64,000 nt of DNA, taken from contig NZ_BSVB01000001.1 in the NCBI RefSeq assembly GCF_030161895.1, positions 2,852,001 to 2,916,000 of the forward strand, in the 5' to 3' direction. Under the pieces are notes generated by a model that did not search any database, had not been told where the DNA came from, and saw only the letters and a list, made by a program, of their open reading frames with translations. This document shows, in pieces, positions 1-64,000 of this stretch. A program made the translations under genes and the position numbers. The stretch is from Pseudolysinimonas kribbensis. Lineage in GTDB: Bacteria > Actinomycetota > Actinomycetes > Actinomycetales > Microbacteriaceae. Positions within the stretch are counted from its first letter, which is position 1. Every line of letters begins with the position of its first letter.

Positions 1-1
1 C

Positions 2-361
2 GAGCTCGAGGTCGGCCCGCGGGCGCTCGGCCTCCGCGGCGCGGAGCTCGCCGCGCGCATCGACCCGCTGCTCGAGCGGCTGCGCCTGGGCGCGCTCGCC
101 GACGCCCAGCCGCACACGCTCTCCGGCGGCGAGCAGCGCCGGCTGTCCGTCGGTGCGGTGCTCGCCGGCCGGCCCCGCGTGCTCGTGCTCGACGAGCCGA
201 CGTTCGGGCAGGACGCGGTCACCTGGGCCGAGCTCGTCGCCCTGCTCGCGGAGCTGCTGCGCGCGGGCACCGCGATCGTGACGACCACCCACGATGCGGA
301 GCTCGTGGCGGCCCTCGCCGACGCCCGGCTCGAGCTCGGCCGGGCGGCGGTGACCGCGTGA
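2..361 (+). CDS. ECF transporter ATP-binding subunit (C-terminal part)
   Basis: The reading frame is open from the window edge, so the Walker A end is missing. Visible are the ABC signature LSGGEQRR (about 118-141), Walker B with VLVLDEPT (about 179-202) and the H-loop TTTHD (about 281-295). It would hydrolyse ATP to drive an energy-coupling-factor vitamin or metal importer together with the next gene, whose GTG start overlaps this stop (GTGA). The membrane binding subunit (BioY-like or another) would lie upstream, outside the window, so the substrate is unknown. Confidence 0.9.
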   Translation, partial: ELEVGPRALGLRGAELAARIDPLLERLRLGALADAQPHTLSGGEQRRLSVGAVLAGRPRVLVLDEPTFGQDAVTWAELVALLAELLRAGTAIVTTTHDAELVAALADARLELGRAAVTA

Positions 362-1101
362 GCGTCAATCCGGTCACCAAGCTCGGCGTCGCGCTGCTCG
401 TGACGGTCGCGCTCGTGCTCTCCATCGACGTGGTGTCGGCGGGGGTGGTGCTCGTCGCCGTGCTCGTGCTCGCGCCGTTCGCCCGGGTGGGGCTCGGCGC
501 CGTGGCGCGGCGCAGCATCCCGCTCGTCGTGGCCGGGGCGCTGGCGGCGATCACGACGGCCCTCTACGGGGTCGACGCAGGGGCCGTGCTGCTCGCGCTC
601 GGGCCGGTCACGGTGACGAGCGGATCGCTCGCGCTCGCGGCGGCGGTCGGGTTGCGCGTGCTGGCGATCGGCATCCCGGGCATCCTGCTGCTCGCGACGA
701 TCGACCCGACCGACCTCGCGGACGGCCTCGCGCAGCGGCTGCACCTGCCGGCGCGGTTCGTGCTCGGCGCGCTGGCCGCGTTCCGGCTGGTGGGGCTGCT
801 CGTGGCCGACTGGCGCGACCTCGCGCTCGCCCGCCGGGCGCGCGGGATCGCCGACCGCGGCCGCATCCGGCGCGCGCTCGGACAGGCGATCGCCCTGCTC
901 GTGCTCGCGGTGCGTCGTGGAACGAAGCTCGCGACGGCGATGGAAGCCCGGGGTTTCGGCGCCCCGGGGCCGCGCACCTGGGCGCGCGCGTCGCGGTTCG
1001 GGGCGGGCGACCTCGTGCTCGCGGGGACCGGTGTCGTCGTCACGGCGCTCGCGATCGGCCTCGCCGTCGCGCTCGGCACCTGGAGGTTCGTCGGTGCCTG
1101 A
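358..1101 (+). CDS. ECF transporter transmembrane subunit EcfT
   Basis: A 247-residue hydrophobic protein of the CbiQ/EcfT type: N-terminal membrane segments, then a cytoplasmic part with the Ala-Arg-Gly coupling motifs seen here as RRARGIADRG and AMEARGFG (about residues 160-200), then a last membrane helix. It links the ATPases to the substrate-binding membrane subunit. The GTG start at 358 overlaps the ATPase stop, which indicates translational coupling. Length and motif order are normal for the family. Confidence 0.9.
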   Translation: MSVNPVTKLGVALLVTVALVLSIDVVSAGVVLVAVLVLAPFARVGLGAVARRSIPLVVAGALAAITTALYGVDAGAVLLALGPVTVTSGSLALAAAVGLRVLAIGIPGILLLATIDPTDLADGLAQRLHLPARFVLGALAAFRLVGLLVADWRDLALARRARGIADRGRIRRALGQAIALLVLAVRRGTKLATAMEARGFGAPGPRTWARASRFGAGDLVLAGTGVVVTALAIGLAVALGTWRFVGA

Positions 1102-1686
1102 GTTGTCGGTGCCTGAGCTCGTCACCTCGTTCGAGGACCTCGTCGCACGGGCGGCGGCGGTTCCGCGCCCGGTGGTGCTCGTCGACGGCGGCTCGGGGGC
1201 GGGCAAGACGAGCCTCGGCGAGCGGCTCGCGCCGGCCCTCGGCGCCCAGCTCGTGAGCCTCGACGACATCTACCCCGGGTGGGACGGCCTGGAGGCCGGG
1301 AGCGCCGCCGTCGTGGCGGACGTACTGCGCTCGGAGGATCCGGGATGGCGGGGCTGGGACTGGACCACCCAGCAGCCCGGGATCTGGCATCCGGTCGACC
1401 CCGCCCGCCCCCTCGTCGTCGAGGGCTGCGGCGCCCTCAGCCGCGCCGCCCGGCGCCTGGCCACCCTCGGCGTCTGGGTCGAGCTGGATGCCGCCTCGCG
1501 CCGCCGCCGCGCGCTCGCCCGCGACGGCGACGCCTACGCCCCCACTGGGACCGCTGGGCCCGCCAGGAGGCCGCCTTCGCCGCCCGCGAGCACCCGCACC
1601 TCCATGCCGACGTCACCTGGCCGGTCACTCGCGCGCCTCACCCCCAGCCGAGGCGGTGGAGTTCGTCGTCGTCGATGCCGAAGTAG
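1094..1686 (+). CDS. P-loop NTPase, uridine-kinase-like (frameshifted)
   Basis: The GTG start at 1094 overlaps the EcfT stop, so this is the third gene of the operon. The N-terminal part has a Walker A motif GGSGAGKT near residue 33 and SLDDIYPGW after the second strand, as in small nucleoside-kinase-like P-loop proteins. After GDAY the frame is lost; conserved-looking sequence (PHWDRWARQEAAF) resumes in the +1 frame. One C added to the C5 run at 1539-1543 restores one protein of about 198 residues. The 3' end overlaps the convergent zincin gene by about 49 nt, so the exact C-terminus is uncertain. The substrate is unknown. Confidence 0.7.
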
Positions 1687-1988
1687 TGGGCGATCTCGTG
1701 CACGAGCGTGACGTGCACCTCGTCGTGCAGCTCGTCGAGGTCGCGGCAGTACGCGAGCAGCGGCAGCCGGAACAGCACGATGCGATCCGGCAGCTCGCCG
1801 AACCCGTAGCGGTCGCGGCGCGTGAGGTCGACGCCCTGGTACTCGCCCAGGATGTCGGACCCGTCCTCCGGCGCGTCCTCGCACACGAAAACGACGTTCT
1901 CGAGCCCGTCGACCATCTCATCGGGCAGCGCGTCGAGCTCCTCGACGACGAGGGCCTCGAAGGCCTCGGCATCCACGTCGAGCGGCAT
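1638..1988 (-). CDS. Small zincin-type metallopeptidase family protein
   Basis: A 116-residue protein with the zinc-binding motif HEIAH near its C-terminus (VHEIAHYFGIDDDEL), typical of the short zincin family (Pfam Zincin_1) found beside clpS and DUF2017 genes in actinobacteria. The HExxH predicts a zinc peptidase, although no substrate is established for the family as far as I know. It starts 5 nt after the DUF2017 stop, so it is the last gene of the clpS operon. Confidence 0.88.
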   Translation of the reverse strand: MPLDVDAEAFEALVVEELDALPDEMVDGLENVVFVCEDAPEDGSDILGEYQGVDLTRRDRYGFGELPDRIVLFRLPLLAYCRDLDELHDEVHVTLVHEIAHYFGIDDDELHRLGWG

Positions 1989-1993
1989 CGCTC

Positions 1994-2449
1994 TCAGCGA
2001 TCGACGGCGTCGACGAGGCGCGCCTGCAGCTCGGCGAGCCAGTGGTACACCTGCCCGAGCTGGTCGTCGGGCACGGTGTCGTCGTCGTGCCGGATGCCGA
2101 GCCGCTCGGCGATCACGAGCCTCAGGTCGGTGAGCGCCGGCAGCCAGGCGCCGACGGCATCCGGGTCGAGCAGGATGCGCCCGTCGCCCGCCGCCGCGAT
2201 CGATGCCGCGATCCGGCCCGCGTTCGCGCTCTTGCGCTCGACGAGGCCCTCGTAGGTGTACCGGCGGAACTCGTCGTCGGCGTCCGGATCGTCGCGGTAC
2301 GCCACCGGGAACAGCCGGTCGTGCACGGCGTCGTCACCCTCGTCGTCGTGCAGCACCTCGTCGTACTGGGTCGCGAGCGAGGCGAGCAGGTCGCGCTCGA
2401 CCGCGTCGAGCCCCACGACGATGTCGCCGCGCCGGCGCTGCACCCTCAT
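1994..2449 (-). CDS. DUF2017 family protein
   Basis: A 151-residue acidic protein rich in Asp clusters (for example DDPDADDEFRR). It has the gene position and length of DUF2017 proteins, which sit between clpS and a small zincin in many actinobacteria. No catalytic motif is visible. It follows clpS by 16 nt in the same direction, so a role near ClpS or N-end-rule proteolysis is a guess from neighbourhood only. Confidence 0.85.
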   Translation of the reverse strand: MRVQRRRGDIVVGLDAVERDLLASLATQYDEVLHDDEGDDAVHDRLFPVAYRDDPDADDEFRRYTYEGLVERKSANAGRIAASIAAAGDGRILLDPDAVGAWLPALTDLRLVIAERLGIRHDDDTVPDDQLGQVYHWLAELQARLVDAVDR

Positions 2450-2465
2450 CGCGTCTCGCTCCGCA

Positions 2466-2750
2466 TCAGATCCGCTCCACGGTCGCCCACAGCCCGAACT
2501 CGTGCATCGCCTCGGTGTGCCGCTCCATCTCCTCGCGCGGGCCCGACGCCACCGTCGCCCGGCCCTCGTGGTGCACGAGCAGCATGAGCCGCTCGGCCTC
2601 CCGGCGGGGGTAGCCGAAGTAGGTGCGGAAGACGTGCGTCACGTAGGTCATGAGGTTCACCGGATCGTTCCACACGACGGTGCTCCAGGCGCGGTCGGGC
2701 TCGAAGAGCTCGCGCTCCTCGAGGGCCTCGTCCGGCTGGGTCAGTGACAT
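2466..2750 (-). CDS. clpS: ATP-dependent Clp protease adaptor ClpS
   Basis: 94 residues. The core contains WNDPVNLMTYV (the N-degron-binding loop with the conserved Asn-Asp), FGYPRREAERLMLLVHHEGRA and a C-terminal Glu-rich helix, all typical of ClpS, which hands N-end-rule substrates to the ClpAP/ClpCP machine. The ATG at 2750 lies only 2 nt after the CCA end of tRNA-His, with no room for a Shine-Dalgarno site, so the mRNA is probably released leaderless by tRNA 3' processing or has its own start close by. Confidence 0.93.
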   Translation of the reverse strand: MSLTQPDEALEERELFEPDRAWSTVVWNDPVNLMTYVTHVFRTYFGYPRREAERLMLLVHHEGRATVASGPREEMERHTEAMHEFGLWATVERI

Positions 2751-2752
2751 CG

Positions 2753-2829
2753 TGGGGTGGATGACGGGGCTCGAACCCGCGACCACCGGCACCACAAGCC
2801 AGTGCTCTACCAACTGAGCTACATCCACC
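2753..2829 (-). tRNA. tRNA-His(GTG)
   Basis: Full cloverleaf on the minus strand: acceptor GTGGATG/CATCCAC, D-arm with AGCTCAGTTGGTAGAGC, anticodon stem CTGGC/GCCGG around TTGTGGT (anticodon GTG) and T-loop TTCGAGC. It has the extra G at position -1 (2829) opposite C73, diagnostic for tRNA-His, and an encoded CCA at 2753-2755. Confidence 0.97.
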
Positions 2830-2864
2830 ATGCGCCCTCCCACGTGTGGCTGGGCAACCCCACG

Positions 2865-2870
2865 ATTGTA
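2865..2870 (-). promoter_or_regulatory. -10 hexamer of tRNA-His
   Basis: TACAAT on the minus strand, 36 nt before the mature 5' end of the tRNA. No convincing -35 element is seen. Confidence 0.5.
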
Positions 2871-2961
2871 GAGCACCGCGCGGGCTCCGCGACGCGCGCC
2901 GCGAGGCCGCGACGTGCGTGTTCCGCCGAACGGGCGCCTCGCGGACGCGGGCCGGTGACGC

Positions 2962-3599
2962 TCAGTCGTGCGGGGCGTGCGCCGGCAGCTGGTCGGCCCA
3001 CGCGGCGGTGGTCGCGGCCGACACCTCCTGGGCCTGCTCCGAGCTCGGTCCCGGCTCGGTGACGAAGAGGATGCGGCGGTAGTAGTCGAGCTCGCGGATC
3101 GACTCGAGGATGTCGGCGAGCGCCCGGTGTCCGCCGTTCTTTGCGGGCGCCTGGAAGTAGGCACGCGGGTACCAGCGGCGGGCCAGCTCCTTGATCGACG
3201 ACACGTCGACGCTGCGGTAGTGCAGGTGCTGGTCGACCCGCGGCATGAACTTCGCCAGGAACGAGCGGTCGGTGCCGATCGTGTTGCCCGCCAGCGGCGC
3301 CGACTGCGCGTCGGGTGCGAACTTCAGGATGTACTCGAGCACCTCGTACTCGGCCTCGCCGAGGCTCTTGCCGTGCGGGATCTCGTCGATGAGCCCGGAG
3401 GTCGTGTGCATCGCGACGACGAAGTCGCTCATGTGCTCGAAGGCCTCGGCATCCGGCTTGATGACGATCGAGAAGCCGGGGTCGAGGGCTTGAGGTCGTA
3501 GTCGGTGACCACGACGGCGACCTCGACGAGCTCGTCGATCGACAGATCGAGGCCGGTCATCTCGCAGTCGATCCAGACGAGGACGTCGTGCGCTGCCAT
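2962..3599 (-). CDS. orn: Oligoribonuclease (frameshifted)
   Basis: A DEDDh 3'-5' exonuclease that degrades 2-5 nt RNA. The N-terminus shows [11 protein letters not shown] (the Asp-x-Glu metal ligands), the middle has [15 protein letters not shown], and near the end HRALADI supplies the catalytic His and Asp. The frame breaks after DYDLKP; adding one C to the run at 3486-3488 (GGG on the plus strand) joins the two parts into about 212 residues. The ATG at 3599 follows a TAGAGT hexamer by 6 nt, so transcription is probably leaderless. Confidence 0.93.
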
Positions 3600-3704
3600 G
3601 CCCCGACTCTAGCGGCGCACCCCGACGACCCGCCCCGCGCAGGTGATCGTGCGCGAGCACATCGCGCCCCTTCCCTGAGCCTTTCGCCATCCGATCGCGC
3701 TCGC

Positions 3705-3748
3705 GCGGCACGCATCCGATGGCGAAACGTCGATCGGATGCGTGCCGC
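3705..3748. terminator. Perfect 16-bp inverted repeat, probable terminator of the MFS gene
   Basis: GCGGCACGCATCCGAT (3705-3720) and its exact complement (3733-3748) with a 12-nt loop, directly after the MFS stop at 3749. A second overlapping inverted repeat (TTCGCCAT 3683-3690 with ATGGCGAA 3719-3726) offers an alternative fold. There is no U tract. Confidence 0.6.
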
Positions 3749-5015
3749 TCAGGCCGCGTCGGCGACGCCGATGTCCTCGGCCTCCTCGCGCACGGTCTCC
3801 TCGCCGCCGTCGATACGGCGCAGCTGATGGCGGCCCGCGACGATGAGCACCGTCGCGACGAGCACCGACGCGCCGCCGACGTAGAACGAGATCGCCGGGT
3901 CGCCGGTCCAGGCGGCGATCGCGGCGGCGAGCGGGGAGCGGCCGCGCCCCGATGAACCGCACGAACGAGTACGCCGACGACGCGACCGAGCGCGGCAGGT
4001 CGGTGGCGTTCATGACCGCCTCGGTGAGAACGGTGTTGAGCACGCCCAGGAACAGCCCGCCCACGATGATGCAGACGATGATCCCGACCGTGCTCGCGAC
4101 CAGCAGGCCCACGAGCCCGAGGTCGATCGCGAGCAGCGGCAGCACGACGGCCAGCACCGTCGACCGCGGCATCCGAGCGGTCAGGATCGGTGCGACCCAC
4201 ACGCTCGTCACGGCGACCGCGACGCCCCAGCCGAAGAACACGAAGCCGAGATCGAGCGCCGTGAACCCGTTCAGCCCGGGGGCGAACGGCGAGAACGCGA
4301 GCAGGGTGAAGAAGCCGACGTTGTAGAACAGGGCGGCGAGCGCCAGCACCAGCAGCGTGCGGTTGCCGAGCGCGCGCAGCGGCGCCGTGAACCGGGTCTT
4401 CTCACGCACGACGCCCTGGGCCTCCCGGGGCAGGAGCACCAGGATCGCGACGAACGCGATCGCCATGAGCACCGAGACGCCGAAGAACGGGCCCTGCCAC
4501 GCGATCGACCCGAGGAGGCCGCCGACGAGCGGACCGACCGCGATGCCCAGCCCGAGCGCCGCCTCGTACAGGATGATCGCCGCGCTCGTGCCGCCGGATG
4601 CCGCCCCCACGATGGTGGCGAGCGCCGTGGAGATGAACAGCGCGTTGCCGAAGCCCCAGCCGGCGCGGAATCCGATGATCGCCTCCACGGACGGGCTGAG
4701 CGCCGCGAGCAGCGCGAACAGCACGATGAAGGCGAGGCCGATCAGCAGGGTCAGGCGGGCGCCGATCCGGCTGGAGATGAAGCTCGTGACGAGCATCATG
4801 AGTCCGGTGATCGCGAGGTAGCTCGTGAACAGCAGCTCGGTCTCGGTCGCGGTGGCGTGCAGCTCGGTGGCGATGCCCTTGAGGATCGGGTCGACGAGCC
4901 CGATGCCCATGAACGCGATGACGCACGCGAACGCGATCGCCCACACCGTGCGCGGCTGCTTCAGGATGCTGGCGGTCTCGCCGGTGGCGTTGCCGTGCGC
5001 GGGTGCGGTGCTCAT
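3749..5015 (-). CDS. MFS transporter (frameshifted)
   Basis: A 12-helix-type drug/sugar efflux permease of about 420 residues; loops such as FISSRIGARL after helix 2 fit the major facilitator fold. The ATG at 5015 overlaps the marR stop (ATGA), so the pair is coupled and the transporter is probably controlled by that MarR protein. Near 3933-3950 the frame is lost after SFVRFIG; adding one base to each of the runs GGGG 3933-3936 and CCCC 3947-3950 restores a tail ending in GVADAA at 3749. The substrate is unknown. Confidence 0.88.
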
Positions 5016-5450
5016 GAGGCCGCCTCCTTCTCGACCGCGGTGCGCGCGGCCATCAACTCGGTCGCGCGCTCGAGCGCTCGCCAGTCGGCGTCGTCGAGGT
5101 CGCGGAAGAACGGTTCGAGGGCCGTGCCGATCTCGGCGCGGTAGGCGTGCAGTGTCGCGGTGCCCTTGGGCGTGATCCGGATCAGCCACGCGCGCGAGTC
5201 GGCGGTGTCGGCGATGCGCGACACGAACTCCTCCTCGACCAGCTGTCCGAGGGCGCGCGTCATGCCGGGCTGGGTGACGCGGCAGGCGGTCGCGAGCTCG
5301 CCGACCCGCATCGGGCCGTCGCTCTCGAGGATGCCGAGCGCCCGCCAGATCGCGGAGGGTGCGGTTGCCGGTCGCCTGGGCCGCGACCCGCACGAGGCGG
5401 TTGCTCGCGACCAGCAGGGCGGAGAGGGTCTCGCGTCGGGTCGAAGTCAT
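5012..5450 (-). CDS. MarR family transcriptional regulator (frameshifted)
   Basis: The winged-helix region reads MRVGELATACRVTQPGMTRA (recognition helix) followed by a wing with RAWLIRITPKG, standard for MarR repressors. The N-terminal 30 residues are in another frame; the break is near 5359-5361 (a run shortened by two bases, or one base gained). It starts at 5450 inside a 26-bp palindromic operator, so autorepression is likely. It controls the coupled MFS gene by inference. Confidence 0.88.
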
Positions 5451-5476
5451 ATACCCAGTTTATATAACATTGGTAT
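5451..5476. promoter_or_regulatory. Palindromic MarR-type operator over the marR promoter
   Basis: A 26-bp imperfect palindrome with outer arms ATACC/GGTAT and inner TTTATATAA; 20 of 26 positions agree with the reverse complement. It is AT-rich in a very GC-rich context, lies directly before the marR ATG, and covers its likely -10 (TATATA). It also lies upstream of the divergent gene at 5526, so it may act on both. Confidence 0.7.
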
Positions 5477-5525
5477 GTATTGCTGGTCACGGAATCCCGC
5501 GGCCCCCGCCGGCGTTGTCCCCGGC

Positions 5526-5786
5526 GTGATCGTCGAGCTCTACAGTTCGAGCTTCTGCGGCGCCTGCACGGCGACGCGGGCCGTGCTCGACGAGGCCGCG
5601 CGCCTGGTTCCGGCGGCATCCGTCGTCGAGCGCAACGTCGCGAGCGCTCCGGATGCCGCGGCCGCCGAGCGGATCCGCGCGACTCCCACGGTCATCGTGC
5701 GCCGCGAGGACGGCACCGAGGTCTTCCGCGCGGAGGGCGTGCCCACCGTGCAGCGCGTGCTCGCCGCGCTCGCGCTCGCGGTCTGA
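5526..5786 (+). CDS. Thioredoxin/glutaredoxin-fold protein
   Basis: An 86-residue single-domain protein starting with a GTG. Residues 3-14 read VELYSSSFCGAC, giving the redox motif CGAC after the first strand. The cis-Pro loop is ATPTVIV near residue 57, and the last helix follows GVPTVQRVL. This fits a small thiol-disulfide reductase. It is divergent from marR and shares its operator region. The partner reductase is unknown. Confidence 0.85.
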   Translation: MIVELYSSSFCGACTATRAVLDEAARLVPAASVVERNVASAPDAAAAERIRATPTVIVRREDGTEVFRAEGVPTVQRVLAALALAV

Positions 5787-5815
5787 GCGCCCGCCCGCCT
5801 GCCTGGACGGCATCC

Positions 5816-5868
5816 ATCTGACGCGAATGCACGGTCAGAGCGCGCCGCACCCGGCATTCGCGTCAGAT
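5816..5868. repeat. Perfect 15-bp inverted repeat between convergent units
   Basis: ATCTGACGCGAATGC (5816-5830) and its exact complement (5854-5868) with a 23-nt spacer, between the thioredoxin-like gene and tRNA-Arg. It may act as a bidirectional terminator. The arm resembles in style the palindromes at 60981 and 62068. Confidence 0.6.
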
Positions 5869-5889
5869 CGAGGGCGGCTCCGGAGCCAG

Positions 5890-5961
5890 TCCCCCGGAGA
5901 GATTCGAACTCCCGACCAGCCGGGTAGAAACCGGATGCTCTATCCACTGAGCTACGGGGGC
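5890..5961 (-). tRNA. tRNA-Arg(TCT)
   Basis: Minus-strand cloverleaf: acceptor GCCCCCG, D-arm AGCTCAGTGGATAGAGC, anticodon loop TTTCTAC (anticodon TCT), T-arm GGGAG TTCGAAT CTCTC. The 3' acceptor strand reads CGGGGGA, so G1 has no C partner; one missing C before the A would give a normal CGGGGGC plus A73. Pair 27-43 is T-C. No CCA is encoded. A TACTCT -10 lies at 5972-5977 (minus). Confidence 0.88.
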
Positions 5962-5988
5962 AACCGAGCCCAGAGTAGAGCACCGCCT

Positions 5989-6657
5989 TCAGTTCGCGGC
6001 CTTCTCGGCGGGCGCCGCCGGCGAGGTGCCGAATGCGGGCAGCGCCGTGGTCGCGCCGCCGACCGGCAGCGACGCCGCGTGCTCCGGCGCCTCGTGGGTC
6101 GTCGCGGTCACCTGCTCCTCGGCCCACTTCTGCTGCTCGACCACGAGCGGATCGGGGCCCTGGTCGTCGTAGCGCCAGCGCTGCAGATCGGTCGTGAACA
6201 GCCGCTTGCCCTTGCCCGGCTTGTGCAGCCAGAGCACGAGGCGATCGCGGTACTCCGAGAAGGTCTGGTCGGCCGCGTAGCTGTAGCTGACGGAGTTCGT
6301 CCGCATCTCGGCGAGCTGGTGCGTGGCCCAGTCGGCGGCGAGTCCGGCGCCCGAGATCGGCAGCAGGCGCACCATGACGTCCGCCTCGCTCGCGAGATGG
6401 GCGGCGTGCTCCTTCGCGGCGGCGGACTGGCTGTGCCACTTGGCGGCATCCTGACCCGCCTGGATGAGCGCGGTCACCGCCGACGCGCGCGTCTCGTGAT
6501 CGCGCTGGGCCACCAGTCGCCGGGTGACGCCGCGCCCGATGACGGCCCCGACGATGCCGGCGACCACGATCGCGATGAAGGGGATGATCGCCCCCGAGAT
6601 GATCCGCCACCCTGCGTCGGACTGGGTCCAGTCGACGAGGTCGTTCCACCACTGCAT
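5989..6657 (-). CDS. Membrane-anchored protein of unknown function
   Basis: 222 residues. A single hydrophobic helix near residues 19-42 (IISGAIIPFIAIVVAGIVGAV) is followed by a long soluble, probably helical part with RLVAQRDHETRAS and a Pro/Ala-rich tail. I do not recognise a family. The ATG at 6657 follows TATGGT by 6 nt (leaderless layout), which fixes the start against a longer upstream reading frame. Confidence 0.72.
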   Translation of the reverse strand: MQWWNDLVDWTQSDAGWRIISGAIIPFIAIVVAGIVGAVIGRGVTRRLVAQRDHETRASAVTALIQAGQDAAKWHSQSAAAKEHAAHLASEADVMVRLLPISGAGLAADWATHQLAEMRTNSVSYSYAADQTFSEYRDRLVLWLHKPGKGKRLFTTDLQRWRYDDQGPDPLVVEQQKWAEEQVTATTHEAPEHAASLPVGGATTALPAFGTSPAAPAEKAAN

Positions 6658-6736
6658 GCGCGCACCATAACCCCGGCGCCCGCGCGGGCGGGAACCGAAT
6701 CGCCGGTCGAGGCCGAAGGCGCTCGCGGCGGGGCGA

Positions 6737-6991
6737 CTACGCGAAGCGCAGGGCGTCGAGCGCCTCGTCGGGCGACCAGAACTCGCCGACGACCGTGAAC
6801 CCGGCGGCGCGGGGCCGCATGCGCTTGGCGCGGTACCGGACGCCCGCGGCATCCGGAACCGTCTCGACGTACCCGAGCACGCTGCCGTCGCGGTGCAGCA
6901 CCCGGGTCAGCCCGGCGTGCAGCGGCACGAGCCGCAGGCCCGGGAACGACCGGGAGGTCGGCAGGGGAGCGCTGCGCTCGAGGAGGTCCAT
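6737..6991 (-). CDS. Small hypothetical protein
   Basis: 84 residues with a compact, beta-rich look: GLTRVLHRDGSVLGYVE, then RYRAKRM and a short final helix SPDEALDALRFA. I recognise no family. A CATGAT hexamer lies 6 nt before the ATG. The arrangement is typical of short conserved Microbacteriaceae proteins. Confidence 0.65.
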   Translation of the reverse strand: MDLLERSAPLPTSRSFPGLRLVPLHAGLTRVLHRDGSVLGYVETVPDAAGVRYRAKRMRPRAAGFTVVGEFWSPDEALDALRFA

Positions 6992-7025
6992 GCGCCGATC
7001 ATGACCCCGGCCACCGACATTCCGG

Positions 7026-7056
7026 CCGGACCGGGGCTTTCGTGCGCTCGGTCCGG
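7026..7056 (-). terminator. Hairpin after the aldo/keto reductase
   Basis: CCGGACCG (7026-7033) pairs with CGGTCCGG (7049-7056) across a 15-nt loop, 8 nt beyond the reductase stop. A short stem without a U run. Confidence 0.4.
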
Positions 7057-7064
7057 ACCGACGC

Positions 7065-8069
7065 TCAGGCCTCTCCGACGCCCTCGCGGGCCAGCGGCTC
7101 GATCGCCGCGAGCTCATCGGCGGTCAGCGGCGCGGCCGTCGCAGCGCGCAGGTTGTCCTCGAGCTGCGCGACGCTCGAGGCGCCGATGAGCGCGCTCGTG
7201 ACCTCCGGATGCCGCAGCACCCAGGTGAGCGCGAGTTGCGCGAGGGTCTGGCCGCGGCCCCGGGCGATCTCGTTCAGCGCCCGCGCCGTCTCGAGGTATT
7301 CGGGCGAGATGTTGCGCTCTGTCATCCAACGGCCGATCGCCGCCCGGGAGTCGCTCGGCACGCCCGCGAGATAGCGGTCGGTGAGCAGGCCCTGCGCGAG
7401 GGGCGAGTAGACGATCGCCCCGGCGCCGACCTGCGCGAGCACGGGCAGCAGCCCGCGCTCGATCTCGCGGTCGAACATGTTGTATCGCGGCTGGTGGATG
7501 AGCAGCGGCACGCCGTCGGCCGCGAGCGCCGCCGCCGCGGCCCGGGTCTGCTCCGGGTCGTAGTTCGAGACGCCGGCGTACAGCGCCTTGCCGGCCCGCA
7601 CCGCCGACGCCAGGGCGCCCATGGTCTCCTCGATCGGGGTGCTCGGGTCGGGCCGGTGCGAGTAGAAGATGTCGACGTAGTCGAGCCCCATCCGTCCCAG
7701 CGACTGGTCGAGCGAGGCCAGCATGCCCTTGCGCGATCCCCACTCGCCGTACGGGCCCGGCCACATCCGATAACCCGCCTTGGTCGATACCACCAGCTCG
7801 TCCCGATACGGCCGCAGGTCGGAGGCGAGCACCGCCCCGAAGGTGCGCTCGGCATCCCCGCCGTCCGGGCCGTAGTTGTTGGCGAGGTCGATGTGCGTCA
7901 CGCCGAGATCGAACGCGCGCAGCAGGATCTCGCGCTGGGTCTGGCGCGGACGGTCGGAACCGAAGTTGTTCCACAGGCCGAGCGAGATGCGGGGGAGCAG
8001 GAGACCGCTGCGCCCGGAGCGCTCGTACGGCATCCGGTCGTATCGGTCGTCGGCGGCGAGATGGGTCAC
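7065..8069 (-). CDS. Aldo/keto reductase, L-glyceraldehyde-3-phosphate reductase type
   Basis: About 334 residues. The tetrad of the AKR fold is visible: Asp and Tyr in HIDLANNYGP, Lys in VVSTKAGY, and His in IFYSHRPDP; NADPH-binding sequences lie near ALIGASS at the end. The opening (MPYERSGRSGLLLPRISLGLW) and the NNFG segment match the YghZ/Gpr subgroup, which reduces small aldehydes such as methylglyoxal. The GTG at 8069 is preferred because TAGGCT ends 7 nt before it. Confidence 0.9.
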   Translation of the reverse strand: MTHLAADDRYDRMPYERSGRSGLLLPRISLGLWNNFGSDRPRQTQREILLRAFDLGVTHIDLANNYGPDGGDAERTFGAVLASDLRPYRDELVVSTKAGYRMWPGPYGEWGSRKGMLASLDQSLGRMGLDYVDIFYSHRPDPSTPIEETMGALASAVRAGKALYAGVSNYDPEQTRAAAAALAADGVPLLIHQPRYNMFDREIERGLLPVLAQVGAGAIVYSPLAQGLLTDRYLAGVPSDSRAAIGRWMTERNISPEYLETARALNEIARGRGQTLAQLALTWVLRHPEVTSALIGASSVAQLEDNLRAATAAPLTADELAAIEPLAREGVGEA

Positions 8070-8181
8070 TCGTGGCAGCCTAGGTCGCGTCCTGAGGGGT
8101 TGCCGCCAAACCGGGCCAGGATGGGTCGCCCGGCGTACCGTGAGTCGCATCCGAAGTTCCGCTTCCGAAGGGAGTTCGACG

Positions 8182-8397
8182 ATGAACGATCAGGTGACGC
8201 AGCAGCGCTGGGTGGCCTTCGGGCCGAACGGTGCGATCGGCTCGATCCTGCGGTCCGACGAGGGGTACACGGTGCGCCTCATCGACGACCCGGAAGCCCA
8301 GGACCGCGGCACGTACCCGTCGCTCGACGTCGCGAAGAGCGCGCTGCACGCGGCCATGGCGCCGGGGTCGGACTGGCCCGAGTTCCGGGAGCACTGA
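8182..8397 (+). CDS. Small hypothetical protein
   Basis: 71 residues (QQRWVAFGPNGAIGSILRSD, then TYPSLDVAKSALHAAM). The N-terminal half looks like two or three strands and the C-terminal half one helix. No family is recognised. GGGAG lies 7 nt before the ATG, and a TACCGT hexamer (about 8136) may be its promoter. Confidence 0.68.
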   Translation: MNDQVTQQRWVAFGPNGAIGSILRSDEGYTVRLIDDPEAQDRGTYPSLDVAKSALHAAMAPGSDWPEFREH

Positions 8398-8561
8398 GCC
8401 GCCTCCACACCCCGCGTCCGACGCCCGCTTCCCCAGATCGGGGCGCGGGCGTCCCGCGTTCCCGGGCGGCTGACGAGCATGGGGCCATCGGATGCCGGGG
8501 CGGATTTCCCGGCACGAACCCGCTCCGGCATCCGAGACCACGATCTCTCGAAGGAGCCCCC

Positions 8562-9077
8562 ATGCCCGACACCATCACCGTCACCGGCCTCGTCGCCACC
8601 ACGCCGCGCCACCTCGTCACGAGCGACGGGCTGCCGATCACGTCATTCCGGCTCTGCTCGACGCTGCGGCGTTATGACCGCGCCGAGAACAAGTGGGTGG
8701 ATGCCGACACCAACTGGTACACCGTCACCACCTTCCGCCAGCTCGCCACCAACGTCGTCGGCTCGGTCGCGAAGGGGCAGCGCGTCGTCGTGACCGGGCG
8801 GCTGCGGGTGCGCGAGTGGGCGACCGAGGACAAGCACGGCACCAACGTCGAGATCGACGCCGACGCCCTCGGCCACGACCTCAGCTGGGGCACCGCGGTG
8901 TTCTCCCGCACGGTCGCGGCCTCCGCGGCCGCGGAAGCGACGCAGAGCGGCGAGACGGCCGGGCACGCGGACGCCGGCGACGCGTCCGAGGCCGTCGGCG
9001 ACGGCGACGCCGAGCCGGGCGACGAGTTGGCCGCCGCACGCGCTCAGCGAGCGACCGAGGCGGCGTTGCCGTTCTAG
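8562..9077 (+). CDS. ssb: Single-stranded DNA-binding protein
   Basis: 171 residues. The OB-fold is in residues 1-110: ITVTGLVATTPRHL, SFRLCSTLRRY, the TNWYTVTTFRQLATNV strand and GQRVVVTGRLRVREW are classic SSB signatures. A low-complexity Ala/Gly/Asp linker follows, and the protein ends in ALPF, a relaxed form of the DDDLPF tip that recruits repair proteins. It is not in an rpsF-rpsR operon, so it is probably an accessory SSB. GAAGGAG precedes the ATG. Confidence 0.9.
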   Translation: MPDTITVTGLVATTPRHLVTSDGLPITSFRLCSTLRRYDRAENKWVDADTNWYTVTTFRQLATNVVGSVAKGQRVVVTGRLRVREWATEDKHGTNVEIDADALGHDLSWGTAVFSRTVAASAAAEATQSGETAGHADAGDASEAVGDGDAEPGDELAAARAQRATEAALPF

Positions 9078-9164
9078 CCGCGGCGCTCTCGGGCGGCCCC
9101 GGGCGTCCTCCGAGCGGACCCGCGGTTCGGCACCCCTAGACTCGGCGCGGACGAGGGAGTCGAC

Positions 9165-9659
9165 GTGTCGTCAGGTCCGTTTCGCGCGCGGGTCGCGCTG
9201 GGCAGTGCGCTCGTCGCCGTCGCGCTCGCGACGGTGACGCTGCTGGCCGGATGCACCCCCGCGGCCCCCGCCGGCCCGGCACACACCGCATCCACCGCGT
9301 CGAAAGCGCCGAGCCCCACGCCGACGGCGAGTCCCACGATCGCGCTGCAGGGCAACGCCGCCGAGAACCTGCCGTACTTCGACCAGGTCAACAAGACGCT
9401 CATCGCCAAGGGCGGCACGCTCAACGGACGCGAGTTCATCGACAACCTCGTCGCCGCGGGGTACCCGAAGGCGGCGATGGAGGTCACGCCCGACACCACG
9501 ACCGTGAACCTGCAGGCCGACAACATCGAGTTCTCGATCCTGCTCGGTCGCACCTGCCTGGTCGGGGAGTACGGCAACATCGGCTACGCCAGTACCGCCC
9601 AGAAGGTCTTCTCGACCGGTCGCTGCCTCGCGGGCAAGACCCGCAAGATCGACTGGTAG
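9165..9659 (+). CDS. Secreted lipoprotein of unknown function
   Basis: 164 residues: a signal peptide with lipobox LLAGC near residue 29, a Ser/Thr/Pro linker, then a compact domain with NLPYFDQVNKTLI, a GREFIDNLVAAGYPK helix and two cysteines (RTCLVGEYG, GRCLAGKT) that probably form a disulfide. It resembles short Microbacteriaceae lipoproteins (I believe DUF6993, not certain). GTG start with GAGGGA upstream; a -10 TAGACT lies at 9138-9143. Confidence 0.8.
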   Translation: MSSGPFRARVALGSALVAVALATVTLLAGCTPAAPAGPAHTASTASKAPSPTPTASPTIALQGNAAENLPYFDQVNKTLIAKGGTLNGREFIDNLVAAGYPKAAMEVTPDTTTVNLQADNIEFSILLGRTCLVGEYGNIGYASTAQKVFSTGRCLAGKTRKIDW

Positions 9660-9712
9660 CGGCCCGCCCGCGCGATCAGGAAGGGCGCCCGGCCGACCCG
9701 TAGGCTGGCTCC

Positions 9713-11398
<1,686 letters not shown>

Positions 11399-11411
11399 GC
11401 GGGGGCGACCG

Positions 11412-11857
11412 ATGACCCGGATGCACGTGCCGGTGCGGCTGCGCTGGAACGACCTCGACGCCTACGGCCACGTGAACAATGCGGCCATGCTCGTGCTGCT
11501 CGAGGAGGCCCGCGTGCAGGCCTTCTGGGGGCCGAGATCGTCGACTCGGTGACCAATCCCTCGACCCTGTGGCTCGTCGCGCGGCAGGAGATCGAGTACC
11601 TCTCGCCGGTGCCGTACCAGTCCCAGCCGCTCGACGTGCAGCTCTGGCTCGGGCGGCTCGGCGGCGCGAGCCTCGAGATCTGCTACGAGGTGTGCTCACC
11701 GCTGGATGCGGAGCCGTTCACGCAGTACGCGCGTGCGGCATCCACGATCGTGCTCGTCGACCCGACCACGCAGCGTCCGCGCAAGATCACCGAGGACGAA
11801 CGGGCGAGCTGGAGCGCGTGGTCCGACGAGCCGATCGCGTTCACGCGCCGCGGCTGA
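11412..11857 (+). CDS. Acyl-CoA thioesterase, 4HBT hotdog type (frameshifted)
   Basis: Begins 13 nt after ettA. The N-terminus RWNDLDAYGHVNNA holds the catalytic Asp of the 4-hydroxybenzoyl-CoA thioesterase group; the rest (RQEIEYLSPVPY, then LEICYEVC) follows the hotdog fold. The frame breaks at VQAFWG; one G added to the G5 run 11527-11531 gives one protein of 148 residues, normal for the family. It hydrolyses small acyl-CoA esters; the substrate is not predictable. Confidence 0.88.
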
Positions 11858-11898
11858 GCGCGCCGGCCCGAGCGCGCGGGTCCGAGCGGTAGCCCGGG

Positions 11899-12785
11899 TC
11901 AGCGCCCGTCGTAGTCGCGCGGATCGGGGACCCGCACCATGCCCTCCTGCGCGACGCTTGCGACGAGCGCCCCGTCCCGGCGGAAGATCCGTCCGGTCGC
12001 CAGCCCGCGCCCCCGGTCGCCGTCGGCGATTCCTGCACGTAGAGCAGCCACTCGTCGACCCGGGCGAACCGGTGCCACCACATCGCGTGGTCGAGGCTCG
12101 CGACCTTGAGCCCGGCCGCACCCCAGGCCACGCCGTGCTGACGCATGATCGGTTCGAGGATCGCGTAGTCGGTCGCGTAGGCGAGAGCGGCTCTGTGCAG
12201 GTTCGGCTCGTCGGGCATGGCGCCGATCGTGCGCATCCAGACCGCCTGCATCGGGCGGCGCTCCGGGTCGGCGGTCGCGTAGATCGGCGCGTCGAGGTGC
12301 CGGATGTCGAACGCGCGCTGGGTCGCCCAGAACCGGGCGATGGGGTGATCGAAGCCGCGCAGCGCGTCCGCGGCGCTCGGCAGCGACTCGGGGTCGGGCA
12401 TGCCCTGGGGCATCGGCACCTGGTGCTCGAGGCCCTCGTCCTCGGTCTGGAATGACGCGATCATCGACAGGATCGGCGTCCCGCGCTGATAGGCCTGGGT
12501 CCGGCGGGCGCTGAACGACCTCCCGTCGTGGATGCGGTCCACCGAGAAGGTGATCGGCAGCTCGACGTCGCCCGGGCGCAGGAAGTAGCCATGCACCGAG
12601 TGCACGGCGCGGTCCTCGGGCACGGTGCGCATCGCCGCCACGAGGGACTGCGCGAGCACCTGACCGCCGAACACCCGGCCGGTGGGCATGAAGAGGCTGG
12701 GGCCCGTGAAGATGTCCTCAGCGGTGCGGGCGCCCGTGTCGGTCAGGTCGAGGGCGGCCAGGAGGCCCGACAGGGGGTCGCTCAC
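11899..12785 (-). CDS. tesB: Acyl-CoA thioesterase II (frameshifted)
   Basis: A double-hotdog TesB of about 295 residues. GRVFGGQVLAQSL and SVHGYFLRPGD mark the first hotdog; the C-terminal hotdog has SLDHAMWWH (active-site Asp), YVQESPTA and AQEGMVR. One G added to the run at 12010-12014 (CCCCC on plus) restores the family motif GGRGLATGRIF. The GTG start at 12785 lies 7 nt after TAGACT (leaderless). It releases free fatty acids from medium/long-chain acyl-CoA. Confidence 0.92.
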
Positions 12786-12791
12786 GCCCGG

Positions 12792-12798
12792 TAGTCTA
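12792..12798. promoter_or_regulatory. Shared bidirectional -10 element TAGTCTA
   Basis: Read on plus it gives TAGTCT, 10 nt before the ATG at 12808. Read on minus it gives TAGACT, 7 nt before the GTG of tesB at 12785. The two divergent genes lie only 22 bp apart, so one 7-bp element can serve both. Confidence 0.6.
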
Positions 12799-12807
12799 GG
12801 TCGCCGG

Positions 12808-13521
12808 ATGAGCGACACCTTCACTCTCGTCGACGTCGCCTCGCTCGATGACCTCCGGGTCTTCCTCGGCCGCGCCGGCCGCATCGAGGACGGCTCCGTG
12901 CGGTTGATCGCAGGGAGCGGCGTCCTGGCCGTCTATGCCGCGGTGCTGTACCCGGTGGGACTTCTCGACGAGACCCCGACGGTGCTGGGGTTGCGCACCT
13001 TCGCGCTCGCCCCCGGCGACGGCGGCGAGCAGGCGGTCTTCGACGTGGTCGTGCCGATCGGATCGCTGTCGAGCCGGCTGGATCGCGCGCGCGCCGAGGT
13101 CGGCGACATCGCCTCGAGCTTCGACCCGGCGGCCGCGCAGACCGTGACGATCTCGCTGCCGATGTCGGTGGCGAGCGCGACCTGGGCCGCGATCTCCCCG
13201 CCGCGCGGGGGATGGCATCCGCTGCCGTCCACCGAGGCGCCGCTGCTGGACGGCGTGGCCCGCGCCGGGATCGAGGAGATCGCCGGCGCCGTGCCGGAGG
13301 CCGCCGGGGAGCAGATCGTGCGACGCGTGCGCACCGAGGTGTGGGGCCGGCCGATCCCCGGCTTCGAGCACGTGCCGGCGGGAGCGGCGTTCGCGGCGTT
13401 CAGCATGGGGTTCCTCGGCGACGACACCGTGCGCATCCTGGAGACGGGTCCGTGGACCCGGCTCACCTCCGACCGCGGTCACGTGCTCGTGCGCCGTCGC
13501 GCCTGGACCCTCGCCCGCTAG
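12808..13521 (+). CDS. Hypothetical protein
   Basis: 237 residues, acidic, mixed alpha/beta, without signal peptide or membrane helix. It has a strand-rich N-terminal half (GVLAVYAAVLYPVGLLDETPTVLGL) and a C-terminal part with GEQIVRRVRTEVWGRPI and RLTSDRGHVLVRRRAW. I recognise no catalytic motif; it looks like the conserved hypothetical proteins of Micrococcales. It is divergent from tesB through a shared promoter element. Confidence 0.75.
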   Translation: MSDTFTLVDVASLDDLRVFLGRAGRIEDGSVRLIAGSGVLAVYAAVLYPVGLLDETPTVLGLRTFALAPGDGGEQAVFDVVVPIGSLSSRLDRARAEVGDIASSFDPAAAQTVTISLPMSVASATWAAISPPRGGWHPLPSTEAPLLDGVARAGIEEIAGAVPEAAGEQIVRRVRTEVWGRPIPGFEHVPAGAAFAAFSMGFLGDDTVRILETGPWTRLTSDRGHVLVRRRAWTLAR

Positions 13522-13526
13522 AGCGC

Positions 13527-15190
13527 CTACAGGGCCGCGGCGATCGCGCGACCCGCGGTGCGTCCCGTGAACAGGCAGGCGCCGAGGAAGGTGCCCTCGA
13601 GCGCGCGGTACCCGTGGATGCCGCCCCCGCCGAACCCCGCCGCCTCGCCGACCGCGTACAGGCCGGGCACCGGCGCACCGTCCGCCGCGAGTGCGCGAGC
13701 GCTCAGGTCGGTCTGGATGCCGCCGAGGCTCTTGCGGGTCAGCACGTGCAGCTTGACGGCGATGAGCGGCCCGCGCTTCGGGTCGAGGATCCGATGCGGC
13801 TTCGCGACCCGGATGAGCTTGTCACCGAGGTAGCGGCGCGCGCCCCGCAGCGCGACGACCTGCAGGTCCTTCGCGAACGGGTTCGCCAGCTCCCGGTCGC
13901 GCGCGCCGAGCTCGACGGCGATCCGCGTGCCGTCGAGCTCGATGCCGTCGTTGCGCTCCCGCATCCCCGCCAGCAGGTCGTCGAGCGTGTCGGCGACGAC
14001 GAAGTCCGGGCCCTTCTCCTTGAACGCCTCCACCGGCTCCGTGGCGCCCCTGCCGAGGCGCTGGCGCAGCAGCTCGCGCACGCTCTTGCCCGTGAGATCC
14101 GGGTTCTGCTCGCTGCCCGAGAGGGCGAACTCCTTCTCGATGATCGCCTGATCCAGTACGAACCAGGAGTGGTCGTGTCCGAGCTCGCGCAGGTACTGCA
14201 GCGTGCCGAGGGTGTCGAAGCCGGGGAACAGCGGCACGGGCAGGCGCGCCCCCGTGGCGTCGAACCACATGCTCGAGGGTCCGGGCAGGATCCGGATGCC
14301 GTGCTGCTCCCACACGGGCGCGTAGTTCTCGATGCCCTCCACGTAGTGCCACATACGGTCGCCGTTGACCAGGCGCGCGCCCGCCGTCTCGCTGATGCCC
14401 AGCATCCGGCCATCGACGTGGGCGGGCACGCCGCTCAGCATCTTCTCCGGCGGGGTGCCGAGCCAGTCGGGCCACGCCGCGCGCACCAGCTCGTGGTTGC
14501 CGCCGATGCCGCCGCTCGCGACGACGACCGCGGCGCCGCGCACCTCGAAGTCGCCGACGACGTCCCGGCTCGACGCCGCGCCCCGCTCGGCGTCGTCGTC
14601 GGCGAGCACGGCGCCTCGGGCCCCGACGACCGCGCCGGCCTCGACGACGAGCTCGTCGACCCGGTGCCGGAAGCGCAGCTCGACGCGTCCCGCCTCGACC
14701 CCCGCGCGCACCGCGTCGATGAACGGCTCCAGGATGCCGGGGCCGGTGCCCCAGGTGATGTGGAACCGCGGCACCGAGTTGCCATGGCCGGATGCGGTGT
14801 AGCCGCCGCGCTCGGCCCAGCCGACGACGGGGAAGAACGTCACGCCGCGCTCGCGCAGCCAGGCGCGCTTCTCGGTCGCGGCGAACGTCAGGTAGGCCTC
14901 CGCCCAGGCCCGCCCCCACGCGTCCTCGTCGCGATCCCATTCGGCGCTGCCGAACCAGTCCTGCCGGGCGAGATCGAGACCGTCGTGCACGCCCATGCGG
15001 CGCTGCTCGGGGAGTCGACGAGGAACAGCCCTCCGAACGACCACCAGGCCTGGCCGCCGAGCGAGGCTTCGGGCTCCTGCTCGAGCACGATCACGCGCTT
15101 TCCCGCGGCCACGAGTTCGGCGGCGGTCACGAGGCCGGCGAGGCCCGCTCCGATCACGACGGCATCCGCGGCATCCGAGTTGTCGCTCAT
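13527..15190 (-). CDS. FAD-binding dehydrogenase, fumarate reductase/KstD-like flavoprotein (frameshifted)
   Basis: About 554 residues. The N-terminus has the Rossmann FAD motif VIGAGLAGLVTAAEL and LEQEPEASLGGQ; the C-terminus has GLYAVGEAAGFGGGGIHGYRALEG, typical of the FAD_binding_2 family. The sequence resembles the actinobacterial FAD-binding dehydrogenases related to 3-ketosteroid dehydrogenase, but I cannot assign a substrate. The frame breaks after FLVDSP; one base added to GGGG at 15009-15012 restores EQRRMGVHDGLDLARQDW. It is divergent from the liv operon. Confidence 0.88.
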
Positions 15191-15228
15191 CGGAATCCAA
15201 CCTACGGCGCACGTTGCCGGATCGTGCC

Positions 15229-15256
15229 TTGCCGGGGCGAACGCCCGGGATAGGAT
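15229..15256 (+). promoter_or_regulatory. Promoter of the liv operon
   Basis: TTGCCG (15229-15234), 16-nt spacer, TAGGAT (15251-15256), 66 nt before the binding-protein ATG; the leader ends in CAGGGAGA as ribosome-binding site. Confidence 0.55.
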
Positions 15257-15322
15257 CGCCACAATCGCCGGGCCGAGGTCGTCTCGTCTACCTCGGGGCC
15301 GGAATCACAGCAGGGAGACAAC

Positions 15323-16552
15323 ATGATCCAGAAGAGAGTCATCGCGACGTTGTCCGTCGTGGCGGCCGCGGGCCTCCTGCTCGCCGGCTGCGCCAATCCG
15401 TCCGGCGGCGGCGGCACGTCCGGAGGCGGCGGGTCCGACAAGGTCGACATCCCGACCATCGACTCGGTCGACGTGCCCAAGGACGCAGTGCTTCCCGCCG
15501 GCGACGGCAAGGCCGAATGCGCCTCGTCGCTCACGATCGGCTACGTCGGCGCGGAGACCGGCGCCAACGCGGCCCTCGGCATCAACATCTACAACGGTGT
15601 CCAGTTGGCCATCGACCAGCACAACAAGGCCAACCCGAAGTGCCAGGTGCAGTTCCAGAAGTACGACACGGAGGGCGACCCGGCGAAGGCGACGGGCCCG
15701 ACCACTCAGGCCGCGAGCAACAAGGCGATCGTCGGAGTCATCGGTCTTCCGTTCTCGGGTGAGTCGAAGGCGACCGGGCAGATCTTCGAGGACCAGGGCC
15801 TCGTGCACATCACCCCGTCGGCGACCAACCCGACGCTGACCCAGAACGGCTGGAAGACCTTCTTCCGGGCGCTCGGCAACGACAGCATCCAGGGACCGGC
15901 GGCCGCCGACTTCATCACCACCAAGCTCAAGGCCAAGAAGGTCTTCCTGGTGCAGGACGACTCCGACTACGGCGTGGGCCTGGCCAACGCCACCAAGCCG
16001 AAGCTCGGCTCGAGCCTGGCCGGCAGCGACAAGGTGACGACCGGTCAGAAGGACTTCTCGGCCACCGTCTCCAAGGTCATCAACTCGAAGGCCGACGCCG
16101 TGTACTACGCGGGCTACTACGCGGAGGGCGCGCCCTTCGACCAGCAGCTTGTGCAGAAGGGCTTCAAGGGCACGTTCGTCGGCCCCGACGGCGTGAAGGA
16201 CGACCAGTTCATCAAGCAGGCGGGCTCGGCCTCGAAGAACGCCTACTTCACCTGCCCCTGCATCCCCGGCGAGCTGATCCCGGACTTCGAGAAGGCCTAC
16301 AACACGGCGTTCAACGCCGAGCCGGGCACCTACTCGATCGAGGGCTACGACTCGGCGACGATCCTGCTCGCGGGCATCGACAAGGGCAACACCGACCGGG
16401 CGAAGCTGCTCGACTGGGTGAAGAACTACGACGCCGACGGGCTGAGCAAGCACTACAAGTGGGACTCCACGGGTGAGCTGCAGGCCCCTGCGGTCTACGG
16501 CTACAAGGTCGCGGACGGCAAGATCGAACCCATCGGAACGATCGGCAAGTAG
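15323..16552 (+). CDS. Branched-chain amino-acid ABC transporter substrate-binding lipoprotein
   Basis: 409 residues. Signal peptide with lipobox LLAGC (about residue 23), a Gly/Ser linker, then a periplasmic-binding type I fold: LTIGYVGAETGANAALG, IVGVIGLPFSGESKAT, FFRALGNDSIQGPAAADF and KKVFLVQDDSDYGVGLA are classic LivJ/LivK elements. It captures branched-chain amino acids or a similar ligand for the LivHMGF pump encoded downstream. Confidence 0.95.
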   Translation: MIQKRVIATLSVVAAAGLLLAGCANPSGGGGTSGGGGSDKVDIPTIDSVDVPKDAVLPAGDGKAECASSLTIGYVGAETGANAALGINIYNGVQLAIDQHNKANPKCQVQFQKYDTEGDPAKATGPTTQAASNKAIVGVIGLPFSGESKATGQIFEDQGLVHITPSATNPTLTQNGWKTFFRALGNDSIQGPAAADFITTKLKAKKVFLVQDDSDYGVGLANATKPKLGSSLAGSDKVTTGQKDFSATVSKVINSKADAVYYAGYYAEGAPFDQQLVQKGFKGTFVGPDGVKDDQFIKQAGSASKNAYFTCPCIPGELIPDFEKAYNTAFNAEPGTYSIEGYDSATILLAGIDKGNTDRAKLLDWVKNYDADGLSKHYKWDSTGELQAPAVYGYKVADGKIEPIGTIGK

Positions 16553-16561
16553 TTCGCAACC

Positions 16562-16593
16562 GTACGGGGCGGGCATCCGTGCCCGCCCCGTAC
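16562..16593 (+). terminator. Intra-operon hairpin after the binding-protein gene
   Basis: A perfect 14-bp stem (GTACGGGGCGGGCA with its complement) and a 4-nt loop TCCG, 10 nt after the binding-protein stop and 22 nt before the permease start. There is no U tract. Such hairpins between binding protein and permease usually lower downstream expression or protect the upstream mRNA 3' end. Confidence 0.8.
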
Positions 16594-16615
16594 GTCTCGA
16601 CCAGCGAGGACCCCT

Positions 16616-17623
16616 GTGCTCGATCTCGTCCTCCAGGCCGTCCCCATGGACGACTCCTGGATCAACTTCGACGTCCAATCCTTCATCCAGGGCTTCTGGA
16701 GCAACACCTTCGGCGGCCTGACCTACGGGGCCGTCTATGGCCTCATCGCCCTCGGCTACACCCTCGTGTACGGCGTGCTGAACCTCATCAACTTCGCGCA
16801 CTCCGAGGTCTTCATCTCCGGCGTCTACGCCGTGGTCTTCACGCTCACCGGACTGGGGTTCAACGGCGATACCCCGAATCTGCCCCTCCCTGCGCTCATC
16901 GGCGATCTGCTGCTGGCGCTGCTCGCGGGCATGGCGGCCTCGGCGATCGTGGCGTTCATCGTCGAACGCGCGGCCTATCGCACCCTGCGCAAGCGCAATC
17001 CACCACGCCTGGTCTACCTGATCACCGCGATCGGCGTCTCGTTCACGATCCAGGGGCTGTTCTTCCTCTGGCGCGGCGCGCAGCCGGAGCCCAGCGTCAT
17101 CCTGATCCCCACGGTGCAGGTCTTCGACGTCTTCGGCGGGATCGTCTACAACTACGAGATCGTCATCCTCGTCGCAGCGATCGTCACGATGGTCGTCGTC
17201 GACCAGTTCATCCGGCGCTCGCGCATCGGGCGCGGCATCCGAGCGGTGGCCCAGGATCCGGATACGGCGACCCTCATGGGCGTGAACCGCGAGCGCATCA
17301 TCGTCATCACGTTCATCATCGGTGGCCTCGTCGCCGGCGTCGGCGCGATCTTCTGGATCATGCTCGTGCCGCAGGGTGCGCAGTACAACGGCGGATTCGT
17401 GCTCGGCGTGAAGGCGTTCGCCGCGGCCGTCCTCGGCGGCATCGGAAACGTCCGCGGTGCGCTGCTCGGCGGACTGCTGATCGGCCTGATCGGCAACTAC
17501 GGCCAGACGCTGCTGGGCGCGGCCGAATGGTCGGATGTCGTCGCCTTCGTCGTGCTGGTGGTCGTGCTCGTCGTGCGGCCCACCGGCCTCCTCGGACAGT
17601 CCATGGGAAGGAGCCGCGCATGA
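16616..17623 (+). CDS. livH: Branched-chain amino-acid ABC permease LivH
   Basis: 335 residues, GTG start, eight or more hydrophobic helices. TYGAVYGLIALGYTLVYGVL and NLINFAHSEVF are the conserved LivH N-terminal signature; RAVAQDPDTATLMGVN is the cytoplasmic coupling loop that contacts the ATPases. It overlaps livM by 4 nt (ATGA). Confidence 0.95.
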   Translation: MLDLVLQAVPMDDSWINFDVQSFIQGFWSNTFGGLTYGAVYGLIALGYTLVYGVLNLINFAHSEVFISGVYAVVFTLTGLGFNGDTPNLPLPALIGDLLLALLAGMAASAIVAFIVERAAYRTLRKRNPPRLVYLITAIGVSFTIQGLFFLWRGAQPEPSVILIPTVQVFDVFGGIVYNYEIVILVAAIVTMVVVDQFIRRSRIGRGIRAVAQDPDTATLMGVNRERIIVITFIIGGLVAGVGAIFWIMLVPQGAQYNGGFVLGVKAFAAAVLGGIGNVRGALLGGLLIGLIGNYGQTLLGAAEWSDVVAFVVLVVVLVVRPTGLLGQSMGRSRA

Positions 17624-18819
17624 GCACGGTCAACGGTCCCACCCTGCAACCCGACCCCCAGGCGGAGCAGGACGAGCTCGGTCGCGAAGCGAAGGGACGC
17701 GGCGTCGCCAACTCGGGTGCCATCTCGCGGTGGAACAGCCTGAGCCGCCCGGCGCAGTGGGGCGTCCTGCTGCCGATCGTCATCCTCGCCTACGCGGCGC
17801 CGGCGCTGAACCTCCCGATCATCTCCACCGAGACCGCCGGCGGCGGCGGCACCAACTGGGACATCAACCTGTTCCAGATGTCGTATTACGCCCTCATCGC
17901 GATCGGCCTGAACGTGGTGGTCGGCTACGCCGGACTGCTCGACCTCGGCTACGTGGCGTTCTTCGCGGTCGGGTCGTACGTCGCCGCGATGTTCACGAGC
18001 CCGGACTCGCCATTCTTCAAGATCCCGTTCCTGTGGACCCTGCCGCTCGCGATGGCGGTGACCATGTTCTTCGGTGTGCTCCTGGGTGTGCCGACGCTGC
18101 GGCTCCGCGGCGACTATCTCGCGATCGTGACGCTCGGCTTCGGAGAGATCATCCGCCTGCTCGCCACGATCATCCCCGCCGTCCGCGGTCAGGTGGGCTT
18201 CCAGAACGTCGGTCGGCCACCGGGCACGATCACCGGATCCAACGGGCTCCAGCAACCATTGTTCTCCGCCTCGAACGGCGCGCCATGGTACTGGCTGACG
18301 ATCACGATCATCATCGTCGTGCTCCTGCTGGTCGGGAACATGGAGCGCTCCCGGGTCGGCCGCGCCTGGGTCGCGATCCGGGAGGACGAGGACGCCGCCG
18401 AGATCATGGGCGTGCCCGTGTTCAAGTTCAAGGTGTGGGCATTCGCGATCGGTGCGGCCGTCGGCGGTCTGACCGGCGCGCTGGCCGGCGGCCAGGTCGG
18501 GTTCGTCAACAACCAGAGCTTCACCGTGCAGCAGTCGATCCTGTTCCTCGCCGCGGTCGTGCTCGGCGGCGCGGGCAACAAGGTCGGCGCCATCATCGGC
18601 GGGGCGCTCGTGGCGTACATCCCGAACCGCTTCATCGCGATCGCGGAGTTCAAGTACCTGATCTTCGGCGCCGCGCTGGTGGTGCTGATGATCTTCCGCT
18701 CGGGTGGCATCCTGGCCGCGCGGCAGAAGCTGCTCGCCTATTCGCGGCGCGCGTACGCGTTCCTGCGGGAACCCGCCGGATCGGCGAGCGATCGGCAGCG
18801 GAGCGGGGCACGGCGATGA
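17620..18819 (+). CDS. livM: Branched-chain amino-acid ABC permease LivM
   Basis: 399 residues. The hydrophilic N-terminal extension of about 45 residues precedes the membrane domain, where [25 protein letters not shown] is the LivM signature and [20 protein letters not shown] the coupling loop. Start overlaps the livH stop and stop overlaps the livG start (both ATGA). Confidence 0.95.
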
Positions 18820-19697
18820 CCGATCGCGACGGCGCCGCGGCCCCCGAGGGCCCGGTCGACCCTGCACCGGACGCGGAGGTTCCCGAGGAGATCGCAGAGG
18901 CGGCGGCTCCCGAACGGGAGATCGGCACCGCAGTGGGCGAAGCCCTCCTCGAGGTGCGCAACCTCACCGTGAAGTTCGGCGGACTCGTCGCCCTCGACGA
19001 CCTCTCGTTCGTCATCCGCCGTGGCGAGATCCTGGGGCTCATCGGTCCGAACGGCGCGGGCAAGACCACCGCGTTCAACGCGATGACGGGCGTCTACCGG
19101 CCCTCGAGCGGTCAGGTGCTGCTGGACGGCGTCTCGCTCGTCGGCAAGGTGCGCCACCGGATCACCCGGCTCGGGTTGGCGCGCACCTTCCAGAACATCC
19201 GGCTGTTCGGCGAGATGACCGCGCTCGAGAACGTCGTCGTCGGGCTCGACGCCCGGCACAAGACGAGCGTGGTGGGCGCGCTACTGCGCCTGCCGCGGCA
19301 CTGGCGCGAGGAGCGCACCGCGGTCGAGCGCGCGCAGGCGCTGCTGGACTTCGTCGGGATCGGGCGGGATGCCGGCACGCTCGCGCGCAACCTCCCGTAC
19401 GGCGACCAGCGGCGCCTCGAGATCGCGCGCGCTCTGGCGACCGACCCGAAGGTGCTGTGCCTGGACGAGCCGGCGGCGGGCTTCAATCCGGCGGAGAAGG
19501 AGGAGCTCATGGAGCTCATCCGCCGCATCCGCGACGACGGGTACACGGTGCTGCTCATCGAGCACGACATGAAGCTCGTCATGGGCCTGACCGACCGGAT
19601 CGTCGTGCTCGAGTTCGGCAAGAAGCTCGCCGACGGCCTGCCGGCGGAGATCCGCGAGGACCCGAAGGTGATCGCCGCCTACCTGGGGAGCCCGAAG

Positions 19698-19711
<14 letters not shown>
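18816..19711 (+). CDS. livG: Branched-chain amino-acid ABC ATPase LivG (frameshifted near its end)
   Basis: About 298 residues. An acidic Pro/Ala/Glu N-terminal extension of some 40 residues precedes the ATPase: Walker [25 protein letters not shown] (typical of LivG), [15 protein letters not shown] and Walker [11 protein letters not shown]. As given, the frame runs on into livF without a stop. One G added to GGGG at 19685-19688 gives the end [10 protein letters not shown] and TGA at 19709-19711, with livF starting inside at 19698, the normal overlap. Confidence 0.93.
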
Positions 19712-20411
<700 letters not shown>

Positions 20412-20417
20412 GGCGCG

Positions 20418-20834
20418 CTAGGCGCGGTTCACCATCGCGTGGGCGGCGCGCTCGAGGTAGTCCCACAGCATCGCCTCGTGCAGGGGCGACAGCTCGAGCG
20501 CGTCGAGGGCCGCCCTCATGTGCGCCAGCCAGCGGTCGCGCGCGAGCGGCGTCACGGGGAACGCCGCGTGCCGCATCCGCAGCCGCGGATGCCCGCGCTG
20601 CTCGCTGTACGTGCCGGGGCCGCCCCAGTACTGCTCGAGGAAACCGGTGAGCCGCTGGATCGCGCCCTCGAGGTCATGCTCCGGATACATCGGCCACAGC
20701 ACGTCGTCGTCGCGGACGCCCGCGTAGAACGCGCGCACGAGCTTCTCGAACGTCCCCCGCCCGCCGACGGCGGCCCAGAAGGAACCGCCGACGGGATCGC
20801 CGTCCTGTCCCATGCGCAGGGTGAGGTCGCTCAT
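20418..20834 (-). CDS. Truncated hemoglobin, group II (GlbO type)
   Basis: 138 residues of the 2-over-2 globin fold. FEKLVRAFYAGVRDD carries TyrB10, LWPMYPEHD gives the CD region, HPRLRMRHAAFPV contains the proximal His, and DRWLAHM the TrpG8 of group II. It binds heme and O2 and handles reactive oxygen or nitrogen species. Its ATG overlaps the MscS stop (ATGA), the last gene of a four-gene unit. Usual length. Confidence 0.93.
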   Translation of the reverse strand: MSDLTLRMGQDGDPVGGSFWAAVGGRGTFEKLVRAFYAGVRDDDVLWPMYPEHDLEGAIQRLTGFLEQYWGGPGTYSEQRGHPRLRMRHAAFPVTPLARDRWLAHMRAALDALELSPLHEAMLWDYLERAAHAMVNRA

Positions 20835-21841
20835 CCGGCTCGCCCGCCGTTCGAGGAGCTCGGCTTCGCGGGGGCTCCGGCCGGTGATGTCGTCGGCGGC
20901 TTCGGCGCGGGCCGGCCGCCCGGCAGCTGGCCGCCCGGCGTCGGACGCAGCGCGATCGAGTTGAGCGGCGGCAGCGTGACGCCGAGCTCGTCGATCGCGA
21001 TCTTGAGCCGCGGCCGCAGCGCCCGCGCGACCTGATCCTTGGTGCCCGAGCGCACCTTCACGACGAGCCGGATGACGATCGCCTCCGCGGAGACGGACTC
21101 GATGCCCCAGATCTCGGGCTTCTCGATCACGAGACGCTTCCACTTGGACTCGCCCGCGAACGCGGTCGCGGCCTCCAGCAGCTTCTGCTGCACGAGCTCG
21201 ACGTCCGAGTCGTAGGGCACCGCGAGGTCGATGATGACGCGGGCCCAGCCCTGGGAGAGGTTGCCGACGCGCAGGATCTCGCCGTTGCGCACGTACCAGA
21301 GGGTGCCGTTGACGTCGCGCACCTGGGTGATCCGGATGCCGACCTGCTCGACCACGCCGGTCGCGAATCCGGTGTCGATCACGTCGCCCACGCCGAGCTG
21401 ATCCTCGGCGACCATGAACAGCCCGTTGAGCACGTCCTTGACGATGTTCTGCGCGCCGAAGCCGAGCCCGGCGCCGAGGGCCGCGGTTATGAGGCTGAAC
21501 GCGCCGGCCGCCTGCGGTGCGGCGACCGAGACGATCCACACCACCGCGACGATGACGACGAGCGTCGTGACGATGCTCGACAGCACGCCGCCGAGGGCCC
21601 GGCTGCGCTGCACGACGCGCATGGCCGCGAGCGGCGAGGCCGCGATGGCCGTCGTGTCGTCGACGCCGGCCTTCTTCTTCGCACCCGAGATGACCCGCTC
21701 GACGAAGCGCCGGATGACGAAGTGCAGCACCAGCCGTGCCACGATCGCGAGCACGACGATGAGGGCGACCTGCACGGGGCGGCCCCAGGCCGAGGTGAAG
21801 AACACCCCGACCTGCTCCCAGAACGCGCTCCAGCCGCCCAT
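20831..21841 (-). CDS. Small-conductance mechanosensitive channel, MscS family
   Basis: 336 residues. Three N-terminal helices end in the Gly/Ala-rich pore helix (LITAALGAGLGFGAQNIVKD), followed by the MscS beta domain (GDVIDTGFATGVVEQVGIRIT, RNGEILRVGNLSQGW) and a Pro-rich tail. It releases solutes under osmotic down-shock. It is unusual in being coupled to an ABC exporter (TGATG at 21839-21843) and a globin. Confidence 0.93.
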   Translation of the reverse strand: MGGWSAFWEQVGVFFTSAWGRPVQVALIVVLAIVARLVLHFVIRRFVERVISGAKKKAGVDDTTAIAASPLAAMRVVQRSRALGGVLSSIVTTLVVIVAVVWIVSVAAPQAAGAFSLITAALGAGLGFGAQNIVKDVLNGLFMVAEDQLGVGDVIDTGFATGVVEQVGIRITQVRDVNGTLWYVRNGEILRVGNLSQGWARVIIDLAVPYDSDVELVQQKLLEAATAFAGESKWKRLVIEKPEIWGIESVSAEAIVIRLVVKVRSGTKDQVARALRPRLKIAIDELGVTLPPLNSIALRPTPGGQLPGGRPAPKPPTTSPAGAPAKPSSSNGGRAG

Positions 21842-22701
21842 CAGGCGTCTCGGCGTCGCACCAGCACGATCGCGACCGCGCCGAGCACCACGATCCACGC
21901 GAGGAGCACGAGCAGCCCCTGCCAGGGCTCCAGGAGGATCGCGCCTGGCTGTACCTGCCGCGTCACGTCGTCCAGGCCGGATGCCGGATAGGCGTACATC
22001 CGGGAGCCCGCGGTGGAGGGCAGGAACTCGCCCACGTTCTGCAGCCAGGTGACCTTCGCCAGCGCCGCGACGAGGCTCGCGATATTCGGCAGCACGAGGA
22101 TGAGCCCCACCATGGTCGCGATGGCACCCGCGGTGTTCCGGATGATCGCGCCGATCGCGAGGGCCATCAGGCCGATGAGCGCGAGGTACCCGGCATCGCC
22201 GAGCAGGGCGAGCCAGAAGGCGCCGTCGAGTTCGACGTCGAGCCCACGGCCGGCGGCCTGGGCGAGCACGATCAGGGTCGAGAGGGCGACCGAGACCACG
22301 GCGACCACGAAGACCGCGAGGGTCAGCACGATCGCCTTCGCCGCCAGAGCGGGGGTCCGTTTCGGCACCGCCGTGAACGTCGAGCGGATCATCCCGGTGC
22401 CGAATTCCCCGGTGATCGTCAGCGCTCCGATGACGGCGGCGACGAGCGACGTGAAGCCGCTGCCGACCGTGATCGCGCTCACGATGAACGACAGGAGCGA
22501 CGTGCCCGACGGCAGCTGATCGGCCGGCAGGACCGCGAGGAGCAGCGGCGAGAGGGCGACGTTCAGCACGACGATGATCACCGCGCACCAGAACGTGGAG
22601 CGCAGGCTGCGCAGCTTGATCCATTCGGAGCGCAGCACGCCGCCGAAGGTGACGCCGTGCGACCCCTGCAGACTCGGCGCGGCGGGAGCGGCGGCGCTCA
22701 T
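21841..22701 (-). CDS. ABC-2 type transporter permease
   Basis: 286 residues with six predicted membrane helices. The N-terminal amphipathic segment GVLRSEWIKLRSLRSTFWC and the loop TGEFGTGMIRSTFTAVPKR are typical of actinobacterial ABC-2 exporters of unknown drug or lipid substrate. Start overlaps the ATPase stop by 4 nt. Confidence 0.9.
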   Translation of the reverse strand: MSAAAPAAPSLQGSHGVTFGGVLRSEWIKLRSLRSTFWCAVIIVVLNVALSPLLLAVLPADQLPSGTSLLSFIVSAITVGSGFTSLVAAVIGALTITGEFGTGMIRSTFTAVPKRTPALAAKAIVLTLAVFVVAVVSVALSTLIVLAQAAGRGLDVELDGAFWLALLGDAGYLALIGLMALAIGAIIRNTAGAIATMVGLILVLPNIASLVAALAKVTWLQNVGEFLPSTAGSRMYAYPASGLDDVTRQVQPGAILLEPWQGLLVLLAWIVVLGAVAIVLVRRRDA

Positions 22702-23665
22702 CGCGGGCCTCCTGTCGAGATCGGGGCCCCGGTGGGCGGGGGCGGTGCGGGCATCTCCGGCGCGCTGCCGGAGACGTACTCGGTCTCGCCCTGCGTGAGC
22801 TCCATGTAGGCCTGCTCGAGCGATCCGGCGACCGGGGTGAGCTCGTGCAGCACGAGCCGGTCCTGGGCGGCGAGCTCGCCGATCCGGGGGCGGCCATCCC
22901 GGTCACGAGCAGCGCGCCGTCGGCGGCGGTCGTCACCGTCGCGCCCGCCGCGGTCAGCGCCGCGCCGAGCTCGGCCGGCTGCGGCGAGCGCACCGTCACG
23001 GCGCCGCCCGTGGACTGCGCGATGATGTCGCCCACGGGGGCGTCCGCGATGATCCGGCCGCGGCCGAGCACGATGATGTGGTCGGCGGTCTGCGCCATCT
23101 CGCTCATGAGGTGCGAGGAGAGGAAGACGGTGCGGCCTTCCCCGGCCAGATGCCGGGCGAGGGTGCGCACCCACACGACGCCCTCGGGGTCGAGGCCGTT
23201 CACCGGCTCGTCGAGGATGAGCGTCTGCGGGTCGCCGAGGAGCGCGGCGGCGATGCCGAGCCGCTGGCCCATGCCGAGCGAGAAGCCGCCGACCCGGCGG
23301 CGCGCGACGCTCTGCAGCCCGGTGAGCGCGATGACCTCGTCGACCCGCCCCGCGCCGATCCCGTGCGTCGCCGCCATCGCGCGCAGGTGCTCGCGCGCGG
23401 TGCGTCCGCTGTGCACGGCCTTGGCATCCAGCAGCACGCCCACTCGCCGCAGCGGGTCGCGCAGCTGCCGATAGGGCACGCCGTCGACGCGTGCTTCGCC
23501 GGAGGTGGGCCGGTCGAGGCCCACGATCATGCGCATGGTCGTCGACTTGCCGGCGCCGTTCGGCCCGAGGAATCCCGTCACGAGCCCGGGGCGCACCGTG
23601 AAGTCGACGTGGTCGACCGCGGTGGTGGCGCCGAAGGTCTTCGTGAGCTGGTGGACTTCGATCAC
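22698..23665 (-). CDS. ABC exporter ATP-binding protein (frameshifted)
   Basis: About 323 residues, CcmA/NatA/DrrA-like: Walker A GPNGAGKST, FSLGMGQRLGIAAALLGDP as signature region, Walker B LILDEPVNGLDP, H-loop LSSHLMSEM. The C-terminal domain breaks at 22886-22890; one base added to the G5 run restores MAAPRIGELAAQDRLVLHELTPVAGSLEQAY. GTG 23665 follows TAGGGT by 6 nt (leaderless). First gene of the ABC-MscS-globin operon. Confidence 0.92.
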
Positions 23666-23702
23666 CCTCCGACCCTAACGATCGGGGGCTGGATGCCGGC
23701 CC

Positions 23703-26249
23703 CTACCCCCGGGCGTCGCGCTTCTGCGCGAGCAGCGCACGCTGCACGGTGGCCAGGTTCTCGACGATGAGCCGACGCAGCGCCGGGATCTCATCGTTCT
23801 CGCTCAGCCACTCCTCGGTCGCGTCGACGAGCGCCTGCGATGCGAGCGGCGCGGGGTAGAAGCCGTCGACGATGTACTCCGCGATCTTGTAGGTGCGGTT
23901 GCGCCACACGCCCTCGAGCATCTCGAAGTAGGGCGCGACGAGCGATTCGAGCGCCACGGGGTCGTTCACGTGCTGGTAGCCCAGCCCCATGTTGCGCAGG
24001 ATCGTGTTCGGGATCGAGCCGTCGCGCGATCCGGTCTCGAAGGCTCTGCGCTTCGCGGCGGCGGTCGGGATGGCGGCCCGTACGCGCGCGGCGGCCTGCT
24101 GCCCGTTGGCCGTGTTGTCGCTCTCCAGTCGCGCGGCGATCTCCTCCTCGCCGGCCCCGCCCGCGAGCACGAGGCCCTCGAGCAGCTCCCAGCCGAGGTC
24201 GTCGTCGATCTCGAGCCCCGGCAGGGCCGTCGAGCCGTCGAGCAGGCCGCGGAGGCTGCCGGCGTGGGCCGCGCTCGACGCGGCGTTGGCGAAGAACTTG
24301 ACGAACTGGAACTGCGCGTCCGACCCTGCCTCGGCGCCCTGCGCGAGCGCCCACAGGGCGTCGCCGATGCGATCGATCGTCGCCGGGCGCTTGGCCGGGG
24401 CCACGTAGATCCGGGCGGCCGTGAGCAGCTGGGTCAGGGTGAGGCGCAGCGTCGTCGACTCGGTCTCGGGCGCGATGTGCGCGAGCACCAGGTCGACGTA
24501 GGCGCTCGCCGGGATCTCGGCGTCGCGGGCGGCATCCCACACCGCTCCCCACACCAGCGCGCGGGCGAGCGGGGACTCGATGTCGGACAGGCGCGCCAGC
24601 GCGGTCGCGTGGCTGCGGTCGTCCATGCGGATCTTCGCGTAGGCGAGGTCGTCGTCGTTGAGCAGCACGAGGTCCGGCCGGGCGCGGCCCACCAGATCGG
24701 CGACCTCGGTCGATGCCACGGCGTCGAGGTCGAGCTCGAGCCGGTGCGTGCGCACGAGCCTGCCGTCGCGCTCGTCGTAGAACCCGACGGCGAGGCGGTG
24801 CGGGCGCAGGTCGGGGTGATCGGCGGGCGCCTCCTGCAGGATGCGGAACGCGGTGATCGTGCCCTCGCCGTCGGTCTCGATCTCGGGACGCAGCGTGTTG
24901 ACGCCGGCCGTCTCCAGCCAGAGCTTCGCCCACGAGGCGAGGTCGCGGCCGCTCGTGGTCTCGAGCTCGGCCAGCAGGTCGGTCAGCTCGGTGTTGCCGT
25001 ACTCGTGCTTCGCGAAGTACGCGCCGACGCCCGCGAAGAACGCGTCGATCCCGACCCACGCGGCGAGCTGCTTCAGCACCGACCCGCCCTTGGCGTAGGT
25101 GATGCCGTCGAAGTTGACCTGCACGTCCTCGAGGTCGTTGATCGTGGCGACGATGGGGTGGGTCGAGGGCAGCTGATCCTGCCGGTACGCCCAGCTCTTC
25201 TCCATGGCCTGGAACGTGGTCCAGGCCTCGGTCCACTCGGTCGCCTCGGCGGTCGCGATGGTCGACGCCCATTCGGCGAACGACTCGTTCAGCCACAGGT
25301 CGTTCCACCACTTCATGGTCACGAGGTCGCCGAACCACATGTGCGCGAGCTCGTGCAGGATCGTGACGACCCGACGCTCCTTGATCGCGTCGGTCACCTT
25401 CGATCGGAAGACGTAGGTCTCGGTGAAGGTCACCGCGCCGGCGTTCTCCATCGCGCCCGCGTTGAACTCGGGCACCCAGAGCTGGTCGTACTTGGCGAAG
25501 GGGTACGGGTAGCCGAACTTCTCCTCGTAGTAGGCGAAGCCCTTCTTGGTGATGTCGAAGATGTAGTCGGCATCCATGTGGGGCGCCAGCGACTTGCGCA
25601 CGTACACGCCGAGCGGGATCGTGCGGCCGCTGGAGCTCGTCAGCTCATCGTGCATCGATGCGTACGGCCCGGCGACGATCGCGGTGATGTAGCTCGAGAT
25701 GCGCGGCGTCGGCTCGAACTCCCAGGTGGCGGCGCCGTCACCCGCGGGGGTCGGATCCGGGGTGGGGGAGTTGGACACGACGGTCCAGTTCTCGGGGGCG
25801 GTGATCGTGAACCGGAACGTCGCCTTGAGGTCCGGCTGCTCGAAGACCGCGTACACGCGGCGGCTGTCGGGGACCTCGAACTGGCTGTAGAGGTAGACCT
25901 CGCCGTCGACGGGATCGACGAAGCGGTGCAGGCCCTCGCCCGTGTTCGTGTAGAGGAAGTCGGCGTCGACGACGAGCTCGTTGTGCTCCTGCAGGCCGTC
26001 GAGGCGGATGCGCACTCCGTCGGCGGCATCCACGTCGATCGGGGCGCCGTTCAGGCGGATCGAGTGCACCGTGCGGGTGATCGCATCGAGGAAGGTCGAG
26101 GCTCCGGCGCGGGCCGAGAAGCGCACGGTCGTCGTCGACCGGAACGTCTCGGGGCCCGTCGTGAGGTCCAGGATGACGTCGTAGCTCTCGACGTCGACGA
26201 GCGCCTTGCGCTCCTGGGCTTCGACTCGGGTCAGGTTCTCTCCAGGCAT
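23703..26249 (-). CDS. pepN: Aminopeptidase N (M1 family)
   Basis: 848 residues, the normal length for actinobacterial PepN. The exopeptidase motif GAMENAG is near residue 265; the zinc site HELAHMW starts near 297 and the third ligand is the Glu of NESFAEWAS near 320, giving HExxH-x18-E. The C-terminal half is the ERAP1-like helical domain. Cytoplasmic; it removes N-terminal residues from peptides. TAGGCT lies 5 nt before the ATG. Confidence 0.96.
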   Translation of the reverse strand: MPGENLTRVEAQERKALVDVESYDVILDLTTGPETFRSTTTVRFSARAGASTFLDAITRTVHSIRLNGAPIDVDAADGVRIRLDGLQEHNELVVDADFLYTNTGEGLHRFVDPVDGEVYLYSQFEVPDSRRVYAVFEQPDLKATFRFTITAPENWTVVSNSPTPDPTPAGDGAATWEFEPTPRISSYITAIVAGPYASMHDELTSSSGRTIPLGVYVRKSLAPHMDADYIFDITKKGFAYYEEKFGYPYPFAKYDQLWVPEFNAGAMENAGAVTFTETYVFRSKVTDAIKERRVVTILHELAHMWFGDLVTMKWWNDLWLNESFAEWASTIATAEATEWTEAWTTFQAMEKSWAYRQDQLPSTHPIVATINDLEDVQVNFDGITYAKGGSVLKQLAAWVGIDAFFAGVGAYFAKHEYGNTELTDLLAELETTSGRDLASWAKLWLETAGVNTLRPEIETDGEGTITAFRILQEAPADHPDLRPHRLAVGFYDERDGRLVRTHRLELDLDAVASTEVADLVGRARPDLVLLNDDDLAYAKIRMDDRSHATALARLSDIESPLARALVWGAVWDAARDAEIPASAYVDLVLAHIAPETESTTLRLTLTQLLTAARIYVAPAKRPATIDRIGDALWALAQGAEAGSDAQFQFVKFFANAASSAAHAGSLRGLLDGSTALPGLEIDDDLGWELLEGLVLAGGAGEEEIAARLESDNTANGQQAAARVRAAIPTAAAKRRAFETGSRDGSIPNTILRNMGLGYQHVNDPVALESLVAPYFEMLEGVWRNRTYKIAEYIVDGFYPAPLASQALVDATEEWLSENDEIPALRRLIVENLATVQRALLAQKRDARG

Positions 26250-26301
26250 CCCCCAGCCTAGGCTTCGCGTTCCCGCCGCTGGATCCTCGAACCCAGAACG
26301 C

Positions 26302-26988
26302 TCAGGTCAGCGCGGGCTCGCGGGTGGCGGTCTCGATGGGCGCGGGCGCCGGATGCGGCGTGCGCCCGAGGAACGCCTCGGCGTCGTCGATGGCCGAGAC
26401 GAGCATCGCCGCGAGGCGGTCGTCGGCATCGTCGACGCACGCCTGCGCGAGGCCGATCGCGGCCGCCCGCACGATCGCGTCGCAGCCGTGCCGCACGAGC
26501 TCGGAGGCCTGCACCTGCCAGACGGCCAGGTGCGCGGCGGCCCAGGCCGCGGCATCCGGCGTCTCGGCCAGAGCGTCCAGGGCGTCGTCGCGTGCGGCCG
26601 GCTCGTTGATGCCGTACACCGCGAGCGCCTCGAGGGCGGCGAGCACCGCGACGGCCAGGGCGCGCTGACGGTCCATGCTCGCGACGGGCAGGGCGCTCGT
26701 CGCGGCGCGGAGCGAGACGAGCAGTCCGAGCCGGGCGTCGTCGCCGCGCAGCCCGATCACGCGCGGGATGTGCGGCACGAGGTCGCCGCGGCGATCGTCG
26801 TGAATGGTGTCGTTGACCGCGCGCGCGAGGGCCGCGAGCGTCGGGTCGGTGCAGCGTGGGTGATCGCTCCAGCGCTCGCCGGCGAGGTACGAGGCGAACT
26901 CCATGAAACAGGCGCCCCGCCGGGGCGAACGGTGCCGGCCGGCCGACAGGGTCGGCATCAGGTCGGGGATGTCGGTTCGAGAACTCAT
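26302..26988 (-). CDS. Hypothetical all-helical protein
   Basis: 228 residues, Ala-rich, predicted helical, cytoplasmic. Recognisable blocks are FASYLAGERWSDHP, TIHDDRRGDLVPHIPRVIGL and AVYGINEPAARDDALD. I do not recognise a named family but the look is that of a conserved actinobacterial protein. A promoter TTGTCG-17-GATGAT sits upstream at 27019-27047. Confidence 0.75.
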   Translation of the reverse strand: MSSRTDIPDLMPTLSAGRHRSPRRGACFMEFASYLAGERWSDHPRCTDPTLAALARAVNDTIHDDRRGDLVPHIPRVIGLRGDDARLGLLVSLRAATSALPVASMDRQRALAVAVLAALEALAVYGINEPAARDDALDALAETPDAAAWAAAHLAVWQVQASELVRHGCDAIVRAAAIGLAQACVDDADDRLAAMLVSAIDDAEAFLGRTPHPAPAPIETATREPALT

Positions 26989-27018
26989 GTCGACCTCGCT
27001 TCACGCGGTGTGCCTTCG

Positions 27019-27047
27019 ATCATCCTCCCGTCGCCGCGGGCCGACAA
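27019..27047 (-). promoter_or_regulatory. Promoter of the hypothetical gene at 26302-26988
   Basis: On the minus strand: TTGTCG (27047-27042), exactly 17 nt, GATGAT (27024-27019), then a short leader to the ATG at 26988. Confidence 0.5.
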
Positions 27048-27079
27048 GAGTGTCACAGGCGGCTGTTAGCGTCCGGGCC

Positions 27080-27673
27080 ATGCCGAACCTCCCCGAGCAG
27101 GACCTCTTCCTCACCGCGGACGGCGCGCTCGCCGCGGTCATCGAGCGGCTCTCGCCCGGGCAGCTCGCCCTCCTGGCGCCGGCCGACTGGACGCGCCGGT
27201 TCGAGGACCCGACGCTCGGCCAGATCGTGCTCGTGCACGCGCACGACGAGGCGTTCGTGCCGGAGGTGCTGCGGGGCACGCCGCTCGACGAGATCGGCGA
27301 TCGCTGGGAGCCCGTGCTCGCCTCCGACGATCCGATCGCCGCGTATCGCAGCGCGCACGCCGCCGCGACGGCGGCCGCATCCGCTCCGCTGGACGGAGCG
27401 CGCACCGTGCACTTCAGCTACGGCGACTATCCGCTCGCCGAGGCACTGACCCACCTCGCGATGTACCGCGGTTTCCAGTCGTGGCACATCGCGCGCCTGG
27501 CCGGGTTCGACGACACGATGTCGCCGGAACTCGTCGACGGTCTCGACCGCCATGTCATGCCGCACGCCGACGAGTGGCGGCAGTGGGGTGTCTTCCCGCC
27601 CGCGATCGAGCCGCCCGCCGGGGCGGACGCGCAGACCCGCCTGCTGTGCGCGGCCGGGTACTGGGCCGCCTGA
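27080..27673 (+). CDS. DinB/maleylpyruvate isomerase N-terminal-like protein
   Basis: 197 residues of a four-helix bundle related to mycothiol-dependent maleylpyruvate isomerase and DinB proteins: helix 1 has AAVIERLSPGQLALLAPADW, then IVLVHAHDEAFVPEVL with a metal-binding His, and later LTHLAMYRGFQSWHIARLAG supplying the other His ligands. Probably a mycothiol-dependent or metal enzyme. TAGCGT ends 7 nt before the ATG. Confidence 0.82.
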   Translation: MPNLPEQDLFLTADGALAAVIERLSPGQLALLAPADWTRRFEDPTLGQIVLVHAHDEAFVPEVLRGTPLDEIGDRWEPVLASDDPIAAYRSAHAAATAAASAPLDGARTVHFSYGDYPLAEALTHLAMYRGFQSWHIARLAGFDDTMSPELVDGLDRHVMPHADEWRQWGVFPPAIEPPAGADAQTRLLCAAGYWAA

Positions 27674-27707
27674 ACGACGTCCCGGCCGTTTCTCTAGGGT
27701 GAGGAGC

Positions 27708-28198
27708 ATGCGCATCCACGTCGGAACCGACCACGCCGGCCTCGAGTTCAGTCGCGACCTCCAGCAGCACCTGCGCGACGCCGGGCACGAGGTCATCGAC
27801 CATGGACCGCAGAGCTTCGACCCGCTCGACGACTACCCGAGCTTCTGCATCAACACCGCGCTCGCGGTCGTCCACGACCAGCGGTCGGGCGTGGACGCGC
27901 TCGGCGTGGTGTTCGGCGGCTCCGGCAACGGCGAGCAGATCGCCGCGAACAAGGTGCGGGAGCCCGGGCCGCGCTGGTCTGGAATCACGACACGGCGCTG
28001 CTGGCCCGCCAGCACAACGACGCGAACCTCATCGCGATCGGCGCCCGGCAGCACACGGCCGAGGTCGCGCTCGCTCTCGTCGACGCGTTCATCGGCGAGC
28101 CGTTCAGCGGCGAGGAGCGGCACGCCCGCCGGATCGCGCAGCTGACCGAGTACGAGCTGACCGGCGGCATCGCGGGTCACGAGATCGACGTCTACTAG
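27708..28198 (+). CDS. rpiB: Ribose-5-phosphate isomerase B (frameshifted)
   Basis: RpiB/LacA family, about 163 residues. MRIHVGTDHAGLEF opens the fold with the substrate-binding Asp-His; VVFGGSGNGEQIAANKV is the active-site loop (with Ser/Thr where many RpiB have the Cys). The frame breaks in GGG at 27966-27968; one more G gives AALVWNHDTALLARQHNDANLIAIGAR. It interconverts ribulose-5-P and ribose-5-P. TAGGGT lies 7 nt before the ATG. Confidence 0.93.
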
Positions 28199-28223
28199 AT
28201 CGACCCCATCCGGAAGAGCCAGC

Positions 28224-29197
28224 ATGCCCGAGGGCCACAGCATCCACCGCATCGCGCGCCAGTTCGCGCGGCACTTCGAGAACGCGCCCGTCGCGGTGAG
28301 CTCGCCGCAGGGGCGGTTCGCGGCCGGTGCGGCGCAGCTCGACGGGCATGAGATCGTCGACGCGTTCGCCGTCGGCAAGCAGATGTTCCTGCAGTTCGAT
28401 CATCAGCTCTTGTTGCGCGTGCATCTCGGGCTCTACGGCGCGTGGGACTTCGCGGGCGACATCACGGTCGACGCCACGACGTTCTCGGCCAACGGCCGGA
28501 TGGGCCAGACCAACCAGCGCGGCACCGACCTCGCCGGGTACGAGGACTCGCCCTGGTCGATGGGCGCCCCCGCCGCGCCCGGCTGCGGATGAGCGAGCAG
28601 GAGAAGCTCGAGGCCCCGGTCGACGGCGACTGGCCGCCGGAGCCGGTGGGCCAGGTGCGCGTGCGGCTGCTCACGCCGACCGCGGTCGCCGACCTGCGCG
28701 GCCCGACCGTGTGCGAGGTGGACACCCCGGAGCAGGCGCAGGCGCAGATCGACAAGCTGGGCCCGGATCCCCAGGTCGGCGACCCCGTCGCCAACGAGGA
28801 GCGCTTCGTCGCCGGAGTGCGCAAGCGCAACGTCGCGATCGCCCTGCTGCTCATGGATCAGGCCGTCGTCAGCGGGATCGGCAACGTCTACCGCGCGGAG
28901 CTGCTGTTCCGGGCGCGGCAGAACCCGTTCACGCCCGGCCGGGAGCTGCCCGAGGAGGTGGTGCGCGCCCTGTGGCACGACTGGGTGCACCTCATGTCCA
29001 TCGGCGTCGAGACCGGCCAGATGCTCACCATGGACGACCTCAGCCCCGAGGATCTCGCCCGGGCCATGGCCAGTCGCGACGACCGGCACTGGGTGTACCA
29101 CCGCACGGGCCTGCCCTGCCGGGTGTGCGGCACCCCGATCGCGATGCAGGAGCTGGGCGGCCGCAAGCTCTACTGGTGCCCGGTCGATCAGGCATGA
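28224..29197 (+). CDS. Endonuclease VIII/formamidopyrimidine-DNA glycosylase family (frameshifted)
   Basis: MPEGHSIHR gives the N-terminal Pro nucleophile and Glu of Fpg/Nei enzymes, here the actinobacterial Nei2 form. The helix-two-turn-helix has MDQAVVSGIGNVYRAELLF, and a C-terminal zinc finger reads CRVCG...YWCPVDQ. The frame breaks after SPWSMGAP; one C added to the C5 run 28567-28571 joins RRARLRMSEQEKLE. It excises oxidised bases in base excision repair. Confidence 0.93.
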
Positions 29198-29204
29198 TGC
29201 TGCC

Positions 29205-29824
29205 ATGAGGCAGACCCCCGCTACGTCACCGCCGACGAGCAGGAGGTCAAGCGCCTGATCCGCGAGAACCCCTGGGCGACGTACGTGTCGTCGACCACGA
29301 ACGGCATGGTCGCCTCGCACTACCCGACCCTTCTCGACGACGAGGCCGAGGGCATCGTGATCGTCACGCACTTCGGCCGGCCCGACGACGAGCTGCACGA
29401 GGTGGGCGAGCGCGAGATGCTCGTCATCGTCCAGGGTCCGCACGGGTACGTCTCGCCCGGGTGGTACGGGCCCGGCGACATCGTGCCGACCTGGAATCAC
29501 GTCACCGCGCACCTCTACGGCGTGCCCGAAGTCCTCTCCGAGGAGGAGAACTTCCGGGTGCTGACTCGGCTCACCGACCACTTCGAGGGCCGGATGCCGC
29601 ATCCGCACTCGCTCGCGGAGGATCCGGAGGGCACGCGCCGGCTCGCCCTCGGAACGGTGGGCCTGCGCCTGCGGGTCACCCGCTTCGACGCGCGGCTCAA
29701 GCTCAGTCAGAACAAGACGCCCGAGGTGCGCGACACGATCATGGACGGCCTGCGGGATGCCGGCGGTCCCTACGCCCAGCCGGCGCTCGCCGACGAGATG
29801 GAGCGCATCGAGCGGGCCGAGTAG
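29205..29824 (+). CDS. FMN-binding (PaiB-like) negative regulator family protein (frameshifted)
   Basis: About 206 residues. MRQTPRYVTADEQEVKRLI is restored by one C added to the C5 run 29215-29219; then NPWATYVSSTTNGMVASHYP, SPGWYG, VPTWNHVTAHLYG, and KLSQNK near the end are hallmarks of the PaiB/FMN_bind_2 family (split-barrel flavin fold). It follows the nei gene by 7 nt. Function beyond FMN binding is not established from sequence. Confidence 0.9.
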
Positions 29825-29838
29825 CGCCCGCTCGGCGG

Positions 29839-30324
29839 CTACGCGGCCAGGTGGGCGAAGAGGAACCAGCGGTCCTTGTCGAGCCCGCGCGCGATCTCGA
29901 TCGCGACATCCTGGCTCACCTGGTCGAGCTCGTTCAGCTCCTCGACCGCCGTGCGCACGGTCACGAGCGCGGCGTCGATCTGCGCGATGACCTGGGCGAT
30001 CGTCTGGTCGGACTGCTGGAAGCCCTGCTCGAGCGCGGGCGTCGTGGTCTTCGCGGCGACCGTCTGGATGCGCGCGTCGACCGGCAGCCCCAGGGCGACG
30101 ACCCGCTCCGCGGCGAGGTCGGCGTAGTCCTGCGCGTGCTGGACCACGAGGTCGAGCAGCTCGTGCACGGCCTGGAAGTTGGTGCCGCGCACGTGCCAGT
30201 GCGCCTGCTTGCCGTCGACGGCGAGCGCCTGCAGGTCGAGCACCACCGGGCTCAGGAACTGGGCGACGCCGGCGGCCACATCGGCGTCGACACCGGTCAG
30301 GGGAACGGACTTCACATCGGTCAT
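29839..30324 (-). CDS. dps: Dps-family DNA-binding ferritin-like protein
   Basis: 161 residues. QAHWHVRGTNFQAVHELLDLVVQHAQDYADLAAERVVALG contains the intersubunit ferroxidase ligands (His and the Asp/Glu pair) of Dps. It oxidises and stores iron and protects DNA during oxidative stress. The ATG is preceded by GGAGGC at good spacing. Divergent from the multicopper oxidase gene. Confidence 0.94.
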   Translation of the reverse strand: MTDVKSVPLTGVDADVAAGVAQFLSPVVLDLQALAVDGKQAHWHVRGTNFQAVHELLDLVVQHAQDYADLAAERVVALGLPVDARIQTVAAKTTTPALEQGFQQSDQTIAQVIAQIDAALVTVRTAVEELNELDQVSQDVAIEIARGLDKDRWFLFAHLAA

Positions 30325-30487
30325 GGAATGCCTCCTCGTCGGGTCAACCGTTTCGCAGCCCGCGGGATTCCGCAAGCAAGCTGAGGCTGCCCTTCGCGGC
30401 ACCCGCGGACCGGTGCGGGGTTGTCCCCACCCCGATCCGGTCGTCGTCCGGATGCCGGGGCCGTCGCCGCCCCGCGAGCCTGGATGC

Positions 30488-32006
30488 ATGCTCCGCCGAC
30501 CCCGCGCCGTGCTCGCCTCGATCTCCGCTCTCGCCGCCCTGGGCATCGGGGTGGCCGTGCTGCTGGCCGGCTGCGGGTTCGTGAGCGCGCCGGTCTCCAC
30601 GGTCGGCAGGGTCGACTTCGATCGCCCGCTCGCGATCCCGCCGCTGGCGACCCCGACGATCCGGCCGGACGGCACCAAGGTCTTCGACCTGGAAGCGCGC
30701 TCCGGCAGCTCCGCCTTCGGCGTCGGCCACCGCACGCCGACCCTCGGCTACGACGGCTCCTACTTCGGGCCCACCCTGCGCGCCTCGCGCGGCGACCGGG
30801 TCGAGGTGCGGTTCCACAACGGGCTCGCCCAGCCCACGACCGTGCACTGGCACGGGATGCATCTGCCGGCCGCCGACGACGGCGGCCCGCACCAGACGGT
30901 CGCCCCGGGAGGCGACTGGGACCCCGCTGGAGGATCGACCAGCCCGCCGCGACGCTGTGGTACCACCCGCATCCGCACGGGCAGACCGCCGACCAGGTCG
31001 CGCGCGGGCTCGCCGGGTTCTTCCTGCTCGACGACCCCGCCGAACGCGCGCTTCCCCTGCCGCACGAGTACGGCGTGGACGACATCTCGATCGCCGTGCA
31101 GTACGTGCGGTTCCAGCCCGACGGCTCGTTCGCGACGGGCGACGACGACTTCACCGGCCGGCTCGGCGACCGGCTGCTCGTGGATGGCACGCTCGGCCCC
31201 TACCTCGACGTCACGACCGATGTCGTCCGGCTCCGCCTGCTCGATGCATCCCCGGCGCGCAGCTACCGGTTCGCGTTGGCCGACGACCGGCCGTTCTCGC
31301 TCATCGCGAGCGACGGCGGGCTGCTCGCGAAGCCGGTCAGCTCGCGCAGCGTGCAGCTGTCGCCGGGGAGCGCGCCGAGATCCTGGTGCGGATGACGCCC
31401 GGCGAGCGGGTCGTGCTGCGCTCCGAGCCGCCGAGGCTCGGCGAGGTGCACGGGATGGGCGGCGCCGCGGACCGCTTCGACGTGCTGCAGCTGCGGGCCG
31501 CCGCCACCCTGCGGCATGCCGGCGACATCCCGGCGGCCCTCGTGCCGCTGCCGGCGATCGACACCAGCCGGGTGGCGGGGGAGCGCGTCTTCCACATGGA
31601 CGGCACCTCCATCAACGACCGCAAGATGGCGATGGACCGCATCGATGCGGTCGTCAGGGTCGGCACGACCGAGATCTGGGATGTCGTCAACGACATGGGC
31701 GCCCCGCACAGCTTCCACGTGCACGACGTGCAGTTCCGGGTGCAGTCCATCGACGGTGCGCCGCCGCCGGCCGCGCTCGCCGGCTGGAAGGACACCGTCT
31801 ACCTGCCGCCGGGGCAGCGGGTCCGGCTCGTGATCGCGTTCCAGGACTACGCCGACGCCGACCACCCGTACATGTTCCACTGCCACCTGCTGCGTCACGA
31901 GGACAGCGGGATGATGGGCCAGTTCCTCGTGGTGAGGCCGGGCCAGAAGGTGCCGGCGACATGGAAGCTCGACGATTCAGGAGCCCCCGATGACCACCAC
32001 CACTGA
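30488..32006 (+). CDS. Multicopper oxidase lipoprotein (two frameshifts)
   Basis: About 506 residues. Signal peptide with lipobox LLAGC (about residue 29). The copper motifs are all present: HWHGMHL, YHPHPHGQ, HSFHVHDVQF and HCHLLRHEDSGMM, giving one T1 and a trinuclear cluster as in CueO/laccases; the end is DDHHH. Two missing bases (C4 30922-30925 and G4 31365-31368) split it into three frames. It probably oxidises Cu(I) or phenols outside the membrane. Followed, with overlap, by a sensor kinase. Confidence 0.93.
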
Positions 32007-33355
32007 GACGATGTCGGACATGACCACGCGCGAGGGCGGCGGCGCGATGCGGCGCTACGGACGGCTCTGGAGCGCCGTCCCGCGCGAGCTGCTCTACCTG
32101 TTCATCGCCTTCCCGCTCGCGAGCGTCGGCTTCGGCGTCACGCTCGGCCTGCTCAACGGCGGCATCGGCACGATCGTCACCTTCTTCATCGGCGTCATCC
32201 TGCTGATCGCGGGGCTCTACGTCGCCCGCGGTTTCGGCACCCTGGAACTCGCGCTGCTGCGCTTCGCGGGGATGCCGGAGATCCCGCGTCCCGACTGGCG
32301 CGACCCCGGGCCCGCACGGGGTTCCTCGGATGGCTGCGCTCGGTGCTCGGCAACGGGCACTACTGGCTGCACCTGCTGTGGGCGGCGCTGGTCAACTTCA
32401 TCGTGTCGACGGTCACGTTCTCGGTGATGGTCTCGTGGGTCGCCACGGCACTCGGCGGGACCAGCTACTGGTTCTGGTCGATCTTCCTGCCGCAGCGCGG
32501 ACAGGACGTGTATCCGGCGCATTGGCTGCTCACGCACATCGGGCTCCTCCCGGCGGGGGTCGACCCCGAGGCGACCGACAAGGTCGCGTATCTCGTGGTC
32601 GGTCTGCTCTTCCTGGTGACCGCTCCGTTCGTGATCCGCGGGCTGGTCTGGGCGCACTGGGGGTGGCTCGGGGGATGCTCGGGGCCTTCCGCAGCGACGG
32701 TCTGCGTCAGCAGGTCTCCGACCTCTCGGCGTCGCGCAGCGCGGCCGTCGCCGCGGAGGGCACCGCTCTCCGGCGGCTCGAGCGCGACATCCACGACGGC
32801 CCGCAGCAGCGGCTGGTCCGCATGCAGATGGACCTCGCCGCCGCCGACCGACAGCTCGACGCGGACCCGGAGCATGCGCGCCGGCTGATCGGCGAGGCGC
32901 TCACGCAGTCGAAGGAGGCGCTCGACGAGCTGCGTGCGCTGTCGCGCGGATTCGCCCCGCCGATCCTGCTCGACCGCGGACTGGTGGCCGCGCTGGAGTC
33001 GCTCGCCGCCCGGGGCGCGGTGCCGATCCGGTTCCATTCCAGCGTGCCGGCCGGCACGGAGCTGCCGCAGGAACTGGAGCGCAACGCGTACTTCATCGTC
33101 GCGGAGGCCGTCGCCAACGCGGCCAAGCACGCGTCGGCCACTCAGGTCGACCTGACCGTGGCTCTGCGCCGCGTTCCGGAGGCCGACCGGACCTGGCTCG
33201 ACCTGACGGTCGCCGACGACGGCCGCGGGGGCGCCGCGGTGGAACCCGGTCACGGCCTCGCCAACCTGCGGGAGCGCGTGCTGGGCCTCGGCGGAGCGCT
33301 CGACATCACGAGCCCGGCGGGCGGCCCGACCGTGATCGCGGCGCACCTCCCCTAG
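31990..33355 (+). CDS. Sensor histidine kinase, NarL-type partner (two frameshifts)
   Basis: About 456 residues. An N-terminal sensor domain has four to five membrane helices (RELLYLFIAFPLASVGFGV; VNFIVSTVTFSVMVSW; VGLLFLVTAPFVIRGL). The HisKA_3 box is LERDIHDGPQQRLVRMQM with the phospho-His, and the ATPase has NAAKHA, DDGRGG and GHGLANLRERV. Frames are joined by one G at 32308-32310 and one G at 32670-32674. The start overlaps the multicopper oxidase end; the cognate regulator follows. Confidence 0.92.
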
Positions 33356-33397
33356 AGCGGGTCGAGTAGCGCGCGACGCGCTCGGTACGCTCGACGG

Positions 33398-34048
33398 GTG
33401 GGAGTGCGCGTCGTGGTCGCCGACGACTCGGTGCTGCTGCGCGAGGGTCTCGTGCGGGTGCTCGAGGAGGCGGGGCATGAGGTGATCGGCGCGTTCGGCG
33501 ATGCCCACGCGCTGCTGGGCGCCGTGCCCGAGCTGCATCCCGACCTCGCCGTGCTCGACGTGCGCATGCCGCCCACCTTCCGCGACGAGGGTGTGCGCGC
33601 CGCGATCGAGCTCCGGCGGCGGGAGCCCGGCATCGGCATCCTGCTGCTCTCCCAGTACGTGGAGGTCGCCTATGCCCAGGAGTTGCTGGGCGCCGGGCAG
33701 GGCCGGGTCGGCTATCTGCTCAAAGACCGCGTGGCCTCGCTCGCCGAGCTCGACGACGCGATCTCGCGCATCGTGGGCGGCGGCACGGTGCTCGACCCGG
33801 AGGTCGTGGCGCAGCTCATCGGCCGGCGGCACGATCCGCTCGCCACCCTCACGCCGCGCGAGCGGGAGGTGCTGCAGCTCATGGCCGAGGGGCGCTCGAA
33901 CGGTGCGATCGCGGAGGCCCTGTTCATCGGGGTCGGCGCGGTCGAGAAGAACGTGACCTCGATCTTCGGCAAGCTCGCCTTCGAGGACTCGGGCACCGAC
34001 CACCGCCGCGTGCTCGCCGTGCTCGCCTGGCTGCAGGCGGCCGCCTGA
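33398..34048 (+). CDS. LuxR/NarL-family response regulator
   Basis: 216 residues. Receiver domain with acidic pair Asp9-Asp10, phospho-acceptor Asp54 (LAVLDVRM) and Lys in YLLKD; C-terminal GerE helix-turn-helix TPREREVLQLMAEGRSNGAIAEAL. Cognate to the kinase encoded just upstream. TACGCT lies 6 nt before the GTG start, so it has its own leaderless promoter. Confidence 0.95.
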   Translation: MGVRVVVADDSVLLREGLVRVLEEAGHEVIGAFGDAHALLGAVPELHPDLAVLDVRMPPTFRDEGVRAAIELRRREPGIGILLLSQYVEVAYAQELLGAGQGRVGYLLKDRVASLAELDDAISRIVGGGTVLDPEVVAQLIGRRHDPLATLTPREREVLQLMAEGRSNGAIAEALFIGVGAVEKNVTSIFGKLAFEDSGTDHRRVLAVLAWLQAAA

Positions 34049-34066
34049 GCTCTGCGGCCCGGCTGC

Positions 34067-34501
34067 CTAGGCCTGCTCGGCGATCGCGCGTGCGAGGCCG
34101 GGCAGCTGCGCGAGCGCGTCCTGCAACGCCTTCTGGAGCGGCCCGTCCATGAGCCGGAGCAGGCCGTGGGTCGGCGCGTCGAGCACGACCGTGACCCGCG
34201 AGCTCTCGCCCTCGTCGTCGACCCGCACGGTCGCGGTCATCCGGATGGGCGTGGCGGCGATGCGCATCGTCATCCCGGTCGGCGGGTCGACCCGCACGAT
34301 CGTCAGGCGCCCGGATCGCAGGCTGCCGCCCACGTCGACCGCCGCCTCGTACTCGGCGCCCACCGTGCCCGCCGCTCCCGCCAGCAGCTCGACGCGCTGC
34401 ACGGCGGGGATCCACGCGGTGATGTGATCGAGGTCGGTCAGGAATGCGTAGACCACCGGCCCCGGTCGGGGGACGGTGATCCGGTTCTCGGCGTACGCCA
34501 T
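34067..34501 (-). CDS. SRPBCC (START-like) family protein
   Basis: 144 residues of the helix-grip fold: ITVPRPGPVVYAFLTDLDHI, GTVGAEYEAAV, and a last long helix DGPLQKALQDALAQLPGLARAI. Such proteins bind hydrophobic ligands; the ligand is unknown. TACCGT lies 6 nt before the ATG (leaderless layout). Confidence 0.85.
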   Translation of the reverse strand: MAYAENRITVPRPGPVVYAFLTDLDHITAWIPAVQRVELLAGAAGTVGAEYEAAVDVGGSLRSGRLTIVRVDPPTGMTMRIAATPIRMTATVRVDDEGESSRVTVVLDAPTHGLLRLMDGPLQKALQDALAQLPGLARAIAEQA

Positions 34502-34577
34502 GGCACGACGGTATCGGGCCGGGGAGTCCGCTGAGAGGCCCGTGACGTCCGTTCGCGCGCACGCCACCCTGAGGGGC

Positions 34578-34991
34578 ATGAGCGCGCAGGACGCGAATAC
34601 GAAGGTGATCGAGCAGTTCCGCGCGGGCGGCGAGGTCGAGGGCATGCACCGCGACCGGCTGCTCCTGCTCACGACGACGGGACGGCGCAGCGGCGCACCG
34701 CGCACGACGCCGATGATGCGGCTGCACGTGCGCGGCACGAGCTACGTGGTCGCCTCGGCCAACGGCGCGGCCGATGACCCCGCCTGGCTGCGCGACCTCG
34801 AGGCGGACCCGCACGCGCACGTCGAGGAGGACGAGCGCGAGTACGACGCCACCGCCCGTGTGCTGCGCGGATCGGCGCGGTCGGCCGCGTGGTCGGCGAT
34901 CGTGGAGCAGGCGCCCTTCTTCGCCGAGCACCAGGACCGGGTCGACCGCGAGATCCCGGTCGTCGAGCTCATCAACCGGAGCGGAGTCTGA
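34578..34991 (+). CDS. Deazaflavin(F420)-dependent nitroreductase family protein
   Basis: 137 residues, DUF385/Ddn family: LLLLTTTGRRSGAPRTTPM is the cofactor-binding signature, followed by YVVASANGAADDPAWLRDLEADP and a C-terminal IPVVELINR. Members use F420 or related flavins to reduce quinones or nitro compounds. CACCCT precedes the start by 7 nt. Confidence 0.92.
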   Translation: MSAQDANTKVIEQFRAGGEVEGMHRDRLLLLTTTGRRSGAPRTTPMMRLHVRGTSYVVASANGAADDPAWLRDLEADPHAHVEEDEREYDATARVLRGSARSAAWSAIVEQAPFFAEHQDRVDREIPVVELINRSGV

Positions 34992-35003
34992 CAGAGGCCC
35001 GCG

Positions 35004-36518
35004 TCAGCAGTCCGGCTTCCCGTTTTCCACCCGGCAGAACTCGAGCGACCAGTTGTACTCGAGCGTCGAGAGGCTGCCGGCGCCCTCGGTCCTGCAGCTC
35101 ATGGTGCCGCTGATCTCCAGCCGTTTTTTGGACTTGTCGAAGATGTCCGCGGTGGAGGGCATGCGCCCGCCAGAGACCTTCGGGCTCTGACAGCCGTCCA
35201 TCGTCGGCGCAACGGGCGGGTCGGCGGGCTGCAGCTTCATCGTCCCGCAGTCCTTCCAGAGGCCGTAGATGTTGGGGACCTCGTCGGCGAGATACACGTG
35301 GCGCGCCTTCGGGATCGTCGCATCGAGTGTCGAGTTGTAGTCGCGCACGCCGCAGTCGGAGCTCTTCTTCGGGGGCGTACTGAGACCGCCGCTGCCGACG
35401 CACTCGGCGCTGATGTCTTGGACGTGACGAATGGGCTGCTCGCCGGACGAGGGCGAGACCTTCTCGGTCTTGTACGACACGGGAAGCCTGAACATGAACA
35501 CCCCGTTGCCGCGGCCCGCGTCACGCAGCTGGAAGTCCTCGCCGCGAGCACCGAAGGTGACCGCCTCACCGGCGCCGACGCCCGTCCGATTGCTGAGGAG
35601 CTGCGCCGAGACATCGACGGTATCGGATGCGAAGGTCGCCGTTCCCTTGACGGAGCCCACGACCGTCATGTCCGGCCCGCATCCCGTGTACAGGACGTTG
35701 CCCGCGGCGCGCTCGGTCACCTCGCCCACGGCGGTGACCTGGAAGTCCGCATGGAGCTCCCAGTCGCGCACCGGCACCGGATACCGGAAGGTGATGAACT
35801 TCGACCGCGCGATCAGCTGCGGGATGAAGTTGAGGCCGAAGGTGCCCGCGGCGTCCGCCGCATCCCACGGCACCGACAGGATGTCGCCGAAGAAGTCCGA
35901 GCTCGCGAGATCGTTCAGGGCGCGGATGGTGACGGTCGTGTCGTCCGGGGTCGCCTGCGGGGAGGCGGTCGACCTGCGGTGCGCCCGACAGCTTGAAGGA
36001 GACCCTCCCGTCCTTGTCGGTCTGGTCGCTGTCCACCTTCTTGCTCTTGCCGGTCCCGTCGCCGATCCGGAGTATCGACGGGTCATCGGTCGTCAGCCGG
36101 ACGTCCATGTCCGACGGAGGTTTGGGCGACGTGCCTGGTAGCTCGATCCCCGCGAAGCCCAGGAGCAGGTTGAGGCACGCGCGGGCGGTTTCCCACTTGC
36201 CGGCGTCGAACGTGTAGGTGATGTTGAGGTCGCGCACCTCCCCGGGGTGCGTCTCCTTCGTGCGCACGAGGGGGCGTTCGGCATGTCGAAGCTCGCCCGA
36301 AGCGACGTGGCCTTGGCGTAGAGCGACGCGGCCGCAAGCAGCACTCGTGCGATGCCGATGAAGCGACCCCCGGTGAAGATCTTCTGCTCATTGTTCCCCG
36401 CCGCTTCCTTGGCCGCGTCGGAGAAGTGCTCGACGAGCCCGTCGAAGACGAACTGCGAGTGCGTCTTCTGGGTCTGGTCGAGGATCCGGGTGCCCCAGGG
36501 GTTCTTGTCGTAGCTCAC
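35004..36518 (-). CDS. Cys-rich protein of unknown function (two frameshifts)
   Basis: About 504 residues after joining three frames (breaks at 36270-36274, a G5 run, and near 35970). The N-terminus is soluble, then a hydrophobic stretch IGIARVLLAAASLYAKA, a segment ending TDKDGRVSFKLSGAPQ that looks like an Ig-like repeat, and a C-terminal half with eight Cys (CGPD, ECVG, DCGV, DCGT, GCQS, SCRT, FCRV, final Cys) that suggest export and disulfides. No signal peptide is seen. GTG start overlaps the upstream lipoprotein stop (GTGA). I recognise no family. Confidence 0.7.
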
Positions 36519-37425
36519 GCAATCGCGATGGGCGGTCCGGGGGCGCTGTACGCGGCCGGGTCGATCACGGCGGCTCCCGCATCCGGAACGGTCCGATAGC
36601 CCGAGGTCGCCACGTCTCCCCTCCTGCTGCTCGCGACCTCGACCTCGACCGCCAGCCGGCGCATGACCAGCTCCGTCTGCGCCCAGTCGAGCACGGCGTC
36701 CGCGACGGGAACCTGCTTGGCTCCCGAGACGAGACCCGGACCCATCGCCTGGTACACCACGCCGAAGTCGTGGTCGGCAGGGGAGTACAGCGCCTTGTAG
36801 AGCAGGTTCGCGAGGTCGTTCTTCGACAGCTGGAACGTCGTGCTCCAGGAGTCGGCGAGGTCCGTGAGGCGGATGCCGCCGGGGAGGCCGAGAGCATCGA
36901 GTGCAGGCGCAGCTCGGCGTCGCTGGTGAGCCATCCTGAGCCGGTGTCGCCGTGCAGGGAGACCGGCTTGCCGTCGGCTCCCGCCACCGCGATGCCGGCG
37001 GTCACGAGCAGCGACTCCCACGCGGCGACCGCCGTCTTGCCGCCCCTCCGGGTCTCGGCCGCGAGCTTGTCGACGGCGGCAGCCTGAGCCTTCGTCGCGG
37101 CCTGGGCGCCGGTGAAGGCCGCCGAGTAGACGCCGAGCGCACGGTTGTATGCCTGCATCGCGGCCGGCGTCTGATCGGTCGGGACCTGCGGGTAGGGCGG
37201 CAGGTGAGGCGACTCGGGCATCGGAACGGGCGCGGGAAGCGCTCCCGCGTAGAGGGAGGTGTCGGCGGCGGCGCCGGCCTCCTGGTTGCTCGGCGGACCG
37301 GACGGCACGCAGCCCGACAGCAGCAGCGCCCCGATCGCGACGGCCGCGACGGCTGCCGACCCGGGCTTGCGCAGGCGGGAGAGTCGGCCGAGGATCCCGG
37401 ATGGGCGGACGTGCGGTTTCGACAT
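36515..37425 (-). CDS. Lipoprotein of unknown function (frameshifted)
   Basis: About 303 residues. Signal peptide with lipobox LLLSGC near residue 38, a Pro-rich linker (PAPVPMPESPHLPPYPQVP), a helical region (NRALGVYSAAFTGAQAATKA) and a mixed C-terminal domain (LTDLADSWSTTFQLSKNDLANLLYKALYSPADHDFG). The break near 36895 is repaired by one base. It overlaps the next gene by 4 nt, so the two act together; a single long lipoprotein split by another indel is an alternative. No family recognised. Confidence 0.72.
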
Positions 37426-37699
37426 GCGGTTCCCCTTCGCTGCGGCGCGCAGCCAACATATGGGGACGGGCGACCGCTGTCATCGGCCGAACGGACTAGG
37501 CCAGACGACCGACACGGGCCCGCCGTCGCCGGGCCGCCTCAGGCTGAGCAGGCTCTGGCAATCCGGGGTAGACCGGGTGAGCGCACTCGTTCGCCTGTCT
37601 AGCTTTTCGGTAGCTGCTCAGTGCTGCACGGCCGGCCACCCCGGCGTATCCCCCGCGTCGGGGTGGTCCTGCGCGGCAGAGCCTTGCCAAGATCGTCGG

Positions 37700-38200
37700 A
37701 TGAACAGGGACGAGATCCGCGCCGAGCTCGGCCAGCCGGGCGCGCGCGACCTCCTGCGTGATGCCCCGCTGCTCCGCCTGGCGTACCTCGGCGACGACGG
37801 CACCCCGCGGGTGATCCCGATCGGCTTCGTCTGGACGGGCGAGCAGCTCGTGATCTGCACGTCCACCGTCGCGCCGAAGGGCCGCGCCCTGCGCGAGCGG
37901 CAGCACGCGGCGGTCACGATCGACACCGGTGCGACACCCGCCGACGCCCGGTCCCTGCTGATCCGGGGCACCGCCGCCGTGGAGACGGTCGACGGCATCC
38001 CGCCGGAGTACCTCGACGCGGCGGCCAAGACCATCCCGCCCGAGGCGCTGGCCGGCTTCGAGCAGGCGGTTCGGGGCATGTACGAGCAGATGGTGCGCAT
38101 CGCCATCACCCCCGAATGGGCGCGTTACTACGACTTCGGGGCGGGACGACTGCCGCCGTCGCTGCAGACGCTGGCGGACGAGGCCACGCGACGCGGCTGA
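37700..38200 (+). CDS. Pyridoxamine 5'-phosphate oxidase family protein
   Basis: 166 residues of the split-barrel flavin/F420-binding fold: LLRLAYLGDDGTPRVIPIGFVWTG, then APKGRALRERQHAAVTID and RGTAAVE, a pattern seen in the PNPOx-like proteins of actinobacteria. It probably binds FMN or F420. A CAAGAT hexamer lies 6 nt before the ATG. Confidence 0.87.
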   Translation: MNRDEIRAELGQPGARDLLRDAPLLRLAYLGDDGTPRVIPIGFVWTGEQLVICTSTVAPKGRALRERQHAAVTIDTGATPADARSLLIRGTAAVETVDGIPPEYLDAAAKTIPPEALAGFEQAVRGMYEQMVRIAITPEWARYYDFGAGRLPPSLQTLADEATRRG

Positions 38201-38203
38201 GCT

Positions 38204-38307
38204 CTACGCGGTTGCACCCGACGGGTTCTCCGGGGAGTCCCGGACGGCTCCGTGGTGGGTTCCTTGCTCGGGTCATCGATCGGCTCGCCGGTGGTGGGGT
38301 CGCTCAT
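38204..38307 (-). CDS. Possible small Pro/Thr/Glu-rich protein (one indel)
   Basis: MSDPTTGEPIDDPSKEPT opens a short frame; one base added to GGGG at 38232-38235 gives a 34-residue product ending PSGATA at a TAG. The sequence looks like a real, disordered small protein, but support is only composition and the clean stop after indel repair. Convergent with the gene ending at 38200. Confidence 0.35.
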
Positions 38308-38444
38308 GAGGCACCTGCTCTCGTCGGTGGAGGTCCAGCGTGCACGCCGTCGGGCCGCGCGGCCGAGTGGTCACGGCGATCCGGAGCCGACGCGCAGGCT
38401 CTCGAGCGGGTGCCCGGCCGTGCCGATGGGCCTACCGTGTCGGC

Positions 38445-38858
38445 ATGAAGAGCATCGTGAGCACGCCGGACGCGCCCGCCTCGCCGCTGTACAGCCAGGG
38501 AGTGGCGGCGGGTCCCTTCCTCTTCGTGTCGGGGATGACCGGGATCGAGGTGACCACGGGGCTGGCGGGCCGCGGCATCCGGGAGCAGACGACGCAGGCA
38601 CTGAGCAACTGCGTGGCGATCCTCGAGGCGGGTGGCGCGTCGGTCGATGCGATCGTGCAGGTCACCGTGCTTCTCGCGCGGCCCGAGGACTTCGCCGGGA
38701 TGAACGAGGCCTACGCCGCGTTCTTCGGACCGCAGCCGCCGGCGCGGGCGGTGGCCAAGCTCGGCGTCGAGCTGCCGAACATCCTAATCTCCATCATGAT
38801 GACGGCCTACCGGGAGCCGAACTCCGGAGAGGGGCGGACGGGAATCGAACCCGCGTAA
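38445..38858 (+). CDS. RidA family protein (enamine/imine deaminase)
   Basis: 137 residues. YSQGVAAGPFLFVSGMTG, GIREQTTQALSNCVAIL (catalytic-type Arg) and VTVLLARPEDFAGMNEAYAAFFG are RidA hallmarks; it hydrolyses reactive enamines from PLP enzymes. TACCGT lies 6 nt before the ATG. The last residues (GRTGIEPA) are encoded by the antisense of the tRNA-Gly 3' half, so the natural C-terminus may be shorter in relatives. Confidence 0.9.
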   Translation: MKSIVSTPDAPASPLYSQGVAAGPFLFVSGMTGIEVTTGLAGRGIREQTTQALSNCVAILEAGGASVDAIVQVTVLLARPEDFAGMNEAYAAFFGPQPPARAVAKLGVELPNILISIMMTAYREPNSGEGRTGIEPA

Positions 38859-38870
38859 TCAGTTTGGAAG
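38830..38870 (-). pseudogene. Displaced 3' half of native tRNA-Gly(TCC), island left junction
   Basis: From the anticodon (CTTCCAAAC) through ACTGA, the T-arm GCGGG TTCGATT CCCGT and CCGCCCC plus T73. No 5' half is present here. The next bases are not CCA. It pairs exactly with the orphan 5' half at 44597-44635 (TCAGT with ACTGA), sharing the 9-bp core at 38862-38870. Confidence 0.92.
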
Positions 38871-39023
38871 CCGCTCCTCAAACTGTTTCCGCTGCTTGCC
38901 GCCGTCGACCGACTCCGACCGCGCTGAGCCGCCGTGCCCAGTGATTTCGGGGCTTCTCGGGCCGTTCGGCGCTCGACACTCGGTCGCCTTCGGTCAACCT
39001 CGGATCGTCTCGGCGGAGCGTGG

Positions 39024-39046
39024 TCGCCCTCTTTTTCGCCCTCTCG
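39024..39046. repeat. Island end repeat, left copy
   Basis: Two CGCCCTCT-type units separated by a T run; the same stretch, one T shorter, occurs at 44515-44536 near the other island end. Possibly arm-type recombinase or excisionase sites of an attP-like region. The 250 bp from 38871 to 39121 hold no gene. Confidence 0.6.
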
Positions 39047-39121
39047 CGCCCGCCCGAACCCGACCAGCGCCACCAGTCTTACGCCCGCCCAAGAGAGTGC
39101 ACTTTGCGACAAAATGGGCGC

Positions 39122-39409
39122 ATGAGCGGCTACGGATTTGTCCCAACGCGCGAGCAGATGGAAGCGTCGATGCGCTCGCAGCGCGACGGCGATATCCGGC
39201 GCGCTGCGGCGGCGGCACAAGAGACGAGCGAGTCGCTTGAGCAGGTGATTGAAGCGCTCAACGCCAGTCTGGAAGTGGCGCGCAACGCGAAGGCCGACGC
39301 CGACCGCGCGCAGCGCCTAAGCACTGGCATCGCCATTGCCTCTCTCGCCGTCGCTGTCGGTTCCCTGGCTATCGCCGTCGCGGCGCTAGTGGTCACGGGA
39401 GTGTCGTAG
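39122..39409 (+). CDS. Island protein: coiled coil plus C-terminal membrane helix
   Basis: 95 residues. The N-terminal part is charged and helical (AAAAQETSESLEQVIEALNA; NAKADADRAQRLS), then a hydrophobic helix IAIASLAVAVGSLAIAVAAL near the end. Layout like small phage or plasmid membrane proteins. CAAAAT lies 6 nt before the ATG. No family recognised. Confidence 0.7.
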   Translation: MSGYGFVPTREQMEASMRSQRDGDIRRAAAAAQETSESLEQVIEALNASLEVARNAKADADRAQRLSTGIAIASLAVAVGSLAIAVAALVVTGVS

Positions 39410-39423
39410 TCGCGTCTCGCTGC

Positions 39424-40173
39424 CTAGGCGTCTGGGTAGCAGGACCAAGTCCATGCCAACTCGTTGTAGTTGATCGCCCTGTCGCCGACCTTGGCGACCA
39501 TCGTTAGTGAGTCGCCGTCCATGTTCGCGGGAAGGATGGCGCCAAGCACATCGTACAACTGCTCCTCACCAATGCCTGTTTGCGGCGGGATAGTGAACAC
39601 GATCCAGCCTTGTTCGGCCTCGCCGTCGTCGAAGACCTCTAGGTCGACGACGATCAGCATCGACCCTTCTTTGCCGTCCTTAAGTCCCAGTGTGCGATTT
39701 ACTTCGACACCGGGCTCCGACCGCGCCTCTTCGTAGAGTGCCAATCCGAGCTCGGTCAGTGCATCGATCTGCGCTGCGGTGCTGAGCGTTTCTAGCAGCT
39801 CGTAGTCGTCGGCGGTCGGCAGCAGTTCGCCGCGCCCGTCTAGGCGCTCGAAGTCGTTGAACACGTCGCGGTCTTCGCCCTTGGCGTGTGTCGGACCATA
39901 GCCGATGAGCCAACAGACGTTCTTGTCAGCGTCGAAGATCGTCACCGCTCGCCCGCGGTTGATGTGAAGCGTCTTCACAGATCCGTGGCTCGGTCCCATG
40001 CGAAGCGCTGGCTCACCCACGTCGGGCGCGCCAGATCGCTTCCCAACGAACGTTTGCAGCGCCTCGTGTTCTGCGCAGTAGTGGCGCGCGTCACGGGACG
40101 CGTGCGCTACATCCAGCCCTAGGTCGTCACGAAGACAGCGCTGGGTTACGCGCAGACGTGGGAGCTGGCTCAC
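39424..40173 (-). CDS. Island hypothetical protein
   Basis: 249 residues from GTG. Contains HINRGRAVTIFDADKNVCWLIG and RDVFNDFERLDGRGELLPTADDYELLETL, then a strand-rich end (GWIVFTIPPQTGIGEEQLYDVLG). The tone is that of a single cytoplasmic enzyme-like or binding domain. I recognise no family. Its start directly abuts the stop of the next upstream gene at 40174, so they are co-transcribed. Confidence 0.7.
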   Translation of the reverse strand: MSQLPRLRVTQRCLRDDLGLDVAHASRDARHYCAEHEALQTFVGKRSGAPDVGEPALRMGPSHGSVKTLHINRGRAVTIFDADKNVCWLIGYGPTHAKGEDRDVFNDFERLDGRGELLPTADDYELLETLSTAAQIDALTELGLALYEEARSEPGVEVNRTLGLKDGKEGSMLIVVDLEVFDDGEAEQGWIVFTIPPQTGIGEEQLYDVLGAILPANMDGDSLTMVAKVGDRAINYNELAWTWSCYPDA

Positions 40174-40392
40174 TCAGCTTGCGCGAAGTGCCGCCGCCGC
40201 AGCCTCTGCCCGAGCGCGACGGTCAGCCACCTGCTGTGCTTCGCGTTCGGCCGACTTCATGCCGCGTCGCTTGGCGATCTGCTCGCGCACGTACTCGTCG
40301 CTTCGAGAACGAACAACCTCAAGAACCTCAGCGGGAGCGATCGCGCGGGCGGCGCGGACAGCAACGGGACGAGCGAGGGTCGCGGGTGCCAT
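40174..40392 (-). CDS. Island small basic protein
   Basis: 72 residues, Ala/Arg-rich and helical (EVLEVVRSRSDEYVREQIAKRR), likely DNA- or RNA-binding by charge only. The ATG at 40392 is chosen because TAGTCT ends 7 nt upstream and GAAAGG is also there. First gene of a two-gene unit with 39424-40173. Confidence 0.65.
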   Translation of the reverse strand: MAPATLARPVAVRAARAIAPAEVLEVVRSRSDEYVREQIAKRRGMKSAEREAQQVADRRARAEAAAAALRAS

Positions 40393-40487
40393 GCCTTTCA
40401 GACTAACTGAGTTTGTAGTCCGGGTGATACATCTGCGGATAACAGTCTTCTTGGCACTCAATCTTGTGGATCTCCTTGTCGGGAACG

Positions 40488-40976
40488 TCAATTTCCGGAC
40501 TCCCAGAAGCGCAACTCATCGAGTCGGTCGCAGAGTCGAACACGGAGCCACTTGCGCGTCGTTCCTGAGCAGGGCGTGTCGAGCCAGACCTCGATGAGGT
40601 CGCGGCGGTCGAGTTCTTCGAGAAGATGCCAGCCGCGGGCGGCGTGGATGAGCCCGAATGGGTGGCCGGTGAAGAACACGGCGTGCAGGTTGCGGGCGAC
40701 GGTGTGCACGCTCATGCGGTCGAGCACGCCGCGCGCCTCGTAGACGCGGAGCCGTGCGACGGCCTCGCGCAGTAGTCCGGCACCCTCGACAGGCGGGCGG
40801 AGAGTGATGCGGGCCGTGGCACGCTCGATGGTGCTCAGTAGTCGGGTGGTCTTCGCCGCCTCGCTGCTGATGGTGGCCGGCTCGTGTCGCGTGCCGGGTT
40901 GCAGAGCGCGCTCGTGGTAGTCATAGAGCGCCGCGCTCGGCGGGGCGAGTAGCCTTCGGTCGTCAACGTGAGTCAT
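40488..40976 (-). CDS. Island hypothetical protein
   Basis: 162 residues, helical, Arg-rich: SAALYDYHERALQPGTRHEP, ERATARITLRPPVEGAGLLREAVARLRVYEARGVLD, and a C-terminal WLDTPCSGTTRKWLRVRL. It shows no integrase or replication motif. GAAAGAGAGG precedes the ATG at 40976. Confidence 0.65.
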   Translation of the reverse strand: MTHVDDRRLLAPPSAALYDYHERALQPGTRHEPATISSEAAKTTRLLSTIERATARITLRPPVEGAGLLREAVARLRVYEARGVLDRMSVHTVARNLHAVFFTGHPFGLIHAARGWHLLEELDRRDLIEVWLDTPCSGTTRKWLRVRLCDRLDELRFWESGN

Positions 40977-41059
40977 TTGCGTTGCCTCTCTTTCAGTGGG
41001 TTGTTCGGTTGAAGACCCGCCGCCGACGACATGGCTCGAACGGCGGCGGCGGGTCAGCC

Positions 41060-41494
41060 TTACTGGACCCGAATCCCTGGCTTGAGGGTCGGGTACTTCT
41101 GCACGAGTGCGAGCCATGTCCCGTAGACGTCGCTCAGCCGCCCGGCGTGCCACTGCGCGGTGCGCTCAGCCACATTCAGCGAGTCCGCCAGTGCTTCGGC
41201 CTGAGCGCGCACGCGGTTGAACTCGCGCAGCAGGTCGCGGGTCACGTTGCCGTCCTCGGCAGCGGCGCGGAACCGCGAGTTCAGGTCGGCCACCGCTGCT
41301 ACCGCTTCGTTTGCGAGCCGGTCGCCCTTGTCGGCGTCCGCCCGCGCTGAGGCGACGACGCCGCGCTCGTACTCTGCGACCCGGTCGAAGACCTCGCGGT
41401 CCACGCGCTGGACGTTCTCGCGCTCCTGGGCGGTGTTGTCGTACTTGAGGTGCCGCGCCGCGATCCGCGTGTCATGCGGGTTGAGGATGGTCAT
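41060..41494 (-). CDS. Island coiled-coil protein
   Basis: 144 residues, almost entirely helical (QERENVQRVDREVFDRVAEYERGVVASARADADKG; EFNRVRAQAEALADSLN). Last gene of a three-gene operon; its ATG overlaps the upstream stop by 4 nt. A structural or accessory role in plasmid/phage biology is possible but not shown. Confidence 0.65.
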   Translation of the reverse strand: MTILNPHDTRIAARHLKYDNTAQERENVQRVDREVFDRVAEYERGVVASARADADKGDRLANEAVAAVADLNSRFRAAAEDGNVTRDLLREFNRVRAQAEALADSLNVAERTAQWHAGRLSDVYGTWLALVQKYPTLKPGIRVQ

Positions 41495-41760
41495 CGGAGA
41501 CCTCGATCCGTGCTGGCGTTGAGGGCTTCGCGGAGTCGGGTGCGGTTCGCCTCGCGGCGCTCCTGCTCGTCCAGCGCCGCGACGAGGGCTTCTTCGGTGG
41601 CGGCGATCTCGTCGCGCAGCCCGCGGGCGGTCTGTCCCCAGTGCGCGGCACGGGTCGCCATCTGCTGGCTGATCGAGGATGCCGCGTGGTGCTCGGGGTA
41701 GGGCGGCAGGTCGGCGTTCGGCGGTGGTGCCGCCCTCCGCTGCATGCTGCTCATGGTCAT
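41491..41760 (-). CDS. Island small coiled-coil protein
   Basis: 89 residues with a Pro-rich N-terminus and a heptad-like helix (RDEIAATEEALVAALDEQERREANRTRLREAL). Overlaps both neighbours (ATGA), so it is made in fixed ratio with them. No family recognised. Confidence 0.65.
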   Translation of the reverse strand: MTMSSMQRRAAPPPNADLPPYPEHHAASSISQQMATRAAHWGQTARGLRDEIAATEEALVAALDEQERREANRTRLREALNASTDRGLR

Positions 41761-42023
41761 GGGGTGTCCTTTCTCTGGGATGCGAGGCCGGGGCCTGCGG
41801 TCGGGGCAAGGGTGATGAGTTCGGGGTGCTCGGGCGTGAGCGCCCCGTGTGCGGCGAGGTACTGTGCAAGCGCCGCACGGACGAGGCTCGCCTTGGCGAC
41901 CCCGGTCGCGAGGACGAGTTCGTTCAGCGCCCGGTCAAGGTCGGCGGTGATCTTCGCGTCCAGACGCACGAGGTCACCCGGCTTGCGGCCCGGTCTGCCC
42001 TGAGAACCGTTCTCAACTGTCAT
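41757..42023 (-). CDS. Island ribbon-helix-helix-like protein
   Basis: 88 residues from ATG 42023. RPGRKPGDLVRLDAKITADLDRALNELV and ATGVAKASLVRAALAQYLAAH look like a strand-helix-helix (RHH/CopG-type) DNA-binding domain, as in plasmid or mobile-element repressors and antitoxins. A longer start at 42086 lies inside the palindrome 42079-42100 and is less likely. First gene of the operon 42023-41060. Confidence 0.68.
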   Translation of the reverse strand: MTVENGSQGRPGRKPGDLVRLDAKITADLDRALNELVLATGVAKASLVRAALAQYLAAHGALTPEHPELITLAPTAGPGLASQRKDTP

Positions 42024-42078
42024 ACGAGCAATTGAACCCGGTTTGGCAGTCGCCCCGCTTGAAATGCCCCTATTCGCA

Positions 42079-42100
42079 ATCTCCATGCCGTTATGGAGAT
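42079..42100. promoter_or_regulatory. Palindromic operator, island, upstream of the RHH operon
   Basis: ATCTCCAT (42079-42086) and ATGGAGAT (42093-42100) with a 6-nt spacer. Its TATGGAGA core (42092-42099) also occurs in the XRE operator at 42985-43008. Confidence 0.6.
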
Positions 42101-42166
42101 ATGAAATGAGCGATATGGATTACCAGCGGCGCGCGGCGGAATGTGGGCGCGAGGGACGATAGAGGC

Positions 42167-42364
42167 ATGACCGACAAGCCCAACTACCGGCAGCCCGGAG
42201 GCACCCCGACCGAGTACGGCGGACGCTCCGGCGACAACCGGCGCACCCCCGCCGGACGGGTGCTCCCCGGCTCCACCGGCCAGCAGGCAACCGACCTGCG
42301 CAGCGAGGGTGTGCGCGGGCAAGACACCTGGCCCGCTCCGCGCCGTCTCGGTGGCGGGCGCTAG
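42167..42364 (+). CDS. Island small disordered protein
   Basis: 65 residues rich in Gly, Pro, Arg, Thr (KPNYRQPGGTPTEYGGRSGDN), likely unstructured. AGAGGC precedes the ATG and GACGAT lies 6 nt upstream. Its stop shares CTAG with the convergent stop of the UDG-like gene. Confidence 0.6.
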   Translation: MTDKPNYRQPGGTPTEYGGRSGDNRRTPAGRVLPGSTGQQATDLRSEGVRGQDTWPAPRRLGGGR

Positions 42365-42972
42365 GGTCGCGTGCCAGCCCTGGCGACGGCGGCGGTGAAC
42401 TCTGCGCGTCGGGTGCCGAAGTTCAGCGACTGCGGGCTCGGGTGGTGTGTCTCAATCACGACCGGGCCGGGGCCGTCAAACAGCCCGGCGACGTAGCGCC
42501 GCCAACCCTGCCGCGCGTAGTCGCCGCAGAGGACGACGGTGTCCAGGCTCGGCAGCAGGTCAATCAGATAGCGAAGCCGTATCGAGCCGTCCGCGAGCTC
42601 CAAAGGCGTCGGCTTCACCGATGCCGCGCCGAGATACCACGGCACGATGTTCGCCTGGATGCAGCCGTCGATGAGCCCGGCGTCCGTTCGTGCTTGCCAG
42701 AGGTTCGCGGCGGTCTGATCGTTGTTGTCGGCGCTGATGAACCCTGAGCCCTTCGTGGTCGCCGACTTCGGCCCCGGCGCTTCGAGCACGAACATCACCC
42801 GCGCATCAGAACCGGCGTCGGTCGGGTCGAAAGCGGGCGCATCCCTGCCGTGGATTGACAGGTCTCCAACGTAGTCACGCAGCGCGGCCAGGGTCGGCTT
42901 CGTCTGCCATAGCGCATAGCGCTCGGATACCGCGTCTGGGTCGCGCAGGGAGCGGGGTCGGGTCGCATCCAC
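42361..42972 (-). CDS. Island uracil-DNA-glycosylase-like protein
   Basis: 203 residues, GTG start. VMFVLEAPGP is the first active-site loop of the UDG fold, NIVPWYLG and LCGDYARQGW fit the core, and ETHHPSPQSLN is the His-Pro-Ser loop. FISADNNDQTAANLW between them is typical of the family-4/5-like and phage-borne UDG relatives. It may remove uracil or act on modified bases. TAAGGT lies 6 nt before the start, next to the XRE operator. Confidence 0.8.
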   Translation of the reverse strand: MDATRPRSLRDPDAVSERYALWQTKPTLAALRDYVGDLSIHGRDAPAFDPTDAGSDARVMFVLEAPGPKSATTKGSGFISADNNDQTAANLWQARTDAGLIDGCIQANIVPWYLGAASVKPTPLELADGSIRLRYLIDLLPSLDTVVLCGDYARQGWRRYVAGLFDGPGPVVIETHHPSPQSLNFGTRRAEFTAAVARAGTRP

Positions 42973-42984
42973 GGCGCGACCTTA

Positions 42985-43008
42985 CTCATCGTCTATGGAG
43001 ACTATGAG
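42985..43008. promoter_or_regulatory. XRE operator between divergent island genes
   Basis: CTCATCGTCT (42985-42994) and AGACTATGAG (42999-43008) form a 10-bp inverted repeat with one mismatch around ATGG. It lies upstream of the XRE gene (start 43031) and beside the TAAGGT -10 of the UDG-like gene, suiting a repressor of both. Confidence 0.65.
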
Positions 43009-43030
43009 TCAACACGCCCAGGTTTGAAAG

Positions 43031-43252
43031 GTGCCGAAAATAGCCCCGCCGCAGCCTTGGCGGGACGCGCTCGGCACGCGCGTTCGAGAACTTCGCGCCG
43101 AGCGGCAGTGGTCGCAAGAGACGCTCGCGGAGCGGGCGGACGTCCACACGACCTACGTCAGCGGTATCGAGCGAGGACGGCGCAACGTCAGCATCGACAT
43201 CCTTCATCGGCTCGCGGTTGCTTTCGGAGTGGAGATTCGCGACCTTTTCTGA
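43031..43252 (+). CDS. Island XRE-family HTH repressor
   Basis: 73 residues, one helix-turn-helix domain: GTRVRELRAERQWSQETLAERADVHTTYVSGIERGRRNVSIDILHRLAVAF, textbook Xre/Cro. GTG start with GAAAGG just upstream. By position it represses itself and the divergent UDG-like gene. Confidence 0.92.
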   Translation: MPKIAPPQPWRDALGTRVRELRAERQWSQETLAERADVHTTYVSGIERGRRNVSIDILHRLAVAFGVEIRDLF

Positions 43253-43323
43253 GTCGACTCGCGCTCGGGGCACTAGGCCTATTCAGGATCGCCGTTACCA
43301 CGACCCGCGCTGCTGCAGTCCCG

Positions 43324-44367
43324 CTATGTGCGATCGGCGAGTCTGAAGATGGCTTCTTCGGGACGCTCCCGTGCAGACGTGATCTTGTCCGCGATGTTGT
43401 CGATCAGCTTCTGTCCCCAGAACGGATCGGTGCGATCATAGAGAATCACGCGGATGTGCCGAAGGTCGAATGGCACGTCGTCCTCGTTGGACGAGATCAA
43501 GATGACGGGCTTCTCGATGGCGTGAGCGAGGCCGAGTTCATAGAACACATTGGGGTTCTTCGTTGTCAGTTCCGCCAGCAGGATCTCGGCATCCTGGATG
43601 CCGCGCCAGATTTGGTCGATGATCTTTCCAGTGCCGAAGATCTCCGCATCGGCACGCACTGGGGTGAGCCCGGCTTGTTCGATCGCGGGACGGAAGATCA
43701 GGTCGTAGTAACCGCCGAGCGGTGCCGCGAACGGCTGCATAACAAAGCAGGTCGCGCCGGTTGTTGTCCTGGTCGGCTTCTTGCTTGTAGGGGCCGGAGT
43801 GCCAGACGACGTTTCACGTCCGGCGTCGAGGAGGCGGACCTGCGCTCCGCTCTCATCGATGAGGTTTGCTGACCGCATCGACTTCATAAAGATGTCAAGG
43901 AACTCGGGCACCTGGTCAGCGGGTATCCCGAATCGATCTGTCAGGGCGTTGGCGAGGAAGGGTTCGTCGGGCAACGCCTCGCCGCGGTAATACTTGTAGA
44001 CCTCGCCGAGATCGGGTGCAGACAGAACGGCATCCCGTAGAGCATCTCTGCGATCGTTCTCGCTCTGGGGTGAGATCGCCTTGCGGGCGCGTTCCTCCAC
44101 CACGAGCGTCTTGCCCTCGGTCTTGAGGAAGCCATACTTCTTCGCGGAACTGATCTCGACGTTCCAGCGACCTGAAACCTTGGTGCCTCCGGAGTATTGG
44201 ACGGCTTCAGCGGGTGTAGCCGGATTCCCCGCGTTCTGCTGCAGAATCGCTTCCGGGATGCGAAGGGCTTGCTCGACCGTGTGCCGAGGAAACTTGGCAA
44301 GCGTGGAGTTCGTCTTGGACTTCGACTCGGCCCCGCCGCCGGAATCTTCTGCCGTGGAGTCGCTCAT
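43324..44367 (-). CDS. Island winged-helix plus TIR-like/deoxyribosyltransferase-like protein
   Basis: 347 residues. The N-terminal half looks like a winged-helix domain (TVEQALRIPEAILQQ, AKKYGFLKTEGKTL). The C-terminal half is a Rossmann-like nucleotide domain: CFVMQPFAAPLGGYYDLIFRPAIEQAGL, FGTGKIIDQIWRGIQDAEILLAELT and NPNVFYELGLAHAIEKPVILI, with the conserved Glu of the nucleoside 2-deoxyribosyltransferase/TIR-like group, then DDVPFDLRHIRVILYD. Such proteins are suspected NAD- or nucleotide-consuming defence effectors. ATG 44367 has GGAG upstream. Confidence 0.82.
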   Translation of the reverse strand: MSDSTAEDSGGGAESKSKTNSTLAKFPRHTVEQALRIPEAILQQNAGNPATPAEAVQYSGGTKVSGRWNVEISSAKKYGFLKTEGKTLVVEERARKAISPQSENDRRDALRDAVLSAPDLGEVYKYYRGEALPDEPFLANALTDRFGIPADQVPEFLDIFMKSMRSANLIDESGAQVRLLDAGRETSSGTPAPTSKKPTRTTTGATCFVMQPFAAPLGGYYDLIFRPAIEQAGLTPVRADAEIFGTGKIIDQIWRGIQDAEILLAELTTKNPNVFYELGLAHAIEKPVILISSNEDDVPFDLRHIRVILYDRTDPFWGQKLIDNIADKITSARERPEEAIFRLADRT

Positions 44368-44414
44368 CTTGCTCCAATGCTCGGGTATGTGGAGCATAGC
44401 GGAGGCCGACTTCT

Positions 44415-44488
44415 TGGAGGGGCGGACGGGAATCGAACCCGCGTAATTAGTTTGGAAGACTAAGGCTCTACCATTGAGCTACCGCCCC
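44415..44488 (-). tRNA. Intact island-borne tRNA-Gly(TCC)
   Basis: Complete minus-strand cloverleaf: GGGGCGG/CCGCCCC acceptor, anticodon loop CTTCCAA in stem TTAGT/ACTAA, T-arm GCGGG TTCGATT CCCGT, T73 and an encoded CCA at 44415-44417. The anticodon stem differs from the split native gene (TCAGT/ACTGA), and the native copy has no CCA, so it is of foreign origin and replaces the lost function. Its own AT-rich promoter region lies at 44489-44510. Confidence 0.95.
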
Positions 44489-44514
44489 GAATCTGTATTT
44501 AGTTGTGCGGGCTC

Positions 44515-44536
44515 TCGCCCTCTTTTCGCCCTCTCG
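44515..44536. repeat. Island end repeat, right copy
   Basis: One base shorter copy of 39024-39046, CGCCCTCT-type units around a T run, between the intact tRNA and the orphan 5' half. Confidence 0.6.
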
Positions 44537-44596
44537 GGCTTGCCGGGAGGGTCGCTCTCCTCAGTACTACCAGGCCAGCGCAGATCAGCCGCGCCG

Positions 44597-44635
44597 GTTT
44601 GGAAGACTGAGGCTCTACCATTGAGCTACCGCCCC
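44597..44635 (-). pseudogene. Orphan 5' half of native tRNA-Gly(TCC), island right junction
   Basis: GGGGCGG acceptor strand, D-arm, TCAGT and anticodon CTTCCAAAC; the 3' half is at 38830-38870. The native promoter remains on its upstream side, with a TAGACT -10 in the 50 bp beyond 44635 (minus strand). Confidence 0.92.
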
Positions 44636-44678
44636 GAAGGTGCGCCGCGAGTCTATCGGCCCCCGGGGTGGAGTCGTC

Positions 44679-44852
44679 TCAGGACGCGGCGCGCAGCTCC
44701 GAGGCCTCCGCGTCGATGCGCACGGCGACGCAGACGTGCGCCTCCTCCCACGCCATCGCGAAGAAGACGCTCGACTCGATCGGACCGACCTCGCCGCATT
44801 CGAGGCAGCGCGGCTCGTACGCCCGCACCTCCATGATCTCGATGTCCGCCAT
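44679..44852 (-). CDS. Small zinc-ribbon-like protein
   Basis: 57 residues: MADIEIMEVRAYEPRCLECGEVG carries a CxxC, and EEAHVCVAVRIDA a third Cys, so a small metal-binding or redox fold is possible. No family recognised. It lies outside the island, just beyond the right junction. Confidence 0.62.
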   Translation of the reverse strand: MADIEIMEVRAYEPRCLECGEVGPIESSVFFAMAWEEAHVCVAVRIDAEASELRAAS

Positions 44853-44937
44853 GCCGACCAGTGTGCGCGCGGGCACCGACATCGCCGGGCCGACACCCCG
44901 TGCGACCCACCCTCGCGCGGGCGTATCGTGACGCGGG

Positions 44938-45753
44938 ATGGGCCCCACGAGCACGACGCGGCGACGCGTTCTGATCACCGGAGGATCGCGGGGCGTCGGG
45001 CGTGCGCTCGCGGAATCGCTGGCGGCCGACGGGTGGGACGTCGTCCTCACCTTCCGCAGCGAGGCGCAGCTGGCCGCGGATGTCGTCGCCGTCATCGCCG
45101 AGCGCGGCGGTCGCGCGTCGGCGGCGCGTCTCGATCTCGAAGACGCCGCCGCCATCCGGGACCTCGTCCGTGCCGAGATCGACCCCGCCAACCCGCACGG
45201 CGGGCCCTTCGACGCCCTCGTCGCGAACGCCGCCGCCTCCGCGTTCAAGCCCGCGCTCGACCTCACCGCCAACAACCTCGAGCGCTCGTGGGCGACCAAT
45301 GTCCGCTCGTTCGTGGCACTCGCGCAGGCGGTCGTGCCCACGATGCCCCGCGACGGGCGGATCGTCGCGCTCAGCAGCTACGGCGCGCGACGTGCGTTCC
45401 CGCTGTACGGAGCCCTCGGCGCCGACAAGGCGGCGCTCGAGTCGTGGGTGCGCCACCTCGCCGCGGAGCTCGGGCCGCGCGGCATCACCGTCAACGCCGT
45501 CAACGGGGGCATGTTCGACACCGACTCTGCCCGGCACTACAACGCGGTCGTCGGGCTCGGATCCGACCGGACGGCCCAGCGCATCCCGCTCGGCCGGCTC
45601 GGGACCGCGGCGGAGCTGGCCGGCGCGGTCGCGTTCCTGCTCTCGCCGGCCGCCTCCTACATCACCGGCACCACGCTCGTCGTCGACGGCGGTCTCACCG
45701 TGACCGCGCCGCCGTTCTGGTCCGACCTCGCGCCGGCCGCCTCACCCGAATAG
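44938..45753 (+). CDS. SDR oxidoreductase, FabL-like enoyl-reductase type
   Basis: 271 residues. NADPH motif [14 protein letters not shown] and Asn of VANAAASAF. The catalytic Tyr and Lys are spaced Y-x6-K (YGALGADK), as in FabL/FabI enoyl-ACP reductases, not Y-x3-K as in ordinary SDRs; [20 protein letters not shown] also matches FabL. It may reduce an enoyl-thioester for fatty-acid or related chains. It is followed 20 nt later by an acyl-CoA ligase. Confidence 0.82.
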
Positions 45754-45773
45754 CACGCACGAAGGAAACCCCC

Positions 45774-47431
45774 ATGGGCAACACCGACTACGACCCGACC
45801 CCGCTCCGGAACGTCTTCGAGAGCACCTTCACCTACGCCGCCGCCGTGGAGCGGAACACGCACCGCTACGCGAACCGGACGGCGATCACCGACCCGCCGA
45901 GCGGGCGCAGCTGGACCTACCGACAGCTCGGCGAGGTGACCGGCCAGCTCGTCGCCGGCCTGGCGGCGCAGGGCGTGGGTGTCGGTGACATCGTCTGCTA
46001 CCAGCTCATGAACCGGCCCGAGTTCGCGTTCCTCTACGTCGCCGCCCAGGGACTGCGCGCGGTCAGCTCGCCCATGAACTTCCGCCTCGCGCCGGCCGAG
46101 ACCGCGTTCATCCTCGACGCCGCGAAGCCGAAGATCTTCGTGTACGAGGCGGCGCAGGCCGCCGACGTCGCGACGGCCCTCGACCTCGCCGCCGCGCGTC
46201 CGCCGGTCATCGTCGGCGTGGGGGAGGGCGAGCTCGTGCCCGGGTCGCTGCGGTTCGAGGAGCTGCTCGTCGCCGGCGCGCCGAGCTTCCGCGCGCCCGA
46301 CGGGGCGAGCACCTGGGACGAGACCTCCCGCCTCTACACCTCCGGCACGACCGGGATGCCCAAGGCCGTGCCGCTGACCAGCCTCAACGAGCTGCTCACC
46401 GCCCACGACGTCGTCATGCACTTCCCGCTCGGACCCACCGACAAGACGATGAACATGTCGCCGTGGTTCCATCGCGGCGGCAACTACTGCGCCGGTCCGA
46501 ACACGGCGTTCTTCGTGGGATCGGAGGTGGTGTGCCTGCCGGCGTTCGATCCCGCGACCGTGCTGGATGCCATCCGGGATGAGCGCCTGACCTATGTCAT
46601 CGGCGCGCCGACCAACCTGGAGCGGCTGGCGGATGCCCAGGAGGCCGACCCGCGCGACCTGACATCGCTGCGGGGGATCGTCACCATGGGCGCGCCGCTG
46701 GACCGCGCCGCCGCGCTGCGCTACCAGCGGGTGCTGACGCCGCGGATCGCGAACGGGTACGGCACGACGGAGGCGTTCTGGAACACCTACCTGCGTCCGG
46801 AGGATCTGCCCGCCGCGGCGGGCGCCGCCGGCCGGGCATGCCTCGACGACGACGTGGCCGTGGTGCGCGTGCAGGCCGACCGGATCTCGCGGCCCGACGA
46901 GCTGGCGAAGCAGGACGGCCAGGAGATCGGCGAGGTCATCATGCGGACCGTCAAGAGCGGCTACGCCTACGTCGGCAACCCCGAGGAGCAGGCGCAGAAG
47001 TTCCGGGACGGGTGGATGTACCCCGGCGACCTCGCCACCTGGGACGGCGACGAGCTCGTCACGATCGTCGGCCGCAAGGACGACATGATCATCTCCGGCG
47101 GCGAGAACGTGCACCCGGTGCAGGTCGAGGAGCTGCTGGCGAGCCATCCGGCGGTCGCGGACTCCATCGTCACGGGCCTGCCGGATCCGGAATGGGGGAG
47201 CTGGTGGTCGCGTACCTGCGCCCGCGCGAGTCCGGCGTCGACCTGCAGGCGCTCGCGACGGAGCTCGACGCGTTCTGCAAGGACAGCGTCGCGCTCGCCG
47301 ACTACAAGCGCCCGCGTCGCTACGCGATCGTCGACGAGCTGCCCTACACGGCGACCGGTAAGAAGCAGCATTTCGTGATGAAGCAGCGGGCCACCCACGA
47401 CGCGGCAGCCGGGTTGTTCGTCACCCCGTAG
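45774..47431 (+). CDS. Acyl-CoA synthetase/AMP-dependent ligase (frameshifted)
   Basis: About 552 residues. P-loop LYTSGTTGMPKAVPLT, NGYGTTEAF, GWMYPGDLATWDGDELVTIVGRKDDMI and the C-terminal Lys in PYTATGKKQHF are ANL-superfamily motifs. It activates a carboxylic acid to acyl-AMP and acyl-CoA. The break near LPDPEWG is repaired by one G in the G5 run 47194-47198. GAAGGAAA precedes the ATG. Probably in one operon with the FabL-like gene; the acid is unknown. Confidence 0.92.
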
Positions 47432-47478
47432 ACTCGACGGGGCCATCCGAGGGTCACGCCCGCGGCAGCCGGCCGGCC

Positions 47479-47553
47479 CGGGGCGTAGCTCAGCTTGGCT
47501 AGAGCACCCGCTTTGGGAGCGGGAGGCCGCAGGTTCGAATCCTGTCGCCCCGA
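47479..47553 (+). tRNA. tRNA-Pro(TGG)
   Basis: CGGGGCG/CGCCCCG acceptor, anticodon stem CCCGC/GCGGG around TTTGGGA (anticodon TGG), T-arm GCAGG TTCGAAT CCTGT, A73; no CCA encoded. A TAGACT -10 overlaps the stop of the upstream ligase, near 47429. Confidence 0.96.
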
Positions 47554-47584
47554 CAGCACGACCCCACACAAGGAGACATCCCCT

Positions 47585-48958
47585 ATGGTCCAGGCGACCG
47601 TCGAGAAGCTCTCGCCCACGCGCGTGAAGCTCAGCATCACCGTGACCCCCGACGACCTCAAGCCGTCGATCGATCACGCATACAAGCACATCGCGGAGGA
47701 GGTCACGATCCCCGGCTTCCGCAAGGGCAAGGTGCCGCCGCCCATCATCGACCAGCGCGTCGGCCGTGCCGAGGTGCTCAACCACGCCGTGAGCGACGGG
47801 CTCGACCGCTTCTACCGCGAGGCCGCCGACGCCGAGAAGCTGCGTCCGCTCGGCCGTCCCGAGGCCGACGTCACCCAGTGGCCCGACGAGAAGACGTTCC
47901 AGGGCGACCTGCACGTGACCGTCGAGGTCGACGTGCGCCCCGAGTTCGCGCTCCCGAAGTACGACGGCATGAAGCTCGAGGTGGAGCCCGTCGCCGTGAG
48001 CGTCGACGAGGTCGAGAACGAGCTCGACAACCTGCGCACCCGCTTCGGCACGCTCGTGACCGTGGACCGCCCCGCCAAGACGGGCGACTTCGTCACGCTG
48101 GATCTCGTCGCCACCATCGGCGGCGAGGAGGTCGACACCGCGAGCAACGTGAGCTACGAGCTCGGCTCGGGCGAGCTCATCGAGGGCATCGACGAGGCGC
48201 TCGACACGCTCACCGCCGGCGAGTCGACCACGTTCGAGTCCGAGCTGCTCGGCGGCGACCACGAGGGCGAGAAGGCCGAGGTCGCGGTGACGCTGCTCTC
48301 GGTGAAGGAGCGCGAGCTCCCGGAGGCCGACGACGAGTTCGCGCAGATCGCGAGCCAGTTCGACACCATCGGCGAGCTCCGCACCGACGTGCGCGAGCAG
48401 CTCACCAAGCAGAAGGAGTTCGGCCAGGGCGTGGAGGCGCGCGACAAGATCGTCGACACGCTGCTCGAGAAGGTCGACATCCCGGTGCCGCCGCAGCTCA
48501 TCGACGACGAGGTCACGCGCCACCTCGAGGCGGAGAACCGTGTCGGAGACGAGGAGCACGGCAAGGAGGTCGCCGAGTCGGCCGAGAAGACGTTCCGCTC
48601 GCAGATCCTGCTCGACGCGATCGCCGAGGCCGAGGAGATCAAGGTCGGCCAGAACGAGCTCACCACGTACCTCGTGCAGGCGGCCGCGCAGTACGGCATG
48701 GAGCCGGGCGAGTTCATCAAGGTGATCGACGAGAACGGGCAGCTGCCCGCCATGATCGGCGAGGTCGCGCGCTCGAAGACGCTCGCCGTCATCCTGAGCC
48801 GGGCCAAGGTCACCGACACCAAGGGCAAGGACGTCGACGTCTCGGCGTTCACGGCGGGCGCCCTCGGCGATCCGGACGACCCGGAGGCCGTGGTCACGAC
48901 CCCCGACGCCGGCCCCGACGACCACGCCGGCCACGACCACGAGGGCCACGACCACTAG
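47585..48958 (+). CDS. tig: Trigger factor
   Basis: 457 residues. The N-terminal ribosome-binding domain has [11 protein letters not shown] (GFRxGxxP signature, about residue 44), the FKBP-type PPIase domain begins near residue 160 ([15 protein letters not shown]), and the C-terminal arms form the substrate cradle; the tail is His/Asp-rich ([12 protein letters not shown]), perhaps metal-binding. It folds nascent chains at the exit tunnel. Located upstream of clpP1-clpP2 as in most bacteria. Confidence 0.97.
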
Positions 48959-48959
48959 G

Positions 48960-49475
48960 GTGACGCGTTTCGTCGCGCTGCTCCGCGGCGTCAACGTCGG
49001 CGGGATCACGGTGAAGTCCGCGGATCTCGCCGACGTCGTGCGCGGCCTCGGCTACGACGACGTGGCGACGGTGCTGGCGAGCGGCAACGTGCTGTTCACG
49101 ACGAGCGAGCCCGCGGCGACGGCGAAGACGCGCCTCGAGGGGGCGCTCGGCGACCGCTTCGGCTACGAGGCCTGGGTGCACGTGCTCACCGCGGCGGCGG
49201 TCGCGAAGATCACCGCGGGGTTCCCGTTCCCGCGCAGCGACGACCGGCACGCGTACGTCGTCTTCGTGGTGAAGCCCGAGGTGCGCGCCGAGCTGCTCGC
49301 CACCGAGCTCGACCCGGACGTCGAGCAGATCGCGGAGGGCGAGGGCGTCCTCTACTGGAGCGTGCCGAAGGGCTCGACGCTCGACAGCGCCTTCGGCAGG
49401 GCGCAGGCCGTCGCGCGGCACAAGCCGTGGCTGACGACGCGCAACCTCAACACGCTCGAGAAGCTCGCACGCTGA
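48960..49475 (+). CDS. DUF1697 family protein
   Basis: 171 residues: [43 protein letters not shown] is the DUF1697 signature, and [12 protein letters not shown] its typical C-terminus. Function unknown. GTG start right after the trigger-factor stop (one nt between), so coupled. Confidence 0.93.
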
Positions 49476-49494
49476 GCCGGTCCGGCCGGAGCGG

Positions 49495-49890
49495 TCAGCG
49501 CGCGCCGTCCGCGAGCTCGTCGACGTAGGCCGCCACCGATCGGTGGTAGCGCGGCAGCGATGGGATGAGCGCTCGCAGGGCGACGACGAGCGCGCCGCGA
49601 TCGCGGCCCAGGCTCGCGAGCGTGAGGGCGGTGAACGCGGCGAGGGCGGGTGTCCACTCGTCGACCGGGCGTCCCTCGGACTCGGCCTCGAGCATCCCGA
49701 GCGCCTCCTCGCCCCGGTCGAGGTTGCGGATCGTCGAGGCGAGCTGGATGACGGCCTGGATCCGTTCGGCGGTCGGCAGCCCGGCCGCCAGGGCCGCGCG
49801 ATACAGCGGCTCGGCCTGCTCCTCGCGTCCGGCGGAGTCGTGCTCACCGGCCTCCTCGAACAGGTGCAGGGCGTCGTCAGTCGTCGTCAT
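49495..49890 (-). CDS. Tetratricopeptide-like protein
   Basis: 131 residues of paired helices ([50 protein letters not shown]), a TPR-type scaffold as found near clp genes in actinobacteria. TAGTCT ends 6 nt before the ATG (leaderless). Opposite strand to tig and clpP1. Confidence 0.83.
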
Positions 49891-49995
49891 GCGTCGAGAC
49901 TACGGACGCCGTCTCTGCCCACGGCGAACACCCCGCGGGGTGCCGCACCCCTCGATAGATTCGACAGCGACATCAACCGAACAGGAGCATCACCC

Positions 49996-50595
49996 ATGGC
50001 CGACACGCCATTCCAGCCGAGCGTCTTCGACCGGCTGCTGCGGGATCGCATCATCTGGCTCGGCGACGAGGTGCGCGACGACAACGCGAACGAGATCGCG
50101 GCGAAGCTCCTGCTCCTCGCGGCCGAGGACCCGAAGAAGGACATCTTCCTCTACATCAACTCGCCCGGCGGCTCGATCACGGCCGGCATGGCGATCTACG
50201 ACACCATGCAGTTCGTGCCGAACGACATCGTGACGGTCGGCATCGGCATGGCCGCCTCGATGGGCCAGCTGCTGCTGACCGCGGGCACCAAGGGCAAGCG
50301 CTACATCACGCCGAACGCGCGCGTGCTGCTGCACCAGCCGCACGGTGGATTCGGGGGCACGTCCTCCGACATCCAGACCCAGGCCGCGCTCATCCTCGAC
50401 ATGAAGCGGCGCCTGGCCGAGATCACCGCGGCCCAGACGGGCAAGTCGGTGGAGCAGGTGAATGCGGACGGCGATCGCGATCGCTGGTTCAGCGCGAACG
50501 AGGCCCTCGAGTACGGCTTCGTCGATCACATCCGGGAGTCCGCGGCCGACGTCATCGGCGGCGGCGGCACCGACGACACGAACGACACGAAGTAA
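49996..50595 (+). CDS. clpP1: ATP-dependent Clp protease proteolytic subunit 1
   Basis: 199 residues. Catalytic Ser88 in GMAASMGQ, His113 in LLHQPHGG, and the handle sequence [21 protein letters not shown]. Together with ClpP2 it forms the mixed tetradecamer used with ClpX/ClpC in actinobacteria. A Shine-Dalgarno CAGGAG lies upstream of the ATG and a TAGATT -10 in the leader near 49956. Confidence 0.96.
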
Positions 50596-50606
50596 GGACG
50601 CGACAG

Positions 50607-51281
50607 ATGGACACCCCCACCTTCATGAGCGGCGGCGACCTCGCCGCCCGGATGCCGGAGTCGCGGTACATCCTGCCTTCGTTCGAGGAGCGCACGGCCT
50701 ACGGCTTCAAGCGTCAGGACCCCTACGCGAAGCTCTTCGAGGACCGCATCATCTTCCTCGGCGTGCAGGTCGACGACGCGTCGGCCGACGACGTCATGGC
50801 CCAGCTGCTCGTGCTCGAGTCGCAGGACCCCGACCGCGACATCGTGATGTACATCAACAGCCCCGGCGGCTCGTTCACGGCGATGACCGCGATCTACGAC
50901 ACGATGCAGTACATCCGTCCGCGCATCCAGACGGTCGTGCTCGGCCAGGCCGCCTCGGCCGCCGCGGTGATCCTCGCCGCCGGCACGCCGGGCATGCGGC
51001 TCGGCCTGCCCAACGCCCGGGTGCTCATCCACCAGCCGGCGGTCGGCGAGGCCGGCCGCGGGCAGGCGTCGGACATCGAGATCCAGGCGAAGGAGATCCT
51101 GCGCCTGCGCACGTGGCTCGAGGAGACCCTGTCGCGGCACTCGAAGAAGTCGCAGCAGGAGGTGCACGACGACATCGAGCGCGACACCATCCTCTCGGCC
51201 GACGAGGCGCTCGAGTACGGGCTGATCGACCAGGTGCTCACGAGCCGCAAGAACCTGCCGGTGGCCGCCATCGGCAGCTGA
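50607..51281 (+). CDS. clpP2: ATP-dependent Clp protease proteolytic subunit 2
   Basis: 224 residues, longer N-terminus than ClpP1 (SRYILPSFEERTAYGFKRQDPYAKL). Catalytic Ser in LGQAASAAAV, His in VLIHQPAVG. Starts 11 nt after clpP1, same operon; ends at a strong hairpin at 51299-51331. Confidence 0.96.
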   Translation: MDTPTFMSGGDLAARMPESRYILPSFEERTAYGFKRQDPYAKLFEDRIIFLGVQVDDASADDVMAQLLVLESQDPDRDIVMYINSPGGSFTAMTAIYDTMQYIRPRIQTVVLGQAASAAAVILAAGTPGMRLGLPNARVLIHQPAVGEAGRGQASDIEIQAKEILRLRTWLEETLSRHSKKSQQEVHDDIERDTILSADEALEYGLIDQVLTSRKNLPVAAIGS

Positions 51282-51298
51282 CCGCCGCTCGACACTCC

Positions 51299-51331
51299 GC
51301 AGCGCCTGGGACTTGAGGTCCCGGGCGCTGC
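51299..51331 (+). terminator. Strong terminator hairpin after clpP1-clpP2
   Basis: Stem of 14 bp (GCAGCGCCTGGGAC with its complement, one G-T pair) and a 5-nt loop TTGAG, 17 nt after the clpP2 stop; TCGTCTC follows, no long U run. Confidence 0.82.
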
Positions 51332-51352
51332 GTCGTCTCTACCGTCGATCGC

Positions 51353-52162
51353 ATGGCTGGGACCGAACAGGAGGTCGAGCGCGCCGCCTCCGACCTGGAG
51401 CGCACCCCCGCGTTCCGTCTTCTCGCGCGCACGGGGTACGCCGTCGCGGGCGTGCTGCACGTCATCATCGGGATCATCGCGATCTCCATCGGGCTGCACG
51501 CCGGCGGTGGCCGCGCCGACCAGACCGGAGCTCTGCGCTCGATCACGCACGCGCCCGGCGGCATCGTGCTGGTCTGGGCGATGATCCTCGGCCTCGGCGC
51601 GCTGGGCGTCTGGCAGGTCGCCCGCAGCATCACGGCCGAGCAGCGCGACGAGAAGCTGCGCTGGCGCTCGCGCCTCTCGGCGTGGGGGCAGGCGATCGGC
51701 TACCTGTTCCTCGCCGGCATCGGGATCTCGGTGGCCGTCGGCGGCGGCAAGGGCGCGACCGGCAAGACCCTCACCGCCCAGCTGCTGCACGTGCCGGGCG
51801 GCGTCGTGCTGCTCGTGGCGGTGGGACTCGGTGTGCTGGGCGCGGGCGTGTACTTCGTCGTCAAGGGCGTGCGCCGGAGCTTCCTCGACGATCTGCGCCG
51901 GCCGACCACCGCCATCCGGGATGTGATCGAGGTCGTGGGCGTCGCCGGGTTCGTCGCGAAGGGCATCGCCCTGTCGGTGCTGGGCGTGCTGCTCGTCATC
52001 GCCGCGGCGACGGCCGATCCCGACAAGTCCGGCGGGCTCGATCAGGCCTTCCAGGCCGTCGTGCGCCTGCCCTTCGGCGAGGTGCTCGTCGTGCTCATCG
52101 GGATCGGTTTCATCGCCTACGGCGTGTACTGCGGATTCCGCGCCAGGTACGCGAAGCTCTAG
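51353..52162 (+). CDS. DUF1206 membrane protein
   Basis: 269 residues, six hydrophobic helices arranged as three repeats of two (ARTGYAVAGVLHVIIGIIAI; SAWGQAIGYLFLAGIGISVAV; IEVVGVAGFVAKGIALSVLGV), the DUF1206 pattern. Function unknown. TACCGT ends 7 nt before the ATG, so it has its own leaderless promoter behind the clp terminator. Its stop shares CTAG with copC. Confidence 0.9.
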   Translation: MAGTEQEVERAASDLERTPAFRLLARTGYAVAGVLHVIIGIIAISIGLHAGGGRADQTGALRSITHAPGGIVLVWAMILGLGALGVWQVARSITAEQRDEKLRWRSRLSAWGQAIGYLFLAGIGISVAVGGGKGATGKTLTAQLLHVPGGVVLLVAVGLGVLGAGVYFVVKGVRRSFLDDLRRPTTAIRDVIEVVGVAGFVAKGIALSVLGVLLVIAAATADPDKSGGLDQAFQAVVRLPFGEVLVVLIGIGFIAYGVYCGFRARYAKL

Positions 52163-52815
52163 CGCCGCGGTTCGTCCGGATGCGGCTCGTCGCGCTCGGG
52201 CTCGTCGTGCTCGCGCCCCTCGGCACGCCGCCGCCGTGACACGAGGACGATCGCGACGACCACCGCGAGCGCGACGGCGACGAGCGCGCCGCCGATCCAC
52301 AGCACATCGGCGATCGGCGCCGACTGCGAGCGCGCCGCATCCGGATCGCCGGGCGTCGCCGTGGAGGCGGCGAGCGGAGCCCGGCCGCAGTTCTGCGGTT
52401 GCCGGTGCGCGGTGGCGGGCGTGAACGCGCCGGAGGGCTTCCAGGTGAACGGGTACGAGCCGCTGACGGTGTGGCCGTCCTGCGACACGAGCTGGTAGAT
52501 CACGGTGTACGTGCCCGCCGGTCCGATGGCCGGCTTGATCGACATCGCGTCGTCCTGGATCGTGATGCAGCCGTCGCCGTAGTAGGCGCCCGCCGAGCTG
52601 CGGATCTCGAACGCGAAGCCCTCCCCGTCGCCGCTCACGTCGAGCAGCGGGAGGTTGGTGGTGACGGCGAAGCGGCTGGGCAACGAGGTCAGTGTCGCCT
52701 TCGCCGCCGGCGTGGTCGAGATCACCTGGTTATGAGCCGACGCCGGCGCCGCGAGCACGAGCACCGCGGCGGCGACCAGCAGCCCCGTCGACGCGGCGAG
52801 GAGGCCGCGCCTCAT
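52159..52815 (-). CDS. copC: Copper resistance protein CopC
   Basis: 218 residues. Signal peptide ending ASAHNQV: the His after cleavage is the Cu ligand of CopC. The beta barrel has TPAAKATLTSLPSRFAV and SQDGHTVSGSYPFTW (second His), then a Pro/Ala linker, a C-terminal membrane helix (VLWIGGALVAVALAVVVAIVLV) and an acidic tail. It binds copper outside the membrane. Its ATG overlaps the YcnI stop. Confidence 0.92.
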   Translation of the reverse strand: MRRGLLAASTGLLVAAAVLVLAAPASAHNQVISTTPAAKATLTSLPSRFAVTTNLPLLDVSGDGEGFAFEIRSSAGAYYGDGCITIQDDAMSIKPAIGPAGTYTVIYQLVSQDGHTVSGSYPFTWKPSGAFTPATAHRQPQNCGRAPLAASTATPGDPDAARSQSAPIADVLWIGGALVAVALAVVVAIVLVSRRRRAEGREHDEPERDEPHPDEPRR

Positions 52816-53535
52816 GACGCGTCCCCGCGGGTGCGGCGGCGTGCCGACATCCCGGCGACGCCGATCACGAGCCCGACCGCGCCGATGACGATGCCGACGA
52901 TCCCGAACACCCGGGCGATGACGTCGGGCGTCGCGGGCGCGCTCGAGAGCGGCTGCGATGCGGTCGCCGTCACGCGGGGAGGGTGCGGTCGCTCCGGATG
53001 CCGGGGGCGCGTCGTTCACGTACAGCACGGGGGCCGGGTGCTCGGCGTTCGCGCCCTTCTGGCTCCACGACACCACCGACCCGTCGCTGTAGGTCTGCTC
53101 GGCGGGGAACGCGAGGCTGCCGACCGACGGGACCGGCCCGACGGAGAGCTGGAACAGCCCGAGCGCCCCGGTCGGGATGCCGTGCCCGGCCGGGGCCGTC
53201 CAGGTCACCCGGGTGACCGCACGGGTGATGGTGTCGTCGCCGTTGGTCACCGGCTTCGGCAGCGTCTCGGTGGTCGCCGTCGCGGTCCACCCGGGCACCG
53301 GCACGTACGACGCGCTCACGAGCGGGTGGTCGGTGGGGAGGGCGACGGCGATGCTGTCGGTGGTCGCGCCGTCGGCCGACTCGTTGGGCACCTTGAAGGT
53401 GAGCAGCGTGTACGACCCGGCGGCCGCGGTGTTCGTCTGGAGCGTGACGTGCGCGCTCGCGGCGAGGGGGACGGCGAGGGCGAGGATCGCGCCGGCGCCG
53501 AGCGCCGCGAGGGTGCGGCGGACAGGGATGTGCAT
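52812..53535 (-). CDS. YcnI-like DUF1775 copper-binding protein (frameshifted)
   Basis: About 240 residues. Signal peptide, mature N-terminus HVTLQTN (Cu-binding His), FKVPNES and the cupredoxin-like DUF1775 core (TWTAPAGHGIPTGALGLFQLSVG, WSQKG, PAPVLYV). The reading frame breaks near 52980; after it a membrane helix IARVFGIVGIVIGAVGLVIGVAG and end GDAS are recovered. Acts with CopC in copper handling. AAGGAA precedes the ATG. Confidence 0.9.
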
Positions 53536-53593
53536 GGATGGATTCCTTCGATCGTTCTGAGCGCACGCCGGAGGGCCCGGGCGTGCGGGTGGT

Positions 53594-54211
53594 TCAGTGC
53601 GACGGAAGGAGCGGGGGACCGCGCAGCGGCGGCGCCGCGACACGGGCGACGGGGCGCAGGACGCGCACCCGAAAGACGGGGGCGGCCGCGGGGCGGGCGG
53701 TCGGTGCGGCGACGGCCGGCCGCAGCACGCGCACGACCAGGCGGCGCAGCATCCCCCAGACCGCGGTCTCGGCGCGACGCAGGAAGAGGACCGTGAGCGC
53801 GCCGGCGACGACGTGCGCGAGCCACATCCAGGGGTCGGTGAGATGGCCGAGGTGATCGTGCATCGCCGGCATGCCCGGGATCGCCGGGGTCATGTCCATG
53901 TGCATGCCCGGCATGCTCGGGGTCGCGCTCGCGGCGGGAGACACCCCGAGGAACGTGAACAGCAGGTGGAAGGCGAGCTGCGACCCCGTCACCGCGACGA
54001 CCAGCCGCGCCAGGCTCGGGCGCCGGCCGATCGCGAGGGTGCCCAGCATCCCCGCGAAGAGGAGCGCGGCGCCGAGGCCGAGCGGATCGGGGCGGTAGCC
54101 GCCCGCGAGCGTGTGCGAGACCGCGGCGACCCCGGTCGCGAAGGCGCCGACCAGCCACCCTCGGGCCAGTCGTTCCGCCCGTGTGTGCACGGCATCCAGG
54201 CTATCCGCCAC
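53594..54211 (-). CDS. Met/His-rich membrane protein of the copper cluster
   Basis: 205 residues with four or five membrane helices. The loop [26 protein letters not shown] is rich in Met and His, typical of copper-binding segments. The family is not certain. It precedes the ycnI and copC genes in the same direction and is presumably co-regulated. Confidence 0.82.
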
Positions 54212-54316
54212 GCCGCGTCACGTTCTCCCCACAGTGCGAGCCGGCGTCCAGGGTTCGGGTTAGGCTCGGTCTACCGCAGCGGGGAGGCACTCCCCACGCA
54301 CGGGAGGAGACCCGGG

Positions 54317-55594
<1,278 letters not shown>

Positions 55595-55605
55595 CGCCAG
55601 CTCGC

Positions 55606-56799
55606 GTGATGCAGCCGGTCGTCGCGGGGGTCGTCGCCGCCGTCACCGGGTTCGCCAGCTCGTTCGCGCTCGTCATCGCGGGCCTGCGCGCGGTCGGGGC
55701 CACGCCCGAGGAGGCGGCGTCGGGCCTGCTCATCCTGACCCTGTTCCAGGGCATCGTCGCGATCGTGCTCGGGCTGCGCTTCCGTCAGCCGCTGGCGTTC
55801 GCCTGGTCGACGCCCGGGGCCGCGCTTCTCATCGCCGCCCGGCACGCGACCGGCGACTTCCGCGCCGCGGTCGGCGCGTTCCTGCTGTGCGGTGTGCTGC
55901 TGCTGATCACCGGGCTGTGGCCATGGCTCGCGCGGGCGATGACGCGCATCCCGCGGCCGATCGCGTCGGCGATGCTCGCCGGCGTGCTGCTGCCGATCTG
56001 CCTCGCCCCCGCGACGTCGGCGGTGACGCTGCCGCTGCTCACGCTGCCGGCGATCGTGGTGTGGCTCGTGCTGCTTCGATTCGCACCGCGCTGGGCCGTC
56101 GCCGGGGCGGTCGTCGCCGTGATCGTCGCGATCGTGCTCACGCGCCCGGATGTCGCCCCGGCCTCGCTGCTGCCGACCGTGCGGGTCGTGGCGCCGGTCT
56201 TCGATCCGTTCGTGCTGGTGAGCATCGGCGTGCCGCTGTACATCGTCACGATGGCCGGCCAGAACGTGCCCGGTTTCGCCGTGCTGCGCACCTTCGGCTA
56301 CGACGACCCGCCGGCACGTACGATTCTGGCCTCGACGGGTGCCGCATCCGCGATCGGCTCGGTATTCGGGGCGCACGCGATCAACCTCGCCGCGATCACG
56401 GCCGCGATGATGGCCGGCCCCGACGCCGACCCCGATCGCAGCCGGCGCTGGATCGCGAGCGTGACCGCCGGCATCGCCTACCTCGTGATCGCGCCCGTCT
56501 CGGGCGCCGCGAGTGCGATCGTCGCGGCATCGGCCCCCGTCCTCATCGAGGCGGTGGCGGGGCTCGCCCTGCTGGGCGCCCTGGTCGGTGCGTTCGTCGC
56601 CGCGTTCGAGGAGAGCGAGCACCGCATCGTCGCCGTGGCGACGTTCCTGGTCGTCGCGTCCGGCATCCAGGTGCTCGGCATCGGCGCGCCCTTCTGGGGG
56701 CTCGTGGTGGGCGGCATCGTCATGCTCGCGCTCCATCTCGGGCGACGCCGACCGGAGCCCGCGGGGAGACATCCGACGGCGATCCCGAGCCGCCGGTGA
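55606..56799 (+). CDS. BenE-family benzoate/organic-acid transporter
   Basis: 397 residues, about 12 hydrophobic helices: VVAAVTGFASSFALVIAGL, AFAWSTPGAALLIAAR (BenE loop), VTMAGQNVPGFAVLRTFGY, and AITAAMMAGPDADPDRSRRW are typical of the BenE family of putative proton-driven benzoate importers. Two possible starts (GTG 55606, ATG 55609). No benzoate-degradation genes are in the window. Confidence 0.9.
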   Translation: MMQPVVAGVVAAVTGFASSFALVIAGLRAVGATPEEAASGLLILTLFQGIVAIVLGLRFRQPLAFAWSTPGAALLIAARHATGDFRAAVGAFLLCGVLLLITGLWPWLARAMTRIPRPIASAMLAGVLLPICLAPATSAVTLPLLTLPAIVVWLVLLRFAPRWAVAGAVVAVIVAIVLTRPDVAPASLLPTVRVVAPVFDPFVLVSIGVPLYIVTMAGQNVPGFAVLRTFGYDDPPARTILASTGAASAIGSVFGAHAINLAAITAAMMAGPDADPDRSRRWIASVTAGIAYLVIAPVSGAASAIVAASAPVLIEAVAGLALLGALVGAFVAAFEESEHRIVAVATFLVVASGIQVLGIGAPFWGLVVGGIVMLALHLGRRRPEPAGRHPTAIPSRR

Positions 56800-56855
56800 C
56801 CGCGTAGCGCGCGACGCCGGCCAGGGGGCGCTCCGCCTCGATGCGGAGCGGTTGC

Positions 56856-56878
56856 TTGACATGGAACGGTGTTCCATG
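56856..56878 (+). promoter_or_regulatory. -35 box with 19-bp perfect operator upstream of the sialidase gene
   Basis: TTGACA (56856-56861) overlaps the palindrome CATGGAAC GGT GTTCCATG (56860-56878), perfect apart from the 3-bp centre. The size and symmetry suit a TetR- or LacI-type repressor. The -10 is unclear. No regulator gene lies next to it. Confidence 0.6.
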
Positions 56879-56918
56879 AAAAGACGATCATGCCGAGTCT
56901 GATCGAAGGGGATCGCTC

Positions 56919-59862
56919 ATGACCGTCAACACGCACCACTCTCTCCCTCCGCTCCCGCTTCGTCGCGGTGTTCGCGGCAGGGGCGCTCGCGACGGTGTTC
57001 TGCGCACCGGCCGTCGCTCAGGCCGACACGGGAGGGGGCGCGACCACCTTCTCGTTCGAGTCGGACGCGGTCGGTTCCGTGCCCGCGGGATGCACCACAC
57101 CGGCCGGCCGGGCGGCCGCGACGGTCAGCGACGAACGGGCCCACGACGGCTCGCACTCGCTGCGCATCCACGACACCAGCTCATCCGCACTGGTCGTCAG
57201 CAACTGCGAGAACGTCACGCAGCAGGGTGCCGAGATGTCGCTGGAGATCTATCCGGTCAACGCCCTCAGCGTCATGATCGACATCGACGGTGTCGCGAGC
57301 AAGGGCCCGACGAACATCGACGGCACCGCCGTCTTCCACCTCAGGGTTCAGGCGAACGGCGCCATGGGCTGGTACAGCGGCACCGGGTGGCAGTCCCTGG
57401 CGCCGGCAGGCACCGTGGCGGCGGGGCGATGGAGCCTCATCCAGCTGGCCGTGCCGAGCGACAACAGCTCGGTCTACGTCGGGGTGAACGGCACCGACGT
57501 CGCCAGCGCCGGACCGGCCACGGGCAGCGACAACCCGATTCGTGCGATCACTGGGTTCGGCTTCGCCAGCTCGGGAACGGCGGCCGTCGGCGACGACGCC
57601 TTCGTCGACTCGGTCACCTTCGGGCCCCTCACCGACACGGAGCCCGGAGTGCCGCCGACGCGGGACTTCACGCCGGGGGCGGTCGACGGCCTCGAGTCCG
57701 ACGCGGTCGGCTCGGTGCCGTCGGGCTGCGGGACCCCGGTGGGAAGCGTGGCGCCGACGGTGAGCGCTGAGCGGGCTCACGCGGGGCGGCATTCGGTGCG
57801 CGTGACCGACACGAGCCCGACGTCGCAGGCCCTGCTGACGTGTGCGACCCCGGCGGTGCAGGGCGCCTACCTGTCCTTCGAGATGTACCCGGTGGCCGTG
57901 AAGGGATTCGCGTTCGACATCACGGGGAGCGCCCTGATCGGGGCGGCCCTTCCCGGTGGCGCCGTGTTCCATCTGAGGCTCGGCGCGGACGGCGCCCTCT
58001 CCTGGGATCAGCTCGGTGCCTGGTACCCCCTGGCGCCGGCCGGCACGGTCCCGATCGGACGCTGGAGTCACGTCCAGCTCTCGGTGCCGGTCGACGATCA
58101 GGCCGTGCACGTCACGGTCGACGGCACGTACGTCGGAAGCGGCGGACCGGCCATCGGCAACAACAGCTCCCGGCATGACGAGATCACCGCGATCACCGGG
58201 TTCGCGTTCGCCAGCGCCGGACCGGTGGGCGTCGGCGACGACGTCTTCGTCGACGATGTGACCTTCGGCCCCGTCGCGGACACGCCGACGGCGGCGCTCG
58301 GCACCGCGCCGTTCGAGGTCGGATTGCCTGCCACGATCGACGCCGTCGGCCAGGTGCAGCTGCCCACGTCCGACGTCGTCGTGCCGCACGGCGACGGGCA
58401 ACGCATCCTCGCCGACTACCCGGCGCACTCGGACGCGAGCAACACGAACGGCAACCGGATGGCCTACTCCGATGACGGCGGCGTCACCTGGGCGAGCGAC
58501 CAGCAGTCCAATCCGATGCCGGATGCCCCATCGTTCTTCCTCACCCGGCTGCGCGACGGCGGCATCCTCGCCGTCGACTACCACACGTACATGACGCCCG
58601 ATTCGGGTGACCTGCAGTCGGAGGTGGACACCGCGGTCTCCCACGACGGCGGTGCGACGTGGACGGTCCGCAGCGGCATCCTGACCACGCCGCAGCCGAT
58701 GCGCACGATCTCCTCGGTCACCGACCGCCCGGGCTCCCCGCTCGGCGGCTTCGTGCTGGTGCACAGCGTGGTGGAGGATGCGGACGGCACCCTGTATCAG
58801 ACGGGCTACGGCTACTACGCGCCCGACGTCCGGTACCGCTCGGTGCTGCTCGTCTCCCATGACGGCGGCGTGGACTGGTCCATCCAGGGGACGATCGCCT
58901 CGGACGATCCTGCGATGGACGCCACCTCCGGATATCAGGGTCCGTGCGAGGCGGTGATCGAGCGCCTCGCCGACGGCTCGCTCCTCGCCGTCATGCGGCA
59001 GGGCTCGTACCTGCCCATGACCTACGCCCGGTCGACGGACGACGGCCGCACCTGGACCGCGCAGAAGCAGGTCGCGACCGGTCCCTCGGCGCAGCCTCTG
59101 TACAGCGTCTACCCGACCATGGAGCTCATGCCGACCGGGGAGCTGGTCCTGCTCGCCGGGCGCCCCGGCATGGTGATGACCGTGTCGAAGGACGGCCGCG
59201 GTGACGACTGGTCCACGCCGGTCGGCATCGATTACACCAACTCCGAGAACGGCGTCTTCACCGCGCTGGATTCGGCGACCGTCCTGGTGCTGGGAGACCG
59301 GGGGCGGGTGACCCCCTGGCAGGTGTGGGCCCGCGCGGTGGGCGTCGACGCGCCCTGCACGCAGGTCGTCACGGGGGTCCACAACGGTCCGTTGTCGGCC
59401 GGTGCGGGCGGCCTGTGCCTGGACCATGCGACGGTCAATGGATCGGTCACGGTCTCCGACGGCGGGCGCCTGATCGTTCAGGGGTCGGCGATCCGCGGTC
59501 CCCTCCGAACCAGCGGTGCGTCGGTCGTCTCGCTGTGCGGGTCCACCGTCTCCGGCACGACGACTCTGACCGGCACCGTCGGGAACGTGTCCGTCGGCGA
59601 CACCATCCGCGGCTGCGACCCCGACACCCTCACCGGCGCGCTCTCAATCGGGGCCACGCACGGTCGCGTCGTGGTGGACCGTGCGGAGGTCACCGGGCCG
59701 GTGGCGATCACGGGCACGCGGGGCGCCATGGCGGCCGTGCTCTCGGGGGTCGTCGTGCACGGACCGCTCTCCTGCACGGGCAACTCGATCGCGCCCACCG
59801 ACTCCGCGGTCCCGGACACGGTGGACGGCCCGAGCCGGGGGCAGTGCGCCGCCCTCGGCTGA
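56919..59862 (+). CDS. Large secreted sialidase-like (BNR/Asp-box) protein with tandem jelly-roll domains (frameshifted near start)
   Basis: About 980 residues. Signal peptide ([22 protein letters not shown]; the first 8 residues are in another frame, break near 56935). Two tandem ~200-residue LamG-like domains both begin ESDAVGSVP and end in DDxFVD-VTFGP. Then a BNR/Asp-box propeller with boxes such as [24 protein letters not shown] and STDDGRTW, and NxENGVF. The end is a Gly/Val/Ser beta-repeat region with several Cys. It probably acts on glycans outside the cell; exact substrate unknown. Confidence 0.86.
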
Positions 59863-59909
59863 TTCGATTTCCGCGGAAGTACCGGGCGCCGCCGCGCGTT
59901 GACGAGTTC

Positions 59910-60974
59910 ATGACGATTCCGCTCTCCGTGCTGGACCTCGCCGTCGTCCGATCCGACTCCTCGCACTCGGAGGCGCTCGCCGACACGATCGCCGTCGCGC
60001 GCGAGGCCGATCGGATCGGCTACCGGCGGTTCTGGGTCGCCGAGCACCATGGGATGCCCGGCATCGCCAGCTCGTCGCCGCCCGTGCTGATCGGCGCGGT
60101 CGCGGCGGCGACGGAGCGCATCCGCGTGGGGTCGGGCGGCGTCATGCTGCCGAACCACTCCTCGCTCGTCGTGGCGGAGCAGTTCGGCACGCTCGTCGCG
60201 CTGCACGGCGACCGCATCGACCTCGGACTCGGTCGCGCGGCCGGCACCGATCCGCTCGTCTCGGCGATGATCCGGCGCAACGTCGGCGTCGAGACCGTCG
60301 ACGACTTCCCCGCGCAGGTGCTCGAGCTGCTCGCGTACTTCGGCACCATCCCGGCGCTCGACGGGGGACAGGGCTCGCGCATCGTGGCGGTTCCGGGGAT
60401 GGGTGACTCGCCCGAGCTGTGGCTGCTCGGGTCCAGCGACTTCAGCGCGCGGCTGGCGGGCATGATGGGCCTGCCGTTCGCCTTCGCGCACCACTTCGCG
60501 GGCGGCGAGCAGACGCCTCTCGCGTTCGAGCTCTACCGCGACGCATTCCGGCCCTCGGTCGTGCTGAGCGAGCCGCACGCGATGGTCGCGATCTCGACGC
60601 TCGTCGCCGACTCCACCGACGAGGCGCGGCGGCTCATGCTGCCCGGGCAGCTGCAGTTCCTGCGGTTGCGCAGCGGGCATCCCACCCGGCTGCCGTCGCT
60701 CGAGGAGGCCGAGGCGCACCCGTGGACCGACGGCGAGCGCGCCTTCGCCGAGCAGCGCATCCGGCATCAGGCGATCGGCACCCTCGACGAGGTGCGCGCG
60801 GCGATCGACGGCCTGGTCGCGTCGACGGGGGCGGACGAGGTCATCGTCGTGCCGCAGGGGCCGACGCTCGACACGCGGCTGCGCACCCTGCGCGAGCTGG
60901 CTCCGAATGCCGCGCCGAGTGCCGCGCCCGACGCCGCGCCCGGTGTCGCGCCCGTCGCTGCACCCGCGACCTGA
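59910..60974 (+). CDS. LLM class flavin-dependent oxidoreductase
   Basis: 354 residues of the luciferase-like fold: [71 protein letters not shown] and [12 protein letters not shown] are the MsnO8-type signature. The tail repeats AAP units and is probably disordered. Uses FMN or F420; substrate unknown. It begins 48 nt after the sialidase stop. Confidence 0.92.
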
Positions 60975-60980
60975 CGGGCC

Positions 60981-61046
60981 GAGCGCCCACTTTCGCATCA
61001 TGTGGGCACCGGTGCACGTGCCGACGTGATGCGAACGTGGGCGCTC
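60981..61046. repeat. Long palindromic repeat, copy 1
   Basis: 20-bp arms (60981-61000 and 61027-61046, one mismatch) opening GAGCGCCCAC and closing GTGGGCGCTC, with a 26-nt loop that contains the palindrome GCACCGGTGC. Nearly the same unit recurs at 62068-62133, flanking the DUF559-type gene. Confidence 0.8.
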
Positions 61047-61136
61047 GCAGCCCTGCACACGCCGCGCGGCGTGGCGCCATCCCCGAAGGGCATCGCGGCG
61101 CCCCCGGGCGCCCCGTCGATCGGTCACCGTGTTCGG

Positions 61137-62116
61137 GTGGAGATCTCGATCGACCCGGATTGGCGCACGCGCTTCACCCGCACCGCGCATGCCGTGACCG
61201 CGCCGGAGCGCAACGCTCTCGCCCGCGCCGCGCGGTCGGGCCGTCTGCAGCGCGTGGTTCGCGGTGTCTACCGCGAACCTCCGCCGCGCCCGCCCTCGCG
61301 CGAGGACTCGCATCGGCAGCTCGTCTACGCCCATGACCTGCGCACCGAGGGTCGGCGGGTCTTCGTGAGCGAGTCCGCCGCGGCGCTCTGGCGGCTGCCG
61401 GTCATCGGCACCCCTCCGCCGATCGTGCACGTCGCCGACGGCATCGGAGGCGGGCACTCCTCGCGGGCGATCATGCGACACGCCACGGGGGTGCCGCGGG
61501 ATGTCGCGCGGATCGACGGCATCCGGGTCACGACGCTCGGCGAGACGGTCGTGAGCCTGCTGCGAACGCGTTCGCTCGCCGGCGGGCTCGCCGCGGTGGA
61601 CTCTGCGTTGAGCGGCATCGCGGAGGCGGGCGGCGCGCGCATCGCCCGCGAGGAGCTCGCCGTGCTCCTCGACCGGGAGGGGCGCGGGATGGGGCAGGCG
61701 CGACTTCTCGGCGCCCTTGCCGACGGGAGCGCCGGCTCACCGGGGAGAGCGTGAGCCGGGCCACGATGTACCGGGTCGGGGTGCCGCAGCCGCTGCTCCA
61801 GTTCCCGATGGTGGACAGGAACGGGGAGATGTTCGGCGACTTCTGCTGGCCGGAGCACGGACTGATCGGCGAATTCGACGGGATCGGCAAGTACCTCCGC
61901 GAGGAGTGGATGGACGGGCAGGATGCCGCCCGGGTCGTCATCGACGAGAAGCTGCGCGAGGACCGCATCCGGGCCCTCGGCTGGCGCGTGGTGCGATGGG
62001 GCTGGGCGGTCGCCCGTTCGCCCGCCGCATTGTCGACGCTGCTCGTGGATGCCGGCCTCCCGCGGCCGAGCGCCCACGTTCGCACCACCTGGGCGCCGGT
62101 GCACGTGCCGGCGTGA
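61137..62116 (+). CDS. AbiEi-antitoxin-like/DUF559 (Vsr-like nuclease fold) protein (frameshifted)
   Basis: About 326 residues. The N-terminal part (ERNALARAARSGRLQRVVRGVY) is the winged-helix typical of AbiEi-type proteins; VSESAAALWRLP and RVTTLGETVVSLLR follow. After the repair of one G in GGGG 61742-61745, the C-terminal part has FCWPEHGLIGEFDGIGKYL and DEKLREDRIRALGWRVVRW, the DUF559/Vsr-like nuclease core with Asp, Glu, Lys. The last 20 residues are encoded in the palindrome 62068. Role unknown. Confidence 0.82.
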
Positions 62117-62133
62117 TGCGAACGTGGGCGCTC
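62068..62133. repeat. Long palindromic repeat, copy 2
   Basis: Arms 62068-62087 and 62114-62133 with loop GGGCGCCGGTGCACGTGCC-type centre; closely matches the unit at 60981-61046. It overlaps the 3' end of the DUF559-type gene and lies before the convergent M3 peptidase. Confidence 0.8.
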
Positions 62134-62194
62134 AGCGCTACGGTCGCCGCCCGTCGCCAGCCGACCGTCGCCCGTCGCCCGTCGGGCTGAGGCG

Positions 62195-64000
62195 CTAGTC
62201 GAGCCCGCGGCGCTTCAGGAGCGGCGCGATGTCGGCGTCGCGACCGCGGAAGTCGCGGTAGGCCTCGAGGGGTCCTTCGATCCGCCGACGCCGAGCAGGC
62301 GCGAGCGGAACCGGTCGCCGTTGGCGCGGGTGAGGCCGCCGTTCTCCTTGAACCACTCGACCGTGTCGGCGTCGAGCACCTCGCTCCAGATATAGGAGTA
62401 GTAGCCCGCGTCGTAGCCGCCCGAGAACACGTGGGCGAAGTACGTGCTGCCGTAGCGCGGCGGCACGAGCGGGTCGTCGAGGCCGACCGCACGCAGGGCG
62501 TCGGCCTCGAACGCGGCCACGTCGGTGATCGCCTCGGCGGAGGCGCTCGACAGCTTGTGCCAGGCCTGGTCCAGCAGCGCGGCACCCAGGTACTCCGACG
62601 TCGCGAAGCCCTGGTTGAACTGCTCCGACTCCCGGATGCGCTCCACGACGGCCGGATCCAGCGGCTCGCCCGTCTCGTGGTGCCGGGCGTAGTTCTCCAG
62701 CACCTCGGGCCACAGCATCCACATCTCGTTGACCTGGCTCGGGAACTCGACGAAGTCGCGGAACACGTTCGTGCCCGAGAACTTCGGATACGTCACGTGC
62801 GCGAACAGTCCGTGCAGCGCGTGCCCGAACTCATGGAAGAACGTCGACACCTCGTCGAAGGTCAGCAGCGTCGGCTGGCCGGCGGCGGGCTTCGGAACGT
62901 TGAGGTTGTTGACCACGACCGAGCCGGGATGCCCCAGAAGCTCGTCCTGCGAGATGAGCGGGTTCATCCACGCGCCGCCGCGCTTCGAGTCGCGCGTGTA
63001 GAGGTCGAGGATGTAGAGGCCGAGCGCCGAGCCGTCCTCGTTGCTCACCTCGAACACGCGCGCATCGGGGTGGTAGGCGACGAGATCGGGGCGCTCGGTG
63101 AAGCTCACGCCGTACAGCAGGTGCGCGGCGTAGAAGACGCCGTCGTGCAGCACGCGCTCCGCCTCGAACCACGGGCGCAGTGCCGCGGTGTCGACGTCGT
63201 ACTTCTCGGCGCGCACCTTCTCGGTGTAGAAGCTCCAGTCCGAGGCGCGCAGCCCGCCGTCGAGGTCGCCCGCGACCGCGGCCAGGTCGGCCTGCTCGGC
63301 GCGTGCGTTGCGGGCCGCGGCGGGAGCCAGGCGGCCCAGCATGTCGGCCACGGCCTCCGGCGTGCGGGCCGTCTCGTCGGCCGTGACGGCCGCCGCATGC
63401 GACGAGAACCCGAGCAGCTCGGCGCGCTCGGCGCGCAGGCGGGCGATGCGCAGCACGTTCTCGCGGTTGTCGTGCTCGCCGCCGCGGCCGCCCCGTGAGC
63501 GGGATGCCGTCATGATCCGCTCGCGCAGCCCGCGGTCGGTGAGCGACGCCAGCCACGGGTGCCCGGTGGGCAGCACGAGGGTGACGAGCCAGCCCTCGAG
63601 GTCGCGCGCGGCGGCGGCCTCGCGCGCGGCCGACACCTCGCCCTCGCCGAGCCCGGCCAGCTCCGCCACATCGGTGACGTGCACCGCGAGCTCGTTGGTG
63701 TCGTTCAGCAGGTTCTTCTCGAACCGGGTGGTGAGGGTCGAGATCTCCTGGTTCAGCTCGCGCAGGCGCCGCTTCTGCGCGTCGTCGAGGGCGGCTCCGG
63801 CGATCGTCATCTCCGTGTACCAGCGCTCGACGAGGTAGCGCTGCTCGGCGTCGAGCCCGGCGGCGGCGTCGCCGCCGGCCTGGATGGCGTCGTGGATGGT
63901 CTTGACCCGCCAGTAGAGCATGGGGTCGAGCAGGATCGCGTCGTGATGGGCCGCGAGCTTCGGCGCGATGCGCTCCTCGAGCTCGTTCGTGAAGTCGCTG
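62195..64000 (-). CDS. M3 family metallopeptidase (oligopeptidase A/Dcp type), partial and frameshifted
   Basis: The frame is open to the window edge, so the N-terminus is missing; about 600 residues are present. Zinc site FFHEFGHALHGLF (HExxH), the third Glu in NEMWMLWPEVLENY, and the GGYDAGYYSYIWSEVL helix mark thimet-type M3 peptidases. One C added at the GGGG 62269-62272 restores the ending PLEAYRDFRGRDADIAPLL. Cytoplasmic; cleaves short peptides. Confidence 0.94.

Follow-up and report, generated by a model that had tools for sequence, protein, structure and literature searches.

Genes for AbiEi-like nuclease fusions in actinobacteria are often bracketed by palindromes of gene-specific sequence

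In many actinobacteria, a gene that joins an AbiEi-like part to a nuclease-like part stands between two matching palindromes, and this arrangement looks like an unrecognised kind of partnership between a repeat and an enzyme. We describe it from one locus in the window, i.e. the whole stretch of 64,000 nucleotides of the Pseudolysinimonas kribbensis genome that was analysed, and from related loci elsewhere. Besides the recurrent bracketing, it was found that each gene family has its own palindrome sequence, that the left and right ends of a locus change jointly, that the palindromes are dispersed in some genomes, and that residues of the nuclease type are conserved in the proteins. A layout with a 19-bp spacing is also present in most of the families tested.

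Results

The window locus

Table 1. Features of the AbiEi-nuclease locus and other features in the window
Feature	Position in window	Strand	Remark
Left palindrome	60977..61046 (core 60980-61047)	.	Upstream of the AbiEi-nuclease gene
Right palindrome	62064..62133 (core 62067-62134)	.	Overlaps the 3' end of the AbiEi-nuclease gene
AbiEi-like first gene part	61137..61754	+	Frame breaks near 61740-61750
Vsr/DUF559-like nuclease, second gene part	61751..62116	+	Fold inferred from a homologue model
Luciferase-like monooxygenase (Bac_luciferase), neighbour	59910..60974	+	
M3 peptidase (Peptidase_M3), neighbour	62215..64000	-	Convergent; continues past the window end
Solitary copy of the genome's second palindrome family	3681..3735	+	Family brackets the paralogue at G000:C1:975777

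The first-pass annotation of this DNA had described two near-identical palindromes around one gene, and the pair was confirmed (Table 1): the two copies, each of about 68 nt, share 91% identity across 70 nt. Arm lengths are 30 nt (90% complementary) and 24 nt (92%), and both copies fold far more stably than shuffles on both strands (z from -6.3 to -7.8). The last codons of the gene do lie inside the right palindrome as had been noted, since the stop codon is at 62114-62116. The claim of one gene with a nuclease-like C-terminus stood in part: an AbiEi-like and a nuclease-like part are present, but in the assembly they are split over two frames instead of forming a single open frame. By reading of the open reading frames, the frame of the M3 peptidase is apparently also lost near its C-end, at about 62265, and the genome, a single contig, is rated 86% complete. 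Therefore, assembly indels are the likely cause of the breaks. Intact relatives of the frame-broken gene exist. A search of the surrounding 9.3 kb gave no Rfam match at E up to 1.

An AbiEi-like domain fused to a nuclease

The protein was examined with a structure model of a homologue (L078 with 50 relatives; pLDDT 91.4). Residues 1-204 of the model match the AbiEi antitoxin 6y8q (Z 11.5, 179 residues aligned, rmsd 6.4), and residues 209-319 match the catalytic domain of I-Bth0305I, 3r3p (Z 11.4, 94 of 97 residues aligned, 2.6 A). The C-terminal part also matches Vsr, 1cw0 (Z 9.3, 106 residues aligned, 3.3 A). With Foldseek alone the same relatives ranked high with weak E-values from 0.002 to 0.9, that of 3r3p being 0.17. 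In the alignment, 15 columns are invariant in all 51 sequences, comprising E212, D244, E255, D257, K261, E280 and nine others, and the invariant acidic residues are presumably catalytic. The earlier suggestion of a Vsr-like nuclease at the C-terminus is thus upheld by a Vsr-type fold and by invariant acidic residues, and residues of the nuclease type, as sought in an alignment, are indeed there.

Sequence profiles give a similar picture of the N-terminal part. PADLOC AbiEi models match all 8 proteins scanned (best E 1.2e-17), and Pfam AbiEi_4 is found in 12 of the 51 relatives; the first part of the window gene matches AbiEi_4 at E 8e-5 with 23.1 bits, below the Pfam cut-off of 25. DUF559 (PF04480) matches none of the 51 relatives at E up to 0.01, L129 alone giving a weak E of 0.07, and the second part of the window gene has no Pfam match at E up to 1, PF04480 included. 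A sequence-profile search of solved structures returned one chance-level match, and an NCBIfam search of the protein gave nothing useful. The probable kinship of the nuclease part with DUF559 is suggested by the fold and the residue pattern.

Matching flanks across related loci

Of the 157 relatives found in a search with the C-terminal part, the 80 best were used. Pair tests cover 78 of these 80 loci, two without full flanks being left out. (L076 and L077 apparently represent a single locus on contig ends that overlap, and L066 and L068 coincide.) The hairpin scan showed palindromes of 60-75 nt just before the start and at the stop in many relatives. For example, the paralogue at G000:C1:975777 and L066, from another genus, are each bracketed by a palindrome pair of different sequence. 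Relatives at E up to 1e-10 occur in 94 of 150 genomes in one family-level sample.

Among the loci of the best 80 of 157 relatives, the upstream and downstream flanks match with a score of at least 20 in 58 of 78, and 20 are below this threshold. The same score was reached by 96 of 6006 mismatched flank pairs and by 3 of 292 control positions placed with identical geometry within these loci. In 44 loci, the downstream flank of the locus itself outscores all others among the 78. Hairpins with a score of at least 12 are present on both sides in 39 of 78 loci, compared with 1 of 292 control positions, and such a hairpin accompanies one or both ends in 53 of the 58 matching pairs. The best match is direct in 32 of the 58 pairs and inverted in 26, as expected for palindromes. 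When the proteins were grouped into clusters by 60% identity, 37 of 44 clusters had half or more of their members passing, while mismatched pairs between clusters passed in 19 of 5816 cases. The left palindrome ends at a median of 96 nt before the assumed start; the right one lies at a median of 13 nt after the stop and overlaps it in 8 of 37 loci. In L081, the two flanking copies are identical at 71 of 71 positions.

The flanking pair was also sought in a sample of PF04480 proteins from the phylum, with 29 new genes among the matches listed. They were kept or dropped by eye, and 9 of the 29 were left out: L213, L214, L216, L217, L219, L220, L225 and L232, whose frames, as chosen by the script, are plainly not DUF559, and L205, which lacks one flank. 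Among the matches listed, a pair score of at least 20 was found for 8 of 13 long proteins of 304 aa or more (L211, L212, L222, L223, L224, L227, L229 and L230), the others being below the threshold (L215, L218, L226, L228 and L231). Of the short proteins (up to 254 aa), none of the 7 evaluable ones has a flanking pair.

The link between gene and palindrome is real across genomes. The linkage with DUF559-type genes that the earlier annotation had asked about holds at this level (58 of 78 loci against 3 of 292 controls). The opposite possibility, palindromes spread at random without any link to the gene, is contradicted across genomes but has something in its favour within the window genome, where 12 of 14 unique copies are away from the gene.

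Gene-specific sequences and joint change of the ends

The palindrome sequences were compared for the 58 loci with the repeat. The figures for left-left and right-right comparisons were not used because they include homologous neighbour sequence. Palindromes are alike in 17 of 18 gene pairs above 75% protein identity, in 10 of 27 pairs between 60 and 75%, and in none of 1608 pairs below 60%. Each gene family therefore has its own palindrome sequence.

By both flanks, the 78 loci contain 14 syntenic groups, and 22 loci are unmatched. The largest group consists of 14 loci from several genera (L069, L070, L071, L077, L078, L094, L098, L109, L113, L123, L126, L127, L138 and L142), and its proteins are about 31-55% identical apart from two near-identical pairs. 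Matching ends are found in 11 of these 14 loci, and between members less than 60% identical the left-right comparison gives 1 match in 178. A similar case concerns the window gene itself. In L129, the luciferase (79% identity) and the M3 peptidase (76%) again flank an orthologous gene, whose two parts are 42% and 60% identical to those of the window gene, and despite this synteny the L129 palindrome pair differs in sequence from the window pair. Since the sequences are gene-specific and the ends still match within a locus, both ends change together. The contig of L129 is filed as an Acidobacteria MAG; with a gene order shared with the window at 76-79% protein identity, it is probably misbinned.

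In Agreia, the right palindrome is cleanly absent, just after the stop, from one (L074) of three orthologous loci, the missing length being 84 nt of L073 and 87 nt of L079. GCGCGC is present at both borders of the right palindrome in L079 only, and this is one case of presence and absence.

Copies in the window genome

The window palindrome has at least 15 full-length places in its genome. Two of them are in an identical stretch near the contig ends, which leaves at least 14 unique copies; the count is a lower bound, 40 of 51 candidates having been scored. The identical stretch (L023 and L024, G000:C1 3486832 and 33984) is at least 6.3 kb long, so the circular contig seems untrimmed, with an overlap of about 92 kb if continuous. 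Among the 14 unique copies found, only the window pair adjoins a gene of this kind and the other 12 are solitary; in tblastn searches with the two gene parts, which covered about 4 kb on each side of the 14 copies, the gene was located only at the window locus. The palindrome family of the paralogue has 8 places, of which 2 are flanking and 6 solitary, one of the latter being just 35 nt long. Taken alone, this census gives the link between gene and palindrome weak support.

Other DUF559-like genes of the window genome are located away from the copies of the window palindrome. They were excluded from the counts, and the frames chosen by the script are doubtful for several of them. L036 (pair score 27) and L039 (19.5) both have an upstream hairpin, L037 scores 20.0 without a flanking palindrome, L040 scores 13.5, its hairpin being some 1.3 kb away from the frame end that was scored, and L035 and L038 have neither hairpin nor pair (13.5 and 9). 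The palindromes of L036, L039 and L040 are about 0.9-1.4 kb before the scored frame end and differ again in sequence.

A RAYT partner was rejected for this genome: the Y1 transposase profile PF01797 has no match in the whole window genome at E up to 1, compared with a match in 10 of 14 control genomes. Short tags of the REP kind are rare or absent in the 12-nt flanks of the 14 copies (GTAG 0, CTAC 1, CGTC 2, GACG 2).

Dispersal in other genomes

In Compostimonas suwonensis, the L081 palindrome has at least 25 places, of which at least 23 are dispersed; this is again a lower bound, with 40 of 41 candidates scored. Among the places scored, only the pair flanking the gene is 100% identical to the query, and none of the 15 further places fetched has such a gene at a distance of up to about 1.5 kb by tblastn. 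The palindrome was not found in two other genomes. Judged by the frames around them, dispersed copies of the window family and of Compostimonas prefer intergenic DNA. Coding-like frames contain 1 of 15 Compostimonas copies and 3 of 12 solitary copies of the window family, against a fraction of 0.64 at random positions in both cases. For the second family of the window genome, 2 of 5 copies are in such frames against 0.5 at random.

When a model built on the window palindrome was run with strict filters, blind to the protein, against 150 family genomes, two others were matched, G112 and G040. In each of them there is a related gene, and its own palindrome is similar to the dispersed copies, with scores of 28.5 to 37 in G112 and 25.5 to 34 in G040; in the latter, the upstream palindrome alone passed the hairpin threshold. 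A second such gene in G040 has a different palindrome, which scores 9.5 to 11 against the three G040 copies. Dispersed copies are thus present in four genomes, namely the window genome, C. suwonensis, G040 and G112. The palindrome of L083 is nearly confined to its gene in seven Frigoribacterium genomes and one Curtobacterium genome: there are 2 to 3 places in three of them, four weak clustered partial copies in one and none in four. Dispersal is therefore not general.

Layout of the palindromes

In 62 palindromes from 45 loci, the halves contain a direct repeat at an offset of 19 (z 25 against mononucleotide shuffles, the next best offset having 4.8). This offset is the best one in 17.5 of 28 protein clusters when ties are split, and the repeat is weakly present in the window palindromes. 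In 17 aligned Compostimonas copies, GGCGCA in columns 5-10 and GGCGC in columns 24-28 are invariant together with their mirror images. We infer from this layout that the palindrome presents four protein half-sites on duplex DNA, rather than a hairpin.

Selection for the hairpin as a structure was considered and found no support. A change on both sides is seen in 3 of 23 arm pairs of the window palindrome, and compensatory change of the arms in the 14 copies of the window family does not exceed that of shuffles. Perfect hairpins of the terminator type were seen beyond the gene in L085 (+101 to +143 after the stop) and L082 (+111 to +154), the one in L085 being separate from its right palindrome.

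Discussion

We lean mildly towards a reading in which gene and palindromes form one unit, i.e. an AbiEi-like DNA-binding domain and a Vsr/homing-type nuclease bracketed by their own recognition sites and acting on them. Each palindrome would offer four half-sites, two motif copies 19 bp apart and their mirror images, and the N-terminal domain would read them as duplex DNA. The nuclease domain would then nick or cut at or near the palindromes. Repair of one flanking site from the other would keep the pair alike, with both drifting along with the protein, and occasional repair or copying events would place extra palindromes in intergenic DNA. Binding of the protein to its own palindromes is the likely part of this proposal and cutting is probable, while homogenisation and spreading of the palindromes may proceed through repair.

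AbiEi and Rv2827c are described as autorepressors that bind inverted repeats in their promoters, with two sets of repeats for Rv2827c (PMC7319586). Such binding supports the recognition of DNA by the N-terminal domain, and it also supplies the main rival reading, since an upstream palindrome can then be explained without any cutting. The AbiEi-like domain would only repress its own gene through the upstream palindrome and the nuclease would act elsewhere, e.g. in repair or defence; the downstream copy would be a second operator or a roadblock, and the dispersed copies would be sites of a regulon. We regard this as rather unlikely, although the position of the left palindrome (a median of 96 nt before the assumed start), the likeness of the 19-bp layout to protein sites and the Frigoribacterium palindrome that hardly leaves its gene all agree with it, as do the promoter repeats bound by AbiEi and Rv2827c (PMC7319586). 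By itself, autoregulation leaves unexplained why a matching copy accompanies the stop codon (13 nt downstream in the median, with overlap in 8 of 37 loci), why the L081 pair is identical at 71 of 71 positions, why both ends change jointly and why one genome has 23 or more dispersed copies, of which 1 of 15 tested is in a coding-like frame.

A classic mobile element that transposes as a whole, either IS-like with palindromic ends or with MITE-like solo ends, would account for the defined ends, for the dispersed solo copies and for the presence and absence of the right palindrome in Agreia (84-87 nt, with GCGCGC at both borders in L079). On the other hand, the genes frequently stay at a conserved position (among the 78 loci there are 14 syntenic groups, of which the largest spans several genera, besides 22 unmatched loci), the solo copies have no gene remnants by tblastn in the fetched flanks, and the window genome has no Y1 transposase match, so that we consider such an element improbable. 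It is very hard to credit that the gene is unremarkable and that its palindromes serve as common transcription terminators or as hairpins of stable RNAs, as their strong folding and intergenic preference might suggest, because a T-rich tail or A-rich lead accompanies 2 of 37 right palindromes (0.02 at random positions), L085 has a separate perfect hairpin further on, the left and right sequences match as those of terminators need not, control positions lack such pairs, and Rfam gave no match at E up to 1 over 9.3 kb.

Returning to the unit of enzyme and recognition sites, we propose, with slightly more doubt than confidence, that it is a widespread and undescribed unit of Actinomycetota, in which an AbiEi-nuclease fusion comes with a palindrome pair of its own, keeps the pair uniform through cutting and repair, evolves jointly with it and seeds solitary copies in the genome. 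If true, the co-evolution would be rapid enough for orthologues in one and the same position to carry unrelated palindromes, and we would have a system of the REPtron kind, selfish or domesticated, in which a homing-type nuclease takes the place of the transposase. A likely function would follow for a large number of genes annotated as AbiEi or DUF559. As the predicted site adjoins each gene, genome sequences could tell the DNA specificity of many nucleases, which would then be open to direct tests, and protein and site could be studied as they change in step.

Comparison with known systems

In the open-licence literature searched, no paper was found that connects nucleases of the DUF559 or AbiEi kind with palindromes at their flanks, or DUF559 with AbiEi. 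We rate the arrangement as a kind not yet described, with what appears to be a REPtron-like logic and an unrelated enzyme.

The nuclease part resembles the homing endonuclease I-Bth0305I, which we take to be of the EDxHD class, in the fold of the catalytic domain (Z 11.4, 94 residues). The window gene differs in being intergenic between two whole palindromes, not inside an intron or intein, and in the AbiEi-like N-terminal part of its protein. The C-terminal fold is also like that of E. coli Vsr (Z 9.3) and of DUF559 Vsr-like proteins such as Caulobacter VsrA (PMC12907096). Unlike the short DUF559 proteins, of which 0 of 7 evaluable ones have a flanking pair, the domain here is fused to AbiEi and bracketed by palindromes. 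The likeness to the AbiE type IV toxin-antitoxin system is in the N-terminal two-thirds, with an AbiEi fold (Z 11.5) and PADLOC AbiEi matches. However, no nucleotidyltransferase toxin (AbiEii) adjoins the window gene, whose neighbours encode a luciferase-like enzyme and an M3 peptidase, and a nuclease domain is fused at the C-end of its protein.

The closest parallel in organisation is the REPtron, in which REP palindromes accompany a TnpA-REP/RAYT gene (PMC8266576; PMC3733652). The first-pass annotation had drawn this likeness, and it stands for the recurrent bracketing, the sequences proper to each gene and some dispersal beyond the window, but not for the enzyme, there being no Y1 transposase match in the window genome. 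In both systems, the gene of a DNA-processing enzyme is bracketed by palindromes, the palindromes are dispersed in some genomes and mostly intergenic, enzyme and palindrome change together, and the gene tends to keep its place. The enzyme here has the AbiEi and Vsr-type nuclease folds, not HUH/Y1; the palindromes are about 68 nt long, without a consistent GTAG/CGTC tag and with a motif repeated at 19 bp; and the dispersed copies are far fewer (0 to 23 in the genomes counted, as lower bounds). REPtrons are the best-known partnership between palindrome and enzyme, and a second one with an unrelated enzyme would mean that such partnerships have had more than one origin.
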